Of a DNA stretch of 62,652 nucleotides, positions 1-62,652 are shown one piece after another. A model generated the notes under the pieces. The model had not been told where the DNA came from. It searched no databases and saw nothing but the letters and a program-made list of their open reading frames with translations. Where the stretch lies: contig JAFRAK010000048.1 in assembly GCA_017405445.1 (NCBI GenBank), positions 1 through 62,652 on the forward strand, read 5' to 3'. Positions within the stretch are counted from its first letter, which is position 1; each line of letters starts with the position of its first letter. The translations under genes were made by a program, and so were the position numbers. The stretch is from Bacilli bacterium (GTDB lineage: Bacteria; Bacillota_I; Bacilli_A; RF39; UBA660).

Positions 1-561
1 TCTTTAAAAGTACTGAATATGACGGGTGCAAAATTACCTTCTAATTGTACCTATGCTTTTGGTGGTTTAGGAACTGTTGAAACGATTATATTTGATAATA
101 CAGATACTTCTAGTGTAACAACTATGCAAGCAATGTTTTATGGGTGTAGTGGTTTAACAGGATTAGATTTCAGCAGTTTTGATACCTCAAATGTAACCAA
201 TATGTTAACAATGTTTTATAGTTGTAGTGGTTTAACAGAATTAGATTTAAGTAGTTTTGATACATCAAATGTAACAACTATGCAAGCAATGTTTTATGGA
301 TGTAGTGGTTTAACAGGATTAGATTTAAGCAGTTTTGATACCTCAAATGTTACTAATATGTATGATATGTTTAATAATTGTTGTAGTTTAACCACACTAG
401 ATTTAAGTAATTTTAATATTAGTAGTTCAGTTGATGTATATAATATATTTTATAATTGTTTGATACTAAATAAAGTATATGCTAAGAACCAAACGATAAC
501 AGATCTATTAAATAACTCTTTTGGAAAACCAAGTAATGTTAATGTAGTTGTAAAAGTATAA
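1..561 (+). CDS. BspA-type leucine-rich-repeat surface protein, 3' end only
   Basis: The frame is open from the first base of the window, so the gene starts upstream; 186 codons are seen. The protein consists of DUF285/BspA repeats of about 24 residues, each with the signature FDTSNVTNM..MF..CSGL..LDLSSF. This family forms a solenoid of leucine-rich repeats, is usually exported, and is linked to adhesion in gut and oral bacteria and in mycoplasma relatives. Repeats at about 90-170 and 210-300 are nearly identical at DNA level, so recombination between repeats is possible. There is no membrane anchor at the C-terminus; the protein ends in a short capping segment. A terminator follows directly. 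The same family recurs at 28285 and 37378. Confidence 0.85.
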   Translation, partial: SLKVLNMTGAKLPSNCTYAFGGLGTVETIIFDNTDTSSVTTMQAMFYGCSGLTGLDFSSFDTSNVTNMLTMFYSCSGLTELDLSSFDTSNVTTMQAMFYGCSGLTGLDLSSFDTSNVTNMYDMFNNCCSLTTLDLSNFNISSSVDVYNIFYNCLILNKVYAKNQTITDLLNNSFGKPSNVNVVVKV

Positions 562-590
562 GAATATGAATTATCATATTCTTTTTTTTT
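560..590 (+). terminator. Intrinsic terminator after the BspA-type gene
   Basis: A 10-bp perfect stem (560-569 with 574-583) with a 4-base loop runs into a stretch of T. Confidence 0.85.
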
Positions 591-593
591 ATA

Positions 594-601
594 CATATAT
601 T
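594..601 (+). promoter_or_regulatory. CATA-N3-T element before spoIIIAH-like gene (possible sporulation-sigma -10)
   Basis: The string CATATATT lies 20 bases before the start codon and just ahead of a strong ribosome binding site. It resembles the -10 of sporulation sigma factors E and K (CATAnnnT). No convincing -35 is seen because the preceding bases are the T-run of the terminator. It carries weight mainly because similar strings precede other spore genes in the window. Confidence 0.3.
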
Positions 602-620
602 TTAGAGATAGGAGGAGAAT

Positions 621-1127
621 ATGTTAAATAAACAGAATATATGGTTTATGACATTATTTAGTTTGATACTAGTACTTGGAGTATATTATGTGACAATGCC
701 GAATGATACATTGAAAAAAATTGCTGTCGAAACAAAAAAAGTACAAGATGAAAAAACAGATGTGGAAGAAGTTATGGAAGAATCCTCTCTTACGGCACTT
801 AGAGTTAGTAAAGAGGAACAAAGAAAAGAAAAAATGGAATCTTTACAAACTTCTCTTACAGATGATGATTTATCTACAAATGAAAAAAACAATACATTTG
901 AATTATTAAAGTATTTAAATGAAATACAGGGAAAAGAAAATGGATTTGAAAAGAAATTAAAAAAGGAATTTGGACTTGATTGTTATACAAAGATTGATCA
1001 AATGAATATTTCTGTTATTTGTGTTTCTAATGAACATGATACTGTTCTGGCCAATAATATTATGAAATTAATTCAAAAAGAGTATCAAGAGCCTATGAGT
1101 ATTACAGTGAAATTTCAAAAGAAATAA
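621..1127 (+). CDS. spoIIIAH: SpoIIIAH-like stage III sporulation protein
   Basis: 168 residues. The N-terminus (LNKQNIWFMTLFSLILVLGVYYVT) is the single membrane anchor typical of SpoIIIAH, with the hallmark VYYVT near its end. A charged linker follows (about residues 40-95), then a C-terminal domain of ring-forming type (about 95-168). In Bacillus SpoIIIAH sits in the mother-cell membrane and binds forespore SpoIIQ, forming the feeding-tube channel. Here it stands alone rather than in a spoIIIAA-AH operon. A strong GGAGGAG ribosome site supports the start. It is followed by gerE-like and gerM-like genes, which supports a sporulation role. Confidence 0.75.
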   Translation: MLNKQNIWFMTLFSLILVLGVYYVTMPNDTLKKIAVETKKVQDEKTDVEEVMEESSLTALRVSKEEQRKEKMESLQTSLTDDDLSTNEKNNTFELLKYLNEIQGKENGFEKKLKKEFGLDCYTKIDQMNISVICVSNEHDTVLANNIMKLIQKEYQEPMSITVKFQKK

Positions 1128-1128
1128 C

Positions 1129-1155
1129 ACGTTTCTTTTATTTGTTCATAAAATA
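1129..1155 (+). promoter_or_regulatory. Possible sigma-K-like promoter before gerE-like gene
   Basis: CATAAAATA at 1147-1155 fits the sigma-K -10 (CATAnnnTA), and AC at 1129-1130 lies 16 bases upstream. In Bacillus gerE is sigma-K dependent. The predicted transcript start would fall very close to the ribosome binding site at 1160-1165, which weakens the call. Confidence 0.3.
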
Positions 1156-1169
1156 ACATAGGTGATTTT

Positions 1170-1373
1170 ATGAATAATATATTAACGAAAAGAGAAAAAG
1201 AAATATTTGAACTATTGATTGAAAATCATAATACAAGAGAAATATCTAGTATTCTTGGTATTAGTGAAAAAACCGTTCGAAATCATATTTCCAATGTTAT
1301 GCAAAAACTTGGTACTAAAGGTAGGGCAAGTACTGTAATTGAGCTTATTAAACTGAATGAATTAGTCATCTAA
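1170..1373 (+). CDS. gerE: GerE-like LuxR-type DNA-binding protein
   Basis: 67 residues that are almost only a LuxR/GerE helix-turn-helix: LTKREKEIFELLIENHNTREISSILGIS followed by KTVRNHISNVMQKLG. The length and absence of a receiver domain match Bacillus GerE (74 residues), the last regulator of the mother cell, which acts on spore coat genes. A stand-alone LuxR-type HTH could have another role, but it is flanked by spoIIIAH-like and gerM-like genes, and gerE and gerM are also close together in B. subtilis. The start follows AGGTGAT. A terminator overlaps its 3' end. Confidence 0.7.
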   Translation: MNNILTKREKEIFELLIENHNTREISSILGISEKTVRNHISNVMQKLGTKGRASTVIELIKLNELVI

Positions 1374-1398
1374 AGTGTACTAAAATAGTACACTTTTT
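1372..1398 (+). terminator. Terminator after gerE-like gene
   Basis: Inverted repeat AAAGTGTAC / GTACACTTT with a 7-base loop, followed by T residues. Confidence 0.75.
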
Positions 1399-1405
1399 CA
1401 TATGA

Positions 1406-1414
1406 TAAAATAGG
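1406..1414 (+). promoter_or_regulatory. CATA-N3-TA element before gerM-like gene
   Basis: CATATGATA fits the sigma-E/K -10 pattern and lies 8 bases before the AGGTGAT ribosome site. No good -35 can be assigned. Confidence 0.3.
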
Positions 1415-1421
1415 TGATTAT

Positions 1422-2291
1422 ATGAAAAAAATATGGATTATTTCTTTTTGTTTTTTTCTATTTCTTTCTTTTTGTACGATTCCTATGATTCAAAATAAAA
1501 ATACTTTAAGAACGAATGTAGTCTTAGAAGATGTTACTGGTTTTACCAATCAAATGGTTTATTTAATGGATCAAAATCAGTATATGGTAGAAGTAGATAT
1601 TTTTTTAAATCCAACAGATAGTGGTTATCCTGTAGAATCTATTTTTTCTTATTTAAAAGAAAATAATAAAAATATGAATGCATCTTTTAGAGGTTATATT
1701 CCTAGTGATGTAGTATTATTAAATTATGAAATAGTTGATTCAATTTTGTTTTTAGATTTTAATGAGAATTTTTTAAATGTGAAAGATTCTAATAAAATTG
1801 CTGGTCTTGTACATTCTTTTTTAAATATTAAAGATGTTTCTAAAGTATCTATTCAAGTAAATGAAAAAAAGATTGATGATTATCCAGAATATTTTGATAA
1901 AAATTATCCAATTAATAAATCAAATCATTTTTATAATCGAAAGGATATTCAAAAGGTTGTCATTTATTATATTGATCATTTTGATAAAGATTATTATTTA
2001 CCAGTCACAAAATATATTAATGATGATAGAGAAAAGATAGAGGTTATTATTGATGAGTTAAAAAATAATATACCGGATGCTTTGATTAGTTATTTGTCTG
2101 AAACTACTAATTTAATAAACTATGATTTTGAAAATGATGTTTTAATCTTAAATTTTGATTCTAGTATACAAAATGATAAGAAAGAGGAGATTTATCATAT
2201 GATTGCTTTTTCTGTTTTTTGTAATTACGATGTTAATTCAGTTGTATTCCAGGTGAATTCAAAAATTGATGAAATCCTTTCTAATTCTTAG
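1422..2291 (+). CDS. gerM: GerM-like protein with two GerMN domains
   Basis: 289 residues: an N-terminal signal/anchor (MKKIWIISFCFFLFLSFCTI), then two related halves, each resembling the GerMN domain (about residues 40-150 and 165-285). Typical GerMN features are strands of the type LNYEIVDSILFLDFNENF and INYDFENDVLILNFDSS, where a VLILNF-like strand is followed by small polar residues. Bacillus GerM also has two GerMN copies; it supports engulfment and germination and helps assemble the SpoIIIAH-SpoIIQ complex. Its position two genes after a spoIIIAH-like gene fits that partnership. Start chosen at the AGGTGAT ribosome site. Confidence 0.7.
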   Translation: MKKIWIISFCFFLFLSFCTIPMIQNKNTLRTNVVLEDVTGFTNQMVYLMDQNQYMVEVDIFLNPTDSGYPVESIFSYLKENNKNMNASFRGYIPSDVVLLNYEIVDSILFLDFNENFLNVKDSNKIAGLVHSFLNIKDVSKVSIQVNEKKIDDYPEYFDKNYPINKSNHFYNRKDIQKVVIYYIDHFDKDYYLPVTKYINDDREKIEVIIDELKNNIPDALISYLSETTNLINYDFENDVLILNFDSSIQNDKKEEIYHMIAFSVFCNYDVNSVVFQVNSKIDEILSNS

Positions 2292-2300
2292 TAAAAATGA

Positions 2301-2330
2301 AAAAGTACTTGTATTTCAAGTACTTTTATA
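2301..2330 (+). terminator. Terminator after gerM-like gene, overlapping the tRNA-Arg promoter
   Basis: 11-bp stem (2301-2311 with 2317-2327). The downstream half also serves as spacer of the next promoter. Confidence 0.65.
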
Positions 2331-2337
2331 TTATAAT
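2309..2337 (+). promoter_or_regulatory. Sigma-A-type promoter of tRNA-Arg
   Basis: TTGTAT (2309-2314), 17-base spacer, TATAAT (2332-2337), about 20 bases before the mature tRNA. Confidence 0.65.
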
Positions 2338-2356
2338 TATCTTTGTCAGTTGAAAT

Positions 2357-2433
2357 GTCTACGTAGCTCAGCTGGATAGAGCAATCGCCTTCTAAGCGAT
2401 CGGTCAGGCGTTCGAGTCGCCTCGTGGACACCA
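2357..2433 (+). tRNA. tRNA-Arg (anticodon TCT)
   Basis: Cloverleaf read by eye: acceptor 2357-2363 pairs with 2423-2429, D-stem GCTC/GAGC, anticodon stem 2384-2388/2396-2400, loop CTTCTAA giving TCT, T-loop TTCGAGT, encoded CCA at 2431-2433. It reads AGA, the main arginine codon in this AT-rich window. Confidence 0.95.
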
Positions 2434-2444
2434 TAATAGAAATT

Positions 2445-2472
2445 AGAATCATTCTTGGAATGGTTCTTTTTT
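2445..2472 (+). terminator. Terminator after tRNA-Arg
   Basis: AGAATCATT / AATGGTTCT stem with 5-base loop, then a run of T. Confidence 0.8.
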
Positions 2473-2559
2473 GTAATTAACTAATCTAGTTTTATTAATA
2501 TATTATTATTGAAAAATATGTTATAATAGTGATAGATATTAAAATAATAGGAGAAGTTA

Positions 2560-3384
2560 ATGAAAAAGAAGAGTTTTATTTTCGTATTAATATGTTTTGT
2601 ATTATTGTTTGGTTTATGTGGATGTAAGAATGGAAAAGAATCAAATGAGAAAAGTATTAAAAAAGGGATTAATAGTAAATATACTTTTAAAAATAAAATT
2701 GTTTGTGATGCATTAGATGATGATGTTGTTTCTTTTGGTTATAATATGAATTATTTTGTTACAAAAAATAAAGTATATCAATTTAATAAAGATAAACTGT
2801 TTTCTAATGATCAAAATTGTAAGGAAATAGAAATTGAAGAATTAGATTCTGATATTATAGCTATAGGTGGTTCTATAGATACGAAGTATAGTACTTATTC
2901 TTACGAACCTTCTCTTAAAAAATTTTCTCCATATTATCATTTTTCTAATGGTGAAATATCTTCTCGTAGAGAATCTTTTTATAAACAATGGTTTGATGGC
3001 CAAGGAGATAATATTCGTTATTCTTATGCAGTTAATAATTTAAAAAATTATATGGGAATTATATTTATTGATGATTCTATTAAGATGTTTGGAATTAAGA
3101 ATAACAATATTTATTATGCTGATGTTGAACATGTTTTTGAAAGTGATGAAGAAATTCTTATTGTTTTTGATGGTTATCTAAGGACAAATAAAGCATTTTA
3201 TAAAATTAAAGCTTATAAAATGAATAAGGAAGAATGTGAGAAATATGCAGACGTTTCTTGCAAATATGGGTTTAAATTAGAAAAAGATCAGTTTTTAAAT
3301 CAATATTATGATGATATTAAATATGCTGGAAAGAATATATTAATTGATAATAATAATAACTATTATTATTTTCATAATATTTAA
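2560..3384 (+). CDS. Putative lipoprotein, paralogue of the next gene
   Basis: 274 residues with a clear lipoprotein signal: MKKKSF, hydrophobic core, lipobox LCGC with the modified cysteine at about residue 22. The mature protein has no family I recognise. It is a sister of the gene at 3398: both share a ...QLFSN..NC. segment near residue 85 and a KAFYKI..... EECEKYADVSCKY segment near residue 220, where paired cysteines are conserved. The repeating aspartate/glycine strand pattern hints at a beta-rich or propeller-like fold, but that is a guess. Start supported by AGGAG upstream. Confidence 0.7.
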   Translation: MKKKSFIFVLICFVLLFGLCGCKNGKESNEKSIKKGINSKYTFKNKIVCDALDDDVVSFGYNMNYFVTKNKVYQFNKDKLFSNDQNCKEIEIEELDSDIIAIGGSIDTKYSTYSYEPSLKKFSPYYHFSNGEISSRRESFYKQWFDGQGDNIRYSYAVNNLKNYMGIIFIDDSIKMFGIKNNNIYYADVEHVFESDEEILIVFDGYLRTNKAFYKIKAYKMNKEECEKYADVSCKYGFKLEKDQFLNQYYDDIKYAGKNILIDNNNNYYYFHNI

Positions 3385-3397
3385 TGAAAGGAATCTT

Positions 3398-4219
3398 ATG
3401 AAAAAAGTATTATATTATTTAATAATTGTTCTTGCGTTGTTTGGATTTTGTGGTTGTTTTAATAAAGAAAAAAATCTTTTCAATAAAGAAGACCGATTCA
3501 ATAAAGTGTTAGAAGAGAATTATTATGGTTATGGTTGGGGTGAATATAATTCAGAAGGAATCATTTGTGAAGAATTAAAAGATGCAGTAGCATATACTTA
3601 TCATTATTTTTTAACAGATTCTGGGGATATTTATCGATTTCATGCAAATCAATTGTTTTCTAATGAAAAAAATTGTATTAAAACAGATTTAGGAAATAGT
3701 GATTTATCATTTATTTATCATCGTGGTTTTTATAATAAAAATCATCAATTAGTTTATACTAGTATGTATGAAGAAGATTTGTTAACTCCAGAAGAATTTC
3801 AAGCAAGAAGTGGTTATCCTCTTCCAGAAGCACAACATATAACAGATGATTATGATTTTATTACAGAAAGTGATGCAGGGGATGTTATTTTAATTAAAGA
3901 TCATTCTATTTATGGATATAAAACAAATTATTATGGGAATACTCCCCCTAAAAGAGTCAATTTAGGAGAAATTCCACAAGATGAAGAAATCCTTTATTTG
4001 AGTGGAGCACTTATTAAAACAGATAAAGCAATTTATTCCCTTTCTATTTTAAATGAAGAAGAATGTAATAAATATGTTGATATTAAATGTGTTACTCAAT
4101 TTACTAAAAGTAGTTTAACTGATTTTTATGATAGAATTATATTTATAAATGAAAGCATGCTAGTAGATGATCAATTTCATGTTTATGGACAAGGTAGATC
4201 CTATAGTATTGATAATTAA
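3398..4219 (+). CDS. Putative lipoprotein, paralogue of the previous gene
   Basis: 273 residues when started at the ATG at 3398, which follows AAAGGA and gives a proper signal peptide (MKKVLYYLIIVLALFGFCGC, lipobox FCGC). An upstream in-frame ATG at 3344 lies inside the previous gene and lacks a ribosome site. About the same length as its neighbour and shares its cysteine-containing motifs (LFSNEKNC, EECNKYVDIKC). Tandem duplication is the likely origin. Function unknown; located on the outer face of the membrane by inference from the lipobox. Confidence 0.7.
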   Translation: MKKVLYYLIIVLALFGFCGCFNKEKNLFNKEDRFNKVLEENYYGYGWGEYNSEGIICEELKDAVAYTYHYFLTDSGDIYRFHANQLFSNEKNCIKTDLGNSDLSFIYHRGFYNKNHQLVYTSMYEEDLLTPEEFQARSGYPLPEAQHITDDYDFITESDAGDVILIKDHSIYGYKTNYYGNTPPKRVNLGEIPQDEEILYLSGALIKTDKAIYSLSILNEEECNKYVDIKCVTQFTKSSLTDFYDRIIFINESMLVDDQFHVYGQGRSYSIDN

Positions 4220-4243
4220 GCATTTGAAAAAATGCTTTTTATT
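4219..4243 (+). terminator. Terminator after the lipoprotein pair
   Basis: AGCATT / AATGCT stem with a 6-base loop and T-rich tail. Confidence 0.75.
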
Positions 4244-4314
4244 TGACATAATTTGACACCATAAATTTGACTTTCTAGAATGAATTGCTGTATATTTATG
4301 ATAGGAGGTAGGTT

Positions 4315-6213
4315 ATGAGAAAGATAACACATTATTTGATGTTATTACTTTGTTTGATGTTATTGCCTCATCAAGTATTTGCTTTAGAAGAAGGTCTTGA
4401 TACAAATAACAGTACAAGTAATGTAGTAATATCAGAAAACAATGAAAAAGAAGAAAAAGAGGAAGATAATCTAGTTGAATTAGGGGAAGAAAATCTAGTT
4501 TCATTAGAAGAAGAAAATCTAGTTGAATTAGGGAAAGAAAATTTAGATCAACCAGAAGAAAAGAAAGAAGTAGAAGAGTTAGAAAACAATAATGAGTTGA
4601 ACACTCTAGCAGAAACTGAAAATTTAGATGGAGCAGGAACTGAAAACTTAGATGGAACAGGAACTGAAAATTTAGATGGAGCAGAAACTGAACAAGACCC
4701 TGAATCTGCTGAAAAAGAGACAGAAGTTCAGACTACAGAAGGTGAGACTGATAGTCTTATATATGTAGAAGAAATCAGTTTTTCTGGTGTTCCTTCTGAA
4801 TTAACAGTAGGAGAATCTTTCCCATTTGGAGGAGAAACTCTAGAAGGTGCTCCATATCATTATGTTTGTTCATCATGGCATGGTTATGGATATTCTTCAT
4901 CAGATAATCCTAGTTGGAATGCAATTTTTCAAGAAGAAGGACATTACATTGATAAAGTTTTACCTGATATGGATTTTAGCCTTGAACTATATGTTCATTT
5001 AGATGAAGGATATACTTTTGGAGAATTTACTGAAAGTTATTATGATATTGATGGTGAAAATGATGGCCTTTATCGTACTTTAAAAATTAATGGTACTGAA
5101 TATGATGTTACTATTGTTCATGATACTGATAATGATTATTGGTTTTATCCAAATTATTCTGTTTCTTCATTTGATCCTAATGCAGTATATCAAGAAGGAT
5201 TAACACTAGATAATATCAATGAAACTCCTACTGAAGGACAAGAACCATTATTTGGAGCAGAAGTTGAAGAAGAACATTTTAAACTTGCAACAGAAGTATG
5301 GTATACATATGAATATACTTATGATGATGAGGGTTGGTTAACAGATATTCACGTATATGCTAATTATTCTGATTCTAGTTATCAAGAAGATTATGAAGAA
5401 ACATTTACTGTGTTCTCCAATGAAAAACTATATTCATATGCCATTATTGTTGTACCTGATGAAGGATATCGTTTAAAGATTAATGTTGATGAAAAAAACT
5501 ATACTACAATTCCACTTACTTTTAATGGAAAACAACAAGATGTTTATGTTTCAACAATTCTTGATGATAATGGAAAATTGATGTTTTATAGGATGCGTGT
5601 TTTAGAAGATGTTACTCCAACTACAGAACAATATTCTATTACTGAACATGCTGATATGATAATTGATAAATCTGAAGGTGTTGATTTAGCAATCAAATCT
5701 GATGGAGCATTTTCATTATTTAAAAATGTATATGTAGATGGTAAAATCCTTGATCCAGAACATTATATGACTGGTGATGGAGAAACAGTTGTAAAATTCA
5801 GTAATGATTATTTACAAACTTTATCTACTGGTACTCATGAAATTGCTTTATCATTCTCTGATGGTAAAAATGCATATACTACAGTAACAATAACTGATGT
5901 TAATAATGCTGAGGAAGAAGAATTACCATCTGATGGAACAGGATCTAGTGCTGGTGTAGTTGAGACTACAGCACCAGTAACATATACTACTGATACAGTT
6001 CCTACAACAATCACTACAACTAGTGAAAATGATAATACATTAGAACCTGTTGATGAAGAAAAAATAAAAGATCAAGAAACTAAAAAAGATGATAAAGATA
6101 AAGAAGAAAAAGAAGAAAAGAAAAATAAAACAGGTTTATGGATTGCATTAGTTGTATTATTACTAATTGGAATTGCAATACCAGTTACTATTTATAGAAG
6201 AGAAGAAGAATAA
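4315..6213 (+). CDS. Repeat-bearing surface protein with signal peptide and C-terminal anchor
   Basis: 632 residues. Signal peptide 1-24 (ending QVFA). Residues about 40-145 are acidic low-complexity sequence with short tandem repeats (NLVELGEE-type and TENLDGAG-type). Residues about 150-530 form tyrosine- and aspartate-rich beta segments without a family I recognise. A T-rich linker (about 545-580), a lysine/glutamate-rich stretch, one membrane helix (about 605-625) and the tail YRREEE follow. KNKTG just before the helix recalls the NPKTG motifs of other surface proteins here, but the acidic tail is unlike a classic sortase signal. Strong GGAGGT ribosome site. Probably cell-wall-spanning and displayed. 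Confidence 0.7.
   Translation: MRKITHYLMLLLCLMLLPHQVFALEEGLDTNNSTSNVVISENNEKEEKEEDNLVELGEENLVSLEEENLVELGKENLDQPEEKKEVEELENNNELNTLAETENLDGAGTENLDGTGTENLDGAETEQDPESAEKETEVQTTEGETDSLIYVEEISFSGVPSELTVGESFPFGGETLEGAPYHYVCSSWHGYGYSSSDNPSWNAIFQEEGHYIDKVLPDMDFSLELYVHLDEGYTFGEFTESYYDIDGENDGLYRTLKINGTEYDVTIVHDTDNDYWFYPNYSVSSFDPNAVYQEGLTLDNINETPTEGQEPLFGAEVEEEHFKLATEVWYTYEYTYDDEGWLTDIHVYANYSDSSYQEDYEETFTVFSNEKLYSYAIIVVPDEGYRLKINVDEKNYTTIPLTFNGKQQDVYVSTILDDNGKLMFYRMRVLEDVTPTTEQYSITEHADMIIDKSEGVDLAIKSDGAFSLFKNVYVDGKILDPEHYMTGDGETVVKFSNDYLQTLSTGTHEIALSFSDGKNAYTTVTITDVNNAEEEELPSDGTGSSAGVVETTAPVTYTTDTVPTTITTTSENDNTLEPVDEEKIKDQETKKDDKDKEEKEEKKNKTGLWIALVVLLLIGIAIPVTIYRREEE
4468..4690 (+). repeat. Short tandem repeats inside the surface protein gene
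   Basis: Three to four imperfect copies of a unit encoding ENLVELGEE (4468-4548) and three copies of a 27-base unit encoding TENLDGAGT (about 4614-4690). Such repeats change copy number easily by slippage. Confidence 0.75.
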
Positions 6214-6235
6214 CGTCATATGACGTTATTTTTTT
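6211..6235 (+). terminator. Terminator after the surface protein gene
   Basis: Perfect TAACGTCA / TGACGTTA stem, 2-base spacer, seven T; it overlaps the stop codon. Confidence 0.85.
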
Positions 6236-6306
6236 GTAAAGTAATCATTTTTTTAATCTATATTTGTCTTTTTATGTTATACTAAGTAAGAATAGGAGGC
6301 ATCTCT

Positions 6307-7092
6307 ATGAATATTAGTTTCTTATTTGTTTTGGCTGCATTACCAGTTGTTTTTATCTTATTGTTTGTATATAAGAAAGATAAGAATAAGGAACCTTTGT
6401 CATTACTTATTAAATTATTCTTAGGTGGTTTTGCATCCTGTTTTCTTGTTTTACTTGTATCTTATGTATTAGGATTGTTTTTTCCATTTATGGATTCAAC
6501 TCTTCCAAATAGGACTTTTTTAGATATCATTTTATATGCCTTTATAGGAGTTGCTTTAGTAGAAGAAGTATCTAAATGGATTATTGTATATTTGATGGGA
6601 TATCATAGTAAAGAATTTGATGAATTATATGATGGTCTGGTTTATTCAATTTTTGTTTCATTGGGATTTGCATTTGTTGAAAATATTTTATATGTTGTGA
6701 TGACTTCTAGTATTTCTACTGCATTACTTAGAGCAGTATCTGCTGTACCTAGTCATGCATGTGATGCAGTATTTATGGGATATTATATAAGTCTTGCCAA
6801 ACAATATAGTTTGGTTAATAAAAGAGATGGTGAGAAAAAAAATCTAAGATTAAGTATTTTAATTCCTACTTTACTACATGGAGTATATGATTATTGCTTA
6901 ATGTCTAATTACGATGTATTAGTTGGAATCTTTGTTGTATTTGTAATTATATTGTATTTTATTTCTATTAAGAGATTAAAAAATATCTCTATTAATAATA
7001 AAAAGATTTTATTCCGTAATAAGTTTTGTGGTAATTGTGGGAGAGCAGTTACTGGTCCATTTTGTGCAAATTGTGGAAGTAGGCAAGAATAG
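6307..7092 (+). CDS. PrsW-family intramembrane metalloprotease with C-terminal zinc ribbon
   Basis: 261 residues with about seven membrane helices. The family motif EEVSKW lies near residues 86-91, an FAFVENILY segment near 117-125 and a conserved LLHGVYDY near 195, which together carry the E/E/H residues expected of PrsW/CPBP-type proteases. In Bacillus PrsW makes the first cut in the anti-sigma factor RsiW. The unusual part is the C-terminus: CGNCG...CANCG at about 241-257 forms a rubredoxin-like zinc ribbon facing the cytoplasm, absent from classic PrsW. It could sense or bind a partner. Good AGGAGG ribosome site. Confidence 0.75.
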   Translation: MNISFLFVLAALPVVFILLFVYKKDKNKEPLSLLIKLFLGGFASCFLVLLVSYVLGLFFPFMDSTLPNRTFLDIILYAFIGVALVEEVSKWIIVYLMGYHSKEFDELYDGLVYSIFVSLGFAFVENILYVVMTSSISTALLRAVSAVPSHACDAVFMGYYISLAKQYSLVNKRDGEKKNLRLSILIPTLLHGVYDYCLMSNYDVLVGIFVVFVIILYFISIKRLKNISINNKKILFRNKFCGNCGRAVTGPFCANCGSRQE

Positions 7093-7114
7093 TAATTCTT
7101 GTCTTTTGTTTTTT
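7083..7114 (+). terminator. Terminator after the PrsW-like gene
   Basis: CAAGAA(T) / ATTCTTG stem and T-rich tail; the gene stop lies inside the stem. Confidence 0.6.
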
Positions 7115-7127
7115 CCTAAGATATAAT
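7099..7127 (+). promoter_or_regulatory. Sigma-A-type promoter of the glycosyltransferase gene
   Basis: TTGTCT (7099-7104), 17-base spacer, TATAAT (7122-7127), about 20 bases before the start codon. Confidence 0.65.
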
Positions 7128-7145
7128 GAAGATGGAGATGAGATT

Positions 7146-8147
7146 ATGAAAGTATTATTATATACTGAAGGAGAAAAGATGTTTTCTAAGAGTGGTCTAG
7201 GAAAAGCAATAAAACATCAAATGAAAGCTCTTGAATATGAAAAAATAGAGTATACGAAAGATATTCATGATCAATATGATATTGCACATATTAATTGGTA
7301 TGGATTAAAATCTTATTTTTTAGCTAAAAAATGCCATAAAAAAGGTATTAAAGTAGTTTATCATGCTCATTCTACGGAAGAAGATTTTAGAAATGGTTTT
7401 ATTTTTAGTAAGCAAATTGCTCCTTTGTTTAAAAAATGGTTAATTAAATGTTATAGTATGGGAGATGTTATTGTTACTCCAACTCCTTATTCGAAAAGAT
7501 TATTAGAAGGATATGGGATTACAAAACCTATTTATGCTATTTCTAATGGAATTGAATTAGACAAGTTTAAATTAGATCCATCTCTTAGACCTGTATTTCG
7601 AGAAAGATATCATTATAGTGAAGATGATAAAGTATTAATTGGAATTGGTCTTTATATTGAAAGAAAAGGAATCGTTGATTTTGTGGAACTAGCAAAAAGA
7701 CTTCCTGAGTATAAATTTATTTGGTTTGGATATAGTCCTTTATCTGCAGCTACTAAAAATGTTAGAGATGCTGTTAATACAAAACTTCCTAATTTAGTAT
7801 TTGCTGGATATGTGGAACAAAGTATTATTGCAGAAGCAATGAATGGATGTGATATATACTTATTCCCAACTTTAGAGGAAACAGAAGGAATTCCTATTAT
7901 TGAGGCCTGTGGTTGTAAGAGAACAGCTATTGTTAGAGATATTCCTATTTTTGATGAATGGCTTGAAGATGGTAAGAATGTTTATAAAGCTAAAGATGTT
8001 GATGAATTTGAAGATAAAATTAAAAAGATTTTATCAGGAGAATTACCTCCAACAGGAGAAGCAGCTTATCAAGTAGCATTAGATCGAGATATTAAATCTG
8101 TTGGAAAACAATTACATGAAGTTTATGATGAAGTATTAAAAAAATAG
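7146..8147 (+). CDS. Family 4 glycosyltransferase, CpoA-like (glycolipid synthesis)
   Basis: 333 residues. The N-terminus MKVLLYTEGEKMFSKSGLGK closely resembles CpoA-type enzymes, which add the second sugar to monoglucosyl-diacylglycerol in streptococci. GT4 features are visible: HINWYG, VVYHAHST, VTPTPYSKRLLEGYGI, SNGIELDKF, and the C-terminal donor-site region LFPTLEETEGIPIIEAC (about residues 238-256), containing the E-x7-E pattern. The enzyme would act at the inner face of the membrane on glycolipids that stabilise the bilayer and may anchor lipoteichoic acid. The monoglucosyl synthase usually beside it is not in this window. It carries its own promoter and a bidirectional terminator. Confidence 0.75.
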   Translation: MKVLLYTEGEKMFSKSGLGKAIKHQMKALEYEKIEYTKDIHDQYDIAHINWYGLKSYFLAKKCHKKGIKVVYHAHSTEEDFRNGFIFSKQIAPLFKKWLIKCYSMGDVIVTPTPYSKRLLEGYGITKPIYAISNGIELDKFKLDPSLRPVFRERYHYSEDDKVLIGIGLYIERKGIVDFVELAKRLPEYKFIWFGYSPLSAATKNVRDAVNTKLPNLVFAGYVEQSIIAEAMNGCDIYLFPTLEETEGIPIIEACGCKRTAIVRDIPIFDEWLEDGKNVYKAKDVDEFEDKIKKILSGELPPTGEAAYQVALDRDIKSVGKQLHEVYDEVLKK

Positions 8148-8178
8148 AACTTATCGATATTTATAAGTTCTATTTTTC
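8139..8178. terminator. Bidirectional terminator between glycosyltransferase and rodA-like gene
   Basis: 10-bp stem TAGAACTTAT / ATAAGTTCTA (8145-8154, 8163-8172) flanked by A-rich bases on the left and T-rich bases on the right, so it can stop both convergent genes; the reverse gene's stop codon lies in the stem. Confidence 0.8.
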
Positions 8179-9278
8179 TTTTGTGAAATATTTAAAAGTA
8201 TTCCAGCAATTAACATATAAGATAATAAACTACTTCCTCCGTAGGAAACAAAGGGGAGAGTAATTCCTGTTATTGGGGCAAGACCAATTGTCATTCCAAT
8301 ATTTTGTATTTGTTGGAATAATAACATTCCAATAATTCCAGAAATAATAAATTTGTCTGTATCTTCTATTTTCTTTTTTGATAAGACAATAATATTAACA
8401 TCTAGATAAAGAATGATTGCAAGAAGTATTATTACTCCTATAAATCCAAAATTAGATGCATATACTGCGAAAATAAAGTCTGTCGAAGATTCCGGAAAAT
8501 AAATTGGAGTTTTATTATAACCATGTCCAAACAATCCAGCAGATCCTATTGCTGTTAAAGCATTTTCAAGTTGAAGACCAGATCCTTCTTTCCATTTTAT
8601 TATTCTTTCTAGTCTGTAGTAGATGGAAGAACCAAATATTTTGATAAATATATTTTCTTTATATAGATATAAATATAAGAATCCTCCTATTGTGATTCCT
8701 AATAAGATAAAAGCAATAATAAACCATTGAATTCTAATTCCTGATGTAAACATCATTGATATATATATTACTAAATAAATGATGACACAACCAGTATCTG
8801 GCTGAAGAAATGTTAATATAGATGGAATTGCGACTATCATTAAAGTTTTTAATATAAAAATAAATTCTTGTTTCCACGTAGGAGTATCATAGTCATTACG
8901 AAAATTATGAATCATTGTTGCTAGTGTTAACATTAAAAATATTTTCATAAATTCACTTGGTTGAATACTACCAATTCCTGGAATAGTAAACCAACATTTA
9001 CTACTATTAATAGGATCTGCAAATAATAATAATCCTATTAATAAAAGATTACCAACGATATATAATATCCAAGTTCTTCTATATAAATATTCATTTTTTA
9101 ATTTCATTAATATTATTACTAATAGCCATCCAATTCCATACCATATTGTTTGTTTTAAGGCTAGATTTCCTAAAGACTTAGATGTATACATTAAAGCACT
9201 GTTGATTGTAATAATACTAATAATAGATAAAAGAATGATGGGAATTAATATTCTTAGATTAATTTTTGTGTTTGTCAT
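8151..9278 (-). CDS. RodA/FtsW/SpoVE-family glycan polymerase
   Basis: 375 residues with about ten membrane helices. SEDS-family landmarks: INSSKCWFTIPGIGSIQPSEFMK (the conserved WI-PSEF region, about residue 95-112), LQPDTGC, the large extracellular loop with LIKWKEGSGLQLENALTAIGSAG-type sequence and the C-terminal LPFVSYGGSSLLSYM. These proteins polymerise peptidoglycan strands with a class B penicillin-binding protein. The sequence looks closest to RodA (elongation), but SpoVE (spore cortex) is possible in a spore former and cannot be told apart here. Single gene on the reverse strand with GGAGGGAA-type ribosome site. Confidence 0.8.
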   Translation of the reverse strand: MTNTKINLRILIPIILLSIISIITINSALMYTSKSLGNLALKQTIWYGIGWLLVIILMKLKNEYLYRRTWILYIVGNLLLIGLLLFADPINSSKCWFTIPGIGSIQPSEFMKIFLMLTLATMIHNFRNDYDTPTWKQEFIFILKTLMIVAIPSILTFLQPDTGCVIIYLVIYISMMFTSGIRIQWFIIAFILLGITIGGFLYLYLYKENIFIKIFGSSIYYRLERIIKWKEGSGLQLENALTAIGSAGLFGHGYNKTPIYFPESSTDFIFAVYASNFGFIGVIILLAIILYLDVNIIVLSKKKIEDTDKFIISGIIGMLLFQQIQNIGMTIGLAPITGITLPFVSYGGSSLLSYMLIAGILLNISQKKNRTYKYR

Positions 9279-9334
9279 ATTTCCTCCCTTCTTTATTATT
9301 ATATCAAAAAGAATGTATTTTTATTATGAAAAAT

Positions 9335-9343
9335 CATAAAATA
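9335..9343 (+). promoter_or_regulatory. CATA-N3-TA element before the 81-residue gene
   Basis: CATAAAATA, identical to the element before gerE-like, lies just before the AAGGAG ribosome site. It suggests, weakly, mother-cell expression of this small gene. Confidence 0.25.
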
Positions 9344-9358
9344 TAGAAAGGAGATTAT

Positions 9359-9604
9359 ATGAATACTATTAATAATTTATATAAAAGTAAAAAGAATCCT
9401 AAAAATACAAATAAAGAGTTTTGTATTGTATCTAATTCTAATTCTATGAATTATTCTTCTTTTTTTCATAAAAAGGTTTTAATTCAAACAAAAGAAAAGG
9501 AGTATCGAACTACTATTATTCGTTTAAATGAAGATTCTTTGATTACTCTTCACAACGATAGAGTTTTTTATAAAGATATTATATCGATTGATATTATTGA
9601 TTAG
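9359..9604 (+). CDS. Small unknown protein, possibly spore-associated
   Basis: 81 residues, no family recognised. The first 35 residues are polar (K, N and S rich). The rest (VLIQTKEKEYRTTIIRLNED then SLITLHNDRVFYKDIISIDII) shows short alternating strands of the type seen in small SH3- or Sm-like barrels that regulate or assemble spore coats, but this is a fold guess only. It lies convergent to a CotZ-like coat gene and shares the CATA-type upstream element with spore genes. A clear GGAG ribosome site and coding bias support it being real. Confidence 0.6.
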   Translation: MNTINNLYKSKKNPKNTNKEFCIVSNSNSMNYSSFFHKKVLIQTKEKEYRTTIIRLNEDSLITLHNDRVFYKDIISIDIID

Positions 9605-9630
9605 ATTTAAACTTTAAATAGATATAATAA

Positions 9631-9667
9631 TCCATCACTTTCTAAAAGAAAAGTGATGGATTTTTTT
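9631..9667. terminator. Bidirectional terminator between the small gene and the coat gene
   Basis: TCCATCACTT / AAGTGATGGA stem with a T-run on the right. Nearly the same hairpin occurs at 39036-39073, again at the 3' end of a reverse-strand coat-like gene. Confidence 0.8.
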
Positions 9668-10049
9668 ATAAAGTAATAAATACATCTGGAAGACAACGGA
9701 TTGCTCCTACTGTGTTTAAATCTAATGTTACAAATTGATTGGTATTGGTATAATCACCTGTTGTTGTATCTAATGATAGTAATCTTAATGTTACATAATC
9801 TTGTTCTAGGGATTCTAAACGAAATATATTTGTTGTTTGAGTTTCAGTATTTAGAGTATAGGTAAATTCCCATGGAGAAGCAGTATATTTATTATATAAC
9901 TGAATTGGTCTTGTATTATAAGTAAGAATGTTTAATGGTCCTAGAAAGGGTCTATCACAACTAATATTATCATTTCTTAAATCTTGTCTTTGCAGTAATA
10001 GAATTCTTCTTATAATTTCTGTAATTGGATCTACACAATCATTATTCAT
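9666..10049 (-). CDS. CotY/CotZ-like spore coat protein
   Basis: 127 residues. The C-terminal half carries the pattern of the CotY/CotZ/ExsY family: TNIFRLESLEQDYVTLRLLSL, then FVTLDLNTVGAIRCLPDV, comparable with the family's FRVESVD..CA.L.LL ... C.TVDLNCF.AIQCL. These proteins assemble the outer spore coat crust by disulfide and lateral contacts. This copy has few cysteines (one near residue 5, one near 31 and one in IRCLP), fewer than the Bacillus proteins, so its lattice may rely less on disulfides. The N-terminus DCVDPITEIIRRILLLQRQ also fits the family's helical start. AGGAGG ribosome site. Confidence 0.65.
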   Translation of the reverse strand: MNNDCVDPITEIIRRILLLQRQDLRNDNISCDRPFLGPLNILTYNTRPIQLYNKYTASPWEFTYTLNTETQTTNIFRLESLEQDYVTLRLLSLDTTTGDYTNTNQFVTLDLNTVGAIRCLPDVFITL

Positions 10050-10063
10050 AGTTTCCTCCTTTC

Positions 10064-10072
10064 TATATATGA
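10064..10072 (-). promoter_or_regulatory. CATA-N3-TA element before the CotZ-like gene
   Basis: On the reverse strand CATATCATA lies a few bases before AAAGGAGG. It matches the sigma-K -10 pattern CATAnnnTA; the -35 AC is not found at the expected distance. Confidence 0.3.
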
Positions 10073-10243
10073 TATGTGTGAAAAATAATATGAGAATTAT
10101 AAATAACTAAATTGTAAAAAAATGTTAACTATTCTTATAAAGTACTTGATTATACTTTTAAAACAATATAAAATAAAAGTATAGGATATGGGTTCGGATT
10201 GATGTTGGACTATATTCTTAGAAAAAATAGGAGGTGAAAGAAT

Positions 10244-10534
10244 ATGGCTGAAGTTCGTGCAGATGAAAAATCATTAAATGATTTAAAGAATGCTTTAATG
10301 GGAGCTGGAGAAGACTATAGAGAAAAACTTGCTAAAGTAACTGCTGTAGTTACTGGTATTACTTCAGGATCTATTAGTGGAGATCCTGCAACAGATTTAG
10401 TAAATAAATTTGAAGCAAAAAGGGATTTCTTAAATAGAGTATTGAATACTATTAATGAAGCAGAAGACTACATGGGAATCAAAAAAGGTGGTTTCCAAAA
10501 TATGATGTCAGAATTAAAATCTGGTATGAAATAA
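10244..10534 (+). CDS. WXG100-like small helical protein (type VII secretion associated)
   Basis: 96 residues without signal peptide, predicted as two long helices around a central turn (GSISGDPATD, about residues 46-55). Length and amphipathic pattern match the WXG100/ESAT-6 superfamily, although the tryptophan is absent from the turn. Such proteins pair as helical hairpins and are secreted by the EccC/EssC motor. It is the first gene of a seven-gene cluster (10244-14912) of proteins that all look associated with this pathway. Ribosome site AGGAGGTG is very strong, implying high expression. Confidence 0.65.
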   Translation: MAEVRADEKSLNDLKNALMGAGEDYREKLAKVTAVVTGITSGSISGDPATDLVNKFEAKRDFLNRVLNTINEAEDYMGIKKGGFQNMMSELKSGMK

Positions 10535-10564
10535 TTCTATATTTAGAAAGGAGATGTTTTTTAT

Positions 10565-10867
10565 ATGAATACAGGTTCAATTACAATTAATTCAGAATAT
10601 GCATTAGAAGATGCAAAACAAATTGATACTATTGTTGCTTCTATGGAAGAAGATATGCAAAAATTAGATAGAGCTATTAATGATTCAATTGCTGATGATC
10701 CAAGCCAACCTCAAGGTATTTATACAGCATGGTCAACTACACTTAAACAAAATTGGAGACAATATTGTGGAGCTGATATTCCTGCTGCTTTTGCAGATAT
10801 GAAACTATCTGCAAAAAATTTAAGATTGGCAGTAGAAAAAGCTCTAGGATTCAGTCAAGAAGGATAA
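10565..10867 (+). CDS. WXG100-like protein
   Basis: 100 residues, no signal peptide, two-helix layout with tryptophans in YTAWSTTLKQNW at the middle turn (about residues 56-67), close to the WXG signature position. Probably the partner of the preceding 96-residue protein in a heterodimer, as ESAT-6/CFP-10 type pairs are usually adjacent. AAGGAG ribosome site. The intercistronic region after it folds into a strong hairpin. Confidence 0.6.
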   Translation: MNTGSITINSEYALEDAKQIDTIVASMEEDMQKLDRAINDSIADDPSQPQGIYTAWSTTLKQNWRQYCGADIPAAFADMKLSAKNLRLAVEKALGFSQEG

Positions 10868-10881
10868 TTATTGAAAACAAG

Positions 10882-10942
10882 ATACATTGCTTATGCAATG
10901 TATAGGAAGAAGAGAACTTTATGTTCTCTCTTTCCTATACAT
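10882..10942 (+). promoter_or_regulatory. Two mutually exclusive intercistronic hairpins
   Basis: Hairpin A pairs TACATTGC (10882-10889) with GCAATGTA (10894-10901). Hairpin B pairs 10896-10916 with 10922-10942, an extended stem with two mismatches and a 5-base loop. They share 10896-10901, so only one can form. No T-run follows B, so it may protect or process the mRNA rather than terminate. Confidence 0.5.
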
Positions 10943-10971
10943 TACATATAAGAATAAGGAGGAATATTGAT

Positions 10972-11367
10972 ATGGTAAGTCCTAAAACTTTTTATGGTTA
11001 TGATGAATCATCTAATTGTATAGCATCTTGCCCTGCACAGGATGCGACTAATACGATTAATCCAAATGAAGTAAAAGAAGCTTTAGATAATCTATCATCT
11101 GTTTTAACGGAGGAATTAAATAGGATTGCCTCTGCTTTACATGATGTAGATGTTCAACAAGCAATTGTTGTTCAAGGAACAAGGATGTCCGGAATGATAG
11201 ATGATACAGCTACTGCAATTTCTCAGATTCCTAACCAAATTATTAATAGTCTTTCTTCTGTATATGAGTATTCTGTTTCTGCTCATGATTCTTTACAAAA
11301 TGAGTATAATCAAAATGCTTATGATACAGTTCGAAGTAAAACTGGAGTTGTCAGAGTTACAGGATAG
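10972..11367 (+). CDS. Type VII-cluster protein, unknown
   Basis: 131 residues when started at the ATG at 10972, which follows AAGGAGGA; an in-frame start at 10921 would run through the hairpin region and has no ribosome site. Mostly helical: an N-terminal polar segment with two cysteines (NCIASCP), then helices about 30-120. No family recognised. Its place between WXG100-like genes and a large membrane-anchored protein suggests a co-secreted or chaperone-like partner. Confidence 0.55.
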   Translation: MVSPKTFYGYDESSNCIASCPAQDATNTINPNEVKEALDNLSSVLTEELNRIASALHDVDVQQAIVVQGTRMSGMIDDTATAISQIPNQIINSLSSVYEYSVSAHDSLQNEYNQNAYDTVRSKTGVVRVTG

Positions 11368-11381
11368 AAAGGAGTGTCTTT

Positions 11382-13163
11382 ATGAGTTTTAAGTCTTTTT
11401 TAACAGGTCATAGTGATAAAGAGGCAGATGTTTATGCAAATCTTGATATGGTCGATTTGGCTTTAGAACAGTTACATTCTATTAGTACTACTACCGTTTC
11501 AAATGCAAGAGATAATGTTTATGAAGCAATTCGTAAACTTAATAATGTTAAGGGAATGGCAGAACAGGTTGGAACAATTCAAACATCTGGTTATGATGCT
11601 ATGTTTCAGTCTATTACTGATTCTATAAAGGATATAGAATTAACTCTTACTGATAAAGTTGAAATGATTAAAGCTTACTCTGATGATTCAGCATCAGCTA
11701 CAGGAAAAAAAGTACTTAGTACTTTGGCTATGACAGTATTTAAACCATTAGAAGGTTTTGTTTCTGTTTTAGAAGGTATGGGAGATTCCGTTTTATCTGT
11801 TGTTGGATGGGTTGGTGGATTAGCTAATAATTCTAAATTACAAGATAAAATTGCATCTTGGGTTAAAAAAGATTTATCCCATGATTTATTTAATTTTTAT
11901 TATAATAGTAATCTTGCTAAATACAGTGCTTTTACAGAAGATAGTGCTTTAGCGAGTGCTACTAAGGTTGTTGGAAAAACTGCTGGATTTATATTTGCTG
12001 GAGGAGGCATTGCTGGAGTCTTATCAGGGTTTGGACATGGTGTTGAATCAGGTCTTAGAAGTGGTAAGTCTTATAATGGTGCTATGAGACAAGGAGTCGC
12101 ATCTGCTGCTATTAATGGAGCTTTAGGTGCTGTTGGTGGTACTATTGGTGCTATTGGAAAAGCTGCAGCAAGTGAATTTCAATCTTTACGAGTGAATGAT
12201 GATGCCACGGATATTGTTCACGATCTTACAAGTGGAAAGATAGATGAATACTCTAATGCTGCTAAGGGAGGTATTTTTAAGGAAGAACAAACTCCAACTA
12301 TAACACCATCTTATACGGTGACTTATACTCCAACTGCTACATTGACGCCTACTGCTACTTTTACACCAACATATACTCCAACGTATACACCTGTTTCATC
12401 AATTCCTAGTGATGGTGGTTCGCAACCAATGCCAGATTATAATTATACACCTGTACCAACGTATTCTTCTACCCCAATACCAACATATGCGCCAGTAGAG
12501 AGTATTATTTCAACACCAAGTATTATACCATCTAGTACTTATACACCAGTTATTACTCCAATAGTTACTCCTGTCGTAACAGTTGATTCTCAACCATTTG
12601 TTATTACAAAAGAAGTTGAGGTAACTAAACCAATTGATGCGACAAACGAAACACCAATTGTTGAACATTCTGGAGTAAGTTATAATCCAACTGAAGGATT
12701 GCAAGTATCTACAAAAACATCTAATGAATTAATGAATGCTGAAAACCTTATGGAATTAGATGAATTAGAAGAAATGTCTGAAAATGACTTCGGTACTTCT
12801 TCTTTAGATAGTGTGATTAATGGAAGTAAATTAACAAAAATTCCTACTTCGACTACTCCAACATCTCCTAAGAAGAGAGGTGGAAGTTCTGTTATCCCAA
12901 TTGCTGCGGGATTAAGTGCTGCAGCAGCAGCTGCAATAGGAGCTAAAGCTTATCTAGATCATAAAAACAACAATGATTTTGATGAAGAGGAAGATGAAGA
13001 TGATAGTTTTGAAGAAGATGAATGGTATGATGATGGAGATACTGTTGATGTAGAATATACTGAAGCAGATAAAACTGATGATTTAGATCAAGAATCATAT
13101 CAAGATAATAGTGATAACACTTATTCTGCTAGAAGTCATGATGAATTAGCAGATTTGGAATAA
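11382..13163 (+). CDS. Large type VII-cluster protein with Thr-Pro linker and membrane anchor
   Basis: 593 residues. No N-terminal signal. Residues 1-110 are helical, like the N-terminus of WXG/LXG proteins. Residues about 185-270 are rich in Gly and Ala (hydrophobic hairpin). Residues about 300-425 are a Thr/Pro-rich linker with repeats of the type TYTPT. One membrane helix of IAAGLSAAAAAAIGA type lies near 500-520, and the tail is very acidic. The layout suggests a surface-exposed or secretion-linked scaffold. No nuclease or other toxin motif was seen. It follows the preceding gene after 14 bases, so it is co-transcribed. Confidence 0.6.
   Translation: MSFKSFLTGHSDKEADVYANLDMVDLALEQLHSISTTTVSNARDNVYEAIRKLNNVKGMAEQVGTIQTSGYDAMFQSITDSIKDIELTLTDKVEMIKAYSDDSASATGKKVLSTLAMTVFKPLEGFVSVLEGMGDSVLSVVGWVGGLANNSKLQDKIASWVKKDLSHDLFNFYYNSNLAKYSAFTEDSALASATKVVGKTAGFIFAGGGIAGVLSGFGHGVESGLRSGKSYNGAMRQGVASAAINGALGAVGGTIGAIGKAAASEFQSLRVNDDATDIVHDLTSGKIDEYSNAAKGGIFKEEQTPTITPSYTVTYTPTATLTPTATFTPTYTPTYTPVSSIPSDGGSQPMPDYNYTPVPTYSSTPIPTYAPVESIISTPSIIPSSTYTPVITPIVTPVVTVDSQPFVITKEVEVTKPIDATNETPIVEHSGVSYNPTEGLQVSTKTSNELMNAENLMELDELEEMSENDFGTSSLDSVINGSKLTKIPTSTTPTSPKKRGGSSVIPIAAGLSAAAAAAIGAKAYLDHKNNNDFDEEEDEDDSFEEDEWYDDGDTVDVEYTEADKTDDLDQESYQDNSDNTYSARSHDELADLE
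12295..12560 (+). repeat. Degenerate ACNCCNACNTAT-type repeats encoding a Thr/Pro linker
   Basis: Many short imperfect repeats encoding (Y/F)TPT and related units. They act as an extended spacer in the protein. Confidence 0.6.
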
Positions 13164-13178
13164 AAAAGGAGGATTCAT

Positions 13179-13559
13179 ATGGAAAACGAAGTAAAAAGCG
13201 TTGAAAATCAAGCAATGTCTACAATTAAAGAAAAATTCTTACCTATTGGTACTGTTGTACTATTAAAAGGTGGTAAGAGAGAGTTAATGATTATTAGTTA
13301 TTGTATTGTACCAAATGGGGAAGCCTATGATAAAAATGGTAAAATTGATGTATCTGATAAGATGTTTGACTATGGAGCTTGTGTCTATCCTGAAGGAATG
13401 ATTACTAGTGATCAGTTATTTGCTTTTGACCATGAACAAATTGAAAAGATTTTATTTATGGGATATGAAACTGAAAATCAACAAAAGATTTCTAAAATTC
13501 TTATTGGTGGTTTAGAGGAATTAGCTAGACGTAAAGAAGCTGAAAAACCAGCAAAGTAA
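13179..13559 (+). CDS. DUF4176-family protein (type VII secretion locus)
   Basis: 126 residues. LPIGTVVLLKGGKRELMIISYCI near residues 25-47 followed by DYGACVYPEGM is the pattern of DUF4176, a family found in type VII secretion loci of staphylococci, streptococci and listeriae; its biochemical role is not known. Cytosolic, no signal. It supports the reading of the whole cluster as type VII-related. AAGGAGG ribosome site 15 bases after the previous gene; a terminator follows, closing the first operon. Confidence 0.75.
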   Translation: MENEVKSVENQAMSTIKEKFLPIGTVVLLKGGKRELMIISYCIVPNGEAYDKNGKIDVSDKMFDYGACVYPEGMITSDQLFAFDHEQIEKILFMGYETENQQKISKILIGGLEELARRKEAEKPAK

Positions 13560-13569
13560 TATATTGTAT

Positions 13570-13592
13570 TAAGAGGCATTGCCTCTTTTTTA
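13570..13592 (+). terminator. Terminator after the DUF4176 gene
   Basis: AAGAGGCA / TGCCTCTT stem with T-run. Confidence 0.8.
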
Positions 13593-13593
13593 T

Positions 13594-13622
13594 TTGACTA
13601 TTTCTTTATCCTTTATTATAAT
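13594..13622 (+). promoter_or_regulatory. Sigma-A-type promoter of the second type VII-cluster operon
   Basis: TTGACT (13594-13599), 17-base spacer, TATAAT (13617-13622). Confidence 0.75.
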
Positions 13623-13651
13623 TATCATAGTAGAGAATAGGGGATGATAAT

Positions 13652-14107
13652 ATGGCTAAAGTTGATTGGATTACTTGGAAAACTTATCCTAGTGAATTAA
13701 TTAATCCTCAAATGATTTTAAATAAAATGGATGAATTGTTTGGTGAATATAATACTTATATGCATCCAATTGTTTATGAAACAATAAAATCTGAAATCTT
13801 AAATGGTGGATTGTCTCCACTTGCTTTTCAAATATCTGGAGAATCTCCTTCTAATGAACTTGCAAATCAAATTATGAAGAAAATAGAAGACATTGAAAAC
13901 ACTTATTATGAATTATATAATGTTGTAAATATGATTTCTATAGAACAAAAAAATATTGAGAAAAGACAATTAATTGATGCAATTGATGAAAAGATTCATA
14001 ATGAAGAATTTGTACAGAGTGAAACAAAAGATGAAGAAATGATTCATACAATACAAAGAAATATTAAAAAATTACAAACAAAAAAAGATGTAGTGGAATC
14101 ATTATAA
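13652..14107 (+). CDS. Type VII-cluster protein, unknown
   Basis: 151 residues, all helical, no signal. WITWKTYPSELINPQ at the start, then a long amphipathic helical region and a coiled-coil-like C-terminus (about 95-151, K/E rich). Not recognised. It is co-transcribed with the next gene 10 bases downstream from its own promoter and is probably a cytosolic partner of it. Confidence 0.5.
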   Translation: MAKVDWITWKTYPSELINPQMILNKMDELFGEYNTYMHPIVYETIKSEILNGGLSPLAFQISGESPSNELANQIMKKIEDIENTYYELYNVVNMISIEQKNIEKRQLIDAIDEKIHNEEFVQSETKDEEMIHTIQRNIKKLQTKKDVVESL

Positions 14108-14117
14108 TGGAGGAGTT

Positions 14118-14912
14118 ATGAATTATAAAGTTAGTTTAGATTATGATAAAATAAATGTTTCTGTAAAAAATCTGATTTTTTTAGAAAATGCTTTATATAA
14201 TAGAAATTTGTTTCTTCCTTTTGATGATATGACTTCTTTTTTACAGGAGATTAATTTTGAACATGATCATTGTTTTAATTATAAGAATTATTTAGAAAGA
14301 ATCTATAGTGATTTAATCGATATAAAACGTTTGATAAGTGAATTAAGAGTTTCTTTAGAGGAAACTGCTATGAAATATAATGATAAAGAGGAATTAGCAG
14401 GAGATCATTTGAAATCATTACTTGGATTCTATCAAGATACAAATTTTCAACGAGGTTTATTAACAGATTTAAATTCTTCTATTTCTATGAATACAGATTC
14501 TAATGAAATAATTGATGCAGTTCCTATTGGAGTTGCGATAGGAGTAACAGGAGTTGCAGGTTCTTTAGGAGCAGTAGCAGTTAATTCTCTTTTTGGTTCA
14601 CAGCCTAAAGAAAAGAAAATTAAAGATGATACAGTTTTTGAAGATTACCATATGGAAGATTCTTCACCTACTAGTTATTCTTTTACGCCATCAAAGCAAG
14701 ATAATACCTTTATTTATTCAGCAGATTCTTATGAAAATAAACCATATTCTGCTTCTAGAAGAGAGAAAAGTGCTGGTCATTATTATGGTAATGAAGTAAA
14801 TATTTCTGAAAGACTTCATGAAAATGATGTGGAGTATTTAAAAGATGTAGTGGATGGGTTAAAAGTTGATGAAAATGATGATGATTCTGAAAATGCTGAA
14901 TTTTATGAATAA
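14118..14912 (+). CDS. Type VII-cluster membrane protein, unknown
   Basis: 264 residues. Residues 1-130 are helical, and one Gly/Ala/Val-rich hydrophobic segment (about 134-160, VGVAIGVTGVAGSLGAVAV) may span the membrane. The rest is polar with a Ser/Tyr-rich stretch and an acidic end. The layout (helical head, hydrophobic segment, disordered acidic tail) repeats that of the larger protein at 11382, which suggests an analogous role. Starts after GGAGG. Confidence 0.5.
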   Translation: MNYKVSLDYDKINVSVKNLIFLENALYNRNLFLPFDDMTSFLQEINFEHDHCFNYKNYLERIYSDLIDIKRLISELRVSLEETAMKYNDKEELAGDHLKSLLGFYQDTNFQRGLLTDLNSSISMNTDSNEIIDAVPIGVAIGVTGVAGSLGAVAVNSLFGSQPKEKKIKDDTVFEDYHMEDSSPTSYSFTPSKQDNTFIYSADSYENKPYSASRREKSAGHYYGNEVNISERLHENDVEYLKDVVDGLKVDENDDDSENAEFYE

Positions 14913-14949
14913 AATGTTGAAATTACTTGAATTATGAGTTATAATTACT

Positions 14950-15172
14950 AGCAGAGATGCAGGGACATCGAGGAGTAGTTATAACTTTTTTTGTAGAGAG
15001 TTTACGTTTGGTGAAAGTAAATAATAAAGTATAATGAAGGTAGCGATTGAGCATGATTTCTGAAATAAAGTAAGTTATCCCGGGTAATTCCGTTACAAAT
15101 ATTAAGACTATTTATTAGTGAATTTAAGGTGGTACCACGACTTGTTCGTCCTTTGTGTATCATCTTTTTTTA
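14950..15172 (+). promoter_or_regulatory. T-box riboswitch controlling valS (specifier GTA)
   Basis: The T-box element AAGGTGGTACCACG lies at 15126-15139 and is followed by the terminator half (TTCGTCCTTTG and a T-run to about 15171). Upstream are stem-I landmarks: GGGAC, GAGGAGTAGT, AGAGAG (about 14995-15000) and TTTGGTGAAAG. The specifier is probably GTA at 15040-15042, a valine codon, in agreement with the gene downstream. Uncharged tRNA-Val would pair with the T-box and favour read-through into valS. Confidence 0.9.
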
Positions 15173-15192
15173 TTTAGAAAAGAGGGAAAAAT

Positions 15193-17724
15193 ATGTTGGA
15201 CAAAAAATATAATCATTTAGAGGTAGAAAAAGGTAAATATAATGTATGGAAAGAGAAAGGTTATTTTAAAGCCGATAATACTTCTGATAAGACTCCTTTT
15301 TGTATTGTCATTCCACCTCCAAATGTAACAGGAAAATTACATATTGGACATGCTTATGATACAGCTATTCAAGATGCAATTATTCGTTATAAGAGAATGA
15401 AGGGTTTTGATGCTTTATGGTTACCAGGAATGGATCATGCGGCTATTTCAACTGAAGCTAAAGTTGTTAAAAAGTTAAAAGACCAAGGAATTGATAAATA
15501 CGAATATGGAAGAGAAAAATTCTTAAAGGCTTGTTGGGACTGGACTCATGAATATGGAGATAGTATTAGAAGTCAATGGGCTGCTCTTGGTTTATCAGTT
15601 GATTATACAAGAGAAAGATTTACTTTAGATGAAGATTTAAATAAAGCAGTTAGACAAATCTTTGTTGATTACTATAACAAAGGAATGATTTATCGTGGAG
15701 AAAAGATTATTAACTGGGATCCTGCTGCACAAACTGCACTTTCTAATGAGGAAGTTATTTATAAATCTGAAAAGAGTGCATTTTATCACATTAAATATAA
15801 ATTAGAGGACTCTGAAGAGTATTTAGATGTTGCAACAACTCGTCCTGAAACTTTATTTGGAGATACTGCTGTTGCGGTTAATGAAGCAGATAAAAGATAT
15901 AAAAAGTTTGTTGGTAAAAATGTTATTTTACCATTAATGGATAAACCTATTCCTGTTATTACAGATGAACATGCAGATATGACAAAAGGTACTGGTGTTG
16001 TTAAAATTACTCCTGCACATGATCCTAATGACTTTGAAGTAGGAAATCGTCATAATTTAGAAAGAATTGTTATTATGAATGATGATGCGACAATGAATGA
16101 AAATGTTCCAAAGAAATATCAAGGAATGACTAGAGAAAAATGTCGTGAAGAAGTTGTCAAAGATTTGGAAAAACTAGGATTAATGCTTGAGATAGAACCA
16201 TTAGTTCATGAAGTTGGACATAGTGAAAGAACTGATGTTATGGTTGAACCAATGATCAAAGAACAATGGTTTGTTAAGATGGAACCACTAGCTGAAGCAG
16301 TATTAAAGTTCCAAGATGATAAAGAAAAGAAAATTAATTTTGTACCAAAAAGATTTGAAAAAGTATTAAGACACTGGATGGAAATTTCTTATGACTGGTG
16401 TATTTCAAGACAATTATGGTGGGGACATCGAATTCCTGCTTGGTATAAAGATGGAGAGATATATGTTGGAATGGAAGCTCCTAAAGAAGAAGGTTGGGTA
16501 CAAGATGAAGACGTATTAGATACTTGGTTTTCATCAGCACTTTGGCCTTTTTCAACATTAGGTTGGCCTGAAAAAACAAAAGATTTTGAAAGATATTTTC
16601 CAACAGATTGTTTAGTAACTGGATATGATATTATATTCTTCTGGGTTGCTAGAATGGCTTTCCAATCTGAATTTGTAACTGGTCATAGACCATTTAAAGA
16701 TTGCGTTATTCATGGCTTAATTCGAGATAAATTAGGAAGAAAAATGTCTAAATCATTAGGAAATGGAGTAGATCCATTTGATATGGTTGATAAATATGGT
16801 GCAGATTCTCTACGTTTCTATTTAACTACAGATGGATCTATGGGAATGGATTTAAGATTTGATGAAGTTAAATTAACATCTACTTGGAATTTCATTAATA
16901 AAATTTGGAATGCTTCTAGATTTACTTTAATGAATATTGAAAATTTAAAAGAAATAGAATTAAAGAATTTAAAAAATGAAGATAAATGGATTTTATCAAA
17001 ATATGAAAAAACATTAAAATCTGTTATTAAACATATGGATAAGTATGAATTCAATTTAGCAGGATCAGAAATCTATGATTTTGTCTGGAGTAGTTTCTGT
17101 GATAATTATATTGAAATGGCAAAATATTCTTTAGATAAAGTTGAAACACAGTCAACATTATGTTTTGTATTAACTGGTATTTTGAAAATGTTACATCCAT
17201 TTATGCCTTTTGTAACAGAAGAAATTTATTCTTTATTACCTATTAAAGATTCTGAATCTATTATGATTTCTAATTATCCAGAATATGAAAAGAAATATGT
17301 ATTTGATTTAGAAGAGTCTGTTGTAGATGATCAAATAGAGTTTATTAAAAACTTTAGAAATGTAAAAGCAGAGAATAATATTACAAAAGATATGAAAGTA
17401 ATGTTTGATACTGATGATGATAATGAACTTATTGTTAAATTATTAAAATTAGAAGATCATTTAGTAAAAGAACCATTAGGAATTAAAGCTTATAAAGTAT
17501 TCTCTAATCGTGTTAAAGGACAAATCTTCTTTGAAAAGATTGAATCAGAAGCAGATAAGGCTCAAAAAGAAGTACAAATTACGATATTAAAACAATCCAT
17601 TGAAAGAAGAGAAAAATTATTATCAAATGAGAATTATGTTAATAAAGCTCCTAAGAATATTGTTGAATTAGATCGACAAAAACTTGAAGAAGAAAAGAAA
17701 AAATTAGAAGAGTTAACGAAGTAG
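15193..17724 (+). CDS. valS: Valine--tRNA ligase
   Basis: 843 residues, a normal length for a short bacterial ValRS (about 880). Class I signatures: PPPNVTGKLHIGHAYD with HIGH at 50-53 and KMSKS at about 517-521. The editing domain (about 190-350, with ATTRPETLFGDTA and KGTGVVKITPAHDPND), the anticodon-binding domain and the C-terminal coiled coil (about 780-843, K/E rich) are all present. It charges tRNA-Val in the cytosol and hydrolyses threonyl-tRNA errors. Expression is under the T-box at 14950-15172, and a terminator overlaps its stop. Confidence 0.97.
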   Translation: MLDKKYNHLEVEKGKYNVWKEKGYFKADNTSDKTPFCIVIPPPNVTGKLHIGHAYDTAIQDAIIRYKRMKGFDALWLPGMDHAAISTEAKVVKKLKDQGIDKYEYGREKFLKACWDWTHEYGDSIRSQWAALGLSVDYTRERFTLDEDLNKAVRQIFVDYYNKGMIYRGEKIINWDPAAQTALSNEEVIYKSEKSAFYHIKYKLEDSEEYLDVATTRPETLFGDTAVAVNEADKRYKKFVGKNVILPLMDKPIPVITDEHADMTKGTGVVKITPAHDPNDFEVGNRHNLERIVIMNDDATMNENVPKKYQGMTREKCREEVVKDLEKLGLMLEIEPLVHEVGHSERTDVMVEPMIKEQWFVKMEPLAEAVLKFQDDKEKKINFVPKRFEKVLRHWMEISYDWCISRQLWWGHRIPAWYKDGEIYVGMEAPKEEGWVQDEDVLDTWFSSALWPFSTLGWPEKTKDFERYFPTDCLVTGYDIIFFWVARMAFQSEFVTGHRPFKDCVIHGLIRDKLGRKMSKSLGNGVDPFDMVDKYGADSLRFYLTTDGSMGMDLRFDEVKLTSTWNFINKIWNASRFTLMNIENLKEIELKNLKNEDKWILSKYEKTLKSVIKHMDKYEFNLAGSEIYDFVWSSFCDNYIEMAKYSLDKVETQSTLCFVLTGILKMLHPFMPFVTEEIYSLLPIKDSESIMISNYPEYEKKYVFDLEESVVDDQIEFIKNFRNVKAENNITKDMKVMFDTDDDNELIVKLLKLEDHLVKEPLGIKAYKVFSNRVKGQIFFEKIESEADKAQKEVQITILKQSIERREKLLSNENYVNKAPKNIVELDRQKLEEEKKKLEELTK

Positions 17725-17742
17725 TTAACTCTTCTTTCTTTT
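17706..17742 (+). terminator. Terminator after valS
   Basis: AGAAGAGTTAAC / GTTAACTCTTCT stem with a 6-base loop and T-rich tail. Confidence 0.85.
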
Positions 17743-17797
17743 TATGATATAATTCAATTATTCTTGGCGTGCTGTCCTTGTTGCAAAATAATGTTAG

Positions 17798-17826
17798 TTG
17801 ACTTGTTTCGTAAAATTTGATATAAG
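17798..17826 (+). promoter_or_regulatory. Sigma-A-type promoter of the rel leader
   Basis: TTGACT (17798-17803), 17-base spacer, TATAAG (17821-17826). It drives a short transcript with a small ORF and terminator ahead of the RSH gene. Confidence 0.65.
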
Positions 17827-17849
17827 TATACATATATTGAGGTGATGGT

Positions 17850-17924
17850 ATGAAATACCAAAAAATTATAGAATTTATGTATATTCATTTCATCTATACG
17901 ATGTGTTTCGTTGTGTCAAAATAG
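17850..17924 (+). CDS. 24-residue leader peptide candidate upstream of the RSH gene
   Basis: A short ORF with a good GAGGTGAT ribosome site 5 bases before its ATG, encoding MKYQKIIEFMYIHFIYTMCF plus four residues. It sits between a promoter (17798) and a terminator hairpin that begins at its stop codon, the layout of an attenuator leader. The peptide is rich in Ile, Phe, Tyr and Met but has no run of a single amino acid, so what would be sensed is unclear. A small hydrophobic peptide with its own role is the alternative. Confidence 0.45.
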   Translation: MKYQKIIEFMYIHFIYTMCFVVSK

Positions 17925-17954
17925 ACGGTTCAATGATAATTGAGTCGTTTTTTG
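17922..17954 (+). terminator. Terminator between leader ORF and RSH gene
   Basis: ACGGTTCAAT / ATTGAGTCGT stem (two G-U pairs), 4-base loop, six T. It lies 13 bases before the RSH start codon, so read-through must be allowed for expression from the upstream promoter. Confidence 0.7.
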
Positions 17955-17966
17955 TTGGAGGTATGT

Positions 17967-19433
17967 ATGGTAGGTATTCAAAATGTTGTTTCTATTTTAC
18001 AAATTAAGAATCCTAGTGCGATTCACGATGTTGTAAAGTCTTATCAACTTGCTAAGAATGCACATGATGGTGTTTATAGAGAAAGTGGAGAACCTTATAT
18101 TTCTCATCCAATTAATGTATGTATGAATTTACTTGATATGGAAATATATGATAAGGATACTTTGTGTGCTGCTTTACTTCATGATGTTGTTGAAGATACA
18201 GATGTAACTTTAGAAGATATTTCTGAAATGATTAATCCAAATGTTGCTGATCTTGTTGATGGTGTAACTAAAATGAGGAGAATGAATTTTTCTACAAAGG
18301 AAGAGCAAGTTCTTGCTAATACTAGAAAAATTATTAATGGGTTAAATAAAGATGTTCGTATTATTCTAATTAAGTTAGCAGATAGACTTCATAATATGAA
18401 TACTTTAGAGTTTAAAAAGGAGAATAAACAAAAAGAAAATGCACTTGAGACAATGGAGTTATTTGTCCCTCTTGCTTTATCGATTGGTGCTTATCAAATT
18501 AAAGGTAAATTAGAAGATTTATCTTTGAGTTATTTAGAGCCAGATGCTTATCATAGAATAATAGAAAAAAGAGAAATGCTTGCGGTGAAAGAAAAAGAAT
18601 ATTTAGAAGAAATGAAGGAAAAACTTGAAGTAATACTTAATAAAAAAGATATTCCGAATGATATTATTATTCGTACGATGAATGTTTGTAATATATATAA
18701 AAGAATTATAAAAGGGTATGAGATGGAAAATATTTATGATTTGTTTTATTTAAAAATATTAGTAGATGAAGTAGATGATTGTTACCGTGCTCTTCAATGT
18801 GTTCATCGTAACACTCCTCCTATTAATGGAAGATTTAAAGATTATATTTATAATCCTCGAACGAATCATTATCAATCTCTTCATACAACAGTATCTGATC
18901 AAAATGGAAAATTAATTAAAACTAAAATACGTACTCATGATATGGATAAAGTATCTGCTTTTGGTATTTCTGCTTATTGGAATTTAAAAGAAGATAAAGA
19001 TGCATCTGAAATTCCTCTTCATAAAACAAAAGAAGAAACGCAAGAAGAGATTCGTAATAAACTCCAATTTGCTAAAAAACTACAAGAATTAGATGGTTCT
19101 TTTTCTGAAAATAGGGAGTTTTTTCAAGAAATCAAGCAACAGTTATTAACGGAACATGTTTATGTTTATACTCATAGTGGGGAAAATATTGAATTACCAC
19201 TCGGTTCTACTGCTTTAGATTTTGCTTGTCAGGTATCTCCAGAATTATTAGATACGATGACAGGAGTGTTAGTAAATGGAAAACAATGTCCTGTTCATAC
19301 AATATTAAAAAATAATGATCGTGTTCAAGTCTTAACAAATGGGCTTGTTAACCGAGAAGATTGGGAAAATAGTGCCTATACGAATACTGCGAAACAAAAA
19401 ATCAAATTGTTAAATGAAAAGTCTAGTGAATAG
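17967..19433 (+). CDS. rel: Short RSH (RelA/SpoT homologue) (p)ppGpp synthetase/hydrolase
   Basis: 488 residues from the ATG at 17967, which follows GGAGG; an in-frame TTG at 17940 lies in the terminator. Order: HD hydrolase domain (about 25-150, with HDVVEDT near 71), synthetase domain (about 215-340, with IYDLFYLKIL and RFKDYIYNPRTNHYQSLHTTV), and TGS domain (about 395-455). The zinc-finger and ACT regions of full-length Rel (about 730 residues) are missing. The synthetase keeps the aspartate of YDL but has YLK where most enzymes have a GxR/AxR-type sequence, so strength of synthesis is uncertain; hydrolysis looks intact. It would set the stringent alarmone level. Confidence 0.85.
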   Translation: MVGIQNVVSILQIKNPSAIHDVVKSYQLAKNAHDGVYRESGEPYISHPINVCMNLLDMEIYDKDTLCAALLHDVVEDTDVTLEDISEMINPNVADLVDGVTKMRRMNFSTKEEQVLANTRKIINGLNKDVRIILIKLADRLHNMNTLEFKKENKQKENALETMELFVPLALSIGAYQIKGKLEDLSLSYLEPDAYHRIIEKREMLAVKEKEYLEEMKEKLEVILNKKDIPNDIIIRTMNVCNIYKRIIKGYEMENIYDLFYLKILVDEVDDCYRALQCVHRNTPPINGRFKDYIYNPRTNHYQSLHTTVSDQNGKLIKTKIRTHDMDKVSAFGISAYWNLKEDKDASEIPLHKTKEETQEEIRNKLQFAKKLQELDGSFSENREFFQEIKQQLLTEHVYVYTHSGENIELPLGSTALDFACQVSPELLDTMTGVLVNGKQCPVHTILKNNDRVQVLTNGLVNREDWENSAYTNTAKQKIKLLNEKSSE

Positions 19434-19444
19434 ACTTTTTTTTG
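19419..19444 (+). terminator. Terminator after the RSH gene
   Basis: AGTCT / AGACT stem with a run of T; it overlaps the gene end and the next promoter. Confidence 0.6.
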
Positions 19445-19469
19445 ACAAAAAAATAAATCTACTTATGAT
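19442..19469 (+). promoter_or_regulatory. Sigma-A-type promoter for the SPOR-like gene and radC
   Basis: TTGACA (19442-19447), 16-base spacer, TATGAT (19464-19469), 20 bases before the start. Confidence 0.65.
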
Positions 19470-19489
19470 ATTACTATTATGGTGATACT

Positions 19490-19924
19490 ATGAAGAACAA
19501 ATTCCTAATCGGGTTATGTTTCATATTACTTGGATTTGGAGTCGGTAAGATAATATTTATGAAAATTGATTTTTCTAATATGAAAAAGAAAGGAGAAAAA
19601 TATTATTTTCTACAAGAAGGTGTTTATCAAAATGGTGAAGATTTTTCAAAATTAAAACAGAAAATAACAGAATATCAGGATAATAAAATATATGTATATG
19701 CAGGTATTACGAAAAGTTTAGAAGTAGCGGAAAGATTATTAAATATTTATGATAATAATAATATTTCACTTAGTATTAAAGAAAAATACTTTGTAAATGA
19801 AGAATTTAAGAATAATGTAGAACAGTTTGATTATTTGATTTTATCTTCTAATGATTCTGATGAAGTGTTAAAAATAGAAGAAGTAGTACTTGCCAATTAT
19901 GAAGAAATCATAAAAAACAGATAA
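19490..19924 (+). CDS. Membrane-anchored protein with possible SPOR-like domain
   Basis: 144 residues. One N-terminal membrane helix (about 5-25), then a small alpha/beta domain whose start, YYFLQEGVYQNGEDFSKLKQKI, resembles the first strand and helix of SPOR domains, which bind denuded septal peptidoglycan. A second strand-helix unit follows (KIYVYAGITKSLEVAERLLNIY). The resemblance is pattern-level only. Its location ahead of radC and mreCD, genes of cell shape and division, fits a septal or wall role. It has its own promoter. Confidence 0.5.
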   Translation: MKNKFLIGLCFILLGFGVGKIIFMKIDFSNMKKKGEKYYFLQEGVYQNGEDFSKLKQKITEYQDNKIYVYAGITKSLEVAERLLNIYDNNNISLSIKEKYFVNEEFKNNVEQFDYLILSSNDSDEVLKIEEVVLANYEEIIKNR

Positions 19925-19953
19925 ATATTTCGAATAATATATTTGAGGTGTTT

Positions 19954-20634
19954 ATGAGTACTTATAAAATGAAAGAAATTCCTTTCTCGGAGAGACCAAG
20001 AGAAAGATTAAAGGAAGTAGGAGTAGAAAATCTTACCAATATTGAGTTGTTATCTATTTTATTAAAAACAGGAACAAAGAATAAAAATGTAAAAGATTTA
20101 GCTCTAGAAGTATTTTCTACTTATCCTCTTAGTGATTTAAAAAATATTAGTATGGAAAAATTAACTACTATCTCAGGTATAGGAGAAGTAAAAGCTATAG
20201 AATTGATTGCTTGTATTGAACTTGGAAAAAGAATTGTATTATCTCGTAATAAAATTTTAAAAAAATTAGATACTGCTAGAGACATATGGTTAGATTCTAA
20301 ATACTTATTTTATGATAAAAAACAAGAGTGTTTTTATTGTTACTATTTGGATAATAAAATGAAATTAATTGAGAGAAAACTAATCTTTATGGGAACAATA
20401 AATGCTTCTATTACTCATATTAGAGAAGTATTTAAAGAAGCATATCGAGTAAGTGCAACATCAATTGTATGCTTACATAATCATCCTTCTGGAGATGTTA
20501 ATCCTAGTCAAGCTGATATTTCTTTTACAAAGAATTTAGTAGATACTGGAACTATTCAGGGAATACCTGTTGTTGATCATATTATTGTTTCCCAAGATAC
20601 TTTTTTTAGTTTTTATGAAGAAAATAAAATATAA
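19954..20634 (+). CDS. radC: RadC-family JAB protein
   Basis: 226 residues from the ATG at 19954, placed 6 bases after GAGGTG. N-terminal UPF0758 helix-hairpin-helix region (SERPRERL, then a LTTISGIGEVKAIEL HhH near 70-85) and C-terminal JAB/MPN metalloprotease-like domain with the zinc motif HNHPSGDVNPSQAD (about 168-181) and DHIIV near the end. Called a DNA repair protein for historic reasons; its true role is unsettled. Position before mreC is the same as in many Firmicutes. Confidence 0.9.
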   Translation: MSTYKMKEIPFSERPRERLKEVGVENLTNIELLSILLKTGTKNKNVKDLALEVFSTYPLSDLKNISMEKLTTISGIGEVKAIELIACIELGKRIVLSRNKILKKLDTARDIWLDSKYLFYDKKQECFYCYYLDNKMKLIERKLIFMGTINASITHIREVFKEAYRVSATSIVCLHNHPSGDVNPSQADISFTKNLVDTGTIQGIPVVDHIIVSQDTFFSFYEENKI

Positions 20635-20683
20635 TAATAAAAATGTGATAAACTAAATATAAGAGATGAATGGAGGATTGTAA

Positions 20684-21472
20684 ATGTTTCCAAAAAAGAA
20701 GAATAATAAAATCCTATATATTTCTGTTTTTATCGTTTTATTTGTATTAATTACGATTTCTCTTTTATATCAAGGAAATGATAATGAAGATAAAAATGTA
20801 TTAAAAAATATTTCAATGTTTATAGATAAAATTGTAATGTATCCTTTTACGGAATTAACACATGATAAGAAAGAAAAACCAGAAGAAAGTTATCTCATTC
20901 AAAAAAATGTTAATTCTTCTTTAGAAAAAGAAATAAAAGAATTAAAAGATCAATTAGAACTTAATAAAACATTAACAGAATATGAACCTGTTCATTGTAC
21001 TGTCTTATCTCGTAATAGAAGTTATTGGTTTAATACTATTATGATTGATAAAGGAAGTAAATCTGGTATTAAGAAAAACATGGCTGTTATTACAAAAAAT
21101 GGTTTAGTAGGTAAAATCAGTAAAGTTTCTAAGAATTCTTCTGAAGTTAAATTAATTACTTCTAGTGATGTCAATTATAAAGTTAGTGTTGCGATTAAGA
21201 CAAATAATATTGATCATTTTGCGATTATGAATGGGTATGATTTAGAAAAAGGTTTGATGAAGGCTAGTGGAATTGATAAAACATCTCCTGTTAATATCGG
21301 AGATACTGTTTTAACAAGTGGACTTGGTGAGTTGTTTCCATCTGGTATTTATGTTGGTACTGTTGAAGATATTCAAATGGATAAGTATAATTTAAGTAAA
21401 ATTGTATCTATTAAAACAGGTCAGGATTTTCATTCTATTCATTATGTTACAGTATTGAAGGTGAAAGCATGA
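20684..21472 (+). CDS. mreC: Rod shape-determining protein MreC
   Basis: 262 residues: one N-terminal membrane helix (about 8-27), a coiled coil (about 70-105, ending KELKDQLELNKTL) and the two-barrel periplasm-side domain. Family landmarks are VLSRNRSYWFNTIMIDKGSKSGIKKNMAVITKNGLVGKI and the later GDTVLTSGLGELFPSGIYVG. MreC links the cytoplasmic MreB filaments to wall synthases during elongation. It overlaps mreD by 4 bases. MreB itself, usually just upstream, is not in the window. Confidence 0.93.
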   Translation: MFPKKKNNKILYISVFIVLFVLITISLLYQGNDNEDKNVLKNISMFIDKIVMYPFTELTHDKKEKPEESYLIQKNVNSSLEKEIKELKDQLELNKTLTEYEPVHCTVLSRNRSYWFNTIMIDKGSKSGIKKNMAVITKNGLVGKISKVSKNSSEVKLITSSDVNYKVSVAIKTNNIDHFAIMNGYDLEKGLMKASGIDKTSPVNIGDTVLTSGLGELFPSGIYVGTVEDIQMDKYNLSKIVSIKTGQDFHSIHYVTVLKVKA

Positions 21473-21975
21473 TACCAATTATTACTTTGATTATTTCCTT
21501 TATTTTTGATGGACTTCTTACCAATTATTTACCATATTTAGTTCAAGATTTATCTTATTTTACTCCATTATTTACTGTAACTTCTATATTTATTATTTAT
21601 CCTTTTTATCGTAAAAATGAAAGATCATATTATATTACATTATTTGTATTAGGATTCTTGTATGATTTATTTTATACAAATTTATTATTTTTTAATGCTA
21701 GTATATTTGTTATGATTGGATTTATTAGTATTATTCTTCAAAGAACTTTTAATCTAGGTTTTATTAAGAATATTATTTTTGTTGTTTTTATTATTAGTTT
21801 ATATGAAGGAATTGGTTGCTTCTTTTTATGGTTATATCATATTGTACCTATTACAATACCTAGTATTATTTATAAAATTAGTCATAGTTTATTATTAAAT
21901 ATTATCTATGTAGAAGTTGTTTATTTTGTTTATCAGATTATTCCAAAAAAGTATAAGAAAATTAGTCTTAATTAG
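21469..21975 (+). CDS. mreD: Rod shape-determining protein MreD
   Basis: 168 residues, five or six membrane helices throughout, in the length range of MreD and directly translation-coupled to mreC (ATGA overlap). MreD is poorly conserved in sequence; the call rests on position, size, and features such as FLYDLFYTNLLFFNA in the middle. It works with MreC in the elongation complex. Confidence 0.85.
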   Translation: MIPIITLIISFIFDGLLTNYLPYLVQDLSYFTPLFTVTSIFIIYPFYRKNERSYYITLFVLGFLYDLFYTNLLFFNASIFVMIGFISIILQRTFNLGFIKNIIFVVFIISLYEGIGCFFLWLYHIVPITIPSIIYKISHSLLLNIIYVEVVYFVYQIIPKKYKKISLN

Positions 21976-22019
21976 TACTAATTTTTTTTATTCTTCATAT
22001 TTATTATTAGGTGATTATA

Positions 22020-22580
22020 ATGAATAGAAGAATAATTGAGAAGAAAGTACTAAAAAAGGCTATTAAAACTGCAATCAATAAGTTTTTATCAATGATAGTA
22101 GTGTTTTTACTTGGAATGATTTCTGTTAAAATTAATCCTGATTTACAACCAATGATTAGAGATAAAGTATTTGAAAGTAGTTTTTCTTTTACGAAATTTC
22201 AAAATCTTTATAAAAAGTATTTTGGAAGTCTATTTCCGAAAGAAAAGAGGGAAGAAGTATTATCTGTTTTTAATGAGATTTCTTCTTCTAAACAAGAAGA
22301 AATTCCTGGTGGAGTAAAAATTACTGTTTCAAATCATTCTCCTGTTTCTTCTATTTTAGATGGGTTAATTGTATTTGTGGGGGTTCAAGATCATAAAAAT
22401 ACTGTAATTATTGATCAAGTAGATGGTGTTTCTGCTGTTTATCAAAATGTATCACTTGATAATTATAAATTATATGATTATATAGAAAAAGGGCAAGTAT
22501 TTGGAAAAGTAGATTCTAATGAATATTATTTATTCTTTCAAAAAGATGGTGCAGAGGTTTCTTATAAAGAGTATATTTAA
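22020..22580 (+). CDS. spoIVFA: SpoIVFA-like regulator of the SpoIVFB protease
   Basis: 186 residues from the ATG at 22020, after TTAGGTGAT. One membrane helix (about 23-42), then a region ending in a degenerate M23/LytM-like domain (about 100-186, with SPVSSILDGLIVFVGVQD, VIIDQVDGVSAVYQNV and GQVFGKV). In Bacillus SpoIVFA holds SpoIVFB inactive in the mother-cell outer forespore membrane and is cut by forespore proteases. The gene order mreC-mreD-spoIVFA-spoIVFB is that of B. subtilis except that minCD are missing. The catalytic histidines of active M23 peptidases are absent, as expected. Confidence 0.8.
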   Translation: MNRRIIEKKVLKKAIKTAINKFLSMIVVFLLGMISVKINPDLQPMIRDKVFESSFSFTKFQNLYKKYFGSLFPKEKREEVLSVFNEISSSKQEEIPGGVKITVSNHSPVSSILDGLIVFVGVQDHKNTVIIDQVDGVSAVYQNVSLDNYKLYDYIEKGQVFGKVDSNEYYLFFQKDGAEVSYKEYI

Positions 22581-23301
22581 AATTCATCCTTTAGTATATT
22601 TTTTTACGATACTTTCATTTCTAATCGGTTATTATAAAGAATTTATTATTGTATCTTTTTTAATTATTGTTCATGAACTTGGACATTTTCTTTGTGCAAA
22701 AAGCTTTGGAGTAAAAACAAAACAGATTTATATATATCCCTTAGGTGGAGTGTCTCAATTTTATATGAATATTAATACTTCTTTTTGTAAAGAATTTTTA
22801 ATTCTTATTATGGGACCTATGTTTCAAAATATTGCTTATTTCATATTATGTTTCTTTTTTCCCAATTCTTTAGTTTATCATTATCATGTTGGAATATTAT
22901 TTTTTAATTTATTACCAATTTATCCTTTGGATGGAGGAAAAATACTAAATTTATTTGTAAATTATTTTTTTCCTTTTAAAAAGTCCTTACAAATATCTAT
23001 CTTGATTAGTTATGTTGTTACTGTACTGATTCTTTTTCTTCATCAAGAGTTTTCTATTAATATGATACTTAATTATCTTTTATTTCTTATGATTATTCGA
23101 AAAGAGGAGAGGAGAATTCCTCTTTATTATCATAAATTTTTATTGGAAAGATTATTTCATTCTTTTTCCTTTAGAAGATCAATTATTATTTCTAAAGAAG
23201 AATCATTTTATCGATACCGAAGAAATATTGTTCAAAAAGATAATTCTTTTCTTGATGAAGTAGATTATTTGAAAAACAAATATTTTAGTAAAAATTATTG
23301 A
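22546..23301 (+). CDS. spoIVFB: SpoIVFB-like intramembrane zinc protease (site-2 protease, M50)
   Basis: About 251 residues. The start is uncertain: the ATG at 22546 gives a protein of the right length and overlaps spoIVFA by 35 bases, but no ribosome site is obvious. Zinc motif HELGH near residue 35 and LPIYPLDGGK near 120 with the third ligand are intact, and PLGGVSQF, IMGPMFQNI and HKFLLERLF match SpoIVFB. Bacillus SpoIVFB cuts pro-sigma-K in the mother cell late in sporulation, so a sigK gene should exist elsewhere in the genome. Its stop codon overlaps the -35 of the tRNA-Ala promoter. Confidence 0.85.
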   Translation: MVQRFLIKSIFKIHPLVYFFTILSFLIGYYKEFIIVSFLIIVHELGHFLCAKSFGVKTKQIYIYPLGGVSQFYMNINTSFCKEFLILIMGPMFQNIAYFILCFFFPNSLVYHYHVGILFFNLLPIYPLDGGKILNLFVNYFFPFKKSLQISILISYVVTVLILFLHQEFSINMILNYLLFLMIIRKEERRIPLYYHKFLLERLFHSFSFRRSIIISKEESFYRYRRNIVQKDNSFLDEVDYLKNKYFSKNY

Positions 23302-23326
23302 CATAAAACGTTGATTTTGCTATAAT
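23298..23326 (+). promoter_or_regulatory. Consensus sigma-A promoter of tRNA-Ala
   Basis: Perfect TTGACA (23298-23303), 17-base spacer, perfect TATAAT (23321-23326). Confidence 0.9.
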
Positions 23327-23360
23327 TCAATTACTGGTGCTTGGAAAAATGCTAGTACTT

Positions 23361-23436
23361 GGGGCATTAGCTCAGCTGGGAGAGCGCCACGTTTGCACCG
23401 TGGAGGTCAGCGGTTCGATCCCGCTATGCTCCACCA
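23361..23436 (+). tRNA. tRNA-Ala (anticodon TGC)
   Basis: Cloverleaf by eye: acceptor GGGGCAT pairs with ATGCTCC, anticodon stem CCACG/CGTGG with loop TTTGCAC, T-loop TTCGATC, encoded CCA ending at 23436. Its last 17 bases plus one base downstream recur 576 bp further on. Confidence 0.95.
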
Positions 23437-23437
23437 T
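23420..23437. repeat. att-like direct repeat, left copy (tRNA-Ala 3' end)
   Basis: CCCGCTATGCTCCACCAT covers the 3' arm of the tRNA and is repeated exactly at 23996-24013. Tyrosine-recombinase elements integrate at tRNA 3' ends and leave such a duplication. Confidence 0.8.
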
Positions 23438-23447
23438 ATGATTATTA

Positions 23448-23478
23448 CCATTGTATATCAATGGTTTTTATTTTTTTA
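23448..23478 (+). terminator. Terminator after tRNA-Ala
   Basis: ACCATTG / CAATGGT stem, 5-base loop, T-rich tail. Confidence 0.8.
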
Positions 23479-23516
23479 GGTAATATTTAGGTAATCTAAA
23501 AACTTATGTAATTCGA

Positions 23517-23545
23517 TTGAAATAGCAACTAATATATGTTATAAT
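23517..23545 (+). promoter_or_regulatory. Promoter of the antitoxin RNA
   Basis: TTGAAA (23517-23522), 17-base spacer, TATAAT (23540-23545): a strong forward promoter with no ORF behind it. Confidence 0.75.
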
Positions 23546-23551
23546 GTATAT

Positions 23552-23670
23552 GAATGAAGGAAACTTCATAAAATAAAAAAGGGAACATTCAGTTTTGGTT
23601 TGTTGAATGTCTACCCATATTTTTATGATATAGACATTTAATTTCTCATGAAATTAAGTGTCATTTTTTT
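23552..23670 (+). ncRNA. Candidate antisense RNA (type I antitoxin)
   Basis: Predicted to run from about 23552 to the terminator at 23633-23670 (about 120 bases). It has no good ORF. Its body is complementary to the 3' part of the converging toxin mRNA, including the last toxin codons and the 3' pairing arm, an overlap of roughly 95 bases. This convergent 3'-overlap layout is that of TxpA/RatA and BsrG/SR4 in Bacillus. Ends are inferred from promoter and terminator positions. Confidence 0.6.
23633..23670 (+). terminator. Terminator of the antitoxin RNA
   Basis: 13-base stem GACATTTAATTTC / GAAATTAAGTGTC (one G-U), 4-base loop, seven T. Confidence 0.85.
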
Positions 23671-23753
23671 ATTACTAAAACCAATAAGGTTAAGAGTAGT
23701 AAAATGAGTGATAAGTAGCGAAGTAACTTGATGTTATATTCACGTTTTTTCAA
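23661..23753 (-). CDS. Candidate type I toxin: 30-residue hydrophobic peptide
   Basis: Reverse-strand ORF starting with TTG, 10 bases after a perfect AGGAGG (23769-23764). The peptide begins KKREYNIKLLRYLSL, continues with a Leu/Ile/Val-rich membrane helix of about 17 residues, and ends VIKK. Positive N-terminus, single helix and lysine tail are the shape of membrane toxins such as TxpA, BsrG and Fst; no exact family is claimed. It has a strong promoter (23849-23821), mRNA end pairing, and a converging antisense RNA. It lies inside the insertion at tRNA-Ala. An alternative upstream TTG (23762) is too close to the ribosome site. Confidence 0.65.
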   Translation of the reverse strand: MKKREYNIKLLRYLSLILLLLTLLVLVIKK

Positions 23754-23820
23754 ATCTCTCAAACCTCCTCTCTATGTTGGATTGGAGGTAGACACTCAAC
23801 AACTAAATGTTCCTAAATTC

Positions 23821-23849
23821 AATGTAGCATATAAGATACATGTTGTCAA
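23821..23849 (-). promoter_or_regulatory. Promoter of the toxin mRNA
   Basis: On the reverse strand TTGACA (23849-23844), 17-base spacer, TACATT (23826-23821); the start would be near 23814, at the inverted-repeat arm. Confidence 0.75.
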
Positions 23850-23995
23850 TCGAACAAGTTAACCTATTTTTATCAAAATTTTAGGTAATAAAAAAGACGT
23901 CTTTTTTCTAATCTATTTAATTATGAGAGTGAATGACAGTGTACAAACTAATAAAAAATAAAGTGTTAGTAGTTGATAATCCCTATTCTAATGTA

Positions 23996-24013
23996 CCCGC
24001 TATGCTCCACCAT
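23996..24013. repeat. att-like direct repeat, right copy
   Basis: Exact copy of 23420-23437, not part of a tRNA here. Another terminator (24023-24047) follows 9 bases later and may be the original tRNA terminator displaced by the insertion. Confidence 0.8.
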
Positions 24014-24022
24014 TTGAAAGAT

Positions 24023-24047
24023 AAAAGGACTTAAACAAGTCCTTTTT
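24023..24047 (+). terminator. Terminator beyond the right att copy
   Basis: AAAAGGACT / AGTCCTTTT stem, 6-base loop, T tail. Confidence 0.75.
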
Positions 24048-24162
24048 ATGTTTTTATGTAATGAGTTTATTTTACTTTACATTCTTTTTTGTAAATAATT
24101 TGCTTTTTATATTTTGTTTATATTATAATTGTTTTATGAAAGATATGTGAGGTGTTTTATAT

Positions 24163-24807
24163 ATGAGTTTTACAGGTATTAATTCGGAAGAAGCAAATTT
24201 TCAAATTAATCTTTTCCTTGAAAGTATGAGTTCAATTGCTGGAGGAATGGAAAGAGCTGGGGCTAATTTCTTTAATAGATTAAAAAGTAATTGGTATTCT
24301 CCTTCTGCTGTTCAATTTTCTTCAACTTATTCGACTAGTTTATATCAAAACACTGTTGAGGTTATTCGTTCAAATGCTTATATGATTGCTAATGCTGCAA
24401 GAGATGCAGCCAATAGTATGATTCTTGCAAATGGAGGAGTGCCAATTTCTAAAGAGTATTCTTATACTTCTTCTAATCATGATTTTGGTGCTTTATCTGA
24501 AACAGGACCAAATGGTGTTGGTATGAATGTAGGTGAAATTTCTGCTGCTGTTAATGATTATTCTTCTGAAGTAACAAAATGTGTTCTTTCTTTGGAAAAA
24601 ATTCCAATGAATTTATCTATTTTTGATGATAAGGATGCTATTGTTACTAGTTTTCAAGATACAATAAAAAGTCTAATTGAAACAATTCGTTCATCTTCTT
24701 CTGATGCAATAAAGAGCATAAACGGTTATATTCAAACAGAAGGACATAAATTACAAACTGCAACTAAACAAAGTATACAGAATTTTCAGGGAATGGGACG
24801 TAAATAA
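24163..24807 (+). CDS. Orphan WXG-type protein (type VII secretion associated)
   Basis: 214 residues, no signal peptide. The N-terminal 90 residues form a helical hairpin with NWYSPSAVQFSSTYSTSL at the turn (about residues 44-62), the place of the WXG motif. A second helical region (about 120-210) follows, so this is longer than a plain WXG100 protein and may be a two-hairpin or effector-like form. It lies 9 kb from the main cluster at 10244-14912, next to the tRNA-Ala insertion and before a bacteriocin-like operon. GAGGTG ribosome site; a terminator follows. Confidence 0.65.
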   Translation: MSFTGINSEEANFQINLFLESMSSIAGGMERAGANFFNRLKSNWYSPSAVQFSSTYSTSLYQNTVEVIRSNAYMIANAARDAANSMILANGGVPISKEYSYTSSNHDFGALSETGPNGVGMNVGEISAAVNDYSSEVTKCVLSLEKIPMNLSIFDDKDAIVTSFQDTIKSLIETIRSSSSDAIKSINGYIQTEGHKLQTATKQSIQNFQGMGRK

Positions 24808-24809
24808 AG

Positions 24810-24839
24810 GAGATTTATATTTAAAAATCTCTTTTTTTT
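24810..24839 (+). terminator. Terminator after the orphan WXG gene
   Basis: GAGATTT / AAATCTC stem followed by eight T. Confidence 0.8.
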
Positions 24840-24859
24840 ATAATAATTGTCGAATTATG

Positions 24860-24888
24860 TTGTATTTTCTGTAAGAATATGTTACGAT
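24860..24888 (+). promoter_or_regulatory. Possible promoter of the three-way-junction RNA
   Basis: TTGTAT (24860-24865), 17-base spacer, TACGAT (24883-24888). The start would fall at about 24894, the foot of the first stem. Confidence 0.5.
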
Positions 24889-24892
24889 TAAT

Positions 24893-24988
24893 TTGCAACT
24901 TAGAGGTAGTCATAATGTCTACTTTGGTTAGTCATATGTCACGCGTGTGATTAATTGGTTGCGAGAAGAGAAATCTTCTTTTTTTTTG
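24893..24988 (+). ncRNA. Candidate structured small RNA with three-way junction
   Basis: P1 pairs TTGCAAC (24893-24899) with GTTGCGA (24958-24964); P2 pairs 24904-24909 with 24919-24924; P3 pairs TTAGTCA (24928-24934) with TGATTAA (24948-24954). Loop CATA (24911-24914) is complementary to UAUG (24935-24938) in P3, so the arms could kiss. A terminator (AGAAGA/TCTTCT, 24964-24988) follows at once. It matches no riboswitch or sRNA consensus I know; it is either a free sRNA or a leader of the transporter operon. Confidence 0.5.
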
Positions 24989-25049
24989 CTTTTTTCAAAA
25001 ATATTTCAAAAATATTCGAATAATATATTTGGAGGCGAAAGAAAGCTTT

Positions 25050-27119
25050 GTGAAAGTAATTATACAGGATGGAATGAAAGATTGTGGTATTTGTTGTCTT
25101 TTATCTATTATTCGATTTTATGGAGGAGATGTATCGAAAGAATATTTAAGAGAATTAACAAATACTACTAGAGAAGGAGTTTCTTTATATCAATTACAAT
25201 CTGCAGCAAAAGTGATTGGATTTGAAGCAAGTGGGCAATATGGAACATTAGAAAAAATTGATGTAAATAACTTACCTTGTATTGCTCATGTAAATCTTCG
25301 AAAAAATTTTCAACATTTTGTTGTGATTTATAAAATAGATGATAGTAAAAAACAAGTAGTTATTATGGATCCAGCTAAAGGTAAGACAGTTCTTTCCTTT
25401 TCTCAGTTTCATTTGTTGTCTAGTAATCATTATTTGTTTCTAAAACCTATCAAGAAATTACCAGTTTTTCATAAAAAGAATGTTATTATCAAACACATAA
25501 AAAAACTATTCTACCAGCATAAGAAAATAATTCTTTTTATTTGTTTATTTACGATTCTATTTTTTGCTTTAACAATATTTACTTCTTTTCATTTTAAGAT
25601 TTTTTATGAATATTCTATAAAATATCATCTTACTAATCATTTGTTTATTCTTACTCTATTTGTTGGAGTAATGTACTCCCTTAAAAATTTATCTAGTATG
25701 ATTCAAAATTTGTTATTAAACAAGTGGAATTCCTTCTTTCAAATAGAAATATCTAGTATGATTTATCAACAAATTCTTTTGCTTCCATATTTGTATTTTA
25801 AGAATCGAACAACTGGAGAAGTTTTGTCTCGATTCAAAGATTTAAATGTTATTATAGAATATTTTTCAAATCTTTTTTGTAGTTTTTCTACGGATTTATT
25901 TACTTGTATTTTATTCTTTATTATTCTATCGAAATACCAGTTTTCTTTAGTACTTGTTTTAAATTCTATTTTATTTCTATATAGTTTATTTATATTATTT
26001 ACTTTTAGAAGAAAAAAGAGATTATATAAAATGGTTAAGAAAAATGAAGATATTACTAATTCATATATTATACAAGCAGTTAGTAATGTTGATACTTTAA
26101 AAGGAAGTCATTTAGAAAAAAGATTTATTGATATGTTTCGAAACCATTTTCAAAAATTTCAAGATAGTATTTATCGTTATATTTGTTTTTTAGGATTTGA
26201 AAATACTATGAAAGATAATTGTTTAGATATTCTTTTCCTTTTTTTATATGGAATGGGATCTTTCTATGTCGTAAGAGAACAATTGTCATTTAGTTCTTTT
26301 ATTTTATTTCAAACTTTTTTTCATTATTATATGAGTAGTTTTTTACGAATTGTTCAAGTAATTGGAAACTATCCTTCTTTTAAAATATCTCTTGATAGAG
26401 TAGAAGAATTATTTTTATTGGATACAGATAATTTTAAAAATAATTATTATTATTTATCTTATACTTTAAATGGAGATATTGTAATTCAAGATTTATCTTA
26501 TCAAATTGGAACTAAAATTTTATTTCAACATCTATCTATTCATATTTATCCAAAAGATAAGATATTATTATATGGAGATAGTGGGTGTGGAAAATCTACT
26601 TTAATGAAAATGTTATTAAGATATATTGATGTAGAATATGGAAAAATATCTATTTCTAATATTGATATTAATCATTATCATTTAGAAAATATCAGATCTT
26701 ATATTGTTTATGTTTCTGCTAATGAATACTTATTTCATGATACTTTGCGTAATAATATTACAGTATATCAAGATTATACAGAAGAAGAATTTTTAAAAGT
26801 TTGTCATATCTGTTGTGTTGATGAAATTATTAATCAAGAAAAAGGGTATGATATGATGATTGAGGAAAATGGATTTAATATTAGTAATGGAGAAAGACAA
26901 AGAATTATACTGGCACGTAGTATTTTAAAAAGGAGAAGTATTATTATTTTAGATGAGGCTTTATCTCAAGTTGATATTGATAAAGAAAAAATTATTTTAA
27001 AAAATCTTTTTGATTATCTTTCTAATCAGATTTTAATTGTAATTTCTCATCGCTTTCATAATAAAAAATTGTTTATGAGGACTCTTTTATTAAAGGATGG
27101 GATTCTTTATGAAGAGTAG
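25050..27119 (+). CDS. C39-peptidase ABC transporter (double-glycine peptide exporter)
   Basis: 689 residues from the GTG at 25050; the TTG at 25029 precedes the GGAGG and cannot be the start. Residues 1-130 are a C39 peptidase with IIQDGMKDCGICCL (catalytic Gln and Cys), HFVVIYK (His) and DPAKG (Asp). Six membrane helices follow (about 155-410), then an ABC ATPase: Walker A GDSGCGKST near 508, signature ISNGERQR, Walker B IIILDEAL, H-loop ISHRF. It cuts leaders after double glycine and exports the peptide, here most likely the two encoded at 27517 and 27660. The gene overlaps the next by 11 bases. Confidence 0.9.
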   Translation: MKVIIQDGMKDCGICCLLSIIRFYGGDVSKEYLRELTNTTREGVSLYQLQSAAKVIGFEASGQYGTLEKIDVNNLPCIAHVNLRKNFQHFVVIYKIDDSKKQVVIMDPAKGKTVLSFSQFHLLSSNHYLFLKPIKKLPVFHKKNVIIKHIKKLFYQHKKIILFICLFTILFFALTIFTSFHFKIFYEYSIKYHLTNHLFILTLFVGVMYSLKNLSSMIQNLLLNKWNSFFQIEISSMIYQQILLLPYLYFKNRTTGEVLSRFKDLNVIIEYFSNLFCSFSTDLFTCILFFIILSKYQFSLVLVLNSILFLYSLFILFTFRRKKRLYKMVKKNEDITNSYIIQAVSNVDTLKGSHLEKRFIDMFRNHFQKFQDSIYRYICFLGFENTMKDNCLDILFLFLYGMGSFYVVREQLSFSSFILFQTFFHYYMSSFLRIVQVIGNYPSFKISLDRVEELFLLDTDNFKNNYYYLSYTLNGDIVIQDLSYQIGTKILFQHLSIHIYPKDKILLYGDSGCGKSTLMKMLLRYIDVEYGKISISNIDINHYHLENIRSYIVYVSANEYLFHDTLRNNITVYQDYTEEEFLKVCHICCVDEIINQEKGYDMMIEENGFNISNGERQRIILARSILKRRSIIILDEALSQVDIDKEKIILKNLFDYLSNQILIVISHRFHNKKLFMRTLLLKDGILYEE

Positions 27120-27516
27120 AAGTTATGAGAAGAATTTGATTGTTGGTCTTATTATGATTCTTTTTTTTATTGTTTTTTTTATTAGCTTGGTTTTTATAAT
27201 GACTTATAAGATAGAAGATTATCAAGTTTTTTCTTGTAGTTTAGTAAAATATGATCTTGTTTGTTTTCCTAGTTATGAAGAGAGGAAACTATTTTATGCA
27301 AATAAGTATTTCTATATTGATGATAAAAAAATAAAATATAAGATTAAAGAAGATAAAGGAGTAGTATTTGAACAAGATAAGATTTCTACTTATGAAATGG
27401 TTTTACAATTAGATGTTCCATCAAAATATAAAGAACATGATATTATCACAATGACTATTCAAACTAAAAGAATTCAATTGTTTAAAATTATACAGGATGT
27501 ATTGGAAGGTGATTAA
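27109..27516 (+). CDS. Accessory or immunity protein of the peptide export operon
   Basis: 135 residues from the ATG at 27109, inside the end of the transporter gene. One N-terminal membrane helix (about 10-33), then a strand-rich extracytoplasmic domain (about 40-120), followed by a short amphipathic helix. The position is that of HlyD-type accessory proteins, but it is far shorter and lacks their coiled coils. It could also be the immunity protein, which is otherwise missing. No family recognised. Confidence 0.6.
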   Translation: MKSRSYEKNLIVGLIMILFFIVFFISLVFIMTYKIEDYQVFSCSLVKYDLVCFPSYEERKLFYANKYFYIDDKKIKYKIKEDKGVVFEQDKISTYEMVLQLDVPSKYKEHDIITMTIQTKRIQLFKIIQDVLEGD

Positions 27517-27663
27517 ATGGTAATAGTAGCAGATAAAGAGTTAGAAAAAGTAAAAGGAGGAGCTGTTCCATATGTATGGATTGGAATTGGAATTACTGCA
27601 TTTATTGTATTCCTTTCTGGTTTAATTGATGGGATTACTAATCCTAAGGAGTGTGGGGAATGA
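27517..27663 (+). CDS. Double-glycine leader peptide A (bacteriocin-like)
   Basis: 48 residues, beginning directly after the preceding stop. The leader MVIVADKELEKVKGG ends in double glycine, the C39 cutting site. The 33-residue core starts AVPYVWIGIGITAFIVFLSG, contains a GLIDG (GxxxG) motif and ends NPKECGE with one cysteine. Membrane-active two-peptide bacteriocins use GxxxG for helix pairing. It is followed by a second such gene with overlapping start/stop, so the two are translated together. Confidence 0.75.
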   Translation: MVIVADKELEKVKGGAVPYVWIGIGITAFIVFLSGLIDGITNPKECGE

Positions 27664-27833
27664 AAAAGATGAATGATTTTGAATTAGATCAAATTAAAGG
27701 AGGAGATTCTTTAGTATCAGGACCTATTATTAATGCAATTGTAGGTGTTATTAGACTAATTCAAGAAGCTGGATATAATCTAGGATCTGGATTTCGAAGA
27801 ATTTCGGATGATGAATTGTGTCCTTTAAAGTAA
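27660..27833 (+). CDS. Double-glycine leader peptide B (bacteriocin-like)
   Basis: 57 residues from the ATG at 27660 (ATGA overlap with the preceding stop). Leader MKKMNDFELDQIKGG, core of 42 residues starting DSLVSGPIINAIVGVIRLIQ, with GYNLG (GxxxG) and a C-terminal DDELCPLK carrying a single cysteine. With peptide A this makes a plausible two-peptide (class IIb) bacteriocin or a pair of signalling peptides. The matched single cysteines near both C-termini suggest a disulfide between or within peptides, which is inference. Confidence 0.75.
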   Translation: MKKMNDFELDQIKGGDSLVSGPIINAIVGVIRLIQEAGYNLGSGFRRISDDELCPLK

Positions 27834-27912
27834 AATTTGTAAATCATTGTGTATAATTTTCTAAAAGTCATGTTTTTTTTGCTTCTAAAACTAAAAAATG
27901 TCGAAAAAATAG

Positions 27913-27941
27913 TTGAAAAACGCATATTTCTTTGATATAAT
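27913..27941 (+). promoter_or_regulatory. Sigma-A-type promoter of rpsU
   Basis: TTGAAA (27913-27918), 17-base spacer, TATAAT (27936-27941), 34 bases before the start codon. Confidence 0.8.
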
Positions 27942-27974
27942 TCATTTTAGTTGAAACGAAGGGAGGGAAATTGA

Positions 27975-28178
27975 ATGGCAACTAAAGTAACTGTTAGAGG
28001 TAATCTAGATCAAGCTCTAAGAAAGTTCAAACAAAAAGTAGCAAGAGACGGTGTCCCTTCTGAATGGAAAAAGCGTGAAGCATATGATAAACCAGGAGTA
28101 AAAAGAAGAGCTGCAAAAAAAGAAGGTATCAAAAATACTAGAAAAAGAGATCGTGCAAATAGAAATAGAGATAATTAA
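27975..28178 (+). CDS. rpsU: Ribosomal protein bS21
   Basis: 67 residues, slightly longer than the usual 57-60. The conserved core LDQALRKFKQKVARDGVPSEW then KKREAYDKPGVKRR is intact, and the tail is very basic. bS21 binds near the anti-Shine-Dalgarno end of 16S rRNA in the small subunit. GGGAGGG ribosome site, own promoter and terminator. In Bacillus the next gene is yqeY; here a 3-kb surface protein gene lies between. Confidence 0.93.
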   Translation: MATKVTVRGNLDQALRKFKQKVARDGVPSEWKKREAYDKPGVKRRAAKKEGIKNTRKRDRANRNRDN

Positions 28179-28207
28179 AATATGGATAGAAATATCCATA
28201 TTTTTTT
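28179..28207 (+). terminator. Terminator after rpsU
   Basis: 10-bp perfect stem AATATGGATA / TATCCATATT, 4-base loop, T-run. Confidence 0.9.
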
Positions 28208-28284
28208 GTAAAGTGTACAAGTGTTCAGTTTTCCTTATTATTGTTTTATAGAAAATAATGATATAATAGTTATAAGGTGAGACT

Positions 28285-31200
28285 ATGAAAAAACTTATTT
28301 ATTTGTTTTTATTAGTAATATTTATGATACCTACTTTTGCTTATGCAGAAGAGTCTTGTGGTAATAAAGGTATTTTTATCAAAATGATAGAGTTAAAAAA
28401 GACTAGTCGGTTAACAGAAGAATTAAGTGATGTGTCATTTGAAGATAATAAGATTAATTTAGATATTAAAATGTATGAAGTTGGAGACTTTGTTGAATAT
28501 ACATTTGTTGTTAAAAATGAATTAGATAAAGATTATGTTATAGATGATAAAAATATTAATCTAGAAGGTAGTAATATTGAATATACTTTAAAACCTAAAG
28601 ATGGTTCTAACAAAATAAAAAAAGGAACAGAAGAAGAGTTTACATTAATTGTTACTTATAAAATGGAAGTAGAACAAGAGCAATTTAGGGCAGGTAAGTA
28701 TGATGCAAGTTCTACTGTTTTATTAAAGGTAGAAGAACCAAAACTCATTCCTATTGATATTAATCCAAAGACAGGAAGTATCTTTTGTTTTTGTATCTTT
28801 CTTATGATAGGAGTCAGTATTTTTTTCTTATTCAAAATAAAAAATACCAAGATTAAAGCACTGGTTTTAAGTATGTTCTTCTTATTACCGGTGAGTGTAT
28901 TAGCAGACTGTAATTATGATATAGAATTAAATTCTAATATTATGATTTGGTACGTAAAACCAAATCCATGTACTTATGATAGAGAATTAGTACAAGGAGC
29001 AGAATACACAAACGGGCAATATACTTATAGGTATAAGCAAGAATATGGATATAATAGTTCTACTAGGTTATATGAATGGCAAAATATAGAAAATGATGGA
29101 TGGGGAGTACATTTATCAGACCCTTCTTCAACCGATCCTGTAACTACAAAACTATGTACATCTATTAATAATAAACCCATTGTTTCTATGAGTAATATGT
29201 TTCATAATAGTCAAACAACAAGTATAGATACTAGTAGTTTTGATACATCAAATGTAATTAATATGTCTCAGATGTTTACTTCCAGTATTAATCTTGAATC
29301 AATTTATGTCCTTAATTTCGATACATCTAATGTTACCAATATGTATGAGATGTTTGCAGGTTGTACTACTTTGGATTCTCTTAATCTAAGTGGTTTTGAT
29401 TTGTCAAGTATTTCATATGAATCTTCTCGAATGAGTTCAATTTTTGAAGCACCTAATTTACAAAGAATAGTTTTAAAAGATTTAGTTATTCCAGAATTTT
29501 TTCGTAATTCTCTTTTCAGTACTCTTGCAGCAAATTGTTCCTCTGTTTTAGAGGAAATTGATGTTACAGGGTGGGATTTAAGTCGAACTATTGATATTAG
29601 TTCTTTATTTTCAGGATGTCAGGTAGTAAAATCTATTAAAGGATTGGATACTTGGGATACATCTCATATATCTAATATGGAAAATTTATTTTTAGGTATG
29701 ACAACTGTTTCATCATTAGATTTAAGTAATTGGGACTTGTTAAATATTTACACAGTTGATGGGATGTTTCGAGAAGCTTCCTTTGATACAATAATTGCAA
29801 AATATTGGAAAATACCTCAAACATTTGAAAAAGGCTTTTTTACAAATATGGCTGTTTCTTCCGTTGAAGAAATAGATGTAACAGGATGGGATTTAAGTGG
29901 AACAACTACTTTATCTAATTTGTTTAATACTCCTTATGGAACTCAAAATACATCTTTAAAATGGGTGGTTGGTCTTAGTACTTGGAATATTTCAAATATT
30001 ACAACAATGACTAATTTGTTTGGGTATTGTAATGGAATTGAATCTCTAGATTTTAGTAATTGGCAATTTGAAAATATTTCTACAATTAATTTATCTTCTG
30101 ATATTCTTGGATTAAAAAAGATGAATTCTTTAAAATCATTAGATTTTTCAAATGTAAAATTTAATAATAGTATGCAATTTTCTTTTTATGAATTAGGAGG
30201 TTTAGAAAAAATAGGTTTAAAAGGGGTTGATACTAGTAATGTAATAAAAATGAATAGTTGTTTTAGTTTGTGTTATAGTTTAAAGTCTATTGATTTAAGT
30301 GATTTTGATACTTCTAATGTTACAAATATGGAGTATATGTTTAATAATTGTTACTCTCTTTTGGATTATAACTTTGGTGAAATTGATACTTCAAATGTTA
30401 CTGATATGTCTTTTATGTTTTCTTATGCAAAAAGTATTACTTCAATTGATATTAGTTATTTGAATTTAAGTAGTATTATAAATTTATCTAATTTTTGTTG
30501 TTATTGTGATTCTTTAGAGTATGTAAATCTTAGTAATATTGTTGCAGGACCCAATTTTTCTATCAATTTTTGTTTTGGAAAGTGTCCAGAGTTAAAAACA
30601 ATTATTATGGATAACTGGGTTGTATCAAATGAAAACTCGCTATATAATGCATTTTCTATGTATAATGATGTCCTTGTTGAAACGGTTTCTTTAAAAAATC
30701 TTGTTGCTCCTGTAAGTTTATATAATTTTTTCACAACTGCAAGACTTTATCGTGTTAAACATCTTGATGTTAGTAATTGGGATTTATCTCAAACAACTAG
30801 TCTTTATGGATTATTTAAAGAGGCATATTCTTTGAAAACAATTACTGGTTTGGACACTTGGGATACTTCTCAAGTTACTGATATGAGTGGAATGTTTAAA
30901 TATTGTTATGTCTTAGATGAAGTGGATTTGTCTAATTTTGATTATTCAAAGGTTACTAGAATGGATTATATGTTTGAACAAGATCATGCTCTAAAAACTG
31001 TTAATATGGGAAATTTTAACGCAGAAGTATTAGAAAATGCAGACAGTATGTTTGGTCAGGCAGATGGGATAGAAAAAATAATATTTGATTCCATTTCAAC
31101 TCCAAATTTAAAAAATGCTACACGAATGTTTTATCAATTACCTAAATTAAAAAGATTAGATTTAAGAGGCATGGATACTAGTCATGTTACTTCTATGTTT

Positions 31201-31398
31201 GATATGTTTTCTGGTAATTCAGCATTGGAATATCTAGATTTAAGTACATTTGAAACGAATGATTCACAAAATATGTCTTGGATGTTTTATGGTTGTTCTT
31301 CTTTAACAACAGCCTATGCTAAGACACAAGCTGATGCTGATCGGTTTAATGCATCTTCTAATAAACCCGATAATGTAGTTTTTGTTGTGATAAGTTAG
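28285..31398 (+). CDS. Giant BspA-type LRR surface protein with internal NPKTG-like anchor and second signal-like helix
   Basis: 1037 residues. Signal peptide 1-21 (ending TFAYA). Residues about 30-155 are a beta-rich domain (VGDFVEYTFVVKNELDKDY type). Then NPKTG at 160-164, a membrane helix (about 166-184), KIKNTKIK, and a second hydrophobic stretch ending LLPVSVLADC near 207, which looks exactly like a signal peptide. From about 290 to 1010 come DUF285/BspA repeats (FDTSNVTNM..MF). It reads like a fusion of an anchored protein with an exported LRR protein; no frameshift was seen at the junction. The two hydrophobic segments would form a hairpin, leaving both parts outside. Confidence 0.8.
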   Translation: MKKLIYLFLLVIFMIPTFAYAEESCGNKGIFIKMIELKKTSRLTEELSDVSFEDNKINLDIKMYEVGDFVEYTFVVKNELDKDYVIDDKNINLEGSNIEYTLKPKDGSNKIKKGTEEEFTLIVTYKMEVEQEQFRAGKYDASSTVLLKVEEPKLIPIDINPKTGSIFCFCIFLMIGVSIFFLFKIKNTKIKALVLSMFFLLPVSVLADCNYDIELNSNIMIWYVKPNPCTYDRELVQGAEYTNGQYTYRYKQEYGYNSSTRLYEWQNIENDGWGVHLSDPSSTDPVTTKLCTSINNKPIVSMSNMFHNSQTTSIDTSSFDTSNVINMSQMFTSSINLESIYVLNFDTSNVTNMYEMFAGCTTLDSLNLSGFDLSSISYESSRMSSIFEAPNLQRIVLKDLVIPEFFRNSLFSTLAANCSSVLEEIDVTGWDLSRTIDISSLFSGCQVVKSIKGLDTWDTSHISNMENLFLGMTTVSSLDLSNWDLLNIYTVDGMFREASFDTIIAKYWKIPQTFEKGFFTNMAVSSVEEIDVTGWDLSGTTTLSNLFNTPYGTQNTSLKWVVGLSTWNISNITTMTNLFGYCNGIESLDFSNWQFENISTINLSSDILGLKKMNSLKSLDFSNVKFNNSMQFSFYELGGLEKIGLKGVDTSNVIKMNSCFSLCYSLKSIDLSDFDTSNVTNMEYMFNNCYSLLDYNFGEIDTSNVTDMSFMFSYAKSITSIDISYLNLSSIINLSNFCCYCDSLEYVNLSNIVAGPNFSINFCFGKCPELKTIIMDNWVVSNENSLYNAFSMYNDVLVETVSLKNLVAPVSLYNFFTTARLYRVKHLDVSNWDLSQTTSLYGLFKEAYSLKTITGLDTWDTSQVTDMSGMFKYCYVLDEVDLSNFDYSKVTRMDYMFEQDHALKTVNMGNFNAEVLENADSMFGQADGIEKIIFDSISTPNLKNATRMFYQLPKLKRLDLRGMDTSHVTSMFDMFSGNSALEYLDLSTFETNDSQNMSWMFYGCSSLTTAYAKTQADADRFNASSNKPDNVVFVVIS

Positions 31399-31448
31399 GT
31401 TGAAAAAAGTTGTTAATTTATATATAATATTAAGCAGGAGATGAGAAT

Positions 31449-31886
31449 ATGATAGAACAATTAGAAAAAGATATGATAGAAGCAATGAAAAACCATGAAA
31501 AAGAAAGACTTACTGTTATTCGTATGGTAAAAGCTGCTTTAAAACAAGAACAAATTGATCATAAGAAAGAATTAAATGATGATTTATTAATTGATGTTGT
31601 AAATAAACAAATTAAAATGAGAAAGGATTCAATTGCTGAATTTGAAAAAGGAAATAGACAAGATTTAGTTGATCAAACTCAATCAGAGGTTGATATCTTA
31701 TTAAAATATCTTCCAGAACAATTATCAAAAGAAGATGTAGAAAAGGTTATTAATGATTTATTTGATGAGTTAAAACCAGAAGGTCAAAAAGATATGGGAA
31801 AAGTGATGAAAGAAGCTCAAGCTAAATTAAAAGGAAAAGCAGATATGAAAGAAGTTTCTACGCTTATTCGTGAAAAATTACAATAA
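31449..31886 (+). CDS. yqeY: YqeY / GatB-Yqey-domain protein
   Basis: 145 residues, the family's usual length. The start MIEQLEKDMIEAMKNHEKERLTVIRMVKAALK and LLKYLPEQLSKEDVEKVI match YqeY, related to the tail of the GatB subunit of tRNA amidotransferase. Its exact function is unknown; it probably binds tRNA. It normally sits just after rpsU. GGAGATGAG ribosome site. Confidence 0.9.
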   Translation: MIEQLEKDMIEAMKNHEKERLTVIRMVKAALKQEQIDHKKELNDDLLIDVVNKQIKMRKDSIAEFEKGNRQDLVDQTQSEVDILLKYLPEQLSKEDVEKVINDLFDELKPEGQKDMGKVMKEAQAKLKGKADMKEVSTLIREKLQ

Positions 31887-31910
31887 AGAATCTTAAAGAT
31901 TCTTTTTTTT
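31886..31910 (+). terminator. Terminator after yqeY
   Basis: AAGAATCT / AGATTCTT stem, 3-base loop, T-run. Confidence 0.8.
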
Positions 31911-31918
31911 CATATACT
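31911..31918 (+). promoter_or_regulatory. CATA-type element before yqfC
   Basis: CATATACT resembles the sigma-E -10 (CATAcanT); it lies right after the yqeY terminator and 16 bases before the yqfC start. In Bacillus yqfC-yqfD is sigma-E dependent. A -35 is not evident. Confidence 0.35.
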
Positions 31919-31933
31919 TTATTAGGTGATAAT

Positions 31934-32176
31934 ATGCTTGATAAAGTAAGAGAATTTATAATAGATGATGAATTTGAATTAGTATTAAAAGAAAATAGTA
32001 TCTTTATAAAGAATTATCTAAAACTAGGTACTTTAGAAGAACATACTATTTCTTTTTATACTAAAAATAAAATAGTTAGAATTAGAGGAAGACAATTATC
32101 GATAAAAAAGATTTTAGAAAAAGATGCTTTCATTACTGGTGATATTTCTATAATAGAGGTACAAGATGAGAGATAA
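31934..32176 (+). CDS. yqfC: Sporulation protein YqfC
   Basis: 80 residues, a small beta-rich protein with the YqfC pattern: N-terminal helix, then FELVLKENSIFIKNY and KNKIVRIRGRQLSIKKI, and ending DISIIEVQ. In Bacillus it is made in the mother cell under sigma-E, with YqfD. It overlaps yqfD by 11 bases. Together they make a sporulation couplet conserved in spore formers. Confidence 0.85.
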   Translation: MLDKVREFIIDDEFELVLKENSIFIKNYLKLGTLEEHTISFYTKNKIVRIRGRQLSIKKILEKDAFITGDISIIEVQDER

Positions 32177-33305
32177 GATTTGTTTAAGAGTAGAAGTTAA
32201 TCATGTCAATTCTTTTCTAAGATATTTAATTTCTATGGGAATTTATCTTTACTCTATAAAATATGAGAATAATGCTTTAGTAGTTATTATTCCATACAAA
32301 GATTTTGAGAAGGTTAAAAAAATAAAAACTATTAAAAAACTTACTATTATGAATACTTATGGTGTTCCAAAGATAAAGTATATTCTTCATAAGTATCTTT
32401 TTATGATTCTCTTTTTTATTCTTGGTTTATTCATTAATTGTATTTTATCTCAAATGATTTTTACTGTTCAGGTAGATTGTACTAATAAGAAACTTGTTAA
32501 AATTATAGAGAAGGATTTAAAAAAATATGGATTGTCTCCTTATCATTTTAAAGTTTCCTTTCCTAAAAAAGAAAAGATTAAAGAAGAGATTTTGAGAAGG
32601 AATAAAGATAAAATAGAATGGATGGAAATAGAAGAACATGGTACTAGGATTATTGTTCAAGTGGAAGAGAGAAAAATAAAAGAAGAAGAGAATAATTGTT
32701 TTCCTAGACATATTGTTTCTACTAAGAATGCAATGATTACTAAAATAGAATCTATTCGAGGAGAAATTGTTAAAAAGAAAAATGATATTGTCACTCGAGG
32801 AGAAATTGTTGTTAGTGGAGAAATTCATCATAAAGATGAAATTGTATCAGAAGTATGTAGTATTGGAACCATTTATGGAGAAGTATGGTATAAAGTAAGA
32901 GTTGAAGTTCCAGAAAAACAAATGAAATATCAAAAAACAAAGAATTATACTTTAGGAATTTATTTGATTCATCATCAAAAAGAAAAACTATTTCATGATA
33001 AGTATTCTTATTCTAAAAATAAATATTATCCAGTTGTTTATAGTAATATATATCCTATTTCTGTTGGATTTGTACTTTATCAAAGGTTAATTCCTATTAA
33101 AGAACAATATAATCTTTATACAGTAGATTCTATTGCTTATCAGAAAGCACTATTAAAACTAAAAGAAAAAAATGGGATAGAACCTAATGTATTACGAAAA
33201 AAAATTTTGAAAAAGGAGATAAAAAATAGTAAAATAATAATAGAGGTATTTTTTGCAGTTGAGGAAAATATTACTTCTTACCAAAATATAGAGAAAGAAG
33301 AGTGA
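32166..33305 (+). CDS. yqfD: Sporulation protein YqfD
   Basis: 379 residues. N-terminal cytosolic domain (about 1-80), one membrane helix (about 82-102), then a long extracytoplasmic domain with family landmarks IEWMEIEEHGTRIIVQVEER, GEIVVSGEI and GTIYGEVWYKV. The protein is needed for engulfment-stage spore development in Bacillus (stage IV sporulation protein in older annotation). Translation is coupled to yqfC by overlap. Confidence 0.87.
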   Translation: MRDKICLRVEVNHVNSFLRYLISMGIYLYSIKYENNALVVIIPYKDFEKVKKIKTIKKLTIMNTYGVPKIKYILHKYLFMILFFILGLFINCILSQMIFTVQVDCTNKKLVKIIEKDLKKYGLSPYHFKVSFPKKEKIKEEILRRNKDKIEWMEIEEHGTRIIVQVEERKIKEEENNCFPRHIVSTKNAMITKIESIRGEIVKKKNDIVTRGEIVVSGEIHHKDEIVSEVCSIGTIYGEVWYKVRVEVPEKQMKYQKTKNYTLGIYLIHHQKEKLFHDKYSYSKNKYYPVVYSNIYPISVGFVLYQRLIPIKEQYNLYTVDSIAYQKALLKLKEKNGIEPNVLRKKILKKEIKNSKIIIEVFFAVEENITSYQNIEKEE

Positions 33306-33309
33306 TAAA

Positions 33310-33909
33310 ATGTTAGGACCTTTAACAAATACAATACAAGGTGTTGTTAATTTTACTTGGCCTATGCTCATTATTTCGATTGTGATTATGGTATCTATTC
33401 GTTTGACTTATTTAATTAAGAATCATGAAAAAATTGTACTTTATAAAGAATTATTAATGTTATGTTTTGCCATTTATATTTTATGTTTGTTCCAAGTTGT
33501 TACTTTTCAAGATGATATTAATTGGTCAACAAATAATTTTATTCCTTTTCGTGAAATATTAAGATATAATATTACAAGTCGTTATTTTTTTAAAAATGTT
33601 GTAGGTAACATGTTAATGTTTTTACCATTTGGGTTTTTTATTAGTATTTATTTAGATGCAGATGATATTAAAATACCTATTTTATTAACAATAGTTGCAT
33701 CTATTGCGATTGAGATTGTTCAAATGATTATTGGTAGAGTATTTGATGTAGATGATATTCTATTGAATTTAGTTGGAGCTATTTTAGGATTTTATATTTA
33801 TCGCGTGATTCGTATAATTGGAGAGAAATTCCCTGTACTTAAAAATGAATGGTTTTTAAATGTTGTTGCGATACTAGCATTAATTGGATTGTTTATGTTA
33901 TTAATTTAG
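33310..33909 (+). CDS. VanZ-like family membrane protein
   Basis: 199 residues with five or six membrane helices. NFIPFREI, GNMLMFLPFGFFIS and FDVDDILLNLVGAILGF are the conserved stretches of the VanZ-like family. VanZ gives low-level teicoplanin resistance, but most members have unknown function. It occupies the place held in Bacillus by phoH and pgpH between yqfD and ybeY. It starts 4 bases after yqfD ends, so is co-transcribed. Confidence 0.85.
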   Translation: MLGPLTNTIQGVVNFTWPMLIISIVIMVSIRLTYLIKNHEKIVLYKELLMLCFAIYILCLFQVVTFQDDINWSTNNFIPFREILRYNITSRYFFKNVVGNMLMFLPFGFFISIYLDADDIKIPILLTIVASIAIEIVQMIIGRVFDVDDILLNLVGAILGFYIYRVIRIIGEKFPVLKNEWFLNVVAILALIGLFMLLI

Positions 33910-33917
33910 GAGGAAGA

Positions 33918-34379
33918 ATGGATAATCATATTGAAATATTTGTACAAGTAGATGAAGAAATAAAAGAGTTAGAAACTGTTAAAAAAGTGTTATTAGGAGC
34001 AATTCAAAAAGAAGAATTAGATCATGTATCTTTTAATGTAATAATTGTAGATAATGATTATATTCATGAACTTAATAAAACATATCGTGGAATTGATCGA
34101 GAAACAGATGTTATTACTTTTGCATTAGAAGATGAAGATTCTGTGATGTTACCAGAAAATGATAAAAGAATCTTAGGAGATATTTATATTTCTATTGATC
34201 GTGCAAGAAGTCAAGCAAAAGAATATGGACATTCTTTTTTAAGAGAATTATGTTTTTTGGCAGTTCATGGATTTTATCATTTATTAGGATATGATCATCA
34301 AACTGAAGAAGAGGAAAAAGTAATGTTTCAAAAACAAGAGGAGGTATTAAGTCTTTATGGAATCAAACGAGAAAGTTAG
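33918..34379 (+). CDS. ybeY: Endoribonuclease YbeY
   Basis: 153 residues from the ATG at 33918 after AGGAGGAAG; an in-frame upstream start overlaps the VanZ gene and lacks a ribosome site. Zinc motif HGFYHLLGYDH (H-x3-H-x5-H) near residue 117 and YRGIDRETDVITFALED are intact. YbeY works in 16S rRNA 3'-end maturation and ribosome quality control. Overlaps dgkA by 23 bases. Confidence 0.93.
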   Translation: MDNHIEIFVQVDEEIKELETVKKVLLGAIQKEELDHVSFNVIIVDNDYIHELNKTYRGIDRETDVITFALEDEDSVMLPENDKRILGDIYISIDRARSQAKEYGHSFLRELCFLAVHGFYHLLGYDHQTEEEEKVMFQKQEEVLSLYGIKRES

Positions 34380-34779
34380 AAAAGTTGTAAAGAAAGAATT
34401 AGGAATTGATAAGAAAAGATTAGTTCATAGTTTTAAATATGCTTTTAGTGGAATTAAACAAGCATATTTTGGAGAACAAAATTTAAGAATACATATTTTT
34501 ATGGCTATTCTTGTTATTATCTGTGGATTTTTATTTCATATTAGTTATTTAGAATGGCTATCTTGTCTTATTTTGATTGCCCTTGTTTTAATGGCTGAAA
34601 TGTTTAATACCGCTATTGAATATGTTGTTGATTTGGCATCACCTGAGATTCATCCTCTTGCAAAAGCTGCAAAAGATGTTGCGAGTGCTGGAGTATTAAT
34701 GATGGCAATTATATCCGCAATTCTAGGACTTATTATTTTTGTTCCAAAATTGATAGAATTTATTGGAGGTCTATTATGA
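34357..34779 (+). CDS. dgkA: Undecaprenol / diacylglycerol kinase (DgkA family)
   Basis: 140 residues with a cytosolic lead (about 1-35) and three membrane helices. Family signature MAEMFNTAIEYVVDLASPEIH with KAAKDVASAGVL (metal and ATP-binding residues). Gram-positive members phosphorylate undecaprenol, recycling the lipid carrier of wall synthesis. Its place between ybeY and cdd is conserved in Firmicutes. Start at 34357 after GGAGG. Confidence 0.92.
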   Translation: MESNEKVRKVVKKELGIDKKRLVHSFKYAFSGIKQAYFGEQNLRIHIFMAILVIICGFLFHISYLEWLSCLILIALVLMAEMFNTAIEYVVDLASPEIHPLAKAAKDVASAGVLMMAIISAILGLIIFVPKLIEFIGGLL

Positions 34780-35162
34780 TAGAAAAATTATTATATTTTC
34801 AAAGAAATAGTTATAGTCCATATTCTAATTATCAAGTATCTGCTGTTGTTGTGATGAAAGATGGAACAGAGTTTTATGGAGTAAATGTTGAAAATGCTTC
34901 TTATGGTGCAACAATTTGTGCTGAAAGAAATGCTATTTTATCTGCTATTACAGCAGGATACAAAAAGGGGGATTTTTTTGAACTACATGTGATGGTTTCT
35001 TCTGGAAAAATTGGAATGCCTTGTTTTTTATGTAGACAAGTAATATCTGAATTTTTTGATCAGAATTCTAAAGTATATTGTTATAATACTTCAGGCAAAG
35101 TAGAGACTTATACAGTAGCAGAATTGTGCCCTTATCCATTTGGAGAGGAAGATTTAAAATGA
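34776..35162 (+). CDS. cdd: Cytidine deaminase
   Basis: 128 residues. Active-site CAERNA (about 50-55, with catalytic Glu) and zinc-binding PCFLCRQ (about 86-92) are present, along with YSPYSNYQVSAVV at the start. It deaminates cytidine to uridine in pyrimidine salvage. ATGA overlap with dgkA; overlaps era by 4 bases. Confidence 0.93.
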   Translation: MIEKLLYFQRNSYSPYSNYQVSAVVVMKDGTEFYGVNVENASYGATICAERNAILSAITAGYKKGDFFELHVMVSSGKIGMPCFLCRQVISEFFDQNSKVYCYNTSGKVETYTVAELCPYPFGEEDLK

Positions 35163-36049
35163 AATGTGGATTTGTTAGTATTGTAGGAAGACCAAATGTT
35201 GGAAAAAGTACGTTATTAAATCAAATATTAGGAATGAAGCTTGCGATTACTTCTAATGTTAGTGGTACTACTCGTAATATTATTAATGGAATTTATAATG
35301 ATCGAGATTCTCAAATTATTTTTGTAGATACTCCTGGTATTCATAAACCAAATGATAAATTGGGATCTTTATTGAATAAAAAAGCCTATAATCAGACAGA
35401 AGGAGTAGATATCATCCTTTTCTTAGTTGATATTTCGAAGGGATTTGGAAAAGGTGATGAATTTGTATTAAATCGTTTAAAAGAAGCAGATGTTCCAATT
35501 TATTTATTATTAAATAAAATAGATTTAGTTAAGAATAAAGAAGAACTATTAAAAGAAATTAATCGTTTAAAAGATTACTATCCTTTTAAAGAAATTATTC
35601 CTTTATCTGCAAAAAAAGATGATAATGTAGATTTATTAATTCAATGTTTAAAAAGAGATTTACCAGAATCTGATAAGATTTATTCTGAAGAAGAACTAAC
35701 AAATGTAACAACAAGATTTATTATGGCAGAATTTGTTAGAGAAAAAGTTTTAGAACTTACAAGAGAAGAGATTCCTCATACAGTTACTTGCTTTGTAGAA
35801 AACTTTGAGGAGGATGAAAAGTTAGTTCATATTCAAGTTGTTATTATTGTAGATAGAGATAATATTAAGAAAATAATTATTGGAAAACAAGGCTCTTTAT
35901 TAAAAGAAATAGGTACTAGAGCTAGAAAAGATATGGAAGAATTTCTTGGTAAAAAAGTATTTTTAGAGACTTATGTTAAGACTTTAAAAAACTGGAGAGA
36001 TCAAGAAAAATACTTTGTAGAATTAGGATTAAGAGAAGAAGATGAATAA
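35159..36049 (+). CDS. era: GTPase Era
   Basis: 296 residues from the ATG at 35159, overlapping the cdd stop. G1 GRPNVGKST, G3 DTPGIHKP, G4 NKIDL, then the C-terminal KH domain with VIIVDRDNIKKIIIGKQGS (about 235-255). Era binds the 3' end of 16S rRNA during small-subunit assembly. Standard length. Confidence 0.96.
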   Translation: MKCGFVSIVGRPNVGKSTLLNQILGMKLAITSNVSGTTRNIINGIYNDRDSQIIFVDTPGIHKPNDKLGSLLNKKAYNQTEGVDIILFLVDISKGFGKGDEFVLNRLKEADVPIYLLLNKIDLVKNKEELLKEINRLKDYYPFKEIIPLSAKKDDNVDLLIQCLKRDLPESDKIYSEEELTNVTTRFIMAEFVREKVLELTREEIPHTVTCFVENFEEDEKLVHIQVVIIVDRDNIKKIIIGKQGSLLKEIGTRARKDMEEFLGKKVFLETYVKTLKNWRDQEKYFVELGLREEDE

Positions 36050-36090
36050 TATTTCATAGAAATCATCATTATATTAATAGAGGTGATTTT

Positions 36091-36177
36091 ATGAATGAAA
36101 AGATTCTTTGGGAATTATTTAAAAAAACCGGAGATATTAAATATTATAATTTATTAATGAAAATTAAAAAGAAGTGA
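36091..36177 (+). CDS. yqzL: YqzL-like mini-protein
   Basis: 28 residues with a good AGAGGTGAT ribosome site. Sequence MNEKILWELFKKTGDIKYYN and eight more residues resembles Bacillus YqzL (47 residues; W..F..TG.I..Y pattern), which sits between era and recO exactly as here. It is shorter at the C-terminus. Function unknown. Overlaps recO's start. Confidence 0.75.
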   Translation: MNEKILWELFKKTGDIKYYNLLMKIKKK

Positions 36178-36923
36178 TGTTTTTGAAAATAGAGAGTATT
36201 GAAGGAATTGTATTGAGTGAAATTAATTATAGTGAGTCTAGTAAAATACTTAATGTTTATACAAAAGAACATGGATTAATTGGTATTATGTCTAAAGGTT
36301 GTAGAAGTATGAAGAGTAAATTACGAGGAGTGAGTAGAAAACTAATTCATGGTACTTTTCATATTTATTATAAAGAGAATGGATTATCTACTTTAATAGG
36401 AGTAGATGTTCTTCATTCTTTTTCTAATATTGTAATGGATTTAGAAAAAATATCATATGCTTCTTTTTTACTTGATTTAGTTCATCAAGTAGTAAAACAA
36501 ACTGATTCAGAAGAAATATTTGATTTATTAAGAGATGTTTTAATTAAAATAGAAGAAGGATATCCTCCACTTCCATTAACAAATATTTTAGAATTAAAAT
36601 TATTAGATTATTTAGGGGTTATGCCTAGTATTGATGAATGTGCTTTATGTGGTAGTACTAAAGCTATTGTGACATTATCTCCTGATCAAGGAGGATATAT
36701 TTGTAAGAATTGTTATCAAAATGAACCATTAGTTTCTGATAAGACTATTCAAATGATAAGAATGTTATATTATGTAGATGTATCAAGTATTACAAAACTA
36801 GAGATTAGTGATGAAGTATTAAAAGAGATTAATCATTTTTTAGATGATTATTATGATAGATTTACCGGATTATATATTAAAAGTAAAGATTTTATTAAGA
36901 AAGTGAATCAATTAACTGCTTAA
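36177..36923 (+). CDS. recO: DNA repair protein RecO
   Basis: About 248 residues. N-terminal OB fold (ESIEGIVLSEINYSESSKIL), helical middle, and zinc module CALCGS...CKNC (about 160-180). RecO loads RecA with RecR at gapped DNA. The start is either ATG 36177 or TTG 36183; both overlap or abut yqzL. A terminator follows. Confidence 0.92.
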   Translation: MFLKIESIEGIVLSEINYSESSKILNVYTKEHGLIGIMSKGCRSMKSKLRGVSRKLIHGTFHIYYKENGLSTLIGVDVLHSFSNIVMDLEKISYASFLLDLVHQVVKQTDSEEIFDLLRDVLIKIEEGYPPLPLTNILELKLLDYLGVMPSIDECALCGSTKAIVTLSPDQGGYICKNCYQNEPLVSDKTIQMIRMLYYVDVSSITKLEISDEVLKEINHFLDDYYDRFTGLYIKSKDFIKKVNQLTA

Positions 36924-36943
36924 AGAAAATCTTTCTTTTTTTT
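36922..36943 (+). terminator. Terminator after recO
   Basis: AAGAAA / TTTCTT short stem with a T-run; modest. Confidence 0.55.
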
Positions 36944-36975
36944 GAAAAATAATATATAATGATTTTGGTGATACT

Positions 36976-37290
36976 ATGGATTTTAAAGAATATATTGTTA
37001 TAGCGGTTGTTTTGGTTATTATTTTAGTTGCGGTTATACGTGCAACTAGAAAAGATGCAGAACTTGATTTTAATAAGTTAGTAGAAGCTTTAGGTGGTAA
37101 AGATAATATTTTATCTACTGAGATTAATATGTCTCGTTTTAAAGTACAATTAAAAGATATTTCTAAAGCAAATAAAGATATGATACAAAAATTAGGTGCT
37201 AAAGGTATTGTAGAAATAGATAATCAATTAAAGATTATATTAGGACCAGAATCAAAGCAGTTAAAGAAATATATTGATGAAATAAAATAA
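36976..37290 (+). CDS. Membrane-anchored EIIB-like protein lacking the phospho-cysteine
   Basis: 104 residues: one membrane helix (about 6-25), then a domain resembling the glucose-type PTS EIIB: LVEALGGKDNILSTEINMSRFKVQ and LGAKGIVEIDNQLKIILGP. In true EIIB the segment reads N-C-x-T-R-L with the phosphorylated cysteine; here the corresponding NMSRF has none, and no cysteine is present anywhere. It therefore cannot carry phosphate in the usual way and is probably a structural or sensory relic. Single gene between recO and a surface protein gene. Confidence 0.75.
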   Translation: MDFKEYIVIAVVLVIILVAVIRATRKDAELDFNKLVEALGGKDNILSTEINMSRFKVQLKDISKANKDMIQKLGAKGIVEIDNQLKIILGPESKQLKKYIDEIK

Positions 37291-37320
37291 GAGGGAAAAC
37301 ATTATTCCTTCTTTTTTTTA
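37288..37320 (+). terminator. Terminator after the EIIB-like gene
   Basis: AGAGGGAA / TTCCTTCT stem (one wobble), 7-base loop, T-run. Confidence 0.6.
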
Positions 37321-37377
37321 CTTTTTTACATAATGAGTATTTATACTATGTTATAATAAAATAAAGGTAGGAGTATT

Positions 37378-38997
37378 ATGAAAAGAAATAATAAAAAAAT
37401 AACAACTCAATTTATTCTATTAGGATTAATTATAATAGGAGTAGTGTATGCCATTCTTCAAGCAAATCTACAGATTAATGGAGTTGCAAAAATTAAATCG
37501 AATTCTTGGGATATTCACTTTGATAATATACAAATAAATGAAAATTCAGTTCCTATTGGAACTGAAGATGTTCCTGCAACAATAGACCCAGAAAATAATT
37601 GTAAAGTTGATTTTAGTATAACTTTATCTCTACCAGGAGATTTCTATGAATTTACTGTTGATGTAGTTAATGCAGGAACAATTGATGCCATGATTGGAAC
37701 TTTAAATAAAACATTAAAAGTAAATAATGAAGTAGTGTCTCAAGTACCAGATTATTTAAACTATACTGTTACCTATTCTGATGGAGTAGAAATATTAGAA
37801 AATCATAAAATATCTGCTGGATTAACAGAAACATACTTAGTACGTTTAGAATTTAAAACTGATATTGAAGAACTTCCTGATGCAACAACAATAGATGTGA
37901 GTTTAGAACCTGAGTATATTCAAGCAGATAGTGGGGCATCATATCCAGATCATCTTATACAACCAAAAGTACCAGTAACAGAAACAATTTATTGGGCATT
38001 ACAAGATAATAATAATGATGGTGATTATGAAAAACTAATTATATCAGATCATGAAGTAACAGGTTCTGATAACTATCAAGGTAGTTTTGCAGGAAATACA
38101 CAGTTTAGTAATTGTCTTGAAGTTCCTTGGTGTAATTCTAATATTCCTTATACTGCTATTGGTATTAAGTTAGAGGAAATCAAAATAGAAGGAATAGTTG
38201 CGCCTACTTCAACTGCAAGTTGGTTTGAGGGAGCAGGATTAAATTCGCAAACTATTACAGGAAACATAGGAGATTTAAATGTATCAAACGTAACCAATAT
38301 GTCAGGTGTGTTTTATATGTCAGGATATAATGCTACAACATGGAGTATCGGAGACTTAAGTAAATGGGACACTTCAAAAGTAACCAATATGAACTATATG
38401 TTTTCCAATGCAGGACAAAATGCCACAACTTGGAGTATCGGAGATTTAAGTAAATGGGACACTTCAAAAGTAACCAGTATGACTAATATGTTTCATAGTG
38501 TAGGAAATAGAGCCACAACATTTAATCTAGGCCTAAGTGATTGGGATACATCAAATGTAGTAAATATGCATGGTATGTTTAGTAGTACAGGATCTAATGC
38601 CACAACATGGAGTATTGGAGATTTATCAAATTGGGATACCTCAAATGTAACCGACATGAGTTATATGTTTTATTCAGCTGGAAAAAAAGACACAACATGG
38701 AGTATAGGGGATTTATCAAATTGGGACACATCAAAAGTAACCAATATGAATTCTATGTTTTATTATGCAGGATATAGTGCATCAACATTTGAATTAGATT
38801 TAAGTGGATGGGATACCTCTCAAGTAACTGATATGAGTAATATGTTTACTGATGCAGGATACAATGCTACAACATGGAGAATCAAAATACCATCTACTAA
38901 TGGTGGAGGTATTAATAACACCACAACAAATCTTTATGGAAGCAATACATCTAAATATGCTAGCCCTAATAGTGGAAGACAATTTACTCTTGTATAA
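37378..38997 (+). CDS. Surface protein: TasA/camelysin-like N-domain plus BspA-type repeats
   Basis: 539 residues. N-terminal membrane segment (about 11-30), then a beta-rich domain with WDIHFDNI, GDFYEFTVDVVNAGTIDAMI and later SAGLTETYLVRLEF (about 45-180). This N-domain recurs in the genes at 40220 and 42796 and recalls TasA/camelysin-like exported proteins; that link is tentative. Residues about 300-500 are BspA/DUF285 repeats of an unusual 33-residue kind (SIGDLSKWDTSKVTNMNYMF plus NATTW). No C-terminal anchor is seen, so the N-terminal helix may hold it. AGGTAGGAG ribosome site. Confidence 0.7.
   Translation: MKRNNKKITTQFILLGLIIIGVVYAILQANLQINGVAKIKSNSWDIHFDNIQINENSVPIGTEDVPATIDPENNCKVDFSITLSLPGDFYEFTVDVVNAGTIDAMIGTLNKTLKVNNEVVSQVPDYLNYTVTYSDGVEILENHKISAGLTETYLVRLEFKTDIEELPDATTIDVSLEPEYIQADSGASYPDHLIQPKVPVTETIYWALQDNNNDGDYEKLIISDHEVTGSDNYQGSFAGNTQFSNCLEVPWCNSNIPYTAIGIKLEEIKIEGIVAPTSTASWFEGAGLNSQTITGNIGDLNVSNVTNMSGVFYMSGYNATTWSIGDLSKWDTSKVTNMNYMFSNAGQNATTWSIGDLSKWDTSKVTSMTNMFHSVGNRATTFNLGLSDWDTSNVVNMHGMFSSTGSNATTWSIGDLSNWDTSNVTDMSYMFYSAGKKDTTWSIGDLSNWDTSKVTNMNSMFYYAGYSASTFELDLSGWDTSQVTDMSNMFTDAGYNATTWRIKIPSTNGGGINNTTTNLYGSNTSKYASPNSGRQFTLV
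38270..38870 (+). repeat. About 100-bp tandem repeats encoding BspA-type units
   Basis: Units with ACAACATGGAGTATCGGAGA followed by TTAAGTAAATGGGA-type sequence recur about every 96-99 bases (38336, 38427, 38606 and others), some nearly identical. Copy-number change by recombination is likely. Confidence 0.7.
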
Positions 38998-39035
38998 AAT
39001 CTAATAAAGTCATAGATAATAATAAATATAAAAAC

Positions 39036-39073
39036 AATCCATCTCTTTCATTGAGAAAGTGATGGATTTTTCT
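39036..39073. terminator. Bidirectional terminator before the reverse coat-like gene
   Basis: ATCCATC-CTTTC / GAAAG-GATGGAT stem with flanking T- and A-runs; close copy of the hairpin at 9631-9667. Confidence 0.75.
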
Positions 39074-39076
39074 TTT

Positions 39077-39301
39077 TTAATAGTAATAATTATTATTAGT
39101 GGTTGGACAATTAGGACATTGTGGATAGACTGGATAGGTTGGATATACAGGGTAAATTGGGTATACTGGATAATTATTTTGATTATTGTTTGAAATACCA
39201 TAACCTAAAGCAGTACCTGCAAGTCCTCCTAAAAGAAATGGTGCAAGTAAAAATCTATCTTCTTCAGGATTCATATAAGTTACTGGATAATTTGTGTACA
39301 T
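39077..39301 (-). CDS. Small Tyr/Pro/Asn-rich protein, spore-coat-like
   Basis: 74 residues: polar head, a short hydrophobic glycine-rich stretch (LLAPFLLGGLAGTALGYG, about 18-35), then repeats YPVYPIYPVYPTYPVYPQ and a CPNC pair near the end. Glycine-hydrophobic plus YP-rich small proteins of this kind are often coat or crust proteins in spore-forming Firmicutes; no family is claimed. The shared terminator hairpin with the CotZ-like gene supports related expression. AGGAGG ribosome site on the reverse strand. Confidence 0.6.
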   Translation of the reverse strand: MYTNYPVTYMNPEEDRFLLAPFLLGGLAGTALGYGISNNNQNNYPVYPIYPVYPTYPVYPQCPNCPTTNNNYYY

Positions 39302-39413
39302 AATAAACCTCCTCAGTATATTGTATTAATTCTAGGATATTTTGTTATTGCTACTAGTAATTATTTTAAAAATAGTGTATACTATGGAGGAATTGATGTA
39401 GGAGGGGAATCTC

Positions 39414-40127
39414 ATGGAAAGACTACAAAAAGTTATTGCAGAATCAGGTATTACTTCTAGAAGAAAAGCAGAAGAGTTAATTATAGATGGAAAAGTAAAA
39501 GTTAATGGAGAACTAGTTACAGAACTTGGAACAAAAGTATCTGAAAAAGATATGATTGAAGTCAATGGAAAAGTATTAGAAAAAGAAGTTAAAGAGTATT
39601 ATTTATTAAATAAACCAAGAGGAGTTATTAGTGCTTCTAGTGATGATAAAGGTAGACGTGTAGTAGTGGATTTAATACCAACTAGTGTTAGATTATTTCC
39701 TGTAGGAAGACTAGATTATGATACAACTGGAGTACTTTTACTAACAAATGATGGAGAGTTTTCTAATATTATGACCCATCCAAAGAATCAAATTGATAAA
39801 GTTTATTTAGCAAAATTAGAAGGGATTATTAAAGGAGATCAAATTAATCAATTAAAAAATGGAGTTGTAATTGATGGAGTAAAAGTATCTGCTTCTCGTG
39901 TAAAACTTAAGAAAACTGATTTAGAGAAAAATACTTCTATGGTTGAGATAACTATTCATGAAGGAAAAAATCATCAAGTTAAAAAGATGTTTGAAGCAGT
40001 AGGTTTTAAAGTATTAAAACTTACAAGAGAAAGAGTTGGAATCTTTACTACATTAGGATTACAATCAGGAGAATATAGAAAATTATCTCCTAAAGAAGTG
40101 GCAATAGTTTATAGTTTGAAGAAATAA
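39414..40127 (+). CDS. rluB: rRNA pseudouridine synthase, RluB/RsuA family
   Basis: 237 residues. N-terminal S4 domain (MERLQKVIAESGITSRRKAE), then the RsuA-family catalytic core with GRLDYDTTGVLLLTNDG (catalytic Asp near 103), LNKPRGVISA and HEGKNHQVKKMF. Gram-positive RluB modifies a uridine in helix 89-93 region of 23S rRNA. Strong AGGAGGGG ribosome site; terminator after. Confidence 0.92.
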   Translation: MERLQKVIAESGITSRRKAEELIIDGKVKVNGELVTELGTKVSEKDMIEVNGKVLEKEVKEYYLLNKPRGVISASSDDKGRRVVVDLIPTSVRLFPVGRLDYDTTGVLLLTNDGEFSNIMTHPKNQIDKVYLAKLEGIIKGDQINQLKNGVVIDGVKVSASRVKLKKTDLEKNTSMVEITIHEGKNHQVKKMFEAVGFKVLKLTRERVGIFTTLGLQSGEYRKLSPKEVAIVYSLKK

Positions 40128-40151
40128 TGAATTTGTGTCAAGTATTAGTAA

Positions 40152-40186
40152 ACAAAGGATTATCGGTGATAATCTTTTGTTTTTTT
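40152..40186 (+). terminator. Terminator after rluB
   Basis: 13-bp stem ACAAAGGATTATC / GATAATCTTTTGT (one wobble), 3-base loop, T-run. Confidence 0.85.
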
Positions 40187-40219
40187 GTTGTATAATTAAG
40201 ATAATAAAGGATGATAGGA

Positions 40220-42727
40220 ATGAGAAGATTTCAAGATAAAACAATTATAATTATTATTCTTATTGCAGTTGCCTTGTTGACAGTAGGTTATTCTGCATTA
40301 GCTTATACCTTAAGTCTAGGAGGAACAGCTCATTTTAGAACATTTTGGGATGTTTATTTTGATAATGCTCACGCATTAGAAGGTAGTGTTCAACCAGATA
40401 GTGCTGTTACAATTGATGCTACTAATCCATTAAAAGTAAATTATAGTGTTTCTTTTTCTAATATAACAGATTATTATGAATTCAGTGTAGATTTAGTTAA
40501 TTCTGGTACGATGGATGCAATGATAGATTCAATTGTTCCTTTAGCTAATGGAAATAGTTTTGATAATTTACCTAATTATTTAGATTATAGTATTGCTTAT
40601 GATGATACTTGTGGAATTGAAGCAAAACAATTATTATCTGCTGGTGAGACAGAAACAATTATCTTTAGAGTAGGGGTGAAAGAAGGTACTACTGCATCTG
40701 ATATTCCTTCTCCTGTTTCTCCTATTCCATTTTCTTTAGAAATTGTATTTGCTGTTGCGGATAATACTGCAGTAGAAGTAGATAGACCATTTGTTTATAA
40801 TGTTTTAAGAAGAGAAGTAGATAATGAAGGACTTGCGATAGAATATACTGGTACTCATAAAGATTCATTTACTGTTAATGGGAATAAAAAAATATATCAC
40901 TGGTATGCTGATAATGCTACTGATGGTGCAGAGGTTTTAAATAAAAATAATGTTATCCTTGGAGGAGTTTGTTGGCAAATTTTACGTACAACAGATACTG
41001 GGGGAGTAAAATTAATTTATAATGGTGAAGAAGAAAATGGAGAATGTCAGACTACACGTGGTACTCATTTTGGTACAAAAACATCTTCCATTATAGATTT
41101 AGATGGTGATTATTATTATGCAGATGATTATACTTATGATTCTACTAATAATTTATTTACTTTAAGTGGTACCAAAACTTCTATTCATTGGAGTGATTCA
41201 ACTTATACTGGTACAATACATAAATATACTTGTTTATCTAATGATCCAGATGCTACTTGTTCTACTTTATATTTAATTACGAGTTATTATAGTAGTACTA
41301 AAGGAAATGTTATTGGTTTTAATACTAATGTTCCTTATTATTCGATTGGGAGTGGAACATTTAATGATGATCCAGATAGTCCTTCAAAAGCAGGGTATAT
41401 GTATCATAAGGATTATGAACCAATAACACAAAATAATTCAACTTCGTTAAGTATCTATACTAGTAGAACAGGTGTTTCTAATAGTTCTGTTTATGTTAGT
41501 ACTGGAATATCTTATAATGATGCAACTAATCAGTATACTCTTGTTAATGTTGATGAAAGTGCTGTTACTAGAGTTACATGGAAAGATTCTTATAAAAATA
41601 ATGTAAATAAATATACTTGTTTAAAATATGCTGATACAACGTGTGATTCTGTTTATTATATTGTTTCTACTGCATTAAATGGTGTTTATTATGTAGAATT
41701 AAGTAATGGACAATTATTAAATGATGTGAATACCAATATGTATTTCGCAACTTCTTATGAAGGAAATACTTTAGTTAATCCAGTATCTGTTGGTAAAGTA
41801 GATTGGGCAGGAAGTCATTCTTATGCAGGATATTATTTCTGTAGTGATTATACAGAAACTACTTGTAGTGGACCAGTATTGGCAGTAAGAACTGCTGCTG
41901 CTACTTCTATTAGTTACTATTCTAGTGAAAACTCTGTTTTATTTGGAACTGATGTTAGTTATGATGATGTAAATGATGTTTATACTTTATCAGGAGATAC
42001 AAAAGAAATTTGGAATTTTGGAAGAAATAGTGATGTTATATTAAATTATCATTATACTTGTTATAATACAACAGGTACTTGTAGTGAAGTAAGATATGTT
42101 ATTGAACAAAATTTTAATTCTATGGGTTATTATAATTATATTATTCTGGATGATGAAGAAAATATTGAAGCTGTTGCGGATGAATTATTCTTTGGGGATA
42201 ATATCAATGTAAATGATTCTGATGCTAAATTCTTGATAGATGAATGGTATCGAAAGTATTTTATTTCTAATTCATCTTATTTGGAAGATGTAATTTATTG
42301 TGGAGATCGTAGTATTTCTAGTTTAGGATTTTTAAATCCTAGTAATAATGTTGGAGGTGTTGCATCTTTACAATTTAATTCTAGATTGGGAGATACTGGA
42401 TTATTGTGTCCTAATGAAACAGATCAGTTTAGTGTTTCAAATTCTAAAGCACATTTAACTTATCCTATTGCTTTACCATCATTACCAGAACTGGCAATAC
42501 TCGGAGATAATTCTATTCGTGGTGTGGGAGAGGTATATTATACTATGACACCTGATGGTTATACTAGTGCAATTGATATTAAAACTATTAGACCTGATGG
42601 TAGTTATTTGAATAGTCAAACAAGTGGTGGAATTGCTTATGCTCTTAGACCAGTTATATCTTTGAAGCCTGGTGTTAAATATGTAAGTGGAGATGGTTCT
42701 AAGACAACTCCATATCGAATTAATTAA
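40220..42727 (+). CDS. Large surface protein: TasA/camelysin-like N-domain and WY-rich / FGE-like C-domain
   Basis: 835 residues from the ATG at 40220 after ATAGGA. N-terminal membrane segment (about 9-30), N-domain with FWDVYFDN and YYEFSVDLVNSGTMDAMI (about 40-190). Next comes a module shared with 42796 and 52448: TGTHKDSFT, KIYHWYADNA, VCWQILRTTDTGGVKLIYNGE. Then Ser/Thr/Tyr-rich beta repeats with paired cysteines (HKYTCLSNDPDATC types). The C-terminus ends ALRPVISLKPGVKY, the tail of DUF6273/FGE-type lectin-like domains. Probably displayed on the cell surface through the N-terminal helix. Ordinary AT-rich composition throughout, in contrast to its neighbour. Confidence 0.65.
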   Translation: MRRFQDKTIIIIILIAVALLTVGYSALAYTLSLGGTAHFRTFWDVYFDNAHALEGSVQPDSAVTIDATNPLKVNYSVSFSNITDYYEFSVDLVNSGTMDAMIDSIVPLANGNSFDNLPNYLDYSIAYDDTCGIEAKQLLSAGETETIIFRVGVKEGTTASDIPSPVSPIPFSLEIVFAVADNTAVEVDRPFVYNVLRREVDNEGLAIEYTGTHKDSFTVNGNKKIYHWYADNATDGAEVLNKNNVILGGVCWQILRTTDTGGVKLIYNGEEENGECQTTRGTHFGTKTSSIIDLDGDYYYADDYTYDSTNNLFTLSGTKTSIHWSDSTYTGTIHKYTCLSNDPDATCSTLYLITSYYSSTKGNVIGFNTNVPYYSIGSGTFNDDPDSPSKAGYMYHKDYEPITQNNSTSLSIYTSRTGVSNSSVYVSTGISYNDATNQYTLVNVDESAVTRVTWKDSYKNNVNKYTCLKYADTTCDSVYYIVSTALNGVYYVELSNGQLLNDVNTNMYFATSYEGNTLVNPVSVGKVDWAGSHSYAGYYFCSDYTETTCSGPVLAVRTAAATSISYYSSENSVLFGTDVSYDDVNDVYTLSGDTKEIWNFGRNSDVILNYHYTCYNTTGTCSEVRYVIEQNFNSMGYYNYIILDDEENIEAVADELFFGDNINVNDSDAKFLIDEWYRKYFISNSSYLEDVIYCGDRSISSLGFLNPSNNVGGVASLQFNSRLGDTGLLCPNETDQFSVSNSKAHLTYPIALPSLPELAILGDNSIRGVGEVYYTMTPDGYTSAIDIKTIRPDGSYLNSQTSGGIAYALRPVISLKPGVKYVSGDGSKTTPYRIN

Positions 42728-42752
42728 AGAAAGTCATTTATGACTTTTTTTT
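42728..42752 (+). terminator. Terminator between the two large surface genes
   Basis: AAAGTCA / TGACTTT stem, 4-base loop, T-run. Confidence 0.8.
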
Positions 42753-42795
42753 ATATTGAAAAATGTTTATAATATAATTGGAAGGATATCGTAAT

Positions 42796-45501
42796 ATGAG
42801 GAGAATAAAAAGAAGTAAATCTAAAATTATTGTTGGAATTCTATCAAGTATTGTTTTAGTATTAACTATAGGATATTCTTTCTTGTCGCTTAATTTAAGA
42901 GTATTAGGTCTTGCCCATATAGGTGCAGTATGGAATATTCATTTTGATAATATTACAATAAATCCTGATAGTGCAAGTTTATCTGCAGGTGATATTGAAC
43001 CAGAAATAGATGAAGATAATGATTGTAAAATTAATTATAAAGTTACACTTACTCCAGGAGACTTCTATGAATTCAATTTTGATATTGTAAATGAAGGAAC
43101 CATTGATGGAATGATACAAAATATCATCACAAGAATAGAAGAAGATGCAACCGCAACATTTCCAAGTTATATAGATTATCATATATCTTATTCAGATGAT
43201 GTGGTTTTAGAAACTAATCAACAATTACTTGCGGGCACAACAGAAACATTAAAAGTAAAAGTAGAATTCAAAGATGAAGAAAATGTTCCACAAAGTGAAA
43301 CATTAGATTTAAGTTATGAAACTAATTATGTTAAAAAAACAAGTTCTGCTACCAAAGTAAAACACCCACAACCTTTATATAATGTGTTTGAAGATGAAGC
43401 AAATAGTGGAAGTGGTTTTGCAAGACAGTATACTGGACAGCATCATGATTCCTTCACAGAAGAACCATCTAAAAACATTTATCATTGGTATGCTTCTAAT
43501 GCAACAAATGGAACGACAATTTTAGATAAAAACAATGTCATATTTGCGAATCATTGTTGGCAAATGATTAGAACAACCGATACTGGTGGAGTAAAGATGA
43601 TTTATAATGGTGAAGCAGTAGATAACCAATGTTTATCTACGCGTGAAACGCATGTGGGATATGCACCTAGAACAAGCCAAAATTTAGCTTCCGCCTATTG
43701 GTATGGAACTGATTATACTTATGACTCTACAGCAAAAACATTTAAAGTAAGTGGCACAATAGAACAAACTACATGGAATGCTACAACAGGACCTAATTTA
43801 ATAGGAAAATATACTTGTAAATTAACAAGTGAAGATGGTTCATGCACCACCTTATATTTAGTAGAGTCATATTACAATACGACGAGTGCTTATGTAATAC
43901 TATTAAACTCAAATTCCAATTATTCACAATTTGGAACTTTACCATTTAATGCAAGTTATATTTCACCAACTTATGTTGGATACATGTATGGAGATGTTTA
44001 TGCATACAGCACAACAAATGGAACAACAAGTCAAAGCTTTACAACAACACAAACTATGTTACAATCAACATCTTTAGAAACATCATACTGGTATGCTGAT
44101 AGTATTGATTATGGAACTCTAACTGCTAATCGATATTCATTAGTAACCCCATACCAAGTAAGTGTTACTACAGATTATCCTAATTTGGTAGGAAAATATA
44201 CGTTTAGAAGTTCGAATCAAACAAATACTGCAACTAATGTTTACTACATAGCAGCAGTTAATAATACAACAATGTATTATAAGCAACTACAAAGTGGTAA
44301 TCTGCTATCTGCTTACGAACCAATAGTGTTTGGAGATTCCATTCGTGACAACGAAGATGGTACATATACAATTAATAATCCAACCAATGTAACATTATCT
44401 GATTGGTATACAAATTATGCAAATTATAAAGAAAAATATACATGTAATGATAGTAGTACAACATGTGCTTCTCCAAGATATACTACAGCCACAACATCCA
44501 CGAACTATACCTATATAAATGCAGGGGAGAATATCATGATTGGAAAGACAAGAAGTGGATTAACTCTTACGGATACAATTTTAGTTAGAAAAGATGAATT
44601 AGTAATTAATTCAAGTAATTATAGTGACTATAAATATACATGTAATACAGATAGTGCAATATGTACAGAAGCAACACTCCGAATGATATCTGGATATAGT
44701 GCAACAGGATATAACTATGCTCCAAATCATTATTATGGTAGTAGCGTAATATGGGATGGAACCAATTATACATTGGTAGATCCAATAGAAATCGAAAACT
44801 ATAATAATATGAATAATATTTCTACACATCATTATATGTGTGTATCAAACGGATTAAAAACGTGTGCGACAGTAGCTTATGTATATTATTATACAGGTTC
44901 AGGAACAATGTATTATATAACATTAAGAGATGGAGTTACAACAGTAGGTAAAGCACTAGAAGATATGCTGACAAAAAACACCACAAATTCTACAATGAAA
45001 AGTGGAGTAGATGCATGGTATAAACATTATCTATTAGAAGATTATGATGATTATATAGAAGACACAATATTCTGTAATGATAGAAGTATCAGAGCGTTAA
45101 ATGGATGGAATCCAGATGGTGGTATGACAAATACATATCTACAATTTAAAGGATATAGTGTAACAAGTGATTTAAGTTGTACCAATACAACCGATAAATT
45201 CAGTGTATCAAATAGTAATGCTCAATTAACTTATAAAGTAGGATTGATGTCAAGTCCGGAGATGAACATTTTAAATAATGTAAATGCTCGAAAAACGGGA
45301 CAAGATTATTGGCTTGCTTCGCCTGTCTATTTTTCCGACAACACCGCTCAAGGTCGTCGCGTGAGCACGGGCGGCGGCTTGAACAGCATCGTCGTCTACC
45401 TGTCTTACGGCGTGCGTCCGGCAGTTTCACTGATACCAGGCATCAAGTATTCTGATGGAGATGGAAGTATGGCTAATCCATATATTATAAAAACAAATTA
45501 A
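42796..45501 (+). CDS. Large surface protein with candidate hypervariable C-terminal cassette
   Basis: 901 residues from the ATG at 42796, after GGAAGGATAT; the TTG at 42778 precedes it. Layout as in 40220: membrane segment (about 12-32), N-domain (VWNIHFDNI, GDFYEFNFDIVNEGTIDGMI), module with TGQHHDSFTEEP, NIYHWYASNA, CWQMIRTTDTGGVKMIYNGE, long Thr/Tyr-rich region, and a C-terminal FGE/C-type-lectin-like end with YWLASPVYF ... LSYGVRPAVSLIPG. Codons for that end (45313-45423) are GC-rich and differ sharply from the AT-rich remainder, suggesting replacement by homing from a template. It would act as a surface ligand-binder. Confidence 0.7.
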   Translation: MRRIKRSKSKIIVGILSSIVLVLTIGYSFLSLNLRVLGLAHIGAVWNIHFDNITINPDSASLSAGDIEPEIDEDNDCKINYKVTLTPGDFYEFNFDIVNEGTIDGMIQNIITRIEEDATATFPSYIDYHISYSDDVVLETNQQLLAGTTETLKVKVEFKDEENVPQSETLDLSYETNYVKKTSSATKVKHPQPLYNVFEDEANSGSGFARQYTGQHHDSFTEEPSKNIYHWYASNATNGTTILDKNNVIFANHCWQMIRTTDTGGVKMIYNGEAVDNQCLSTRETHVGYAPRTSQNLASAYWYGTDYTYDSTAKTFKVSGTIEQTTWNATTGPNLIGKYTCKLTSEDGSCTTLYLVESYYNTTSAYVILLNSNSNYSQFGTLPFNASYISPTYVGYMYGDVYAYSTTNGTTSQSFTTTQTMLQSTSLETSYWYADSIDYGTLTANRYSLVTPYQVSVTTDYPNLVGKYTFRSSNQTNTATNVYYIAAVNNTTMYYKQLQSGNLLSAYEPIVFGDSIRDNEDGTYTINNPTNVTLSDWYTNYANYKEKYTCNDSSTTCASPRYTTATTSTNYTYINAGENIMIGKTRSGLTLTDTILVRKDELVINSSNYSDYKYTCNTDSAICTEATLRMISGYSATGYNYAPNHYYGSSVIWDGTNYTLVDPIEIENYNNMNNISTHHYMCVSNGLKTCATVAYVYYYTGSGTMYYITLRDGVTTVGKALEDMLTKNTTNSTMKSGVDAWYKHYLLEDYDDYIEDTIFCNDRSIRALNGWNPDGGMTNTYLQFKGYSVTSDLSCTNTTDKFSVSNSNAQLTYKVGLMSSPEMNILNNVNARKTGQDYWLASPVYFSDNTAQGRRVSTGGGLNSIVVYLSYGVRPAVSLIPGIKYSDGDGSMANPYIIKTN
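45313..45423 (+). other. GC-rich, NNC-codon block: candidate DGR variable region
   Basis: A hand count gives 67 G/C in 111 bases (60%), against AT-rich DNA on both sides. It keeps the reading frame. Many codons end in C (for example aac agc atc gtc gtc tac in a row), the pattern expected when AAC codons of a template are changed at adenines. It encodes the loop region before GVRPAV of a lectin-like domain, the usual place of DGR variation. No reverse transcriptase or second copy lies in the window. Confidence 0.55.
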
Positions 45502-45502
45502 A

Positions 45503-45528
45503 AAAGTATCCGATTTGGATACTTTTAT
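45503..45528. terminator. Bidirectional terminator between surface gene and ferredoxin
   Basis: AAAGTATCC / GGATACTTT stem with A-run before and T-rich tail after. Confidence 0.75.
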
Positions 45529-45716
45529 TTATCTTCTTCAATTGCTCCTGTTGGGCATACATCTATTGCTTCTTTTACTACTTCTACTTTGTCTTCTGGG
45601 ACTTCATTTACTTTTGCATGTGATAATCCGCTATCTTGAAGTTCAAAAATATCTTCTGCAACAGCTGCACATGCTCCACATCCGATACATGTTTCTTGAT
45701 TAACTTTTATTTTCAT
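45525..45716 (-). CDS. fer: [4Fe-4S] ferredoxin
   Basis: About 63 residues. CIGCGAC (C-x2-C-x2-C) near residue 10 and a later DVCPTGAIEE supply the four ligands of one [4Fe-4S] cluster; the single-cluster layout with an AEDIFEL loop matches Bacillus-type Fer. It carries electrons for cytosolic redox enzymes. The ATG at 45716 has the better distance to AAAGGAAG; ATG 45722 is also possible. Confidence 0.9.
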   Translation of the reverse strand: MKIKVNQETCIGCGACAAVAEDIFELQDSGLSHAKVNEVPEDKVEVVKEAIDVCPTGAIEEDK

Positions 45717-45868
45717 TTTCATCTTCCTTTCAAAAATATTATAACGAATAATCATTAGTTAGTAAAGAAAAGAATTGTCAAATAGTGTTTTTGATACTGT
45801 AAACCAACCAGAAATCATCTTTTGTTTTTATAGTTCTTGTGTTAAACTTATAATAGGAAGTGAGTATC

Positions 45869-46744
45869 ATGAGAAGAATGGATCGCTATGGTGATGAGAA
45901 TACGAAAGTATCTCGTTCCTTAAAAAATCAGGAATTGTATCAAGATGTAGCTAATAATCCTAAGTATACAAATATTACGGATGTCCGTAATGTAAATGCT
46001 TATGAAATTAATTCTGCAAATGATGCTACTACTCGTGAAAAATATCAACAAGTAAAAAAATATCAAGAACTTCCTAAAGTAAAAAGAGAATTAGATGATT
46101 TTAATCATTTATATCCTAAGACAGAGAAAAAAATATATGATATTAATACTGTATTAGAAGATGCAAGAAAAAATAGAAAAGATGACGTTGAGTTAGAAGA
46201 AAAAAGAAAATTAAAATATACTAGTTATAATATCTTAGCTGGAATTAATCTTGAAGAATTAATGAAATATCGTGAGGAGAAGAAAAAAAGACAAGCTACT
46301 CCTGAAGAAGAAGAGATTCATGATTTAATGGATACTATTGCTTCTAAGACTTTGGCTGGAGAATTGGATAAAGAAACAACGGTTGATTTACTTAGTGATT
46401 TAATGGCTACTAATATGCTTGATAAAGTATCTCCTTCTGAAGAAATTTCAGAAAGTAAAGTAGAAGTTCCAGAAGATTTACAAAAAGAACTTACAAAAGA
46501 AAAGCCTCTACTTTCAGAAATGGTACAAGAGTTAGAAGCAAAAAAAGGACAAGAAATAGAAAATTCTTCTAGTGTAGATAAAGATTTTTATACAAAAAGT
46601 ATGGATTTATCAGAAGAAGATTTTGAGATGTCTGATGATTTTGCAGAAAAAAAATTACCTGTAGGAGTTAAAATATTACTTGTTATTATTGTACTTGTAG
46701 TACTTGCAGTAGCAGGATATTTTATTTATCAAAAATTGATATAA
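45869..46744 (+). CDS. Tail-anchored membrane protein, unknown
   Basis: 291 residues from the ATG at 45869 after AGGAAGTGAG. Charged, helical cytosolic body (about 1-255) with K/E-rich coiled-coil parts (about 60-120 and 200-245), then a single C-terminal membrane helix (VKILLVIIVLVVLAVAGYFIY, about 266-288). No signal peptide, so the bulk faces the cytosol. No family recognised. It has its own upstream region and a terminator, and lies two genes before polC. Confidence 0.6.
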   Translation: MRRMDRYGDENTKVSRSLKNQELYQDVANNPKYTNITDVRNVNAYEINSANDATTREKYQQVKKYQELPKVKRELDDFNHLYPKTEKKIYDINTVLEDARKNRKDDVELEEKRKLKYTSYNILAGINLEELMKYREEKKKRQATPEEEEIHDLMDTIASKTLAGELDKETTVDLLSDLMATNMLDKVSPSEEISESKVEVPEDLQKELTKEKPLLSEMVQELEAKKGQEIENSSSVDKDFYTKSMDLSEEDFEMSDDFAEKKLPVGVKILLVIIVLVVLAVAGYFIYQKLI

Positions 46745-46780
46745 AAAAGATAAAGTTCTTATTCAACTTTTTCTTTTTTT
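46745..46780 (+). terminator. Possible terminator after the tail-anchored protein
   Basis: AAAAGATAAAGTT / AACTTTTTCTTTT imperfect stem with a T-run. Confidence 0.5.
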
Positions 46781-46814
46781 TTGGTATTATATTTATAAGA
46801 GTGGTGAAGTGATA

Positions 46815-47630
46815 ATGACAGTAAAATTTGTAGTAAATGATTATTGTTTGATATGGAATTTATTATTTCAAGTTTCTGTATCTAATAATATATATAGAGT
46901 TAAACAAAAGATATGGGAAACATATAAGACGGAATATAATGAAACTTATCGAGATAAAGCTGCAATACTTCGAGATGGAAAAGATTTTATTCCTAATAAT
47001 GATACCGTTTATAATATAATTCTTGAGAGTAATACTTATGATAGAGTAAAAAAATTAGCAGAGAAATATCGATTAGATATTATGAAATTATGGGATAAGA
47101 ATAAAAAAGAAACTTCTTATTTATTTGATAAGATTGTTAGAATGGAAATACCTGAATATACTTTTTTTGTAGTTAATAAGGAGTTTGAGATCATTGATCA
47201 TTCTTCTGATAAAAGTATGATGATTGGAAAAACTATAGATTCTAAGAATCCATTTAATATTTTATTTGAAATTAATTTAGATATTTTAATGGATCATATA
47301 AAGAAGTATAATCCAGAAGGAGAAATGTTTAAGATAGCAATTATAGAACTTGCTGTATTAAATGAATATGCTACTAGACTTACGGGAAGAAGTTATTATT
47401 TAAGTGGAAATCCAGAACTATTATCTTTAAAGAGATGGTTGTATCCATATTGGTTAATGTATTTGGGAATACCGAAAGAAGATTTTTTATCTTGTATGAC
47501 AAGAGATAAAGTTGCTTTTGATGCGGATAAATATGCATATGAGAAAGAATTAAAAAAGATGAATTTGGAACAGTTTATTGATTTTTGTATTCGTAATAAA
47601 AGATATATTATACGTGATGCAAAAATGTAG
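46815..47630 (+). CDS. Unknown protein preceding polC
   Basis: 271 residues from the ATG at 46815 (after GAAGTGATA). No signal or membrane helix; likely cytosolic. Mixed alpha/beta with many aromatic residues; MFKIAIIELAVLNEYATRLTGRSYYLSGNPELLSLKRW in the middle is the most distinctive part. I do not recognise it. An IELAVLNEYA segment recalls helices of metalloproteases but lacks an HExxH. Only 21 bases separate it from polC, so it is co-transcribed and may assist replication or simply be a neighbour. Confidence 0.55.
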   Translation: MTVKFVVNDYCLIWNLLFQVSVSNNIYRVKQKIWETYKTEYNETYRDKAAILRDGKDFIPNNDTVYNIILESNTYDRVKKLAEKYRLDIMKLWDKNKKETSYLFDKIVRMEIPEYTFFVVNKEFEIIDHSSDKSMMIGKTIDSKNPFNILFEINLDILMDHIKKYNPEGEMFKIAIIELAVLNEYATRLTGRSYYLSGNPELLSLKRWLYPYWLMYLGIPKEDFLSCMTRDKVAFDADKYAYEKELKKMNLEQFIDFCIRNKRYIIRDAKM

Positions 47631-47651
47631 AAATGAAAGCAGGGGGAGAAG

Positions 47652-50600
47652 ATGGAACAAAAGATTAAAATCTTACTTGATAAGTTAAATATTGGAGAAG
47701 AGTATTTCCAATATTTTTGTGGTGCTTCTATATCGAAAATTAGAGTTAATTCTAAAAAAAATAGTTGGAATATATTTATTAAGATTGATAAAATGATTCC
47801 TGTTTCTGTTTATCAAGAATTAGAAAAGAATAAGATGAAATTAGATGATAATGCTTCTTCTATTGAATTTGTATTTGAAGTAGAAAATCAAGATCTTTCC
47901 TTGTATCAAGAGTATTTTCAAAAGTATTTAATACTTGAATTAAATGAATTAGAAGTAAAAGATCTATATAAAGATACATTACAAGTAATAGATAATCAAT
48001 TATCATTTGTTGTTTCTAATGAAATAGAAAAAGAAAAGATAGAAAAGTGTTTTTCTAAAATAGAGAAGTTTTATAAAAAGATTGGGTATTTAGGTTCTAT
48101 TGATATTATTATTCAACATGAAGATAATATATTAAATCAAATTCAAAATGAATTAGATCAAGAAGTATTACAAGTAGAAAAAGAATCTAAAAAAGAAAAA
48201 GTAGATTTAAAAGTAGAACAACCTCAAAAGAAACAATATAAAAGAGAAGCTGTAGAAGATAATAATATTATTGGAAGAGGAATTAAAGAAGATCCAATTA
48301 AGATTAAGACAATTATTGGAGAAGATAATAATGTAGTAGTTGAATGTAAGATATTTGCAGTTGAATTATTTGAATCTGCTAAGACTGATTTTAAGATTAT
48401 TACGTTAAAGATTACAGATTATTCTGATAGTATGTATTGTAAAGTGTTTGTTAGAGAAGAAGAGGAATATAAAAGATTAACAAAAGAATTAAAATCTGGT
48501 ATTTGGGTTAAGATAAGAGGAGCTACTGTTAATGATAAATATTCTAGAGAACTTGTTTTAAATGCCAGAGATATTTTAAAAATTGAACCAAAAGATTCTT
48601 CTAGAAAAGATAATGCTACTGTTAAAAGAGTAGAACTACATTGTCATACTAAAATGAGTCAAATGGATGGAGTTGCAGATGAAGTTGATATTGTAAAACA
48701 AGCAATGAAGTTTGGGATGAAATCTGTTGCGATTACTGATCACAATGCTGTACAAGGTTTTCCACATGTCTTTAATGAAGTTACTTCACATAATAAGAAT
48801 CTAAAAGAAGGGGAAGAACCTTTTAAAGCCATCTATGGAGCAGAACTTGTAATGATTGATGATTCTGTAGAGATTGTTACTAGGTCAAATAATAAGAATC
48901 TTTTAGAAGAAACATATGTTGTTTTTGACTTTGAAACTACTGGTTTTAATGCTGGTGGAGGAGACTCTATTATTGAAATTGGTGCAGTTAAAATGAAGGA
49001 TGGAGTCATTTTAGAAAGATATGATGAATTAATTAATCCTGGAAGAAAATTACCTCAAAAGATTGTAGAACTTACCAATATAACAGATGAAATGTTAGTA
49101 GATAAAGATAATGAAGAAAATGCTGTAAAAAGGTTTATTGAGTGGGTTGGAGATTTGCCTATGGTTGCACATAATGCTAAGTTTGATTGTTCTTTCTTGG
49201 AAATGGCTTATCAAAAATATAATTTAGGTACATTTACTAATCCAGTATTAGATACGTTAGAAATTGCAAGAACATTGGATACAGAATATTCTAGACATTC
49301 TTTATCTGCACTTGTTAAAAGATATGAAGTACCTTGGGATGAAGATGCTCATCATAGAGGAGATTATGATGCTGAAGGTACAGCACTTGTATTTTATAAA
49401 ATGTGTAAAAAACTTGCTTCACGTTGTATTTATTCTATGAATGAGATTGATAATTTAGTGGATAAAAATGAGATTTATAAATATGGACAAGCTCATCATA
49501 TTAATTTATTAGTAAAGAATAAAAAAGGGTTAAAAAATCTATTTAAACTTATTTCTTTAGCAAATACTACTTATTTATATAAAACTCCTAGAATTCTTAG
49601 AAGTGTAGTAGAAGAACATAGAGAAGGATTATTAATAGGTAGCGGTTGCTATGAAAGTGAAGTTTTTCAACAAGCTAAATCAAAAAGTGATGAAGAACTT
49701 ACGAATATTATTCGATTCTATGATTATGTAGAAGTGCAACCTCCTGAGTGTTATAATCATTTAATTCAAACCAGTGATTTTGCATCTGTAGCTGAAGTAA
49801 TGGCTAATATTGAGAAAGTTGTTAGAGTAACGAAAGAAGCTGGTAAGATTATTGTTGCAACTGGTGATGTACACCATATTAATCCAGAAGATAAAATATA
49901 TCGAGAGATTATTGTAAATCAAAAAGTCCCTGGAGGAGGAAGACATCCTCTGGCAAAGAATAATATTACTGAAATACCATCTAATCATTTTAGAACAACA
50001 GATGAAATGCTTGAAAACTTTAATTTTTTAGATGCTAATTTAGCTTATGAAATTGTTGTTGAAAACACGAATAAAATTGCTGATTTGTGTGAGATTGTTG
50101 AAGTGATTCCTGATACTGGTGGTATTCCATTTTCTCCTCGTGTTAAAAGTGATGATGGTGGATGTTACTTAGATTGTCCTGTTGTTGTTACAGATTTGGT
50201 TTATACGAAAGCAAAAGACTGGTATGGAGAAGTTCTTCCTTATATGATAGAAGAAAGAATTGCTACAGAACTTTATGGAGATATTGTATTTAAAATTATT
50301 ACTGAAAGACATCAAGAAGAAGGACTAAGTGATGAAGAATATCAAAAAATTGTTCATAAAGAATTACATGATGAGATATTAAAAGGTTCTGATAATATTA
50401 AAAAGATGGTATCAGAATATGTAAAAAAGACTAGTGAAGAAGAACTAGATGAAAAAGGATTAGAAAAGAAAGTTAAGAAAACATTAGGAGGAGTTATAGG
50501 TGGAGGCTTTGATCCAATATATTTGATTGCTCAAAGACTTGTAAAACACTCTAATGATGAAGGATATTTAGTTGGTTCCCGTGGATCAGTTGGATCTAGT

Positions 50601-52277
50601 TTTGTTGCAACAATGATGGGTATTACAGAAGTTAATCCACTTGCTGCACATTATCGTTGTAGTGAATGTAAATTAAGTATTTTTGATAATGATGATGGAA
50701 CTCCTTTAGGAAAGACTTATAATTCTGGATTTGATTTACCCGATAAAGAGTGTCCAAATTGTCATATTCCTATGATTAAAGATGGTCAAGATATGCCTTT
50801 TGCGACTTTCCTTGGATTTAATGCGGATAAAGTTCCAGATATTGATTTAAATTTTTCTGATTTAAATCAGGCTAGTGCTCATGCTTATACAAAAGTATTA
50901 TTTGGAGAAGATAATGTTTATCGTGCAGGTACTATTGGTACTGTTGCGGATAAAACAGCATTTGGATTTGTCAAAGGATATTTTGAGGATAAAGGAATTA
51001 CAGATGTTCGTACTGCAGAAATAGAACGTTTGGCATTAGGTTGTACAGGTGTTAAACGTACTACTGGACAACATCCAGGAGGAATAGTTGTTATTCCTGA
51101 TTATAAAGAAGTAGAAGATTTTACTCCTTATCAATATCCTGCAGATGATGTAACAGCTGAATGGAGAACAACTCACTTTGATTATCATTCAATTGATCAA
51201 TGTTTATTAAAACTTGATATTTTAGGACATAGTGATCCTACACAATTGCGTTTAATTCAGAATCAATCTGGAACTGATATTTTAAAAGTTCCTATGGATG
51301 ATAAAGAGACGATGTCTATTTTTACTTCTACAAAAGCACTTGGAGTTACCAATGAACAAATTATGTGTCCAACAGGTACTTTAGGTATTCCAGAGTTTGG
51401 AACAGCATTTACTATAAAATTAGTTGAAGATACAAAACCAACATCTTTTGCCGAACTTGTTAAAATTTCAGGACTTTCTCATGGTACTGATGTATGGCTT
51501 GGTAATGCTCAAGAATTAATACAAAATAATATTGTTCCTTTTAAGGAAACAATTGGCTGTCGTGATGATATTATGGTTTATTTAATGTATCATGGAGTAA
51601 AACCTTTAAAAGCATTTAAGATTATGGAATTTGTTCGTAAAGGAAAAGCATCAAAAGATCCTGAAGCATGGCAAGAACATGTTCAAACAATGAAAGAAGC
51701 TAATATTCCAGAATGGTTTATTAATTCTTGTCAAAAGATTAAGTATATGTTCCCTAAAGCACATGCTGCAGCATATGTTATATCTGCCTTTCGAATTGCT
51801 TGGTATAAAGTTCATATGCCTGTATATTTTTATGCTTCTTGGTATTCTTCTAAAGCAACAGATGTAGATGTTGAAAATATGATTAAAGGTTATTCTTCCA
51901 TTAAAGCAAGAATTGAAGATATAGAAGCAAAAGGATATGAAGCAAGTAATAAAGAAAATGGACAAGCTGAAAGTTTAAGAATTGCTTTAGAAGCTACTGC
52001 TAGAGGAATTAAATTTTTAAATGTAGATTTATATCATAGTGATGCAACGGTATGGGTGGTTAAAAATGATAATGAGATTTATCCACCATTTAATTCTATT
52101 GATGGTTTGGGAGATACTGTTGCTAAAAATATTGTTGATGAAAGAGAAAAAGGTAAGTTTATTAGTATTGAAGATGTTCAAAAACGTGCAAAAGTATCTC
52201 AAACTTTAATTGATAAAATGAAAACCATGGGTATATTAAGTGATTTACCAGATTCCAATCAATTAACATTATTTTAA
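47652..52277 (+). CDS. polC: DNA polymerase III alpha subunit, Gram-positive type (PolC)
   Basis: 1541 residues, about 100 longer than Bacillus PolC. Order: N-terminal domain (1-200), OB fold (about 215-310), PHP domain split around the exonuclease (VELHCHTKMSQMDG near 325), 3'-5' exonuclease (about 420-590, FDFETTGFN and HNAKFDCSF, HHRGDYDAEG), rest of PHP, a zinc module (CSEC...CPNC near 1000-1035), catalytic palm with PDIDLNFS (about 1057), fingers and helix-hairpin-helix end. It is the replicative polymerase of low-GC Gram-positives. Ends in QLTLF, a possible beta-clamp-binding motif. Start follows GGGGGAG. Confidence 0.97.
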   Translation: MEQKIKILLDKLNIGEEYFQYFCGASISKIRVNSKKNSWNIFIKIDKMIPVSVYQELEKNKMKLDDNASSIEFVFEVENQDLSLYQEYFQKYLILELNELEVKDLYKDTLQVIDNQLSFVVSNEIEKEKIEKCFSKIEKFYKKIGYLGSIDIIIQHEDNILNQIQNELDQEVLQVEKESKKEKVDLKVEQPQKKQYKREAVEDNNIIGRGIKEDPIKIKTIIGEDNNVVVECKIFAVELFESAKTDFKIITLKITDYSDSMYCKVFVREEEEYKRLTKELKSGIWVKIRGATVNDKYSRELVLNARDILKIEPKDSSRKDNATVKRVELHCHTKMSQMDGVADEVDIVKQAMKFGMKSVAITDHNAVQGFPHVFNEVTSHNKNLKEGEEPFKAIYGAELVMIDDSVEIVTRSNNKNLLEETYVVFDFETTGFNAGGGDSIIEIGAVKMKDGVILERYDELINPGRKLPQKIVELTNITDEMLVDKDNEENAVKRFIEWVGDLPMVAHNAKFDCSFLEMAYQKYNLGTFTNPVLDTLEIARTLDTEYSRHSLSALVKRYEVPWDEDAHHRGDYDAEGTALVFYKMCKKLASRCIYSMNEIDNLVDKNEIYKYGQAHHINLLVKNKKGLKNLFKLISLANTTYLYKTPRILRSVVEEHREGLLIGSGCYESEVFQQAKSKSDEELTNIIRFYDYVEVQPPECYNHLIQTSDFASVAEVMANIEKVVRVTKEAGKIIVATGDVHHINPEDKIYREIIVNQKVPGGGRHPLAKNNITEIPSNHFRTTDEMLENFNFLDANLAYEIVVENTNKIADLCEIVEVIPDTGGIPFSPRVKSDDGGCYLDCPVVVTDLVYTKAKDWYGEVLPYMIEERIATELYGDIVFKIITERHQEEGLSDEEYQKIVHKELHDEILKGSDNIKKMVSEYVKKTSEEELDEKGLEKKVKKTLGGVIGGGFDPIYLIAQRLVKHSNDEGYLVGSRGSVGSSFVATMMGITEVNPLAAHYRCSECKLSIFDNDDGTPLGKTYNSGFDLPDKECPNCHIPMIKDGQDMPFATFLGFNADKVPDIDLNFSDLNQASAHAYTKVLFGEDNVYRAGTIGTVADKTAFGFVKGYFEDKGITDVRTAEIERLALGCTGVKRTTGQHPGGIVVIPDYKEVEDFTPYQYPADDVTAEWRTTHFDYHSIDQCLLKLDILGHSDPTQLRLIQNQSGTDILKVPMDDKETMSIFTSTKALGVTNEQIMCPTGTLGIPEFGTAFTIKLVEDTKPTSFAELVKISGLSHGTDVWLGNAQELIQNNIVPFKETIGCRDDIMVYLMYHGVKPLKAFKIMEFVRKGKASKDPEAWQEHVQTMKEANIPEWFINSCQKIKYMFPKAHAAAYVISAFRIAWYKVHMPVYFYASWYSSKATDVDVENMIKGYSSIKARIEDIEAKGYEASNKENGQAESLRIALEATARGIKFLNVDLYHSDATVWVVKNDNEIYPPFNSIDGLGDTVAKNIVDEREKGKFISIEDVQKRAKVSQTLIDKMKTMGILSDLPDSNQLTLF

Positions 52278-52315
52278 AAAATGTGTATTTTTAATAGAAA
52301 TACACATTTTTTTTA
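52277..52315 (+). terminator. Terminator after polC
   Basis: AAAATGTGTATTT / AAATACACATTTT stem, short loop, T-run. Confidence 0.9.
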
Positions 52316-52447
52316 TAATAAAAATGAACAACTTATGTTGTTTTTAGTATTGTAAAGTTATTTCACTCATTTGTGTATTAGAGTTTATATTTATTATTAA
52401 ATGTTGTATAATAAGTATTAGATAATAAAGATATGGATGTGATTCAT

Positions 52448-54820
52448 TTGAAAAGATTATTATTAACTGTTTTTTTATTTGTAATGTTAGTTCCTAATAT
52501 AGTTAATGCAGAATCAAAGTATCTTTATGATGTATTAAAAGAGGAAGCAGAAAGTGGAGGACTAGCTAAAGAATATACAGGAGAACATCATGATTCTTTT
52601 ACAGAAGAACCAACTCATAAAATCTATCATTGGTATGCAGAAAATGATGAAGAAGGAAATCAAGTACTTGAAAAAAATAATGTTATTTTTGGAGGATATT
52701 GTTGGCAAATGATAAGAACTACCGATACAGGTGGGGTTAAAATGATTTATAATGGAAAAGAAGATAATGGGAAGTGTCTTAATTCAAGAAATAATCATTT
52801 AGGAATAGCTACCAAAAAGGGAAATATAAATCTTGATTCTGATTATTTATATGGAAAATCTTTTTTATATGATGAAGAAAGAAGATTATTTATTTTAACT
52901 GGAGATACCGAAACAAGAAAATATCAAGAGGAAGATTATTTGAATTTTATAGGATTGTATACATGTGGAAGTATGAATACTGAATGTGAAGAATTATATC
53001 AAATAATAAAGGAAAAAAATACTACTGGTAATGTTTTAATTTTTAGTTTTAATGAGACTATTCCGTATAGTATGATTAGTAAAGTACCTGTTAATTATCC
53101 TTTTTTATCCCCTTCTTTTATTGGATATATGTACAACACTATATATCCTGAAAATGATAATTATATAAATACAAATGAATGTATGGTGTGTGACCAAAAT
53201 AAAGATGCAATTTATTGGTTTGGAGATTCCTATACTTTAAATCAAGATGAAACAATTTCAATAAATAATGCAAAAAAAATTACTTATTGGAATTGGTGGT
53301 CAGATAATAATTATTCTAATATGAATAATAAATATGTATGTAAAAATTCATCACCTGATAATTGTACACACTTATGGTACTCAACTGCTACAAATATGAA
53401 TTATTTTAGTCATAATAATATTTACAAATATGCAAATGGTTTTACATATTCAAATGGTAAATATAAACTTAATAATGATAATATCATTATAGATAATCTA
53501 AAAAATGATTCTAATTTAAAAAAATTAGATTCTCATCATTATACATGTTTAGATATAAGTAGTGAATGTAATGAGATTTACTATTTATATGAATATAGTG
53601 GCTCCTATTTTTCTAGTATAACTCTACGAGATGGTCAAAGTATAGAAGATGCAATAAATAAAATGTTTTTTGAAGACAATGTTAACAAAAAAAATTCAAC
53701 TATAAAATCTTCAATTGAGGCTTGGTTTCATAATCATTTAATTGATTATGATGAATTTATTGAGGATGCTATTTATTGTAATGATCGAACTATCAGGTCA
53801 TATGGTGCATGGAATCCAAATGGTGGGCCAATGAGCTGGAATTTGTATTTTACATATAATGATACTGGTGATTTGAAATGCAATAACGTTACGGATCAAT
53901 TTAGTATATATAATAATAAAGCAAAATTAGATTATAAAATTGGTTTAGCAACTAGACCAGAATTATATTTATTAAATAATAATATGATAAGAAATGTTGG
54001 AGAAAACTATTGGCTTTTAACGCCATATGGATATTATTTAACAGAAAATTATATCAATCAAAATGGAGCAATTAAAAATACCAATCTCTACTTTTCATAC
54101 GGAGTTAGACCAGTTATATCTCTTATGCCAGAAATAAAATATAATGCTGGAATCGGTGAGAAAAATAATCCATATATAATAGATACTAGAACGAATTTTA
54201 TAATAAATGTAGAGATGAATAATGATACGGAAGATTTAACAATAGAAATAAATGATATGACTCAAGTAGAATCTGAAGAAGAAGTAACGTTTAAAGTAAC
54301 TCCTATTAAAGGTTATAAAGTGACTAGTTTGAAAATTATAGATGAAGATAATCATGAAATAGAATATGAAACTATTGATAATAAGAATTATTCGTTTATA
54401 ATGCCAGCTAGTAATGTAACAATAATACCTTCCTATGAAAGAGTAAGTAATAGTGTAATTGTGGAAGATAATAAAAATACAAAGCAATTTATAATTGAAG
54501 TAAATGATTCTAAAGCTGTAGTATATGAAGATAAAGTTAAATTTACTATTACACCTGAAGATGGATATGAAGTAGAAGATGTTGAAATTAAAGATGGAAA
54601 AGGAAATATTGTAGAGTATAGAAAAACAGACAAAGAAAATGAATATGAATTTATTATGCCTGATACTGATGTAATGATTCATCCGATTTATAAGAAAATA
54701 GATAATTCATTAAATAATCCTAAAACAGGAAATAGAGTATTTATTATATTATTAATAGTTATTAGTTTAGGAATAGGAATTATTATATTTAAGAAAAAGA
54801 TATTTAGATGTAAAGTCTAA
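52448..54820 (+). CDS. Surface protein with WY-rich module, two beta repeats and NPKTG anchor
   Basis: About 790 residues. Starts considered: TTG 52448 (after GTGAT, preferred), GTG 52439, ATG 52433. Signal peptide ends IVNA. The N-part repeats the module of 40220 and 42796 (EYTGEHHDSFTEEP, IYHWYAEN, GGYCWQMIRTTDTGGVKMIYNG), without the camelysin-like domain. The C-type-lectin/FGE-like end (NYWLLTPYGYY...YGVRPVISL) lies near 520-565. Two copies of a beta repeat follow (VTFKVTPIKGYKV...YSFIMPASNVTI and KFTITPEDGYEV...YEFIMPDTDVMI), then NPKTG near 757, a membrane helix and a basic tail: a sortase-type signal. Composition is uniform and AT-rich. Confidence 0.72.
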   Translation: MKRLLLTVFLFVMLVPNIVNAESKYLYDVLKEEAESGGLAKEYTGEHHDSFTEEPTHKIYHWYAENDEEGNQVLEKNNVIFGGYCWQMIRTTDTGGVKMIYNGKEDNGKCLNSRNNHLGIATKKGNINLDSDYLYGKSFLYDEERRLFILTGDTETRKYQEEDYLNFIGLYTCGSMNTECEELYQIIKEKNTTGNVLIFSFNETIPYSMISKVPVNYPFLSPSFIGYMYNTIYPENDNYINTNECMVCDQNKDAIYWFGDSYTLNQDETISINNAKKITYWNWWSDNNYSNMNNKYVCKNSSPDNCTHLWYSTATNMNYFSHNNIYKYANGFTYSNGKYKLNNDNIIIDNLKNDSNLKKLDSHHYTCLDISSECNEIYYLYEYSGSYFSSITLRDGQSIEDAINKMFFEDNVNKKNSTIKSSIEAWFHNHLIDYDEFIEDAIYCNDRTIRSYGAWNPNGGPMSWNLYFTYNDTGDLKCNNVTDQFSIYNNKAKLDYKIGLATRPELYLLNNNMIRNVGENYWLLTPYGYYLTENYINQNGAIKNTNLYFSYGVRPVISLMPEIKYNAGIGEKNNPYIIDTRTNFIINVEMNNDTEDLTIEINDMTQVESEEEVTFKVTPIKGYKVTSLKIIDEDNHEIEYETIDNKNYSFIMPASNVTIIPSYERVSNSVIVEDNKNTKQFIIEVNDSKAVVYEDKVKFTITPEDGYEVEDVEIKDGKGNIVEYRKTDKENEYEFIMPDTDVMIHPIYKKIDNSLNNPKTGNRVFIILLIVISLGIGIIIFKKKIFRCKV

Positions 54821-54830
54821 ATATCTTTTA
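54797..54830 (+). terminator. Terminator overlapping the stop of the NPKTG surface gene
   Basis: AAAGATATTTAGA / TCTAAATATCTTT stem with T-rich tail. Confidence 0.7.
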
Positions 54831-54930
54831 TGTTTTAGAAAGAAAGTATAGTTTTCTTTTGATTTAAAAAAAATGTCTTTTTGTGGTATTCTTTTATTCT
54901 TTATGATAGAATTATTTAAAAGGAGGATTT

Positions 54931-56022
54931 ATGAAGAAAAGAATTGGATTATTTTTCATCATGATATTACTTGCATTTATGGCACTACCTGTATATGCTA
55001 TTTCAGAAAATGGTTTTTATGCAGATGATAGTGTAGATTTAAAGAAGGAGATAGGTGCTACTACTTTTGCAGCAGGAAATATGATTAATGTTTCCTCAAA
55101 AATTGATGGTATGGCATTCATTGCTGGTAATAGTGTTACAGTATCAAGTACACAAGATCATTTATTTGTAGCTGGAAATACTGTTACTCTTAATGGTGCA
55201 TATGCTAAAGATATTTTTGCAGCAGGATCTAGTATTGTAGTTTCTGATACTAAAGTACGTGATTTATTTGCAGCTGCAGGACAAGTTACTGTTAATTCAG
55301 ATGTTGATCGAAACGCATTTTTAGGTGGAGACAAAATTGTCATTAATTCTGTTATTTATGGTAATTTAAAAGTATCTTGTGAAGAACTTGTTTTTGGAGA
55401 AGATGCTAAAGTTATGGGTAATTTAGATTATCCAGATCATATTAAAGAAATACCAGAGGGAGTAGTTTTAGGAGAAACTAAAGCTTATAAATCTGATGAT
55501 AGTATCGATGTTGAAGTAGAAACTAAAGGTATTTTGGCAGCTACTGCAATTATGAGATTTATTCGTAAGTTATGTTCTATGTTGTTAGTAGGATTATTAT
55601 TCTTATTACTATTTAAGAAATTCTTTATTAATCTTGAGAAAGAAGAACAATCTGCTGCTAATTTCTTTAAGAAATTTGGTATTGGATTTGGTGTATTATT
55701 CTTACTTCCAATTGCTGCAATCATTCTTATGATTACTATTATTGGATTACCAATTTCAATTATTTCTTTATTAGTATATGGAATTTTAATTTATCTATCT
55801 GCAATTCCAACTTCTTATTATTTAGGAAAATGGATTTTCAAAGATAAATTACCAAATGAATATTTACTATATATTGTATCTATCATTATTCTTTATGTTA
55901 TAAATCGACTTCCTATTATTGGAGGACTAACATCATTTATATCTTTATGTGTAGGATTAGGATTCTTTGTAACAGCTATCATAAATGCTACAAAATCTTC
56001 AAAAGAAGAGAAGAAAAAATAA
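54931..56022 (+). CDS. Exported bactofilin-like beta-helix protein with membrane domain
   Basis: 363 residues. Signal peptide 1-23 (ending PVYA). Residues about 30-165 are six-residue-stepped beta-helix turns (AAGNMINVSSKIDGMAFIAGN types) like bactofilin/polymer-forming domains, here on the outer side. Residues about 200-360 hold four membrane helices (LLVGLLFLLLFKKF, FGVLFLLPIAAIILMI and others) and a lysine-rich end. Proteins of this layout are widespread in Firmicutes and of unknown function; envelope organisation is a guess. AAGGAGG ribosome site. Confidence 0.75.
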   Translation: MKKRIGLFFIMILLAFMALPVYAISENGFYADDSVDLKKEIGATTFAAGNMINVSSKIDGMAFIAGNSVTVSSTQDHLFVAGNTVTLNGAYAKDIFAAGSSIVVSDTKVRDLFAAAGQVTVNSDVDRNAFLGGDKIVINSVIYGNLKVSCEELVFGEDAKVMGNLDYPDHIKEIPEGVVLGETKAYKSDDSIDVEVETKGILAATAIMRFIRKLCSMLLVGLLFLLLFKKFFINLEKEEQSAANFFKKFGIGFGVLFLLPIAAIILMITIIGLPISIISLLVYGILIYLSAIPTSYYLGKWIFKDKLPNEYLLYIVSIIILYVINRLPIIGGLTSFISLCVGLGFFVTAIINATKSSKEEKKK

Positions 56023-56038
56023 TTTCTTCTTTTTTTTC
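56010..56038 (+). terminator. Terminator after the bactofilin-like gene
   Basis: AGAAGA / TCTTCT-type stem across the stop codon, followed by T-run. Confidence 0.5.
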
Positions 56039-56099
56039 TGTTATTTACAAACACTTGTGATTATTATAAAATATATTATGAGAAGATAGAGGAAAAAGT

Positions 56100-56942
56100 A
56101 TGGATGGAATTATTGTAGTTAATAAGAAAAAAGGTATGACTTCTTTTGATGTTGTTAAAAAAATTGGAAATATTTTTGGTACAAGAAAAGTAGGTCATAC
56201 TGGTACTTTAGATCCTCTTGCAGAAGGGGTTTTACTTGTTTGTGTTGGAAAAGCTTGTAAGATTGTAGAGTTATTAACTGCCTATGATAAAGAATATATC
56301 GCAGGAGTAAAATTAGGAATAGAAACAGATACTTATGATATTGAAGGTCAAGTTTTGAAACAAAGTGAAGTTCCAAAAAACTTAGATCTTGAAAAGGTGT
56401 TAAAATCTTTTCAAAAGACTTATCTACAAGAAGTACCTATTTATTCTGCAGTAAAAGTAAATGGAAAAAAACTATATGAATATGCAAGAAATAATCTAGA
56501 AGTAAAACTTCCAAAAAAAGAAGTAACAATTAAAGATATTCAATTATTAAGTCAAAAGGATGATACTTTTACTTTTCAAGCACATGTTACAAAGGGGTGT
56601 TATATCAGAAGTTTGATTCATGATATAGGAGAAAAACTAGGAACTGGAGCATGTATGACGTCATTAACTCGTACAAGACAAGGTAAAGTATCTATTGATG
56701 AAGCTTATACTTTAGAAGATATTGAAAAGGGAAATTATCATATTTATTCAATTGAGGAAGTACTTGATTATCCACAAATCATTGTTGATAAAGAATTAGA
56801 ATTTAAAATATCCAATGGAGTTAAAATTCCAAATAATTGGAATATAATAGATAAAGTATTATTCTTAAATGAAAAAAAGAAATTATTAGGAATCTATGAA
56901 GTAGATAATCAAATGCTTAAAACTTGGAAGAATTTTTCATAA
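56100..56942 (+). CDS. truB: tRNA pseudouridine-55 synthase
   Basis: 280 residues. GHTGTLDPLAEGVLLVC (catalytic Asp at about 39) and DGIIVVNKKKGMTSFDVV at the start are diagnostic. YIRSLIHDIGEKLGTGACM in the second half binds the T-loop. It makes pseudouridine 55 in tRNAs. In Firmicutes it usually lies after rbfA; here it precedes rimP-nusA, at the other end of the same block. Confidence 0.95.
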   Translation: MDGIIVVNKKKGMTSFDVVKKIGNIFGTRKVGHTGTLDPLAEGVLLVCVGKACKIVELLTAYDKEYIAGVKLGIETDTYDIEGQVLKQSEVPKNLDLEKVLKSFQKTYLQEVPIYSAVKVNGKKLYEYARNNLEVKLPKKEVTIKDIQLLSQKDDTFTFQAHVTKGCYIRSLIHDIGEKLGTGACMTSLTRTRQGKVSIDEAYTLEDIEKGNYHIYSIEEVLDYPQIIVDKELEFKISNGVKIPNNWNIIDKVLFLNEKKKLLGIYEVDNQMLKTWKNFS

Positions 56943-56971
56943 AAATATTAGATTGAATAAGAAAAAAGTAT

Positions 56972-56999
56972 TTGTAAAATTTATATTTTGTGTTATAAT
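56972..56999 (+). promoter_or_regulatory. Promoter of the rimP-nusA-infB operon
   Basis: TTGTAA (56972-56977), 16-base spacer, TATAAT (56994-56999). Confidence 0.65.
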
Positions 57000-57011
57000 A
57001 CAAACAGAAAG

Positions 57012-57036
57012 GAGTGGGAAAATATTATTCCCACTC
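57012..57036 (+). promoter_or_regulatory. 5' leader hairpin of the rimP-nusA operon
   Basis: GAGTGGGAA / TTCCCACTC perfect 9-bp stem with 7-base loop, starting a few bases after the predicted transcript start and not followed by a T-run. A conserved leader structure before rimP is known in Firmicutes; this may be the local form. Confidence 0.55.
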
Positions 57037-57060
57037 TTATTAGTTATGTTGGAGGGGATT

Positions 57061-57306
57061 ATGAAAGAGAAGGTTGCAGAGTTAGTTAATCAATCAATCA
57101 AAGATTTTAATGTATTTGTAGATGATGCTTATACTGATATGGTAGAAGGGAAGAAAGTATTTCATATAGTTTTAGATAGTAGTGAAATAATTGATTTAAA
57201 TCGTATTACAGATGCATCTAGAGTTATTAATAAAATAATGGATGAAAGTGATTTATTAGAAGATATGGATGAATTAGATATTTATTCTAAGGAGAAGGGA
57301 GAATAA
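57061..57306 (+). CDS. rimP: RimP-like protein, N-terminal domain only
   Basis: 81 residues from the ATG at 57061 (GGAGGGG site); an upstream start would run through the leader hairpin. DLNRITDASRVINKIMDESDLLEDMDELDIYS matches the end of the RimP N-domain (L.DC..VSR.....LDEED), and the position before nusA is that of rimP. The C-terminal SH3-like domain of normal RimP (about 150 residues in all) is missing, and the usual SPGLDRPL motif at the domain junction is absent. Probably still a small-subunit assembly factor; shortened rimP is known to be possible in reduced genomes. Confidence 0.65.
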   Translation: MKEKVAELVNQSIKDFNVFVDDAYTDMVEGKKVFHIVLDSSEIIDLNRITDASRVINKIMDESDLLEDMDELDIYSKEKGE

Positions 57307-57309
57307 AAA

Positions 57310-58515
57310 ATGGAAGCAAAAGAATTTAAGAAAGCATTAGATAATATTGTTGCGGAAAAAGATATTGATCCAGAAGTAGTATATAGCGCAATGGAGTTAG
57401 CTCTTACTAGTGCTTATAAAAAGAATTTTAATTCTAAGACAAATGTTAAAGTATTATTTGATCGTGAAACTGGAGATATTAAAGTATTTTCATATTTAAC
57501 TGTTGTACCAGATGATAAAATGACAAAAGAAGAGTATGATGATGCTTTATTTGAAAGTTATGCAGATGATGATGAACTTGATACAAAACCAGATGTTGTG
57601 GAAGAAGTTGAAGGAGAAGATGGGGAAGAACAAGAAGAAAAAGAAACAATGTCTTTCTATAATCCTGAAACTGAAATTAAATTAAGTGAAGCAAAGAAAA
57701 TAGATAAAACATTAGAAGTAGGAGATACAATTGATACAGAAGTTACTCCTAAAGACTTTGGTAGAGTTGCAACATCAACTGCAAAGCAAGTTGTTATTCA
57801 AAAGATTAGAGAAGCTGAAAGAAAAAGTATCATGGATGAATTTGGAGATAAACAAGATGAATTATTAATTGGTACTGTAGCCCTTGAAGATACAGATAAC
57901 TATTTCATTGATTTGGGTAGAACGAATGGAATACTTCCTAAAAAAGATTGTATCCCTGGAGAAAAAATTGAAATGGGTTCACAAATTAAAGTATATGTAT
58001 CTAAAGTTGATAATAATGGTAAGAGTTTATTAATATTATTAAGTAGAACTCATTATGGTTTTGTTAAAAGACTATTTGAATTAGAAATACCTGAGATAAA
58101 TGATGGTACTGTTATGATTTATAGTGTTGCGAGAGATCCAGGAAATAGAAGTAAAGTAGCAGTTTATTCAGATAATCCTAATGTTGATCCAATTGGTGCT
58201 TGTATTGGAGAAAAAGGATCTAGAATTAGTAGAATTATAGAAGAGTTACATGGAGAAAAATTAGATGTAGTTAAATATGATTCTGATCCTGCAGTATTTA
58301 TTAAGAATGCATTATCTCCTGCAAAAGATTTAACAGTTGCAATTACTGATCCTAAGAAATTAGAGGCTATGGTTATTGCAGATGGAGATAATTTCTCTTT
58401 AGCTATTGGTAAAAAAGGTCAAAATGCAAGACTTGCTACTAGACTAACTAAATTCAAAAAAATTGATATTAAAACGACTGAACAAGCAAGAGAAGCAGGA
58501 ATTAATTTTAGATAG
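57310..58515 (+). CDS. nusA: Transcription termination/antitermination factor NusA
   Basis: 401 residues. N-terminal RNA-polymerase-binding domain (about 1-150), S1 domain (about 180-250, LLIGTVALEDTDNYFIDLGRTNGILP), KH1 and KH2 (GACIGEKGSRISRI and LAIGKKGQNARLATRL). An acidic insertion at about 75-115, rich in D and E, is not usual for the family. No C-terminal acidic repeats, as in other Firmicutes. Part of the rimP-nusA-ylxR-infB operon. Confidence 0.95.
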   Translation: MEAKEFKKALDNIVAEKDIDPEVVYSAMELALTSAYKKNFNSKTNVKVLFDRETGDIKVFSYLTVVPDDKMTKEEYDDALFESYADDDELDTKPDVVEEVEGEDGEEQEEKETMSFYNPETEIKLSEAKKIDKTLEVGDTIDTEVTPKDFGRVATSTAKQVVIQKIREAERKSIMDEFGDKQDELLIGTVALEDTDNYFIDLGRTNGILPKKDCIPGEKIEMGSQIKVYVSKVDNNGKSLLILLSRTHYGFVKRLFELEIPEINDGTVMIYSVARDPGNRSKVAVYSDNPNVDPIGACIGEKGSRISRIIEELHGEKLDVVKYDSDPAVFIKNALSPAKDLTVAITDPKKLEAMVIADGDNFSLAIGKKGQNARLATRLTKFKKIDIKTTEQAREAGINFR

Positions 58516-58524
58516 AGGTGTTTT

Positions 58525-58788
58525 ATGAAAGTTAAAAAAATACCTTTAAGAACTTGTGTTGTTACAAAAGAAAATCTTCCTAAGAAAGATTTACTTCGAA
58601 TTGTTCGTACTCCAGAAGGAGAAGTTAAAGCGGATGAGAGTGGTAAATTAAATGGAAGAGGAGCTTATATTAAGAAAGATTTAGAAGTATTAGAAAAAGC
58701 AAAAAAGACTAAGATATTAGAAAATAGATTAGAATGTAATATAAGCGATGAAGTTTATGATGAAATAAGAAAAATAATAGAAAAGTGA
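58525..58788 (+). CDS. ylxR: YlxR (RnpM) nucleic-acid-binding protein
   Basis: 87 residues with the family hallmark PLRTCVVTKENLPKKDLLRIVR and GRGAYIKKD. The usual RTC..C motif is reduced: only the first cysteine remains, replaced later by threonine. In Bacillus the protein binds RNase P RNA and tunes its activity. It sits between nusA and infB as expected; the L7Ae-like gene (ylxQ) that often follows is missing. Confidence 0.9.
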   Translation: MKVKKIPLRTCVVTKENLPKKDLLRIVRTPEGEVKADESGKLNGRGAYIKKDLEVLEKAKKTKILENRLECNISDEVYDEIRKIIEK

Positions 58789-58798
58789 GGTGGTCATA

Positions 58799-60949
58799 AT
58801 GATGACTTTAGAAGATTATGCAAATGACGTTTCGAAATCATTAGAAGAAGTTATGGCATTATGTGATAAAGTAGGTATTCAATATGATGATGGAAATACA
58901 TTATTAGATGATATTAGTATTACCTTATTAGATAATGAAATTCAAGATAGTGAAGATTATGTTGAAGGAGATATTGAAGATTTAGAAGAACAAAGATTAG
59001 AGGAAGAAGTTACTGATAAAGCAGAAGAACTTGCTTATGATACTAAAATTGATTTAGATGAGACATCTTCTTTTACAAAAGTTAAACCTAAGAAGTCTAT
59101 GAAAACAGAGAATACAAATACTGTGCCTAATAAAGATTTCTTAAAAGAAAGAAAAAAGATTTATAAACATAGAGAAAAATTACAAAGTAATGATACTCCT
59201 CAAGATGAAAATGTTGTTTTATATAAGCAAGGAATGACTGTTACTGATTTGGCAAATGAGCTTGGTGCAAAGCCTATTGATTTAGTTAAAAAATTAATGG
59301 GACTTGGTGTTATGGCAGGAATTAATCAGAGTGTTGATTATGATTCTGCTGAAGTAATTGCTTCTGAATATGATAAGACATTAAAAAGAGAAGAAACTCA
59401 AGATATATCAAATTTTGAAAATTATGAAATTGAGGATAAAGCAGAAGATTTAGTAGAAAGACCACCTGTTGTTACAGTTATGGGACATGTTGACCATGGT
59501 AAAACAACATTACTTGATGCGATTCGTAAGACCAATGTTGTAGCAGGAGAAGCAGGAGGAATTACTCAAGCAATTGGAGCTTATTCTGTTACATGTAATG
59601 GTAAAAAAATTACATTTATTGATACCCCAGGACATGCTGCGTTTACAGAAATGAGAGCACGTGGAGCATCTATTACAGATATTGTTATTATTATTGTTGC
59701 GGCAGATGATGGAATTATGCCTCAAACAATTGAAGCAATCGATCATGCAAAAGCAGCAGGTGTTCCAATTATTGTTGCAATTAATAAGATTGATAAACCA
59801 GAAGCTAATATTGATAGAATTATGACTGCATTAGTAGAAAATGGTTTAACTCCAGAAGAATGGGGTGGAAATATTATTGTTAATAAGATTTCTGCTAAAA
59901 CAGGTGTTGGAATTGATGAATTATTAGAGAACATTTTATTAGTTGCAGAAATGCAAGAATATAAAGCAAATCCTAATCGTTATGCAACAGGAGCAGTACT
60001 TGAATCTAGAAAAGATAGTAAAGTAGGTTCTATTGTTACATTATTAATTCAAAATGGTACTTTACGTTTAGGAGATCCTATAGTTATTGGTAATTATGCT
60101 GGAAAAGTACGTACATTAAAAGATGATAAAGGAAATAATATTGTTGAAGCAACTCCTTCTACACCAGTAGAAGTTACAGGTATTTCAGAAGTTCCAAGTG
60201 CTGGAGATAAATTTATGGCATTTGAATCTGAAAAACAAGCAAAAGATATTGCTCATGCAAGAAGTTTAAGAAGTAGAGCAGAAGATAAAAACTTTAGTGG
60301 TTTATCTTTAGAAGATTTATTTGGAAGAATTAAAGAAGGACAAAAAGAAATTCAAGTTGTATTAAAAGCAGATGTTAATGGTTCTTTGGAAGCTGTTAAA
60401 AATGCTTTAGAGAAAATTAATGTTGAAGGCGTTAAAGTAACAGTTATTCGTGGAGGAGTAGGAGCTATTACAGAGAGTGATGTTGTACTAGCAAGTGCAT
60501 CTCATGCCATTATTATTGGATTTAATGTACGTGGTAATAATTCTACAATGGATACTGCTAAACAATATGGTATTGAAATTAAAACATATGATATTATTTA
60601 TAAAGTTGTAGAAGATATGGAAAATGCGATGAAAGGTATGCTTGAGCCTGAATTTGAAGAAAAAGTTACAGGTACTGCAGAAATTAGACAAATCTTTAAA
60701 TTTTCTAAGATTGGTTTAATCGCAGGATGCCATGTTACTAATGGTATTATAAAAAACCATTCTAAAGCACGTATTATTCGTGATGATATTGTTGTTTATA
60801 ATGGATCAGTAGCTTCTTTGCAACATGAAAAAGATCAAGTAAAAGAAGTAAAAAAGGATATGGACTGTGGTATGACTCTAGATGCTTGCCAAGATTATAA
60901 AGAAGGAGATATCATTGAAGTCTACGAATTAGTTGAGATTAAAAGATAG
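58799..60949 (+). CDS. infB: Translation initiation factor IF-2
   Basis: 716 residues from the ATG at 58799 after GAGGTGG. Acidic, variable N-terminus (about 1-140), a second IF2-N domain ([27 protein letters not shown], about 145-170), GTPase domain with GHVDHGKTT near 220, DTPGH and NKID, then domains II, III and IV ending YELVEIKR. It brings initiator tRNA to the small subunit. Confidence 0.96.
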
Positions 60950-60957
60950 TATTTTAT

Positions 60958-61323
60958 ATGGAAAAAGATATTAAAAAAGATAGTAATAGAAGTGTTTTAA
61001 ATAGTTTTTATATTAATGATAATACTTTATTAGAATATGAAATTAATGGAGAAGAAGTTCTATTTAATATAAGATTTGTTGAGAACAGAGCCATTCATGA
61101 ACATATTCTAGGAAAAGTTAATATTGTCGAATTTGTTGAACATATTGATGATATTATTCAATTAAATGAGGATCATTCTGCAATAGCATTTTATCAAAAA
61201 GATGGAGATGAGTATCGATTATTTAGACTTTATGATACAAAAGAACATTTATTTGCATTAGATGATTTCATGGAAGAAGAATATCAAAAATATTTTGAAA
61301 AGAAAAAAAGATATATAAAATAA
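60958..61323 (+). CDS. Unknown small acidic protein between infB and rbfA
   Basis: 121 residues, start at 60958 only 8 bases after infB; the ribosome site lies in infB's end and is weak. Sequence such as NTLLEYEINGEEVLFNIRFVENRAIHEHI and IAFYQKDGDEYRLFRLYD suggests a small beta-alpha protein, a bit like DUF1292 proteins, but no family can be named. Its location in a tight translation operon suggests a ribosome- or RNA-related role; this is inference from position only. Confidence 0.6.
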   Translation: MEKDIKKDSNRSVLNSFYINDNTLLEYEINGEEVLFNIRFVENRAIHEHILGKVNIVEFVEHIDDIIQLNEDHSAIAFYQKDGDEYRLFRLYDTKEHLFALDDFMEEEYQKYFEKKKRYIK

Positions 61324-61351
61324 TAATAATTGTAGTAATGGAGGAATTAAA

Positions 61352-61696
61352 ATGAGTGTTAAAATTGAAAGATTAAATCATAACTATCAAGAAGCTATTA
61401 GTACAATATTAATGAGAGAAGTAAAGGATAATGATATCAAGTTTGTTACAATTACAGGAGTAGATGTTACATCTGATTTAAGTTTTGCGAAAGTTTATTA
61501 TACAGTACTTGATAAAGAAAAAATGGATAGTACTTCAAAAGCTTTAGAAAAAGCAGCTCCATTTATTCGTACAAAATTAGCTGAAATGGTAGAAATTAGA
61601 CATACTCCAGAATTAAAATTTATTTATGATCAATCTATTGCTTATGGAGAGCATATAGAAAAAATAATTGAAGAAATACATGAAAAAGACTCTTAA
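61352..61696 (+). CDS. rbfA: Ribosome-binding factor A
   Basis: 114 residues, normal length. RLNHNYQEAISTILMREVKD, then FVTITGVDVTSDLSFAKVYYTV and LAEMVEIRHTPELKFIYDQSI form the KH-type RbfA fold. It binds the 30S subunit in late maturation. GGAGG ribosome site; terminator follows. Confidence 0.95.
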   Translation: MSVKIERLNHNYQEAISTILMREVKDNDIKFVTITGVDVTSDLSFAKVYYTVLDKEKMDSTSKALEKAAPFIRTKLAEMVEIRHTPELKFIYDQSIAYGEHIEKIIEEIHEKDS

Positions 61697-61710
61697 TGAG
61701 TCTTTTTTTT
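61684..61710 (+). terminator. Terminator of the rimP-rbfA operon
   Basis: AAAGACTC / GAGTCTTT stem, 5-base loop, eight T. Confidence 0.85.
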
Positions 61711-61726
61711 GTAATATTATATTTTT

Positions 61727-62410
61727 TTATTTTGTAAATACCGATAATAAGAATAGTAATGTATTGTGAATCATATGAACTGACATACTAGAAAAAATAG
61801 TATCTGTTTTTTGATAAGCAATTGCGAAGGATGCTCCCATTACACCATAAGGAATAATATATAGCCAGTCAATCAATGATTCTGCAGTTGAATATACATG
61901 AACAATTCCAAATAATAGAAAAGAAGCTATTATAAATACTTTGCTATTTCCAAAAACATCATATAAGGTTTTTCGAAAAGCAATTTCTTCACTGAATGGA
62001 GCAAGAAAACATACTTCTATTGCGAAAAGATAAGGAACACTTTTAATATAGTGCTGAACCATATTTTCATTGTTTGCTCCTCCTGAATGAAGACCATATA
62101 ATAAAATCATATTGCAAACAGCCATAATTATTAGTCCAATTCCCCAACAAGTAAGAGCAATATCTATATCTTTCTTAAAATTTTCTTTATACTTTTTAAA
62201 ATCTTCTTTTAGATCCTTTCGATATATCACAAAAAATATAATTGAAACAATTAAACTGCCAACTGTTGATAATGCAATTATTAAAAAGTCATTTTTCGCA
62301 ATTTGTTCTTTACTCAAATGAAATAGAAATACAATAAAGTATTGTATTAAAAATGAGTATTGAAAAATGAGAAATGCAATGATACTCTTTAGTATTTTAT
62401 TTTTATTCAT
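61727..62410 (-). CDS. CPBP-family (CAAX-like) intramembrane metalloprotease
   Basis: 227 residues with seven or eight membrane helices. The motifs are FSEEIAFRKTLYDVF (E-E-x3-R) near 140, FGIVHVYS (F-x3-H) near 175, and a last HMIHNTLLF near 215. CPBP proteases process membrane peptides and in bacteria often sit near bacteriocin immunity; no peptide gene is beside this one. It is monocistronic on the reverse strand. Confidence 0.85.
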   Translation of the reverse strand: MNKNKILKSIIAFLIFQYSFLIQYFIVFLFHLSKEQIAKNDFLIIALSTVGSLIVSIIFFVIYRKDLKEDFKKYKENFKKDIDIALTCWGIGLIIMAVCNMILLYGLHSGGANNENMVQHYIKSVPYLFAIEVCFLAPFSEEIAFRKTLYDVFGNSKVFIIASFLLFGIVHVYSTAESLIDWLYIIPYGVMGASFAIAYQKTDTIFSSMSVHMIHNTLLFLLSVFTK

Positions 62411-62500
62411 CTAAATCACCATGTTTAAAATATCATAAAAAATAGATTAGGAAAAGGAGTAAAGTAAAAAAAGTGTATTCTTTATGAAGTTGTAAGATAA

Positions 62501-62535
62501 AAGTAGACACAAAAAAAACGTGTTTACTTTTTCTT
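62501..62535. repeat. Inverted repeat between divergent genes
   Basis: AAGTAGACAC pairs with GTGTTTACTT (one wobble) around an A-rich loop and is followed by T-rich sequence. It could be a terminator, an operator between the two divergent genes, or the end of a mobile element. Confidence 0.4.
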
Positions 62536-62565
62536 TTGATAAAATAGTTATAGGGAGATGATTTA

Positions 62566-62652
62566 ATGGCGACTAAAGGTCAAAAATTTAAAGAAAGAAC
62601 TGCAAAAGAAAAATATACAATAATAGAACCATTACTAAATGATGAAGCAACA
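62566..62652 (+). CDS. 5' end of an unidentified gene, cut by the window edge
   Basis: 29 codons with a good GGGAGATGAT ribosome site. The start, MATKGQKFKERTAKEKYTII, recalls the short HTH leaders of some transposases and of small DNA-binding proteins, but too little is seen to decide. The inverted repeat just upstream would fit an element border. Low certainty on function. Confidence 0.5.
   Translation, partial: MATKGQKFKERTAKEKYTIIEPLLNDEAT

Follow-up and report, generated by a model that had tools for sequence, protein, structure and literature searches.

A probable diversity-generating retroelement variable repeat in a cell-surface DUF6273 gene of an uncultured Bacilli bacterium, remote from any reverse transcriptase

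Introduction

Diversity-generating retroelements (DGRs) with surface-protein targets have been described from bacterial chromosomes, in a survey of cellular DGRs that acknowledged remote targets but missed them by its method (PMC8144416). The locus described here shares with those systems a C-terminal variable repeat (VR) carried by a surface protein of several domains, differences between VR and template repeat (TR) that are specific to adenines and, in sister species, a DGR-type reverse transcriptase (RT) motif and an accessory ORF. It differs from them in that neither RT nor TR lies near the VR. DGR targets with the VR at the C-terminus of a DUF6273 domain have been reported in gut phages (PMC11792537, PMC10743442), and this domain resembles C-type lectin (PMC10743442). 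The DUF6273 targets of Faecalibacterium prophages and the gut-phage tentaclins likewise hold the VR in a DUF6273 called C-type-lectin-like, but these are phage proteins, whereas the protein considered here belongs to the surface of the host, an uncultured Erysipelotrichaceae-like bacterium with AT-rich DNA. With the DGR of Bordetella phage BPP-1 (bRT-Avd, PDB 8ub7), the system has in common the VR-TR-RT logic, AAC codons, RT homology, and a 3' boundary that is GC-rich, IMH-like and marked by a VR/TR mismatch. It departs from BPP-1 in the MutS domain I fused to the sister-species RT, in the order TR-accessory-RT, and in a sister-species accessory ORF without detectable sequence similarity to Avd.

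Results

A GC-rich block in frame within a surface gene

The window, that is, the whole stretch of 62,652 nucleotides analysed, is contig C10 of a MAG of 57 contigs that is 71.6% complete and comes from a gut-type bacterium. An earlier note on this DNA had singled out a GC-rich in-frame cassette at 45313-45423 in the surface gene 42796-45501. Measurement bore this out: the G+C content of the block is 60.4%, against 31.0% for the remainder of the gene and 27.6% for the whole window, and the gene is open. The block is the most G+C-rich 111-base region of the window. Only 15 of about 62,500 segments of that length have at least its G+C content, every segment above 55% starts between 45286 and 45363, and the edges are sharp. 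The intact frame and the row AAC AGC ATC GTC GTC TAC among the NNC codons were present as described, and the block does lie between the motifs YWLASP and GVRPAVSL. Its end at 45423 also stood; the start was refined to 45309 for the segment held in common with the template (Table 1). The VR ends about 25 codons upstream of the stop codon.

Table 1. Features of the VR-bearing gene, its surroundings and the second VR of the same genome
Feature	Position	Strand	Basis or remark
Target gene, 901-aa surface protein; its C-terminal DUF6273 (C-type-lectin-like) domain holds the VR	42796..45501	+	sequence, DUF6273 profile match
DUF6273 (PF19789) match	45172..45432	+	E 3.6e-5; 24.1 bits against a curated cut-off of 23.5
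VR, homologous to the sister-species TR	45309..45423	+	24/38 TR adenines and 4/75 other bases changed
5' anchor TTGGCTTGCTTCGCCT	45309..45324	+	identical to TR, adenine-free
Mutable stretch VYFSDNTAQGRRVSTGGGLNSIVVYLSY, spanned by the variable codons	45325..45408	+	template codons mostly AAC, here mostly NNC
GC-rich stretch GGCGTGCGTCCGGCA	45409..45423	+	identical to TR
Perfect 10-bp inverted repeat directly 3' of the stop codon	45502..45526	+	T run at its end
Paralogous surface gene without VR	40211..42727	+	loop 32% G+C
Paralogous surface gene without VR	52433..54820	+	
Second VR of the same genome	C35:6153-6263		against TR: A 20/38, non-A 6/73

The VR occupies the 3' end of the gene within the DUF6273 domain, as expected of a DGR target; the lectin fold is taken from PMC10743442. 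A C-terminal DUF6273 match was found in 15 of the 16 aligned members, the window protein included. When the last 200 residues were modelled with AlphaFold from 6 sequences, the pLDDT was 36, and no fold is claimed from this model. The hydrophobic N-terminal stretch of the protein may be a membrane anchor or signal. Over the C-terminal domain, the closest match with a named organism was the uncultured Erysipelotrichaceae MAG RUG12586 (67% identity), a record that is apparently the genus member G045. The inverted repeat that follows the gene is probably a terminator; we considered that it might be the downstream hairpin needed by some DGR targets, but it looks terminator-like instead. The two paralogues that the earlier note had placed at 40220 and 52448 proved to be genes that share the C-terminal domain family of the target protein and lack the GC-rich block.

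Template repeat and reverse transcriptase in sister species

When the block was used as a query, matches were obtained in several genomes of the same genus, with two nearby copies in each of G002:C114 and G018:C25. Both contigs carry a cassette in the order VR-bearing DUF6273 surface gene, TR, 140-aa ORF, and RT. The TR, which is the AAC-rich one of the two copies, lies beyond the target gene and next to the RT; it starts with TTGGCTTGCTTCGCCTAACTATTTCAACAAC and, if translated, reads NYFNNNNANGRNVNTNGNMNNNNVNNTNG. It has 48% G+C, and the versions of G018 and G002 differ by one base (100%/99% identity). The second copy that the earlier note had suggested looking for, differing mainly at adenines and lying near an RT, is found in these two genomes and not in the assembly of the window's own genome (71.6% complete).

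The motif (I/L/V)GxxxSQ marks DGR RTs. IGAMTSQ together with YMDD is present in the RTs of both G002 and G018; the pair (I/L/V)GxxxSQ and YxDD is from the sister species only. The G002 RT matched RVT_1 (E 1e-18) and, among the PHROG families, a reverse transcriptase (E 5e-72). The closest PDB structure was 8ub7, the Bordetella DGR RT, an entry that also contains Avd chains. A MutS domain I (PF01624) is fused at its C-terminus, a weak match of 23.4 bits against a cut-off of 20.6; on the locus L022, an RT fused to MutS domain I lies at 5642-7138 on the minus strand (RT residues 357-399). MSL (PF01624) is among the listed DGR accessory domains (PMC10053308), and the fused domain may possibly supply the accessory function on the RT itself. 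Among the accessory types Avd, HRDC and MSL, it is this domain that was found, in the sister species only. The 140-aa ORF is Avd-like by place and size only, and a profile search against Avd gave no significant match. No folded RNA was detected between TR and RT of G002 (z 0.07). Searches of phage and plasmid collections for the TR, of viral contigs for the VR domain, and of all 39 genus genomes for a predicted second template type AACGAGTGGAACGTGAAC with 2 mismatches were all negative.

Changes almost confined to template adenines

Comparison with the G002 TR revealed where the window VR has changed: 24 of 38 adenines differ, whereas of the 75 remaining bases only 4 do (C 3/32, G 0/22, T 1/21; Fisher p 4.7e-11). 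The VR of G002 differs from its own TR at 19 of 40 adenines and at none of 80 non-A positions. When eight VRs were pooled against the TR, 160 of 304 A sites were changed, compared with 38 of 600 others, and 30 of these 38 lay at third codon positions. Such confinement to adenines is characteristic of mutagenic retrohoming and hard to get otherwise. The claim that the block is a DGR variable region is therefore borne out by an AAC-rich template that adjoins a DGR-type RT in G002 and G018 and by changes almost confined to its adenines. The four non-adenine differences between the window VR and the sister-species TR could reflect differences in the genome's own TR, or drift.

The G+C content of the block follows from the same changes. 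The block is GC-rich because 24 adenines of a 48% G+C template have been replaced, mostly by G, T and C; this replacement predicts a G+C content of 0.62, and 0.60 is observed. The mutated codons are NNC because most mutable TR codons are AAC. The G+C excess is a by-product of adenine replacement.

The position after GGCGTGCGTCCGGCA, 45424, is G in the window VR and in most other VRs, and A in the TR. By the definition of IMH used here (PMC3240598), a GC-rich identical part followed by a TR mismatch at the 3' end of the VR was seen in the window VR and in most of the others. By position and make-up, GGCGTGCGTCCGGCA with the mismatch at 45424 is a candidate IMH element.

Variable repeats across the genus

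The block recurs in the same genome on contig C35 (Table 1), where no RT was found in the 12 kb downstream. The two VRs differ from each other at 30 of the 38 TR-adenine sites and at 10 of 73 others (p 1.2e-11), a comparison that uses own-genome sequence alone once the adenine positions have been named from the TR.

In total, VRs were found in eight genomes of the genus and a cognate RT in only two. The assemblies of G044, G045, G049, G005 and G024 contain VRs of this family but lack a cognate RT; in G044 (96% complete) and G045 (94%), no recognisable DGR-type RT was found. Across the genus, VR-bearing surface genes are common, and the cognate RT/TR cassette is rare and nearly identical between two species. 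In G018, one VR lies on contig C7 and another beside the TR on C25, which suggests an arrangement in trans; both contigs are fragments. The VR beside the TR of G018 (L023 5604-5804) fits that TR worse than a VR located on a different contig, with one extra codon and EW replacing GR, as if from another template.

Other DGRs were encountered. G018:C21 (L076, 6143-9835, minus strand) contains a second DGR of that genome with an unrelated template (repeat pair 8254-8406/8625-8777), a target gene, an Avd-sized ORF, an RT divided between two frames, and another, small ORF in which a resemblance to MutS domain I was noted by eye. In the G047 bin, a phage-like contig recoded at TAG (table 15) (C7; L077, 6-9570) has its own DGR, with a VR at 7431-7556 ending a 2519-aa protein, a TR at 8196-8318, and an RT read through several TAG codons. 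The IMG/VR contig 3300005443_000005 (L063, 4120-7026) carries a complete GC-rich viral DGR with a VR at 5165-5282, a TR at 5696-5813, an Avd-like ORF, and an RT.

Discussion

We regard 45309-45423 with high confidence as a DGR variable repeat in the 3'-terminal part of a gene for a DUF6273 protein of the cell surface. Two readings that dispense with a retroelement were weighed against this and rejected. The sharp G+C edges would suit an assembly chimera, in which a foreign GC-rich piece had been joined into the gene, but the same in-frame block with the same flanks occurs in the independent MAGs G002, G018, G024, G044, G045, G049 and G005, and recurs on C35 of the own genome; these copies refute a chimera, whose chance we put at practically nil. 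Ordinary diversifying selection, or gene conversion between paralogues, in a ligand-binding loop would be in keeping with a paralogous family that has variable loops. It leaves unexplained why changes should be confined to the A positions of a separate repeat adjoining an RT, and why G002 shows no non-A change at all; the VR/TR pattern of G002 contradicts it, and we consider it highly improbable.

A harder matter is where the RT is. The statement of the earlier note that no RT or template lies in the window extends to the whole own assembly, in which profile, protein and DNA searches found no RT, TR or accessory gene. The protein search detects relatives only 32-40% identical in other members of the genus, so an RT is very probably absent from the assembled contigs. 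Since the assembly lacks 28% of the genome, the most economical reading is a DGR that acts in trans, and we think it rather likely that the missing portion contains an RT and TR that would act on both VRs of this genome. The main rival is an orphan VR, a relic of past DGR writing whose RT and TR have since been lost and whose sequence is now fixed. It shares the DGR origin with the trans reading and disputes current activity only, and the two estimates overlap; we give it a substantial but less than even chance. The failure to find RT or TR in the own assembly speaks for it, as do the scarcity of the cognate RT among the VR-bearing genomes and the example of G044 and G045, where VRs may have outlived the RT. 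Set against it are the incompleteness of the own assembly and the frequent loss of repeats and mobile elements in MAG binning. In addition, 95% identity to the sister-species TR at non-adenine sites, with 60% G+C maintained in a 28% window, points to little drift since the last write. It is also conceivable, though we hold it unlikely, that the RT/TR cassette is a shared element that comes and goes, rewriting resident VRs in trans and leaving orphan VRs frozen between visits.

If a DGR acts on this gene in trans, the RT would copy the AAC-rich template RNA and misread its adenines, and the mutated cDNA would replace the VR between the 5' anchor and the GC-rich, IMH-like 3' boundary. About 20 residues would be re-drawn with the frame kept, NNC never being a stop codon, whatever the mutation. 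The variation may serve binding, or escape from phage or from immunity.

DGR variable repeats in DUF6273 were already known; the one seen here is a genuine VR that lies far from any RT, in a protein of the host surface. The finding raises the question of whether VRs persist without their RT. In an AT-rich genome, adenine replacement raises G+C sharply enough for a remote DGR target to be recognised from composition alone, and VRs missed by contig-based surveys can be flagged by a 3' block that is GC-rich and has NNC codons. The known targets are extended by a DUF6273 family of the host surface, from an uncultured genus related to Erysipelotrichaceae in which a genome carries more than one VR.
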